Of a stretch of 21,698 nucleotides of DNA, positions 1-21,698 are shown piece after piece. The stretch spans positions 1-21,698 of IMG/VR virus record IMGVR_UViG_3300017783_000248; one strand, written 5' to 3'. The notes beneath the pieces were generated by a model. That model was not told the DNA's origin. It saw nothing but the letters and a program-made list of their open reading frames with translations, and ran no database searches. The position numbers and the translations under genes were made by a program. Position 1 is the stretch's first letter; the number at the start of each line of letters is the position of its first letter. Origin of the DNA: a virus.

Positions 1-615
1 AGCGTAACATTTAATTATAACCCCAACTTATCAACAACACCTGTTAATATAGTTGAATCTCAGGTTATTACTGCTGTACAAAATTTCTTTACAACAAATC
101 TAAAAGTATTCGGTGGAATATTTAGAAGATCAAGCTTGCTTACAACTATTGATGAGTTAGATGGTGCTGTATTAAACAGTAAAGTAGATGTAACAGTAAG
201 ACAATCATTTACACCAGCACTAAGCACCGTTCGTACGTATGACATTTATCTTCCGATGCCAATAGCTAGTCCAGATTCTGCAACAGCAAAAATAACTACA
301 AACACCTTTACATTCAACGGTAAGTTGTGTACAATACGAAACGAGTTATCTTCAACTAAGTTGCAAGTTGCTGACATTGATAATAATGTTGAAGTCGATA
401 ACATCGGCCAGTACTTCCCAGCCACAGGAAGAGTGAACTTAGTTGGATTTGCTCCTACTGCTATTTCAGTCGGATCAGATATTTTACTTACAACAGTTCC
501 AGCAAACCAATCAACCGTTAAACCACTAAGAAATTATATCTTAGACTTAGATCCAAATAGAACATCAGCTCGTGGTGTACTGGATTATGAAACTACGGTA
601 ACGGCTCTGTCATGA
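1..615 (+). CDS. 6: Baseplate wedge protein gp6, C-terminal part (5' end outside window)
   Basis: The frame is open from base 1 and ends with TGA at 613-615, so the N-terminal part lies upstream of the window; an apparent TTG start at 136 is internal. The visible 204 residues contain the segment IVESQVITAVQNFF and, after it, LLTTIDELDGAVLNSKVDV, the pattern found near the C-terminus of gp6/baseplate-J-type wedge proteins (a helix, then a 'start-of-strand' segment where the chain tests a boundary value). In T4, gp6 forms the dimeric ring-building core of each baseplate wedge and contacts gp7, gp25 and gp53. The assignment rests on this pattern and on the position immediately before gp7-like and gp8 genes. 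The stop overlaps the next start as ATGA, suggesting coupled translation. The DNA and residue use match the neighbours. Confidence is good for the family, lower for exact equivalence to T4 gp6. Confidence 0.72.
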   Translation, partial: SVTFNYNPNLSTTPVNIVESQVITAVQNFFTTNLKVFGGIFRRSSLLTTIDELDGAVLNSKVDVTVRQSFTPALSTVRTYDIYLPMPIASPDSATAKITTNTFTFNGKLCTIRNELSSTKLQVADIDNNVEVDNIGQYFPATGRVNLVGFAPTAISVGSDILLTTVPANQSTVKPLRNYILDLDPNRTSARGVLDYETTVTALS

Positions 616-1574
616 AAACTTTAACAGACTTTGATAGAAAGCCTCTTAATTTTAGAGAAAGTAAAGTAAGTGAAGTCTTACCTGAACACTATCTATCTGA
701 GTATCCAACACTTATCACGTTTCTTGATAAGTACTATGAATTCATGGATTCTGATGCAACATTTAATTTCGCATCTGCAATTCATGCTATGTATGATGTT
801 CGTGATATTGAAGCTACTAATGTCAGTTTCATTGATAATATCTTAAAGGAACTTGGCCAAGGAATCTTAAATCAAAATTTCTTTTTAGAACCAAGATTTG
901 CAATGAAACTAGTATCACAGTTTTATCGAGTCAAAGGTTCTTTATATTCATCAGAAGGCTTCTTTCGAGCATTCTTTAATTCAGAGGTTGAAATTTCGTT
1001 TCCGAAACGAGACCTGTTTATTGTAGGTGAATCTGAAATTGGTTTTGAGAATCAAAAAGTTATTCAAGATGGTGCACTAAATCAAATTCTTTCTATTCTT
1101 GTAAAATCAGAAGTGCCGGTTGCTACTTGGAGAGAACTATACAAAGCATTTGTCCATCCAGCTGGATTCTTTCTTGGTGCACAAACACTGATAGTTGGCG
1201 TCGGTGATCTTGATGTTAATAGTATGCCTGATAATTTTGCTGATTCTGCTGATCCATTGTTTAGTGCTACTGGTTTAGCTTCACTAACTGGTGATCTAGA
1301 AATGACAGGCATTGGAATAATTGCAGATTCAGAAGTTAGATTTACAATAGACGAACAGATTGCTTCTTATCAGACTATGACAATCGAACAAGCGGCTGCA
1401 ATGTATAATAACATTAAAGATACAATTATTACTGATGGATTTACATTCGATGAAGATAGCGCAGCCACTATACCAGCTGCAATGAGAATGTCTAATACAG
1501 TTGAAACAACAGACCAAGCAAGAAATGAATTGTGGGATAGTGATTCTGACGGCTATGCACTTCAAATAACATGA
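612..1574 (+). CDS. 7: Short baseplate wedge protein gp7-like (C-terminal domain only)
   Basis: This 320-aa protein resembles, from memory, the C-terminal third of T4 gp7 (1032 aa). An early segment PEHYLSEYPTLITFLDKYYE matches T4's PDSYLLQDSNFEAFCEAYIQ; FYRVKGSLYSSEGFFRAFF and SEVEISFP match T4's YSTKGIEASYKFLFKVLY and EEVEIEIE; and WRELYKAFVHPAGFF matches WKSDVIRFVHPVGFG. gp7 clamps gp6 and gp10 in the baseplate wedge. The large N-terminal and middle domains of T4 gp7 are absent. The last ~120 residues (from about 200) are acidic and rich in Asp-Ser, Ala and Met and have no T4 counterpart that I recognise. Start ATG overlaps the gp6 stop (ATGA) with no clear Shine-Dalgarno, so translation is probably coupled. 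Gene order 6-7-[fibre]-8 supports the call. Confidence 0.7.
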   Translation: MKTLTDFDRKPLNFRESKVSEVLPEHYLSEYPTLITFLDKYYEFMDSDATFNFASAIHAMYDVRDIEATNVSFIDNILKELGQGILNQNFFLEPRFAMKLVSQFYRVKGSLYSSEGFFRAFFNSEVEISFPKRDLFIVGESEIGFENQKVIQDGALNQILSILVKSEVPVATWRELYKAFVHPAGFFLGAQTLIVGVGDLDVNSMPDNFADSADPLFSATGLASLTGDLEMTGIGIIADSEVRFTIDEQIASYQTMTIEQAAAMYNNIKDTIITDGFTFDEDSAATIPAAMRMSNTVETTDQARNELWDSDSDGYALQIT

Positions 1575-1581
1575 AATCTAT

Positions 1582-1589
1582 TATAAATA
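1582..1589 (+). promoter_or_regulatory. T4-type late promoter element TATAAATA
   Basis: A perfect match to the T4 late -10 box (TATAAATA, recognised by gp55 sigma with gp33 and the gp45 clamp) lies in the short gap after the gp7-like gene and 24 bases before the ATG at 1614. No -35 box is expected for this class. It would drive the 311-aa fibre gene, gene 8 and those downstream. The match is visible; activity is inferred. Confidence 0.65.
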
Positions 1590-1613
1590 ATGTAAAGAAA
1601 AACGGATTCTAAC

Positions 1614-2549
1614 ATGACAAGACAAGCGATTAGTAGAGGCACATCGGCAAACGCCAGAGACGGCGATACGCTCCGCGATGCAGCTCAAAAGATTAATCAA
1701 AACTTTATAGAAGTTTACACAAAGTTAGGTGGAGACAGTGCTACTTTATCTACTAACGTAGGTTTTACAGCTGCAGGAATTATATTTGAAGGTGATAGCG
1801 CTAATGCTCATGAAACGACATTAGGTGTTACAAACCCTACAAAAGATAATACCATTACACTTCCGGATTCTTCTGGTGAAGTAATATTAACTACAGCAAT
1901 TCAAACGCTTACAAATAAAACTTTAACTGCACCAGTTATTTCAATCATATCAAATACTGGTGTGTTGACATTACCAACGTCAACCGATACACTTGTAGGT
2001 AGAGCCACAGCAGATACGCTTACAAATAAAACTTTGACATCACCTACATTAAGTACTCCAGTTATTAATACTGGTATCAATGATGCTAATGGTGCAGAGA
2101 TGATTCGCTTTACAGCTACAGCATCAGCAGTAAATGACATTTCAATCACAAACGCAGCTACTACAGGATCACCTATCATAGCAGCGGTTGGTGATAATAC
2201 AAATATCAATTTAGATCTAGCAGCTAAAGGTACTGGTGCCATTCGCCATACGCGTAAAGTTGCCTACTCATCAGAAACAAAAACATCTTCTGGTGCAGTT
2301 TCTTTGTTAGTTCCTTTGACTTTATTCAACTCAACTGGTTCTTTGACCATGACAATGGTTAATGGTGTAGTTGTAGGTGAATCTAAAAAGTTTGTAAATA
2401 TTAATACTGGTGCAGCAACAGTTACACCAACAAGCTTTGGTCAAGGTACATCATTCACACTTAGCCAAAACGGGGCTGCTGAATGCATTTGGACTGGTTC
2501 CAATTGGCACCTATTTGGTGATTCAGACAACTTCTTAACAATTACGTAA
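1614..2549 (+). CDS. Fibre-like virion protein inserted between genes 7 and 8
   Basis: This 311-aa protein begins with a predicted helix containing DTLRDAAQKINQNFIEVYTK (about residues 18-37), an N-terminal motif seen in many T4-like marine phage structural proteins and probably the attachment end. The middle is Thr/Ser/Asn-rich beta sequence with two copies of TLTNKTLT (about residues 98 and 135), a repeat common in phage tail fibres. The C-terminal part ends in a compact beta module with ECIWTGSNWHLFGDSDNF, resembling tip modules in which a Trp-rich strand closes the fold. There is no membrane segment or enzyme motif. It follows a late promoter element and is separated from gene 8 by 10 bases. 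Likely a trimeric baseplate-attached fibre or decoration; receptor or partner unknown. Confidence 0.62.
   Translation: MTRQAISRGTSANARDGDTLRDAAQKINQNFIEVYTKLGGDSATLSTNVGFTAAGIIFEGDSANAHETTLGVTNPTKDNTITLPDSSGEVILTTAIQTLTNKTLTAPVISIISNTGVLTLPTSTDTLVGRATADTLTNKTLTSPTLSTPVINTGINDANGAEMIRFTATASAVNDISITNAATTGSPIIAAVGDNTNINLDLAAKGTGAIRHTRKVAYSSETKTSSGAVSLLVPLTLFNSTGSLTMTMVNGVVVGESKKFVNINTGAATVTPTSFGQGTSFTLSQNGAAECIWTGSNWHLFGDSDNFLTIT
1905..2035 (+). repeat. Two copies of a 20-base direct repeat in the 311-aa fibre gene
   Basis: ACGCTTACAAATAAAACTTT occurs at 1905-1924 and again at 2016-2035, 111 bases (37 codons) apart and in the same reading frame. It encodes the repeated TLTNKTL segment. Retention of identical codons suggests recent internal duplication or gene conversion rather than protein-level convergence. 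Confidence 0.9.
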
Positions 2550-2559
2550 GAGATACAAT

Positions 2560-3882
2560 ATGCCAGCAATTATTACTGATACACTTAAGAGAGATCTTCT
2601 TGCAGAAATAAAATCTGATTTTGATAGCGCAGGTAGCGAATACTACGTTGGTCTTGGTCGTTCCGAACTATGGGATGATTCAGATAACGTTGTAACACCT
2701 GTTCAATCAGCAAGAACAATCGATTTATTTAGACGATCATTACAGGGTGTTAAAAAAATACAAGATGTTTCTCATATTGTTCCACGTTACAATTGGTCAT
2801 CTGGTACGATATACAGCGCCTATGATGATAACTTTACAGCCTATCCATCAAATGCTTACTATGTAAAAACAGATGCCAATCAAATATACATTTGTTTACA
2901 GCAAGGTAAGAACGCAACTGGTGCTGCTGTGACATCTACAATTGAACCAACTGGCACTTTAACTACGCCTTTTACAACTGCAGATGGATACGTATGGAAG
3001 TTCTTGTATTCAATTACTGCACTTAAAGCAAATCGATTCTTATCTGCAAACTTTCAACACGTAGAGTTATTAGATTCCGCATCAAATCCTCTTGAAACTT
3101 TACAAATAAACGTTCAGAATGCTGCAGTATCAGGTGAGATTGTAGGATTAGCCGTGACTGGTGGCGGGACAGGATATTCTGGTACACCTACAGTTACAAT
3201 TACTGGAGACGGAGATTCAGCTCAAGCGACTGCTACAATATCAGGCGGTGCAGTTGTAAAACTTGAAATGACAAACCGTGGATCCGGATATTCTTTTGCA
3301 AACGTAAGCTTCTCAACAGGCGCAGCATCAGCTAGAGCAATATTATCTACTCCAGGTGGTATCGGTAAAGATCCTCGTAATGATTTAAGATCAAACGCGC
3401 TTATGTTCAATGGTAGGCCAGATGCTGATGAGAATGGTACACTGCTAATTAATCAAGATTTTAGACAAGTAGGCTTAATTCGTAATCCAAGAATAACTGC
3501 TACAGATTCAGACTTTACTGCCAATGCTGGTTCAACACTTCGTAAATTAACATTCCAAGGTGGTGCAACAGCATTCACAAATGATACGTTCGTGGTCGGT
3601 GCTACGTCTGGTGCGAAAGCTTATGTAACTTCTGCTGATTCTGCAGCTGGAGTATTTTATCATCAAACTGAAACATCAGGATTCAAAGTCTTTCAAGCTG
3701 GAGAATCATTAACTGCTCAAAACGCACTAGGTGCTACAGTTACGGGCACAGCTACACTCGATTCAGATCAACCTGCGACAATAAATAGATACAGTGGTGA
3801 GGTTCTCTATATTGATAATCGCTCAGCGGTTACAAGATCAGCCGGAGAACTACAAGACATTAAAATTATTGTACAACTATAA
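2560..3882 (+). CDS. 8: Baseplate wedge protein gp8
   Basis: This 440-aa protein matches T4 gp8 (334 aa) along its length, as I recall that sequence: YYVGLGRSELWDD (28-40) against the T4 FGRSEPW region, VPRYNWSSGTIY (74-85) against IPRRDW, GYVWKFLYSI (143-152) against GYVWEYLFEI, FRQVGLIRNP (301-310) against FRQISIITNP, and YSGEVLYIDNRSAV (411-424) against HSGEMIYMENRPPI. gp8 is a dimeric wedge component that binds gp10 and gp7 in the T4 baseplate. Two added regions are visible: a Gly-rich beta segment with TGYSGTPTVTITG (204-216) and a Thr/Ala/Gly-rich segment of about 85 residues between RNP and YSGE, where T4 has about 28. A weak AAGAGA lies before the ATG. The next gene starts 13 bases on. 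Confidence 0.9.
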   Translation: MPAIITDTLKRDLLAEIKSDFDSAGSEYYVGLGRSELWDDSDNVVTPVQSARTIDLFRRSLQGVKKIQDVSHIVPRYNWSSGTIYSAYDDNFTAYPSNAYYVKTDANQIYICLQQGKNATGAAVTSTIEPTGTLTTPFTTADGYVWKFLYSITALKANRFLSANFQHVELLDSASNPLETLQINVQNAAVSGEIVGLAVTGGGTGYSGTPTVTITGDGDSAQATATISGGAVVKLEMTNRGSGYSFANVSFSTGAASARAILSTPGGIGKDPRNDLRSNALMFNGRPDADENGTLLINQDFRQVGLIRNPRITATDSDFTANAGSTLRKLTFQGGATAFTNDTFVVGATSGAKAYVTSADSAAGVFYHQTETSGFKVFQAGESLTAQNALGATVTGTATLDSDQPATINRYSGEVLYIDNRSAVTRSAGELQDIKIIVQL

Positions 3883-3895
3883 GAGTTATTAAAAC

Positions 3896-6800
3896 ATGGT
3901 CAGCAAAGTAACACAACAAATATTCGCAACCACGTATAAAGATGATTTTGCAGATAGTGATAACTATCATAGAATTCTATTTAACAGCGGTAAAGCATTA
4001 CAAGCTCGTGAATTAACACAGATGCAAACTATCATCCAAAGCGAAATTGCTCGTTTTGGTCGTAATGTCTTTAATGAAGGTGCTGCTGTTAATCCAGGCG
4101 GACCACTTTTAAATACAAACTATGAATTTGTAAAATTAAACACAACTTCAAATGCTCTTCCAACAGCTTCTATAGCTGGAAATATATTTACCGGCGCAAC
4201 TTCAAACGTAAGAGTAAAAGTTCTTGAGAGTGTTGCAATTTCAGGATCTGATCCTGCAACGTTATATGTACAATATCTTGGTGATGCAACATCAGCAACC
4301 TCACAGTTAAGACTGACACCTGGTGAAAATATAACTGACGGAACAAATACACTTACAGTTCAAACAACAAACACAGCATCAAATCCTGCAATTGGTAGAG
4401 GTTCACGCTTCTCAATTGCTGGCGGAGATTTCTTTGCAAAAGGTCATTTTGTATTCGCGGCTGCTCAGTCATTAATCATACAAAAGTATTCACCAGCTTA
4501 CACTGGCACGATTGGTTTTAAAGCAGTTGAAGATGTTGTAACTGTTACTGACGATAATGCCTTATTTGATAACCAAGGCGATGTACCAAACACTTCAGCG
4601 CCTGGTGCAGATAGATATAGAATTCGTTTAACACTTATTGATCAAGCAAATGTTGATTCAGATGAGATGTTTGTTTATCTTGCTGAGATTAAAAACTCTG
4701 TGATTGTCGATGAAGCTACTGCAACTTCTGGCTATAATGAGATAAATGAAGTCATGGCTCTTCGTACTAAAGAAGAATCAGGCAACTATATTGTTCGTCC
4801 TTTTAAACTTAAGTTTGATGAAGATTCTGCTACAACGCATTTAATTGCTGACGTAAGTGAAGGTACTGCTTACATTAATGGTTACAGAGCAGCTATCAAT
4901 AGACATACAAAGATACGTTTTCAAAAGCCTTCAGCATCATCTACAATTAATAACGAAGTAGTTGCGGCTAACTATGGAAACTTTATTGAAGTAGATTCAT
5001 TGGTAGGTGTTCCAAACGTAAACGAAATGGAACAATGGAATCTTAGAGATTCCGCCGCGAACCAAGGTACTACGATTGGTACTGCAAAAATTCGAAATGT
5101 GGAAGAAGATGGTGCACTTTATAAGTTATCTTTATTCGATATACAAATGTCTGGTAATAACTCTTTCCGATCAGTAAAAAGTATTGCTGCAGACTCAGCT
5201 AACTATGGTAATCTTGTTCTTTCAAACAATGTTGCGGTATTGAATGATGCTGCGAACAACGATTTATTCTTTCCTCTCCCAAATACAAGACCTAGAACAC
5301 TTGCTGATATTTCATATGAAGCTCAGAAAAGATTTACTATCACAACAGATGGTGCAGGGAATGCTTCTCTTGGTTCAGGATTATTAGCGGGCGGAGAAAC
5401 CTGGGCAGGACTTTCTGATTGGGTAGTTGCTATTGACTCATCAGGTCAAAATATTTCAAGCGCAGTTACAATATCTGGTGCTGGTACAACTACAGCCACA
5501 ATCGCTGGTACAGGCGCAGCGAGTTCAAACCTTGAAGTTCTAGCGTTTGTAAATAAATCAGCCGCCACATCAAGAGCAAAGACACTTACCGAAACTACAG
5601 TAACAAGCGCATTGGATTCAGATGGCAACGGCCTTAAATTTTTAGATCTTGGCAAAGCAGACATCTTCGATGTTTCAAGAATCCGTGCAATAGATTCAAA
5701 CGGTGATGATCTAACATCTACGTTTAGGTTTGATAATGGCCAAAGAGATAACTTTTATGATCTAGGTAGACTTATAGTTAAGAGTGGACGTGGTGTACCT
5801 TCAGGAAATGTGTTTGCAAGATTTAGACACTTTGCACATGGTGCTGGTGACTTCTTCTCAGTTAACTCATATTCAATTAATTATGCAGATATTCCATCAC
5901 ATATTCTTGCTAATGGTGATACTGTACAACTCAGAGACGTAGTAGACTTCCGTCCAAGAGTTAATGATGCTGGAACTGGATTCTCTGGCGCTACTGCTAA
6001 AGTTAATTCACTTCCAAAGAACACAGATTTAATTACGCTTGATGCAACATACTACTTAGGTCGTAAAGATAAACTAGTAATTGATACAGAAGCAAATCTT
6101 AAATTAATTCAAGGTGCTGCAGACTTTACACCTCAGTTTCCACAGACACCATCAAATGCTATAGAACTATATAAAATTACATTTAATGCAAACACATTAA
6201 ATGATTCTGACTTAGGTACTCAGCTTATTGACAATAGACGATACACTATGAAAGACATTGGTCAGCTAGATAGGCGAATCAATACTCTTGAAGAAGTTAC
6301 TTCACTGAACCTACTTGAGATCAACACAAACACTCTTCAGGTGTTTGACTCTTCAGGACTGCCAAGAACTAAAGCAGGTTTCTTAGCAGATAACTTTGCT
6401 GATCATAGATTCTCAGATACTAGAGATCCAGCATATTCTGCTGCTATTGATCCAAGAGCGAAAGTATTAAGACCTCAAGCCAATCAAACTAATATACGTT
6501 TAATTTACGATTCAGATTTAAGTACTCAAGCAGTTAAGAAGGGTGATAATATCTACATCGCCCATAATGATGCTGAATTTATTTTTCAAGATGAAGCATC
6601 TGGCGTAGAAAACATTAATCCATTCGCAGTATCAATTAACGAAGGTGTCATTGAACTTTCCCCAGCATCAGACGAGTGGAGAGAAACAGAACTCACTGCG
6701 CCACGAGCAGTTGATGGTGGTAATAGACTTGCTGCTGATAACGCACTCTTATTTAATGAGTGGCAATGGAACTGGCAAGGTCAAGCTGAAGCTTCAGAAG

Positions 6801-9109
6801 ATCTAACCGGTACAGTATTTGCAACCGATAGAACTTCTCAAGGATTTATTCAAACTACTACAACTGATAGAGTTGTGAGTGATGAAACGATTCGTGAAGT
6901 CGTAGGTGAAAGAGTGGTTGATGTTGCTATCATACCATTTATGAGATCTCGTATGATTCATTTCAGAGCGTTTGGTCTTACACCTAATCAGCAATACTAT
7001 GCATTCTTTGACGAAACAGATGTGAATAACTTTGTTCGCGAAGAAGCATTTGTTCGTATGTCAGATGATCCCGAAGATTTTGGTAACAGATTTCAAAATG
7101 CAACAGTACACCCAGACGGCGCTACGTCTTTAACATCTGATGCAAATGGTGTACTTGAAGGTTCATTCTTTATTCCTAACACAAATGCTCTTCGGTTTAG
7201 AACTGGACGTAGAGAGTTTAGACTTGCAAATGCTAACTCAGCGAGAGCAGCAAACTCTACATCCTTAGCATCAGGATTTTATGAAGCAAATGGTGTAATT
7301 GAGACAGTTGAACAAACGATTCAAAGTACTCGAGTAATTACGGTACGTGGCGAAAGAGATGTTGTTGACACTACTCCTCCACCTCCACCACCTGCACCGC
7401 CAAGAGTCGTTGTAGATACACCGACTGTTGTTACTAACACTCCTGTAGTTACAGAACCTACTGTTACTACTACAACAACTACAACTACTACTACAACAGA
7501 AACTGTCACAAATCGTGGAGGCGGCGGTGGTAAAGATCCACTTGCACAATCATTCTTTGTAACAGAACCTACTGGCATATTCTTAACAAAAGCAAGAGTG
7601 TACTTTGCATCGAAACCAGATGTTGCTGGTGGAGATAACCCTGCACCAGTTGCCATGGAAATAAGACCAATGGTTAATGGCCACCCATCTGCTAACACAG
7701 CAGTTCCTGGCGGATTAAGAGTACTAACACCGAACCAAGTTACAACTGTTCCAAGCAATACAGAAGCTTCGATGTTAGCAAATGGCACAGACTTTGTATT
7801 TGAAGAACCAGTGTATCTCGCTGGTGGTGAGGAATATGCATTATGTTTACTTTCAGATACAATTGACTATACAGTTTATGTTGCTGAACCAGGTGAATTC
7901 ATTATTGGTTCAACCGAGAAACGTATTACACGTCAGCCATTATTAGGATCTTTGTTTAAATCTCAAAATGGTAGAACATGGTCAGCCGATCAAACAAAAG
8001 ATATGACATTTAGATTGTTCAAAGCTAACTTCTTACATCAGGAAGCTGAAGTAATTCTTGAAAATGCTGATGTACCAAGACGAGAGTTAGTTGCAGATCC
8101 GTTTAACTTTGACTCAGGATCAAATATATTTACAGTAAGTCATCCGTATCATGGATTTGATTCAGGTGATACAGTTAACTTTAGAGGTATAGATTCTGCT
8201 GGTTCTTTTGCAGGTATTTTAGGTTCTTCAATAACAGGTAACAGAATAGTTGCACATCCAGATCTGTTTGGATATAAAGTATATGCTGACTCTTCAGCCA
8301 CATCATCAATAGTTGCTGGTGGATCAGGTGTAGAAGCTACTCGTAATGTATTATGGGATGTATTAAGTCCAAACGTACAAACTTTGATTCCTGATGCTGG
8401 AACAAGACTTAATGCATTTGGTAAGTTTACTTCTGGCAGATCACCAGCTGGCACCGAAACGAGATTTGTGAAAGATACTTCGTTCTCTTCAATTGCTATC
8501 AATACGAATAATATAGCAACTGCGCCAAAAATGATTGGCCATTCAGTAGTTCAAACTACAAATATTGGTGCTAAATCATCAACTATAAATCTTCGTCTCT
8601 CAACGAATTCAGTTGATGTATCACCAGTTGTAGACATGCAACGTACATCGCTTAGCTTATTTAATAACTTAATTGATAAACAAGATTCTGATAGAGCTAC
8701 GGTTGGATTTAACACACCTCTCATCTTTGTAAATGAAACTGATGCAGATGGTGGTTCGCATCTAGCTAGACACATTACAACTCCAATCTCACTTGCAGAA
8801 ACTGCGGTTGGTTTACGTATCTTGATTGCTGCAAACAAACCTTCTGTTGCTGACTTCCAAGTTTACTTTAGAACCGCTGATGAAGGTACAAACATTCGTG
8901 ATGTAAACTACACTTTAGTTAATCCTGAAAATTCAGTACCGTCTGATGAGAATCCGAACATCTTCAGAGAGTATCGATACTTAGTCGGTGGATTAAATGG
9001 TACACTTACACCATTTACAACATATCAATTGAAGATTGTATTTAGATCAACAAGTAGTGCAAAAGTTCCTGTCATTCAAGACTTAAGAGTAATCGCACTG
9101 GCTACATAA
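3896..9109 (+). CDS. Giant DUF4815-type virion structural protein with Pro/Thr/Gly hinge
   Basis: This is a 1737-aa protein. The N-terminus, with YHRILFNSGKALQARELTQM (about 24-43) followed by FNEGAAVNPGG, is the signature of DUF4815, found in large tail or baseplate proteins of marine T4-like phages. A conserved middle block around nt 6830-7030 contains DRTSQGFIQ and FRAFGLTPNQQYYAFFDETD. Residues 1161-1169 are Pro-rich (six Pro, Ala, two Pro), then come Val/Thr-rich sequence, eleven Thr (1191-1201) and five Gly (1208-1212), which look like a flexible hinge. After it, KDPLAQSFFV opens a C-terminal region that ends in beta sequence (YQLKIVFRSTS). No signal peptide or membrane segment is seen. 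Its place straight after gene 8 suggests it forms an outer baseplate part or fibre base, perhaps in place of T4 gp9-gp12. Function is unproven. It joins the next gene by TAATG. Confidence 0.8.
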   Translation: MVSKVTQQIFATTYKDDFADSDNYHRILFNSGKALQARELTQMQTIIQSEIARFGRNVFNEGAAVNPGGPLLNTNYEFVKLNTTSNALPTASIAGNIFTGATSNVRVKVLESVAISGSDPATLYVQYLGDATSATSQLRLTPGENITDGTNTLTVQTTNTASNPAIGRGSRFSIAGGDFFAKGHFVFAAAQSLIIQKYSPAYTGTIGFKAVEDVVTVTDDNALFDNQGDVPNTSAPGADRYRIRLTLIDQANVDSDEMFVYLAEIKNSVIVDEATATSGYNEINEVMALRTKEESGNYIVRPFKLKFDEDSATTHLIADVSEGTAYINGYRAAINRHTKIRFQKPSASSTINNEVVAANYGNFIEVDSLVGVPNVNEMEQWNLRDSAANQGTTIGTAKIRNVEEDGALYKLSLFDIQMSGNNSFRSVKSIAADSANYGNLVLSNNVAVLNDAANNDLFFPLPNTRPRTLADISYEAQKRFTITTDGAGNASLGSGLLAGGETWAGLSDWVVAIDSSGQNISSAVTISGAGTTTATIAGTGAASSNLEVLAFVNKSAATSRAKTLTETTVTSALDSDGNGLKFLDLGKADIFDVSRIRAIDSNGDDLTSTFRFDNGQRDNFYDLGRLIVKSGRGVPSGNVFARFRHFAHGAGDFFSVNSYSINYADIPSHILANGDTVQLRDVVDFRPRVNDAGTGFSGATAKVNSLPKNTDLITLDATYYLGRKDKLVIDTEANLKLIQGAADFTPQFPQTPSNAIELYKITFNANTLNDSDLGTQLIDNRRYTMKDIGQLDRRINTLEEVTSLNLLEINTNTLQVFDSSGLPRTKAGFLADNFADHRFSDTRDPAYSAAIDPRAKVLRPQANQTNIRLIYDSDLSTQAVKKGDNIYIAHNDAEFIFQDEASGVENINPFAVSINEGVIELSPASDEWRETELTAPRAVDGGNRLAADNALLFNEWQWNWQGQAEASEDLTGTVFATDRTSQGFIQTTTTDRVVSDETIREVVGERVVDVAIIPFMRSRMIHFRAFGLTPNQQYYAFFDETDVNNFVREEAFVRMSDDPEDFGNRFQNATVHPDGATSLTSDANGVLEGSFFIPNTNALRFRTGRREFRLANANSARAANSTSLASGFYEANGVIETVEQTIQSTRVITVRGERDVVDTTPPPPPPAPPRVVVDTPTVVTNTPVVTEPTVTTTTTTTTTTTETVTNRGGGGGKDPLAQSFFVTEPTGIFLTKARVYFASKPDVAGGDNPAPVAMEIRPMVNGHPSANTAVPGGLRVLTPNQVTTVPSNTEASMLANGTDFVFEEPVYLAGGEEYALCLLSDTIDYTVYVAEPGEFIIGSTEKRITRQPLLGSLFKSQNGRTWSADQTKDMTFRLFKANFLHQEAEVILENADVPRRELVADPFNFDSGSNIFTVSHPYHGFDSGDTVNFRGIDSAGSFAGILGSSITGNRIVAHPDLFGYKVYADSSATSSIVAGGSGVEATRNVLWDVLSPNVQTLIPDAGTRLNAFGKFTSGRSPAGTETRFVKDTSFSSIAINTNNIATAPKMIGHSVVQTTNIGAKSSTINLRLSTNSVDVSPVVDMQRTSLSLFNNLIDKQDSDRATVGFNTPLIFVNETDADGGSHLARHITTPISLAETAVGLRILIAANKPSVADFQVYFRTADEGTNIRDVNYTLVNPENSVPSDENPNIFREYRYLVGGLNGTLTPFTTYQLKIVFRSTSSAKVPVIQDLRVIALAT
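7466..7498 (+). repeat. (ACT/ACA)n microsatellite encoding eleven threonines
   Basis: Eleven consecutive ACT or ACA triplets encode the Thr run in the hinge of the DUF4815 protein. The run mixes two synonymous codons, but slippage in units of three could still change hinge length without breaking the frame. Confidence 0.9.
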
Positions 9110-9333
9110 TGAAATTTATAGCAGTAGAAGGGCACCAAGGAATAGCTAGAGACGCAAGGACGGGTGCAATCGTGAATATAAATAGTAATGAAATTGAACA
9201 AGCTCGAGCAGTAAAGGCTTTGAGACGAAGAAAAGATGATGAAACAGAAATTATAAAAGAAGAAGTTGCTTCTCTAAAGAATGATATGAGTGAAATTAAA
9301 CAACTACTTCATCAACTAGTAGAGAAACGATAA
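9109..9333 (+). CDS. Small coiled-coil protein of unknown function (74 aa)
   Basis: The N-terminal half contains EGHQGIARDARTGAIVNINS followed by NEIEQARAVKALRRRK, then a charged heptad-like helix (about residues 42-74: DDETEIIKEEVASLKND and onward with IKQLLHQLVEKR). Similar small proteins with a 'EGH.G..RD..TGAI.N.N..EIE' opening occur in the structural clusters of other marine T4-like phages, with no function I know. Start and stop both overlap neighbours by one base (TAATG on each side), so it is probably translationally coupled between the DUF4815 protein and the S74 fibre. It could be a trimerising linker, a scaffold or an assembly factor; no evidence decides. Confidence 0.7.
   Translation: MKFIAVEGHQGIARDARTGAIVNINSNEIEQARAVKALRRRKDDETEIIKEEVASLKNDMSEIKQLLHQLVEKR
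9177..9184 (+). promoter_or_regulatory. Possible intragenic late promoter element TATAAATA
   Basis: A perfect late-box match lies inside the 74-aa gene, 148 bases before the S74 fibre start at 9333. It might add transcripts for the S74 fibre and downstream genes. Being inside coding sequence in AT-rich DNA, it may be chance. Confidence 0.3.
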
Positions 9334-9911
9334 TGGCACAGACTAGCATTGGTTTATTAGATACTTTTGGAGCATGGGTAACTGACTTTAATAAAGTCGG
9401 ATCAGACGTTGGCGATATTATTCAACTCACAACACCCGATAAGAGTAGCCTCGTTAATGCAATTAACTCAATTGGTTCTTCAGTTGCGAATGATACTTCA
9501 ACTAATTCAGACTTCTTTGTTGTATTTACTGATCAGACTTCAGGTGTTGAGCAAACCTTTACAGTTGCAAACTCAAAGTTATACTTCAATCCTTCTACTG
9601 GTACATTAAACTCAACTGACTTTAATTCTTTATCAGATAAAAACAAGAAAGATAATATTGAATCTTTAGTTGATGCTGTAAACGTTATCAATAATATTAA
9701 TCCTGTAAGCTTTACATGGAAAGATAATGGAAACAAAGCTTATGGTGTTATTGCTCAGGATGTAGAAGAAATATTACCAGATATTGTTTCAACAAATAAA
9801 GAAGGTGTCAAATCTGTTTCTTATACACAAATCATTCCTTTCCTTATTCAGGTTATCCAGGAACAGCATAAAGAAATACAAAAGATAAAAGCAGTTGTTG
9901 ACTTAGATTAA
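9333..9911 (+). CDS. Small fibre protein with Peptidase_S74 self-cleaving chaperone domain
   Basis: This 192-aa protein has a short N-terminal fibre part (residues 1-100, including DIIQLTTPDKSSLVNAINSI, a helix common near fibre bases) and a C-terminal intramolecular chaperone. The S74 start is SDKNKKDNIE at 101-110: Ser101 and Lys106 sit in the Ser-x4-Lys spacing of the endosialidase-type chaperone dyad, so self-cleavage is expected between Leu100 and Ser101. INPVSFTWK (122-130) and YGVIAQDVEEILPD (137-150) are further S74 hallmarks. The end is a coiled coil (QEQHKEIQKIK). In this family the domain trimerises the fibre and is then released. The mature protein would be only about 100 aa, unusually short. 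It overlaps the upstream gene by TAATG. Confidence 0.85.
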   Translation: MAQTSIGLLDTFGAWVTDFNKVGSDVGDIIQLTTPDKSSLVNAINSIGSSVANDTSTNSDFFVVFTDQTSGVEQTFTVANSKLYFNPSTGTLNSTDFNSLSDKNKKDNIESLVDAVNVINNINPVSFTWKDNGNKAYGVIAQDVEEILPDIVSTNKEGVKSVSYTQIIPFLIQVIQEQHKEIQKIKAVVDLD

Positions 9912-9925
9912 GAAAGAGTGACGAT

Positions 9926-10261
9926 ATGGCCCTTTACGAAGACATTGAAATTGAGCAAGGTTCAACCTTTAGATATTTAGTAAATCTAACATCTAATGAT
10001 GGGTCAACTTATGACTTGTCCGGACATACGTTTGCTGCACAGGTGAAAAAGAACTACGCGTCTTCTTCAGTGACCGCAACTTTCACAGCTGAAACAACTA
10101 CAAACGCAGGACAAATTAGACTTAGTCTTACAGACGAGCAAACCGCGTTAATTAAAGCCGGCAGGTATGTTTTTGATGTTTTAATTCAAAATGATGCTGG
10201 TGAAAAATATAGAGTCATTGAAGGAATTGTAACGGTATCGCCATCAGTTACAAGTATGTAG
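9926..10261 (+). CDS. Small beta-sandwich virion protein (BppU-N-like)
   Basis: This 111-aa protein opens with DIEIEQGSTFRYLVNL and continues with DLSGHTFAAQVKKNY, a Thr-rich strand, RLSLTDEQTALIKAGRYVFD and a closing YRVIEGIVTVSP. This order (a 'QGSTF' strand, 'DLSG.TF..QV', 'L...QT..I..G.YVFD', 'G...V.P') is shared by small virion proteins in many phages and by the N-terminal Ig-like domain of baseplate proteins such as BppU. It probably attaches to the baseplate or links fibres to it. It lies 14 bases after the S74 fibre with GAAAGAG before the ATG, and 4 bases before the repeat fibre, so it may be the base for one of them. No catalytic residues are seen. Confidence 0.6.
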   Translation: MALYEDIEIEQGSTFRYLVNLTSNDGSTYDLSGHTFAAQVKKNYASSSVTATFTAETTTNAGQIRLSLTDEQTALIKAGRYVFDVLIQNDAGEKYRVIEGIVTVSPSVTSM

Positions 10262-10265
10262 TCGA

Positions 10266-11582
10266 ATGGATATAATCTCCAGCGGCAAAATACAATCAAT
10301 ATTCGGCAAGACTAAATCTTCTAATAAATCAAAGCCATTTAATATTAAAGAATCTCGGTACCTTAGTTTTCGAGATCTTAATTACGTTGTACAACAATAT
10401 GCAGATTCTGCTACAGCGTCAGAACTTATTGACGTTGTTTTAGAAATATACTTTGCAGATAATCTTACACTAGCTGATGCACAACTTGTGTTTGCTGTCA
10501 ACAAAGCAATAACAGATATTACTGGCGTCAGCGAGAATCATATCTTAAGCATAGGAAAGATTTTTAGTGATTCAAGCACTGCTTCTGACTTAATTACTAA
10601 TATTAATACTCAAAAGGTTTTTGCTGATACGGCAAACGCAGAAGATCTTGTTGGAGTGCCAGACGGTCTTACTTATCAGTTCGTCAAAGCCTCGGCGGAT
10701 ACTGCTTCTGCAACAGAATCATTAGCATATAGTCTTTCACAAATTCTTGGAGATACAGCATCACCAGGTGATTCTCCTTCTATTGGATTTAGTACTCCAC
10801 AAGCTGATTCAGCACAGGCTACTGAAAGCATTGATGTTTTATATATCATTGGTATTAATCCTCAAGATTCAGCACAGGCTACAGAAGGCTTAGTATTTGC
10901 TATTGGTGTTAATCCAAGCGATACCGCAACAATAACAGAATCACTTAACTATTCATTAGCACAAGTACTTGCTGATACTGGTACTACATCAGATACACCT
11001 GCATTAGCAACATCTAGACCCGCTGCTGATTCGGCATCTGTAAGCGACAATGATATTATAAGCTTTGGTAAAAATCCTTCAGATACTCAAACTGTAACAG
11101 AATCTTTAGGTCCATTCGCTATCGGCAAAGTTATAGGCGATACTGGTACTACATCAGATACACCTGCTCTTGCTATATCACTTCCAACTTTTGCAGATTC
11201 AGCATCAGCTATTGAAGATCTAGATCTAGCTGTAGGAAGAGATGTATCAGACAGTGTATCTGCAACTGATTCTCCAGTAATAACCAGTGGCACATCTTTC
11301 TCAGATTCACTTACAATTTCAGAAGCGCATGTATTAGCATTTAATAAAACTAGAAGTGATAGTGTAAGCGCAGCTGAGTCGCTGGTTACATTTACAAATA
11401 AAGCTCCATCAGATACTGTTAACCCAACAGAATCTCCAGTCTTTACTATTTCACAGGTACTTGCTGATACTGGGACAATCTCCCAAGCTGGTGGTATTGT
11501 AAGTACAGATTACTTCGCAGCTGATTTTGTTGTAGCGAGTGGAGATAATGCCTATAATGCTAAAGTAGCAAGAACTTTTTAA
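10266..11582 (+). CDS. Repeat fibre protein with about twenty 18-residue units
   Basis: After a basic N-terminal 45 residues, this 438-aa protein is almost wholly tandem repeats. Each unit opens with [A/S/G]-D-[S/T]-x-[S/T]-x-[S/T/A]-[E/D], then hydrophobic and Gly/Pro residues. The opening Asp falls at about residues 47, 65, 84, 102, 121, 145, 163, 181, 201, 219, 237, 255, 273, 292, 311, 329, 347, 365, 383 and 401, so the period is almost always 18 or 19. The C-terminus (DYFAADFVVASG to VARTF) breaks the pattern and resembles a cap seen on other marine phage fibres. There are no Cys and few aromatic residues, as expected for an elongated beta fibre. It starts 4 bases after the BppU-N-like gene with no clear Shine-Dalgarno. 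Function as a fibre shaft is inferred. Confidence 0.65.
   Translation: MDIISSGKIQSIFGKTKSSNKSKPFNIKESRYLSFRDLNYVVQQYADSATASELIDVVLEIYFADNLTLADAQLVFAVNKAITDITGVSENHILSIGKIFSDSSTASDLITNINTQKVFADTANAEDLVGVPDGLTYQFVKASADTASATESLAYSLSQILGDTASPGDSPSIGFSTPQADSAQATESIDVLYIIGINPQDSAQATEGLVFAIGVNPSDTATITESLNYSLAQVLADTGTTSDTPALATSRPAADSASVSDNDIISFGKNPSDTQTVTESLGPFAIGKVIGDTGTTSDTPALAISLPTFADSASAIEDLDLAVGRDVSDSVSATDSPVITSGTSFSDSLTISEAHVLAFNKTRSDSVSAAESLVTFTNKAPSDTVNPTESPVFTISQVLADTGTISQAGGIVSTDYFAADFVVASGDNAYNAKVARTF
10401..11516 (+). repeat. Tandem array coding for 18-residue fibre repeats
   Basis: About twenty units of 54-60 bases (one of 72) run through the 438-aa gene. Most have diverged in DNA, but two pairs remain near identical: a 29-base match at 10974-11002 and 11139-11167, 165 bases apart, and GATTCAGCACAGGCTAC at 10806-10822 and 10866-10882, 60 bases apart. 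The long-range pair implies recent copying of non-adjacent units. Confidence 0.85.
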
Positions 11583-11594
11583 TTAAAATAAAGA

Positions 11595-11602
11595 TATAAA
11601 TA
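11595..11602 (+). promoter_or_regulatory. T4-type late promoter element TATAAATA
   Basis: A perfect late-box match lies in the 59-base gap between the repeat fibre and the 149-aa gene, 39 bases before the ATG at 11642. This is the longest intergenic gap in the window, and AGGAG follows near the start, so a new transcript beginning here is plausible. Confidence 0.7.
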
Positions 11603-11641
11603 GATAGTATAATTGAGTCACTAGAATAACAGGAGATACCG

Positions 11642-12091
11642 ATGCTTAGTGAAACGTTAAAACCAACCGGAGAACTAAAAATAGTTGTCACGGATAAAAA
11701 TGGAAAAGTCAAGGAAGAGCGAACAGAAAAGAATCTCGTCGTGACTACTGGGCTTGTCTACATTGCAGCAAGAATGACAGATACTAACTCACCTACAGAC
11801 ATGTCTCATATGGCAGTTGGTACAAACAACACCGCGGCAGCTGCGGGCAACACCGCGCTAGGTGCTGAAGTAGCACGAGTTGCTCTTACAGGAGCAGAAG
11901 GCGCACCTTCAACAAACACAATAGTTTACACCGCATCATTCCCAGCAGGAACTGGTACAGGTGCTCTTACGGAAGCAGCAGTTTTAAATGCTTCATCAAG
12001 CGGCACTATGCTATGTAGGACTGTTTTTAGCACTGTTAACAAAGGAGCTGACGACTCAGTAACTATTACTTGGACTGTTACAATTAGCTAA
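11642..12091 (+). CDS. Tail fibre-like beta protein (149 aa)
   Basis: This protein starts LSETLKPTGELKIVVTDKNG and continues with NLVVTTGLVYIAARM, MSHMAVGTNNTAAAAGNTAL, TNTIVYTASFPAGTGTGALT, EAAVLNASSSGTMLCRTVF and a final SVTITWTVTIS. This whole-length pattern is widespread in marine phages, including small podoviruses, where it is annotated as a fibre or virion protein. The long Gly/Ala/Thr content and alternating hydrophobic strands fit a compact beta fold. AGGAG lies 6 bases before the ATG, the strongest ribosome site so far in the window, and a late promoter element is just upstream. It could be a stand-alone fibre tip, an adaptor or a decoration protein. Confidence 0.7.
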   Translation: MLSETLKPTGELKIVVTDKNGKVKEERTEKNLVVTTGLVYIAARMTDTNSPTDMSHMAVGTNNTAAAAGNTALGAEVARVALTGAEGAPSTNTIVYTASFPAGTGTGALTEAAVLNASSSGTMLCRTVFSTVNKGADDSVTITWTVTIS

Positions 12092-12119
12092 TCTAACATC
12101 CGAAAGGTAGTATCCTGTC

Positions 12120-12947
12120 ATGACTAATCTAACGCTACGTGCTGTCAAAGGCTCTCCACTTACGAATACGGAAGTTGATAATAACTTTTCGAATTTGAAT
12201 AACTTTAAAGTGGAGAAAGATTCTAGTGGTGATGTCATAATCGCTGGTGACTTAACGGTTAATGGTACGACTACAACCATTAACTCAACTACGCTTTCTG
12301 TAAACGATAAAAATATTGTTTTAGCTGATTCAGCTGGTGACGCCGCCGCAGCCGACGGCGCTGGTATTACAATTAATGGTGCTAGCGCAACGTTAACATA
12401 TACTTCAAGTGGTGACAAGTGGAACTTTAATAAACCACTTGATATGGGTTCAAACCAGATCACTACGACAGGAAAGATTTTATTCGCTAACGTTTATTCA
12501 AGTGAAGGTGACTTACCAAGTGCAAGTACATATCACGGCATGTTTGCACATGTTCATGGCACCGGCGCAGGATATTTTGCGCATGGTGGCAACTGGATAA
12601 GACTCGCTAATCGTACAGAGGCTGCGCTACTTGCTGGAGCTACATTTACGGGTGATGTATCTGCACCAAACTTCAACTCAACATCAGATTCTCAATTAAA
12701 AGATAATATTAAACAAATTAATAGCGCACTCGATAAAGTTGATTCGATTCGTGGAGTTACATTTAACTGGAAAGATAGTGGTAAAGCATCTATGGGTGTT
12801 ATAGCTCAAGAAGTAGAAGAAATAGCACCAGAAGTTGTATCTGAAGTAGATGGATACAAGGCAGTTAACTACGATGGTTTAATTGGATTGCTTATAGAAT
12901 CAATCAAAGAACTCAAACAAGAAATTGAAGATTTAAAATCTAAGTGA
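12120..12947 (+). CDS. Tail fibre with Peptidase_S74 self-cleaving chaperone domain
   Basis: This 275-aa protein has an N-terminal helix GSPLTNTEVDNNFSNLN (11-27), a marine phage fibre anchor motif, then GDLTVNGTTTTINSTTLSVN (43-62), a shaft motif. About 122-164 is a beta module with LPSASTYHGMFAHVHGTG and YFAHGGNW, known from cyanophage fibres. The S74 domain starts SDSQLKDNIK at 189-198: Ser189 and Lys194 have the Ser-x4-Lys spacing, so cleavage is expected between Thr188 and Ser189. VTFNWKDSG and MGVIAQEVEEIAPEVV follow, and the end is a coiled coil (IKELKQEIEDLKSK). It lies 28 bases after the 149-aa gene with AAAGG before the start. The mature fibre would be about 188 residues. Confidence in S74 is high; host target unknown. 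Confidence 0.88.
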   Translation: MTNLTLRAVKGSPLTNTEVDNNFSNLNNFKVEKDSSGDVIIAGDLTVNGTTTTINSTTLSVNDKNIVLADSAGDAAAADGAGITINGASATLTYTSSGDKWNFNKPLDMGSNQITTTGKILFANVYSSEGDLPSASTYHGMFAHVHGTGAGYFAHGGNWIRLANRTEAALLAGATFTGDVSAPNFNSTSDSQLKDNIKQINSALDKVDSIRGVTFNWKDSGKASMGVIAQEVEEIAPEVVSEVDGYKAVNYDGLIGLLIESIKELKQEIEDLKSK

Positions 12948-12955
12948 TATAAATA
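12948..12955 (+). promoter_or_regulatory. T4-type late promoter element TATAAATA
   Basis: A perfect late-box match starts at the base after the S74 fibre's TGA stop and lies 28 bases before the ATG at 12984. It could drive the 130-, 274- and 657-aa genes and the chaperone. Confidence 0.7.
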
Positions 12956-12983
12956 ACATAAAGCTAATAGTCAGGGGACGAAG

Positions 12984-13376
12984 ATGGCAATTAAAGTTTC
13001 AAATACTACGGTTATCGACGATAGCCGTAACCTCACCAACGTAGGCACAGTAGCAGCAGCTGGAGACGTAACACTCTCGAGTACAGGACACCTTAAAGTT
13101 CCTGTTGGTACTGAAGCTCAACGATCTGGTTCTCCAGCAGCTGGGATGTTTCGTTATAACTCAACAGCAGGAGCGTTCGAAGGATACACTAATGAGTGGG
13201 GCTCAATTGGTGGCGGCGGACAAGAAGCTGGTGGCGCGATACACACGAACACTGGCACAGCTTCAGAAACATATGTATTTCCCGCAGGAACAAACGGATT
13301 TAGCGTAGGACCAATTACTGTTTCTAACGGTGTAAGTGTAACTGTTGCTGCCGGTCAGCGGTGGGTAGTAATCTAA
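12984..13376 (+). CDS. Small modular tail fibre protein (130 aa)
   Basis: The N-terminus MAIKVSNTTVIDDSRNLTNV followed by GTVAAAGDVTLSS is a common marine fibre start. Residues 40-79 hold the module PVGTEAQRSGSPAAGMFRYN and then AFEGYTNEWGSIGGGG, shared with the 213-aa protein at 16746. The last ~45 residues end in GPITVSNGVSVTVAAGQRWV, a short beta tip whose 'ITVS.GVSVTV..G.RW' ending recurs in phage fibres. AGGGGA lies 6 bases before the ATG. No Cys or enzyme motif. The 10-base gap to the next gene contains that gene's strong AAGGAG, so the two are likely made together. It is probably a short fibre or a fibre tip subunit. Confidence 0.7.
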   Translation: MAIKVSNTTVIDDSRNLTNVGTVAAAGDVTLSSTGHLKVPVGTEAQRSGSPAAGMFRYNSTAGAFEGYTNEWGSIGGGGQEAGGAIHTNTGTASETYVFPAGTNGFSVGPITVSNGVSVTVAAGQRWVVI

Positions 13377-13386
13377 GGAGAACTCA

Positions 13387-14211
13387 ATGAGTATTATTTC
13401 AGCAGGAACATTAGTAACAGACGCACTCGTCCATACAGCTGACAACACAGGTCGACTTGTTTTTAAAACGAATGGTTCAACAACAGCTTTAACACTTGAT
13501 AGCGCACAGGTAGCAACGTTTGCGGGTGGTGTTACAGTTACAGGAAATCTTACAGTTGCCGGTACAACGACATCGTTTGGTGACAACGATAAGATTGTAC
13601 TAGGTGATGGACAAGACTTACAAATTTTTCACGATGGTTCAAACTCTGTAATTTTAGATAATGGTACTGGCAATTTAAATATTAAAGCAGATGAATTCAA
13701 TGTGATGAATGCTGCTGGTAATGAAACAAAGATTGCAGCTGCGTCAAATGGTGCAGCAACACTTTACTACGATAACACTGCAAGAATTGCTACAACTGCG
13801 ACAGGCGGCGCAGTAACAGGTCAAGTAACAGCAACAGCCGGTGGTGATATAACCGGTGAGTTTATTGCAGATAGCTATAACGAAACTTACGCTGCAGTTA
13901 CATCAAGTTCAAACGCAACTGCAGTGGACTGTCACGCTGGAAACGCATTTAGTCATACGCTTACAGAAAATACTACGTTTACATTTAGTAACCCGCCTGC
14001 ATCTGGCACAGCATTTAGCTTTAGCATTGAAATTATACAGGACGGATCAGCAAGTGGCTACTCCGTGACTTGGCCCGGAACTGTAGACTGGCCAGCAGCA
14101 ACTGCACCGACTCTTACGGCAACAGCAAGTGCTAAAGACGTTTTTGTATTCTACACAAGAGATGGTGGAACAAACTATCTTGGATTTACTGCAGGACAAG
14201 CATTAGGATAA
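13387..14211 (+). CDS. Tail fibre with intact Trp-Pro tip module (274 aa)
   Basis: The N-terminal part is a shaft: GRLVFKTNGSTTALTLDSAQ (22-41), GGVTVTGNLTVAGTTTSFGD (47-66) and DGQDLQIFHDGSNSVILDNG (74-93), the last being a well-known phage fibre motif. From about 176 to 272 lies a complete tip module: AGNAFSHTLTENTTFTFSNP, then SGTAFSFSIEIIQDG, then YSVTWPGTVDWPAATAPTL, then DVFVFYTRDGGTNYLGFTAG. This module ends fibres in many marine phages and probably folds as a beta sandwich that may contact the receptor. It serves here as the reference for the split copies in the 699- and 431-aa proteins. AAGGAG lies 8 bases before the ATG. It follows the 130-aa gene by 10 bases and precedes the 657-aa gene by 6. 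Confidence 0.75.
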   Translation: MSIISAGTLVTDALVHTADNTGRLVFKTNGSTTALTLDSAQVATFAGGVTVTGNLTVAGTTTSFGDNDKIVLGDGQDLQIFHDGSNSVILDNGTGNLNIKADEFNVMNAAGNETKIAAASNGAATLYYDNTARIATTATGGAVTGQVTATAGGDITGEFIADSYNETYAAVTSSSNATAVDCHAGNAFSHTLTENTTFTFSNPPASGTAFSFSIEIIQDGSASGYSVTWPGTVDWPAATAPTLTATASAKDVFVFYTRDGGTNYLGFTAGQALG

Positions 14212-14217
14212 TATATA

Positions 14218-16191
14218 ATGTCAACTAAAAAGAAAATGTTTCTTTCGGCTGCAGGCGCAGCAGGGAGTGAGGTTCTTGGACCAGAAAGTGTTTTTTCTAC
14301 TCGTTTGTATACTGGAAATGGTGGCACACAATCTATTGTCAACGACATTGACCTTACTGAAGGCGGGTTAGTTTGGACTAAAAGACGTGACAGCAGTTCA
14401 AACGGTGGTAACACTTTGTATGATACTGTAAGAGGAACAGGTTCTGGCGGAAGGCTTAGATCAAATGATAATCAACAAGCTTATAGTCCTTCAGATGCTG
14501 TAACTGCATTTAATAATAATGGTTTTAGCCTTGGGGCTGACGCAAGTATAAACGGTAATGGTTATGAAATGGTGTCTTGGACATTTCGCAAAGCCCCTAG
14601 GTTTTTTGATATAGTTACCTATACAGGAAATGGAGTAGCAGGTAGAACAATTAGTCATAATCTTGAAAGTCTTGTAGGTATGCTGATGATAAAATGTATA
14701 AGCCATTCTAGTGATTGGTCAGTACAACACAGGATGATTCTTTCCAATAAATATTTAGCTTTAAACGAAGATACTGAACAACAAACTGATACTGCAAGAT
14801 TTCATAGCACTGCGGCAGGTAACTCTACTTTTTCAGTAGGTTCTGGTAACGCTGTAAATGGAAGTGGTAGAACCTACGTAGCCTACCTATTTGCACACAA
14901 CAATAGTGGTAATCCTGGTGAGTATGGGCCTGATGGTGATCAAGATATTATCAAGTGCGGAAGCTACACGACTAGTGGATCAGGGACACACACGGAGACT
15001 CTTGGTTGGGAACCACAATTTCTTATGAGAAAAAGATACTCCGGCGGTAGTTACGGGCATCAAAGAAATTGGGAAGTATTTGATACTGCAAGAGGTTGGT
15101 ATTCAAACAATGATTATTCTTTGGAATGGAATACTGAAGATGAAGAAAGAAGCGTAGGCAATCAATACAATCGTACTGCCACTGGTTTTACAGTTCATGA
15201 AACTGGGGCAAATGTGCCTTACATCTACATGGCAATACGAAAACCAATTCTTACACCAGAAGATGCTACTAAAGTCTTTAATGTTCAAGAATACACTGGT
15301 AATGGCACAGACGGCCGAGTAATTACGTCTGGTTTTCAAACGGATATGGCTATTCTTAAAAGACATAACGATGGTAGTCGGGATTGGCACCTGGTAGATA
15401 AACTTAGAGGCGGTAAAGGCGCACTACAACGCTTCGTCCCAAATGATACGACAGAAACTGGAGATCCTAGCAATAAAGTACAAGAAATTGACATACCAGA
15501 TGGTATAGAAGTAGGGAATGACGGAGATGTAAACGCAAGTCCTGGAAAATACATAGCGTATCAATGGAAACAAACCGGAGGTTATTTTGATATTCTTAGG
15601 TACGCAGGTACTGGTAGTAATAGAACTATAAGTCATAATTTACAAGTAGTGCCTGAGATGATGTGGATCAAAGCAGAATCTTCTGGCGGTTATGATTGGA
15701 TGGTTTATCACAACGGCATACCTTCTTCTACTACAGCAATGCAAAAGTTAAATGAAGCTGGGGTTGGCATAAATAGAGCAGCGCTATTAAATAGTATAGC
15801 ACCAACTGCTACGCAAATTAACCTTGGAACTGACAACTTAACAAACCAAAACGGTGTTGATTATATGGCTTACTTGTTTGCTACTGCGCCAGGAGTCAGT
15901 AAAGTTGGAAGTTACACTGGAAACGGTAGCGCACGAAACATAGATTGTGGATTTGGTAATACTGCCAGATTTGTTTTAATTAAAAATACTCAAAGAGGCA
16001 GAGCTTGGAATCTAATCGATACAGCTAGAGGATATGGTAGTGGAGATGATAAAGTTAATTATTTAAGTGCTCAAACACAAACACTTGACTTAGATTATTT
16101 TGATACTTATTCGAGCGGCTTTAGAATCACTACTTCAAGTGATCATGTAAATGCGAACGGTGAAAATTATATCTTCTACGCAATCGCGTAA
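14218..16191 (+). CDS. DUF7483 fibre protein with six repeat units (657 aa)
   Basis: After a 25-residue N-terminus (MSTKKKMFLSAAGAAGSEVL), the protein is six units of 103-115 aa. They start with YTGNG-like strands at residues 31, 135, 250, 359, 462 and 566 and end with strands such as MVSWTFRK, YVAYLFAHN, YIYMAIRK, YIAYQWKQ, YMAYLFAT and YIFYAIA. Units carry 'R.ISHNL...P.M..IK' or 'GW.PQ.L..KR' and 'W...DT.RG'. Reading them as types gives A-B-C-A'-B-C', so a three-unit DUF7483 cassette appears twice. DUF7483 has no established function; it is frequent in marine phage tail proteins and is probably a fibre or receptor-binding fold. The ATG lies 6 bases after the previous stop with no Shine-Dalgarno; I keep it because the N-terminal STKKK pattern recurs in related proteins. 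The next gene is a chaperone. Confidence 0.75.
   Translation: MSTKKKMFLSAAGAAGSEVLGPESVFSTRLYTGNGGTQSIVNDIDLTEGGLVWTKRRDSSSNGGNTLYDTVRGTGSGGRLRSNDNQQAYSPSDAVTAFNNNGFSLGADASINGNGYEMVSWTFRKAPRFFDIVTYTGNGVAGRTISHNLESLVGMLMIKCISHSSDWSVQHRMILSNKYLALNEDTEQQTDTARFHSTAAGNSTFSVGSGNAVNGSGRTYVAYLFAHNNSGNPGEYGPDGDQDIIKCGSYTTSGSGTHTETLGWEPQFLMRKRYSGGSYGHQRNWEVFDTARGWYSNNDYSLEWNTEDEERSVGNQYNRTATGFTVHETGANVPYIYMAIRKPILTPEDATKVFNVQEYTGNGTDGRVITSGFQTDMAILKRHNDGSRDWHLVDKLRGGKGALQRFVPNDTTETGDPSNKVQEIDIPDGIEVGNDGDVNASPGKYIAYQWKQTGGYFDILRYAGTGSNRTISHNLQVVPEMMWIKAESSGGYDWMVYHNGIPSSTTAMQKLNEAGVGINRAALLNSIAPTATQINLGTDNLTNQNGVDYMAYLFATAPGVSKVGSYTGNGSARNIDCGFGNTARFVLIKNTQRGRAWNLIDTARGYGSGDDKVNYLSAQTQTLDLDYFDTYSSGFRITTSSDHVNANGENYIFYAIA
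14308..16191 (+). repeat. Six DUF7483 units, two A-B-C cassettes
   Basis: Six homologous units of about 310-345 bases fill the 657-aa gene from residue 31 to the end. The two halves (residues 31-358 and 359-657) share unit order A-B-C, which implies an old duplication of a cassette of about 320 codons. DNA identity between halves looks low, so it is not recent. Confidence 0.7.
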
Positions 16192-16218
16192 TCAAACTCA
16201 TAAGAAAGGATCAATCTA

Positions 16219-16722
16219 ATGGGTGAATATAGAGAAAGAACAACAGGCGAAATTAAAACGCAAGGCGAATGGAGAGCTCATTTTTCTAATGTGTCTTTAC
16301 CTCGTGTCTGGAAACCTGCAACATTAGATGGATTAAACTTAGATCCTATACTACCTGGTACTCAAGCGGAACTTGTTGGTTCATACCAAATATCAGTTCG
16401 TGATGGAGAAAAGCAGAATAAAAATGGCGATTGGGTTGAGCACTACGTAGCAGTAGATATGTTTGCTGCTACTACTGTAGATGGTAAGACCACAAGCAAA
16501 GCAGAACATGAAGCTACATATCAGGCAAAGATGGATGCCTCTATCGCATCTAGTGCTAGAGTTAAACGAGACAGATTGCTTGAAGAAACAGACTGGACTG
16601 GAATGTCAGATGTAACTATGACAGCTAAGATGAAAACATATCGAAAAGCTCTTCGTGATATTACAACACATGATAACTGGCCAAATTTAGAAGAGGCCGA
16701 TTGGCCAACGAAACCCGTATAA
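16219..16722 (+). CDS. Phage tail (fibre) assembly chaperone
   Basis: The C-terminal region (114-166) carries RVKRDRLLEETDWTG, then MKTYRKALRDITTHDNWPNL and DWPTKP. 'RD.LL.ETDW....D.....W..YR.ALRDI......P...WPTKP' is the signature of the Phage_tail_APC family of tail-assembly chaperones, which help fold or attach tail fibres and are usually absent from the virion. The N-terminal 100 residues (REYRERTTGEIKT-like opening with GEWRAHFSNVSLP) are less familiar and may hold the fibre-specific part. AAAGGA lies 8 bases before the ATG. It sits between the 657- and 213-aa fibre genes, so the DUF7483 fibre just upstream is the most likely client. It is one of the few proteins here that is not built from beta repeats. 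Confidence 0.82.
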   Translation: MGEYRERTTGEIKTQGEWRAHFSNVSLPRVWKPATLDGLNLDPILPGTQAELVGSYQISVRDGEKQNKNGDWVEHYVAVDMFAATTVDGKTTSKAEHEATYQAKMDASIASSARVKRDRLLEETDWTGMSDVTMTAKMKTYRKALRDITTHDNWPNLEEADWPTKPV

Positions 16723-16725
16723 ATA
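16718..16725 (+). promoter_or_regulatory. T4-type late promoter element TATAAATA
   Basis: A perfect late-box match overlaps the chaperone's TAA stop (16720-16722) and lies 20 bases before the ATG at 16746. It probably starts the transcript for the 213-, 699- and 431-aa fibres and the partial gene. Confidence 0.7.
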
Positions 16726-16745
16726 AAGATTAAAGAGGACAAACA

Positions 16746-17387
16746 ATGGTAGTAGTATTACATGGTACGGACGGGATAGTTGCTCCGGGGCTCACCTCTG
16801 AGGACTCTACCGGTACAACAACTCTTACGACTTCCGGCATACTGACAGTTGGAGATTCTGCTAGCATTGGTGGGAATCTTACTGCAACTGGTAATCTTTC
16901 TGCGACCGGTGATATTACTTTCTCGGCAACTACAGCTGCTAAACTGCCCGGTGGCACAGCAGCACAAAGACCTGGATCAGCCGTAAATGGAATGCTTCGT
17001 TATAATTCAGATGATGGTGCATTTGAAGGTTATGCTGGCGGAGAATGGGGAGCTATCGGCGGAGGCGGAGATACACAAGTTGCGACTACAGCAAACATAA
17101 CTCAAACTTCTATCGCATCATATGCTAAAGCTACGTATGGTGCTATAAAGGCAACTATCACTGCCTGGGATAGTGCTAGACCTTCTAGAATGGTCACTGA
17201 GTTACTGATTACACATAACAATGCTTCAACTGCAGTGGCAACACAATACGCAACAATATCAACAAATGATTCAGAACACGTAGCATATGACGTAGATATT
17301 TCAGGAGCAAATGTCCGTATCCTTGCTACAGCAACTGATTCTGCTGCAAGATCTTACGTTACATTAGCTAGTCTAAGTCAAATTTAA
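16746..17387 (+). CDS. Modular tail fibre protein (213 aa)
   Basis: The N-terminus is HGTDGIVAPGLTSED followed by a shaft of 'GDSASIGGNLTATGNLSATG' type repeats (36-55). Residues 68-108 carry TAAQRPGSAVNGMLRYNS and AFEGYAGGEWGAIGGGG, the same module as in the 130-aa protein. The C-terminal ~100 residues (from TTANITQTSIASYAKATYGA, through MVTELLITHNNASTAVATQY and YDVDISGANVRILATATDSA, to the end) form a different beta tip that recurs in marine phage fibres. So two proteins here share a neck but carry different tips. GAGG lies 7 bases before the ATG. It follows a late promoter element and the chaperone gene, and is 29 bases before the 699-aa gene. Confidence 0.72.
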   Translation: MVVVLHGTDGIVAPGLTSEDSTGTTTLTTSGILTVGDSASIGGNLTATGNLSATGDITFSATTAAKLPGGTAAQRPGSAVNGMLRYNSDDGAFEGYAGGEWGAIGGGGDTQVATTANITQTSIASYAKATYGAIKATITAWDSARPSRMVTELLITHNNASTAVATQYATISTNDSEHVAYDVDISGANVRILATATDSAARSYVTLASLSQI

Positions 17388-17416
17388 AATAACGCTCATT
17401 AGGGGAAAGTGAACCT

Positions 17417-19516
17417 ATGGCAAACAATAAAGATTTTATAGTCAAGAATGATATTGAAGCAACCAATATCATCGAAGGCCTTGGGACAGTTACTGCTGGT
17501 AGTGTAGGATATGATCTTGCTAGTGCTAGTTATGATAGCACTAGTCTTGCTTCTTCCGGACATAGCCCAAGTAGCTACACATTTGATTTTTCTTTCGCTG
17601 ATAGCGGAACTAAATTATATCAGCAAAGATCGTTTTCTGGCGGTCAAATATTTCAATATACAGTAGGTACTGCTTTTGATTTAAGCACTGCTAGCTACGC
17701 CAGCAAAACTTTTACCTTTGCCCAAGGCGGTGCATCTGGCTTTGTCATAACACCAGATGGTAACACTTTGTATATTTCCGCCAACGATGGCGATAAAGTT
17801 ATGAAATACGCTTTTAGTACACCGTTTGATGTCACAACATTAGGTACTGGAAGTCAGATGTTTTCTACAGCAAGTGTAGATACACAACCTGATAAGTGTA
17901 AGTTTAATTCTAACGGAACTAAGTTTTTTCTACTAGGTAGACAGAATAATCGGATTTATGAATATTCTGTTTCATCTGCTTACGATTTATCTACTGCTAG
18001 TTATAGCAATAACTCTTTGCATGTAAACGCACAGGCAACAGCTCCTTTAGGGTTTAATTTTAATAATGATGGTACAAAATTATTTGTATCTGATAATACA
18101 ACAGATAATATATTTCTATACAATTTAACTACTGGTTATGATATAACAACAGCATCTTATGCTAGTGTTAGTTTTTCTATTAATTCTCAAGATGCTGCGC
18201 CTAGCGGAATAGATTTTAATTCTACAGGAACAAAAATGTATGTTCTTGGTGTTACCAATAGTATTATATATCAATACTCTACAGTTTTAAACACATCTAG
18301 TTTAGACCTATCTACTGGTTCAGTTTTTAATTTCACACCAACAAGTAATACACAAGTAACACTGACTAATCCTGCTCCAAGTGGTACGGTTAGTCAAGCT
18401 GCGTTATTGTATACTGGCGCCGACACAGCCGGTGTAGCTGATAGTTTTAGTACAGACCTATGGACAGGTAATGCTACCTCTCAAACCATAACTAACAACA
18501 TTGACTTATCTACAGATGGTGGAATGGTCTGGATTGCGGCAAGAAGTAATGCTGGTCACAAAGCTGTTGTTGATACTGTAAGAGGTGTCAATCAAAAACT
18601 AGCAACTAACCAAACTAATGCACAAACAGGTCAATCAACAGTTACTGCTTTTAACACAAACGGTTTTGATATAGGAAGTAGTGCTGATGTAAATGAAAAT
18701 TCATACACGTATGTAGGGTGGACATTTAAGAAGAAAGCTGACTTCTTTGACATTGTGACGTATAGTGGAAATGGATCTAACAGAGCTATCTCACATAATT
18801 TAGGTTCAGTTCCGGGAATGATATGGGTAAAAGGTTATGATCGTGATGACGGTTGGGCTGTTTATCATAGAGGCATGAACGGTGGGACTGATCCACAAAA
18901 TTATGCGATGTTTTTAAGTGGTACGAATGCACAGTCTAGTAGCAGTGCTTATTGGAATAATACAGCCCCGACTTCTACGCAATTTACAGTTGGTACAGAA
19001 GATATGGTTAATAATGCTAGTAATAATTACATAGCTTACCTGTTTCCTCATAACACTGTTATTTCTTGTGGGACTTATAATGGTAATGGCAATTCCACCG
19101 GCCCGAGTATTGATCTAGGCTTTGTGCCTCAATGGTTAATGGTAAAAAGATCAGATTCAGGCGATGGTTGGGCTGTAGTAGATGCAGAGCGTGGTTTTGA
19201 TACAAGCGGTGATGTAAAGTTAACAAGAGCTAGTGATAATAGTGCCGAGCTCTCCCAAACAAGAGTAAAGACTACTGATACTGGTTTTCAAATAGTTACT
19301 ACCGATAACGAGTGGAATAACTCCAGCGGCAAATACATCTACATGGCGATAGCTGCAGCATCTGGCGCTACAACAACATATGATAATACAATTGATTGGC
19401 CGGGCGGTACTGCTCCTACAAGTCCAGCGATTGGTGAAACAGACGTGCTTACATTTAGTACATCTGATGGTGGAGCAACATATAAAGCTGTACATGCAAT
19501 TGATGGAGCTAAGTAA
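17417..19516 (+). CDS. Chimeric fibre: anchor, beta-propeller-like repeats, split tip, DUF7483 (699 aa)
   Basis: Residues 1-30 (MANNKDFIVKNDIEATNIIE and GLGTVTAG) are an N-terminal block shared with the next two genes. About 32-293 hold five repeats of roughly 48 aa with 'P.G..F...GTK.(Y/F)V......I.QY....A(Y/F)DLSTASY', for example GFNFNNDGTKLFVSDNTTDN and GIDFNSTGTKMYVLGVTN; this looks like propeller blades. Residues 297-332 (LDLSTGSVFNF and TLTNPAPSGT) match the first half of the tip module of the 274-aa protein. Residues 345-650 are a DUF7483 A-B-C cassette (ITNNIDLSTDGGMVWI, RAISHNLGSVPGMIWVKG, GFVPQWLMVKRSDSG). Residues 655-699 (IDWPGGTAPT, GETDVLTFSTSDGG) match the second half of the tip. 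GGGGAAAG precedes the ATG. A likely receptor-binding fibre. Confidence 0.72.
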   Translation: MANNKDFIVKNDIEATNIIEGLGTVTAGSVGYDLASASYDSTSLASSGHSPSSYTFDFSFADSGTKLYQQRSFSGGQIFQYTVGTAFDLSTASYASKTFTFAQGGASGFVITPDGNTLYISANDGDKVMKYAFSTPFDVTTLGTGSQMFSTASVDTQPDKCKFNSNGTKFFLLGRQNNRIYEYSVSSAYDLSTASYSNNSLHVNAQATAPLGFNFNNDGTKLFVSDNTTDNIFLYNLTTGYDITTASYASVSFSINSQDAAPSGIDFNSTGTKMYVLGVTNSIIYQYSTVLNTSSLDLSTGSVFNFTPTSNTQVTLTNPAPSGTVSQAALLYTGADTAGVADSFSTDLWTGNATSQTITNNIDLSTDGGMVWIAARSNAGHKAVVDTVRGVNQKLATNQTNAQTGQSTVTAFNTNGFDIGSSADVNENSYTYVGWTFKKKADFFDIVTYSGNGSNRAISHNLGSVPGMIWVKGYDRDDGWAVYHRGMNGGTDPQNYAMFLSGTNAQSSSSAYWNNTAPTSTQFTVGTEDMVNNASNNYIAYLFPHNTVISCGTYNGNGNSTGPSIDLGFVPQWLMVKRSDSGDGWAVVDAERGFDTSGDVKLTRASDNSAELSQTRVKTTDTGFQIVTTDNEWNNSSGKYIYMAIAAASGATTTYDNTIDWPGGTAPTSPAIGETDVLTFSTSDGGATYKAVHAIDGAK
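17510..18295 (+). repeat. Five beta-propeller-like protein repeats
   Basis: Repeats of about 144 bases encode blade-like units in the 699-aa fibre, each with a Gly-Thr-Lys turn, an aromatic strand and a DLSTASY-like linker. Five full units are clear; a closed propeller might need a sixth or seventh blade from another chain or from flanking sequence. Confidence 0.6.
17520..17544. repeat. Perfect 9-bp inverted repeat at the anchor/propeller boundary
   Basis: CTAGTGCTA (17520-17528) and TAGCACTAG (17536-17544) are exact reverse complements around a 7-base loop. No T-run follows, so it is not a terminator. It lies within codons for the ASASYDSTSLA region, where the shared N-terminal block gives way to the propeller repeats. 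Confidence 0.85.
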
Positions 19517-20811
19517 TGGCTAACGATAAAAACTTTAAAGTAAAAAATGCATTAGAAATTGGTGGAAGCATGAAGACTTCACTTGGCACCGTTACTAGTA
19601 GCAACATCGATCTTAGCACAGGTAATTATTTTAAAGACACAACAAATACTACTACATACACAATTAGTAATCCAAGTCCTGTACAGTCGTTTAATTTAGA
19701 ATTGACTGGCGGAACCGCTGACGTAGCAAACAACTTTAATACTACTATATACGCTGGATCGAATTCAGCTAAGACTATTACTAACAATATAAACTTAGCT
19801 GGTGACGGCGGTTTAGTTTGGACTAAATGGAGAAGTAGCGCGCTAGGCAGTGCGCCGCCTATCTTTACTGATACTGAGCGCGGAGTTAATAAAAACCTTA
19901 AGTCGAACACTAGCGACGGTGAAGAAAGTACAAACTCTATAGATAGTTTTACTAGCACAGGTTATACTATAGACGCTGGCGATGGTCCTCAAGGAGGCAC
20001 AAACTATAACGGCGCTAACTATGTTTCATGGACATTTAAAAAGGCTTCTAAGTTCTTTGACGTTGTAAAAATAACAGGCACAGGCGGTTCTAGAGTTATA
20101 GATCATAATCTTGGAGTAGCTCCAGGCATGATTATTGGCACTAGATATGATGCCAACGGTGAACATTGGCACGTTTATCATCGTAGTTTAGATGATGGTA
20201 ATCAACCTGCAACCCATGCACTAAGATTAAACTCAACAGCGGCTGAAGGTGATGAAAGTAGTTATTGGAATGACACTGAACCTACTAGCACTCAATTTAC
20301 AGTTGGAAATAATCAAAACCACAATGGTGGAAGCCATATTTTCTACCTATTTGCACATGATACCGCCTCTTCCAGCCAGATTTATTGCGATGGATACACA
20401 AAAACGGGATCAAGCCAAGACATAAACATAGGTTGGTCTCCACAGTGGTTAATGTTGAAGCGTAGAGACTCTACTGGCTCTTGGTATGTTATGGATACCA
20501 CAAGAGGTTTTACTACAGACTCAAACCCTGTGACTCTAAAAGCTGAAAGTTCTGACGCAGAAGGTGGACTTGGTAATGTGACACGGACAAGTACTGGCTT
20601 TAATGTTACATCAAACTCTGGTCAAAAGTGGGTCTACGTGGCAATCCGTGAAGCCGGTGATCCCGCTATCACGTGGCCTGCTACAGTAAAATGGCCAGCT
20701 GGAATTACTCCTACGGCACCGGGTATTGGCGAAACAGACTTATACACATTTACTACAGACGATTCCGGATCATCATATTACGGTTATTTGTCTGGCGATA
20801 ACCTTAGCTAA
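19516..20811 (+). CDS. DUF7483 fibre with split tip module (431 aa)
   Basis: The N-terminus MANDKNFKVKNALEIGGSMK and LGTVTSSN matches the block that opens the 699-aa fibre, but no propeller follows. Residues 32-66 (DLSTGNYFKDTTNTTTYTIS and FNLELTGG) correspond to the first half of the 274-aa protein's tip. About 67-382 are a DUF7483 A-B-C cassette, with units opening near 79 (YAGSNSAKTITNNINL), 186 (ITGTGGSRVIDHNLG) and 294 (YTKTGSSQDINIGWSPQWLM). Residues 385-427 (ITWPATVKWPAGITPT, GETDLYTFTTDDSG) correspond to the second half. Start overlaps the upstream stop as TAATG, with GGAG in the upstream gene's last codons, so translation is probably coupled to the 699-aa protein. Likely a shorter paralogue of that fibre. 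Confidence 0.75.
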   Translation: MANDKNFKVKNALEIGGSMKTSLGTVTSSNIDLSTGNYFKDTTNTTTYTISNPSPVQSFNLELTGGTADVANNFNTTIYAGSNSAKTITNNINLAGDGGLVWTKWRSSALGSAPPIFTDTERGVNKNLKSNTSDGEESTNSIDSFTSTGYTIDAGDGPQGGTNYNGANYVSWTFKKASKFFDVVKITGTGGSRVIDHNLGVAPGMIIGTRYDANGEHWHVYHRSLDDGNQPATHALRLNSTAAEGDESSYWNDTEPTSTQFTVGNNQNHNGGSHIFYLFAHDTASSSQIYCDGYTKTGSSQDINIGWSPQWLMLKRRDSTGSWYVMDTTRGFTTDSNPVTLKAESSDAEGGLGNVTRTSTGFNVTSNSGQKWVYVAIREAGDPAITWPATVKWPAGITPTAPGIGETDLYTFTTDDSGSSYYGYLSGDNLS

Positions 20812-20825
20812 GTGGAAAGTGAAAC

Positions 20826-21698
20826 ATGGCTAATAATAAAAACTTTAAAATAAAAAATAGCATTGAAGCTACAAAATTCACAGATTTTAATGGCACAATC
20901 GCGACTGGAGCTAACGGGCCAGATGGTCTGTTCAGTACTACACTTTACACTGGCACGGGTTCTTCTAACGCAGTTAGTACTGGCGTAGATTTAAGTTCTG
21001 ATGAAGGCATGGTGTTTATAAAAAATAGAACTGGAACATCTGATTGGAATTTATTTGATACAGTACGAGGTATGACTACATCAAACGCTGAAATATTATA
21101 TCCAAACAAAACAGATGCTGAAGTTGGTATAGCAGATTACTTCAATGTAACTAGTACAGGTTTTACTGCGTTACACAGCGGTATGGACACAAACGACGTA
21201 AGCAATAACTCTACGTATGTAGCTTTTAGTTTTAAATCAGCTGCTAACTTTTTTGACGTAGTAACTTATAGCGGATCAAACAGTCAGCAAACTATTAACC
21301 ACAATTTAGGCTCAGCTCCAGGAATGGTCATAGTAAAATGTAGGAGCGCCAGTGGTACTGATTGGTATGTTTACCATAATGCTCTAACATCAAGTAGTCA
21401 TGGTATGGTTTGGAATAGTACTGGATCTGAAGGCGGAAACGGTTATTGGCCTGTGGCACCTACATCATCACAGTTTACCTTAAAAGCTAATACTGGAGCA
21501 ATTAATCAATCTGGAAGAACATACGTTGCTTACTTCTTTGGTCATGACACATCATCAAGTAGCATGATACAATGCGGTGGTTACACTGGTAATGGATCCG
21601 CTGCGGGTGCAGCTGTAACTCTTGGATGGGAACCACAGTGGGTAATGATTAAAAATAGAGATCTTGGTTCAGAACAATGGCACATACTTGATAACGTG
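20826..21698 (+). CDS. DUF7483 fibre, N-terminal part (3' end outside window)
   Basis: The frame runs open for 291 codons to the last base. The start ATG has GTGGAAAGTGAAAC before it, a leader nearly identical to that of the 699-aa gene. MANNKNFKIKNSIEATKFTD (1-20) is the third copy of the shared N-terminal block. DUF7483 units follow without any first-half tip sequence: unit A with TTLYTGTGSSNAVSTGVDLS and WNLFDTVRG, unit B with FFDVVTYSGSNSQQTINHNL and WYVYHNAL and YVAYFFGHDT, and unit C begun with CGGYTGNGSA and LGWEPQWVMIKNRDLGSEQW. The missing end should complete unit C and may carry a tip module. Overall a third paralogue in the same series. Confidence 0.78.
   Translation, partial: MANNKNFKIKNSIEATKFTDFNGTIATGANGPDGLFSTTLYTGTGSSNAVSTGVDLSSDEGMVFIKNRTGTSDWNLFDTVRGMTTSNAEILYPNKTDAEVGIADYFNVTSTGFTALHSGMDTNDVSNNSTYVAFSFKSAANFFDVVTYSGSNSQQTINHNLGSAPGMVIVKCRSASGTDWYVYHNALTSSSHGMVWNSTGSEGGNGYWPVAPTSSQFTLKANTGAINQSGRTYVAYFFGHDTSSSSMIQCGGYTGNGSAAGAAVTLGWEPQWVMIKNRDLGSEQWHILDNV

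Follow-up and report, generated by a model that had tools for sequence, protein, structure and literature searches.

Gene content of the window

The DNA analysed was IMG/VR virus record IMGVR_UViG_3300017783_000248, and the whole 21.7 kb record (21,698 nucleotides, referred to below as the window) carried tail genes. Fibre-like genes were arranged in a row from 9.3 kb to the window end, and this run also contained two genes with S74 chaperone domains and a Phage_tail_APC protein (tail assembly chaperone), as identified with Pfam and PHROGs. The S74 peptidase (intramolecular chaperone) domain was present in two separate genes (9333-9911 and 12120-12947) within 4 kb, and a 438-aa ORF at 10266-11582 was made up of repeats that are imperfect and have a high content of Asp, Ser, Ala and Thr. 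Five DUF7483 domains were identified in the window with Pfam. A 1,737-aa protein (3896-9109), with poly-Thr and glycine linker sequence in its last third, was related to phage proteins annotated as VrlC; among the matches listed it was closest to proteins of phage C48C1, Pelagibacter phages Mosig and HTVC008M and Pseudomonas phage pf16, and these relatives suggest that the source phage may be of the contractile-tail (T4-like) type.

All fibre genes and fibre domains described below are on the plus strand. The 274-aa fibre gene (13387..14211) has an intact C-terminal domain with an empty loop. This domain, called the tip in an earlier note on this DNA, occupies 13924-14205 as a whole and consists of an A half (VDCHAGNAFSHTLTENTTFTFSNPPASGTAFSFSIEI; 13924..14034), the hairpin turn IQDGSASGY (14035..14061), which is the equivalent of the insertion site described below and is empty here, and a B half (14062..14205). 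The halves were delimited by half-profile alignment, together with an AF2 model in the case of the B half, and the turn by the AF2 model, in which it spans residues 219-226 and is flanked by strands 210-218 and 227-228. The adjoining 657-aa ORF (14218-16191) encodes a tandem pair of DUF7483 copies without a tip; relatives of this ORF next to the 274-aa fibre in other loci (L030-L109) vary in length and often have an extra N-terminal region.

Three further fibre genes follow. The 699-aa fibre gene (17417..19516) encodes, in order, a leader, a propeller, an A half, DUF7483 in the loop and a B half; the 431-aa fibre gene (19516..20811) encodes a leader, an A half, DUF7483 in the loop and a B half; and the last gene (20826..21698), which is cut by the window end, encodes a leader and then a DUF7483 domain (20928-21695) at the position upstream of the tip. 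Complete relatives of the last gene run on into an intact tip, as in L201:4463-5773, where DUF7483 is followed by an empty tip. The genes at 17417, 19516 and 20826 begin with a common leader resembling MAN(N/D)K(N/D)FK(I/V)KN, and for two of them there is a near overlap, with stop and start at 19514-19518. The common leader and the near-overlapping genes suggest, on sequence grounds, that one tail-attachment module may be used by several fibres. In PHROGs the split-tip fibre protein is grouped with tail-fibre families (phrog_9017 and phrog_7760).

Division of the C-terminal domain

In the earlier note it was proposed that DUF7483 lies within the fibre tip of the 431-aa protein and divides it in two. 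Profiles of the two halves were prepared from intact tips, with no nested tip included: 47 curated sequences came from viral contigs, and their alignment was cut in the hairpin that separates 'FALEI' from 'TITWP'. Both profiles were searched against 4,276 ORFs. A profile of the undivided tip had drifted into propeller repeats on iteration and was replaced by the curated half-profiles. Both halves were detected by these intact-only profiles in the 431-aa and 699-aa fibres and in the right order, and these matches are not due to chance.

In the 431-aa fibre, the A half is at 19606..19704 (residues 31-63; 22.7 bits, i-E 1.5e-5), the nested DUF7483 at 19729..20652 (residues 72-379; Pfam, 162.2-165.4 bits) and the B half at 20665..20805 (residues 384-430; 62.7 bits, i-E 5.7e-18). 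The same split had been claimed for the 699-aa fibre, where the A half was found at 18302..18409 (residues 296-331; 41.0 bits, i-E 2.9e-11), the nested DUF7483 (PF24299) at 18440..19357 (residues 342-647; Pfam, 194.6-197.8 bits) and the B half at 19370..19507 (residues 652-697; 54.8 bits, i-E 1.7e-15). The curated Pfam cut-off for DUF7483 is 27 bits. The boundaries of the halves in both fibres had been placed to within a few codons in the earlier note, and the first-half match, whose loss in a profile alignment was named there as grounds for refutation, held in both proteins at the A-half values given above. In PHROGs, phrog_9017 and phrog_7760 cover the tip of the 274-aa fibre, whereas the 431-aa protein is matched by their last third only, as would be expected of a split domain.

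Predicted structure of the C-terminal domain

The 431-aa protein was modelled with confidence as a monomer with AlphaFold (pLDDT 89.9, pTM 0.85). Strands ahead of the insert were located at residues 30-32, 38-41, 49-51 and 58-64, and long strands after it at 407-413 and 421-427; comparison of the two AlphaFold models gave the same strand order in the flanks as in the intact tip, with four strands before the insert and the last long strands after it. The top PDB match of the 431-aa model was residues 79-180 of TSP4 (7rej_A), aligned over 89 residues in the model range 20..429 (Z 4.8). The intact tip (residues 170..272) matched 7rej 79..180 over 90 residues (Z 5.4, 3.6 A) and T4 gp9 68-167 at Z 5.9. 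Flanks and intact tip thus match the same range of TSP4, and the flanks are predicted to pack as the 274-aa tip does, in agreement with the earlier note, at modest Z values; this packing could have been favoured in the 431-aa model, because its input alignment contained intact tips aligned across the flanks.

The matched range corresponds to the domain XD1 of CBA120 TSP4 (residues 80-178), a beta-sandwich with counterparts in T4 gp9, T4 gp10 and two glycan-binding modules of bacteria; in TSP4 and the two T4 proteins it is a trimeric spacer (PMC8825819). From the models, the tip domain appears to be an XD1-like mixed beta-sandwich of ~100 residues, by which is meant fold resemblance rather than proven homology because the Z values are middling. 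Since its fold resembles this trimeric spacer, the name C-terminal platform domain would suit it better than receptor-binding tip, and it probably trimerizes as XD1 does.

When the tip profile was searched against the sequences of solved structures, the only match was at chance level. DUF7483 had weak PDB matches only (Z <5), over residues ~68-181, 182-281 and 286-381; the matched domains were immunoglobulin-like or other beta-sandwiches.

Census of the loop and types of cargo

Distinct tips were collected in seven scans of viral contigs (n=403), and a tip was scored as empty if the gap between its A and B halves was up to 40 aa. The order of first half, DUF7483 and second half, for which a search had been suggested in the earlier note, was found in 28 of the 403; 257 tips were empty and 118 carried a propeller in place of DUF7483. 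The filled tips (146/403) had A-to-B gaps of 249-528 aa, with no intermediate gap lengths, and the insertion point was the same turn in all of them. An A half of 20 bits or more without a B half was found in 17 ORFs, of which 14 were cut by the locus end and one had the B half in a shifted frame.

DUF7483 (~310 residues) is thus an insert in a loop, as the earlier note had it, but the site is not specific to DUF7483, which is one of at least two exchangeable and unrelated cargoes. The other, of ~265 residues, was first noticed in L014, L016, L018 and L021. By profile search the cargo of L145:4258-5685 scored 44.0 bits for SGL (cut-off 26.3) and 29.5 bits for Lactonase (cut-off 21.7), and the cargo of L016:7191-8348 matched the S-layer propeller 1l0q at E 4.6e-6. 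Judged by these matches, the alternative cargo is a beta-propeller related to the SGL/Lactonase and S-layer propellers. It occurs also as a double propeller of ~527 residues; such double-length inserts (527-528 aa) were observed in the same loop of L277:1216-3144 and L434:1225-3144. Three inserts first labelled 'other' proved to be propellers with weaker repeats, and no third kind of loop cargo was found among the 403 tips.

A second cargo site is located directly upstream of the tip domain. In the 699-aa fibre it is occupied by beta-propeller-like repeats (17507..18286, Pfam, ends approximate; Lactonase 7-bladed propeller 23.0 bits, cut-off 21.7). In the first census the combinations of upstream site and loop were none/empty, none/DUF7483, none/propeller and DUF7483/empty, and, with an upstream propeller, propeller/empty, propeller/DUF7483 and propeller/propeller; DUF7483/DUF7483 was found in L201. 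The earlier note had overlooked that a beta-propeller makes up the first third of the 699-aa protein, that relatives carry a propeller in place of DUF7483 in the same loop, and that adjacent paralogues have DUF7483 ahead of an intact tip. Three tip subclasses, defined by a simple pattern on the last residues, were each found empty, with DUF7483 and with a propeller. In L014:7224-8963 and L021:2447-4180 a different upstream module (~200 aa, by eye neither DUF7483 nor propeller) precedes a propeller-filled tip.

All nested genes came from metagenomic viral contigs except a divergent case in Lentibacter phage ICBM2, in which a gene of the same plan (A half, propeller, B half) is located at L360:3276-4487. 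With the strict half-profiles no A half was detected in this gene and the B half scored 11.9 bits; with profiles widened to include nested tips, the A half scored 17.3 bits and the B half 15.7 bits, each above all of 2,000 shuffles. A protein of ICBM2 was also matched weakly by the 431-aa model in a search of a viral structure library (rank 25, E 8.3e-5, with a long gapped alignment).

Cargo exchange between near-identical genes

Pairs of genes that differ by the cargo were compared at the DNA level. The propeller-filled gene L113:3998-5146 and the empty gene L115:5687-6049 were 97.6% identical over the first 209 nt and 99.2% identical over the last 123 nt, and the flanks of the same filled gene were 96.7% and 97.9% identical to those of the empty gene L123:233-595. 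In the latter pair, identity ends after the EVTGA codons and restarts at ACA ATA ACC TAC CCT, and the turn codons TCT ACA TAT (STY) of L123 occupy the position of the L113 cargo, so that the cargo replaces three codons. These base-level empty/filled pairs, the half-profiles, the strand order in the two AlphaFold models and the match to XD1 of TSP4 bear out the domain-in-domain insertion at a loop that the earlier note had proposed.

Distances between A and B halves were correlated at r 0.85 in DUF7483-filled, 0.78 in propeller-filled and 0.57 in empty tips, whereas the correlation with cargo distances was r 0.28 (DUF7483) and 0.15 (propeller) for the A half and 0.30 (DUF7483) and 0.25 (propeller) for the B half. 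By this measure the halves evolve together and hardly with the cargo. At least 19 changes of cargo state were counted on an unrooted tree of the tip only (74 rows), a number that is rough because the tree rests on 84 columns.

The nearest relative of the window, contig 3300002483_000007 (L201), has neighbouring genes 92-93% identical to those of the window, and its fibre genes match those of the window at 86-89% DNA identity in the leader and the two halves (about 87-88% for leader plus A half and for the B half). The DUF7483 of the 431-aa fibre has almost no DNA match in L201, and protein identity of DUF7483 between window and L201 is 38-44%. The upstream site, filled by a propeller in the 699-aa gene, holds DUF7483 in its nearest relative, L201:841-3141. 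In comparison with another close relative, L006, the third DUF7483 subdomain of the 431-aa protein (20359-20655; residues 282-380) was 44% identical and the rest of the protein 83-100%; because of this difference, exchange seems to occur inside DUF7483 as well.

Proposed mechanism and alternatives

The reading preferred here, at a probability of about 0.85, is that the fibre ends in an XD1-like platform with an exchangeable slot in one loop, that the conserved halves serve as recombination arms and that the cargo is displayed. The C-terminal domain would be a compact XD1-like beta-sandwich used as a platform; one beta-hairpin turn is the slot, which holds a short turn, DUF7483, a beta-propeller or a double propeller, and a second slot lies directly ahead of the platform domain. 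Cargo would be swapped by recombination between fibre genes, with conserved DNA in the leader and in both halves as homologous arms, a part these segments could play because they are common to neighbouring fibre genes and related phages. Exchange is probably driven by homologous recombination, and as the conserved arms would guide it, the reading frame and the platform fold would be preserved. The displayed cargo would bind host surface structures and so set adsorption specificity; such binding is inferred from its position in fibre genes and its fast exchange.

The main rival concerns this last step. The cargo could be structural instead of receptor-binding, a spacer or decoration giving stiffness or protection to the fibre or baseplate, as might be suspected from the spacer role of XD1 modules in known proteins (PMC8825819) and from the placement of some DUF7483 proteins in the PHROGs category 'head and packaging'. 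The cargo is however the fast-changing part between near-identical flanks, it is located in a row of fibre genes that also includes S74 chaperone domains and the tail assembly chaperone protein, and the interchange of propeller and DUF7483 fits display better than a fixed structural role; a structural cargo is accordingly judged unlikely, at a level that still gives it some weight. It is improbable that the nested state is ancestral and that empty tips arose by cargo loss. Gain and loss are not separable from unrooted counts, and free exchange of cargo entails losses too, but empty tips outnumber filled ones and are more diverse, contiguous tip matches are present in the most closely related isolates (Roseobacter phages CRP-4, CRP-9, CRP-13 and CRP-603), and the presence of two unrelated cargoes at one point requires at least one gain.

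Much less credit is given to the proposal that the flanks are two independent small units, a linker motif on the N-terminal side and a cap at the C-terminal end, which have a chance likeness to the tip halves and do not build one fold around DUF7483. The A half of the 431-aa fibre is indeed the weakest match (22.7 bits), and flank packing is known from one PDB alignment of modest Z; against this, A almost never occurs without B, the halves co-evolve (r 0.78-0.85), both flanks jointly match one contiguous solved domain, as does the intact tip, and near-identical genes with joined flanks exist. Least probable of all is misassembly between fibre paralogues with conserved halves: paralogues with common leaders and halves do stand side by side here, and adjacent paralogues with common sequence are a familiar cause of misassembly, but many independent contigs, drawn from different samples, show the same arrangements, the frames are open across the joints, and the divergent A-propeller-B gene is in the complete genome of an isolate, Lentibacter phage ICBM2.

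The platform with its exchangeable slot, the reading preferred above, may be an instance of something more general, in which XD1-like halves act as paired arms and any domain with close termini can be shuttled into one turn to give combinatorial fibres. For this wider reading the odds seem even; if it is true, two slots with at least three states each would be available within and between phages.

Comparison with known systems

Phage fibres are modular end to end. In the present genes the exchange of large unrelated domains takes place within another domain, whose fold apparently stays unbroken, and it has happened repeatedly and recently in marine viruses; this would be a concrete route for adhesion proteins to alter what they display while the anchor stays. 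No description of domain nesting in phage fibres, and no mention of DUF7483, was found in the open-licence literature searched. The cargo of the window belongs to DUF7483 (PF24299) by score, whereas the family model does not include nesting in another domain; a family for which no literature was found would thus gain a place and, from sequence, a likely role.

The closest known parallel is the evolved Dits of siphophages of Gram-positive bacteria, in which CBMs are inserted in loops of the Dit galectin domain (PMC7291167). Evolved Dits (PMC7291167) have in common with the fibre genes that a structural domain carries a module in one of its loops, and that some phages have this module and others lack it. 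The binding modules of evolved Dits add an adhesion function to a structural protein (PMC7291167), whereas binding by the present cargo is proposed from its position and exchange. The host domain and cargo also differ, being Dit and CBMs in the one case and an XD1-like fibre domain with DUF7483 and beta-propellers in the other. Unlike evolved Dits, the fibre genes include empty and filled forms that differ by the cargo alone at 97-99% flank DNA identity, and several paralogues per phage with different cargo and a second cargo site. The slot may well work like an evolved Dit, and membership in that class is not claimed.

XD1 of TSP4, gp9 and gp10 is alike in fold, since the intact tip and the nested flanks both match 7rej 79-180, but it is an internal spacer in the available part of its description (PMC8825819), whereas the present domain is C-terminal and holds cargo in a hairpin turn; that part describes no domain within an XD1 loop. 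The fibres of Alteromonas phage A5/V22, as far as the accessible portion of the source extends (PMC10579305), are likewise marine, with an insertion that duplicates the knob and with modules that move between distant phages, but they involve knob duplication and a change of chaperone and not a slot with unrelated cargoes. For the fibres studied here, natural empty/filled pairs are available for direct tests.

Cellular relatives of the cargo

When the 431-aa protein was searched against bacterial and archaeal genomes, no relative was found. With a propeller-filled fibre as query, tip halves were not found in bacterial or archaeal genomes and propellers were. These relatives of the propeller cargo were common in cellular genomes (L435-L479), without tip halves; many were from SAR11 (Pelagibacteraceae), and others from Patescibacteria and archaea.
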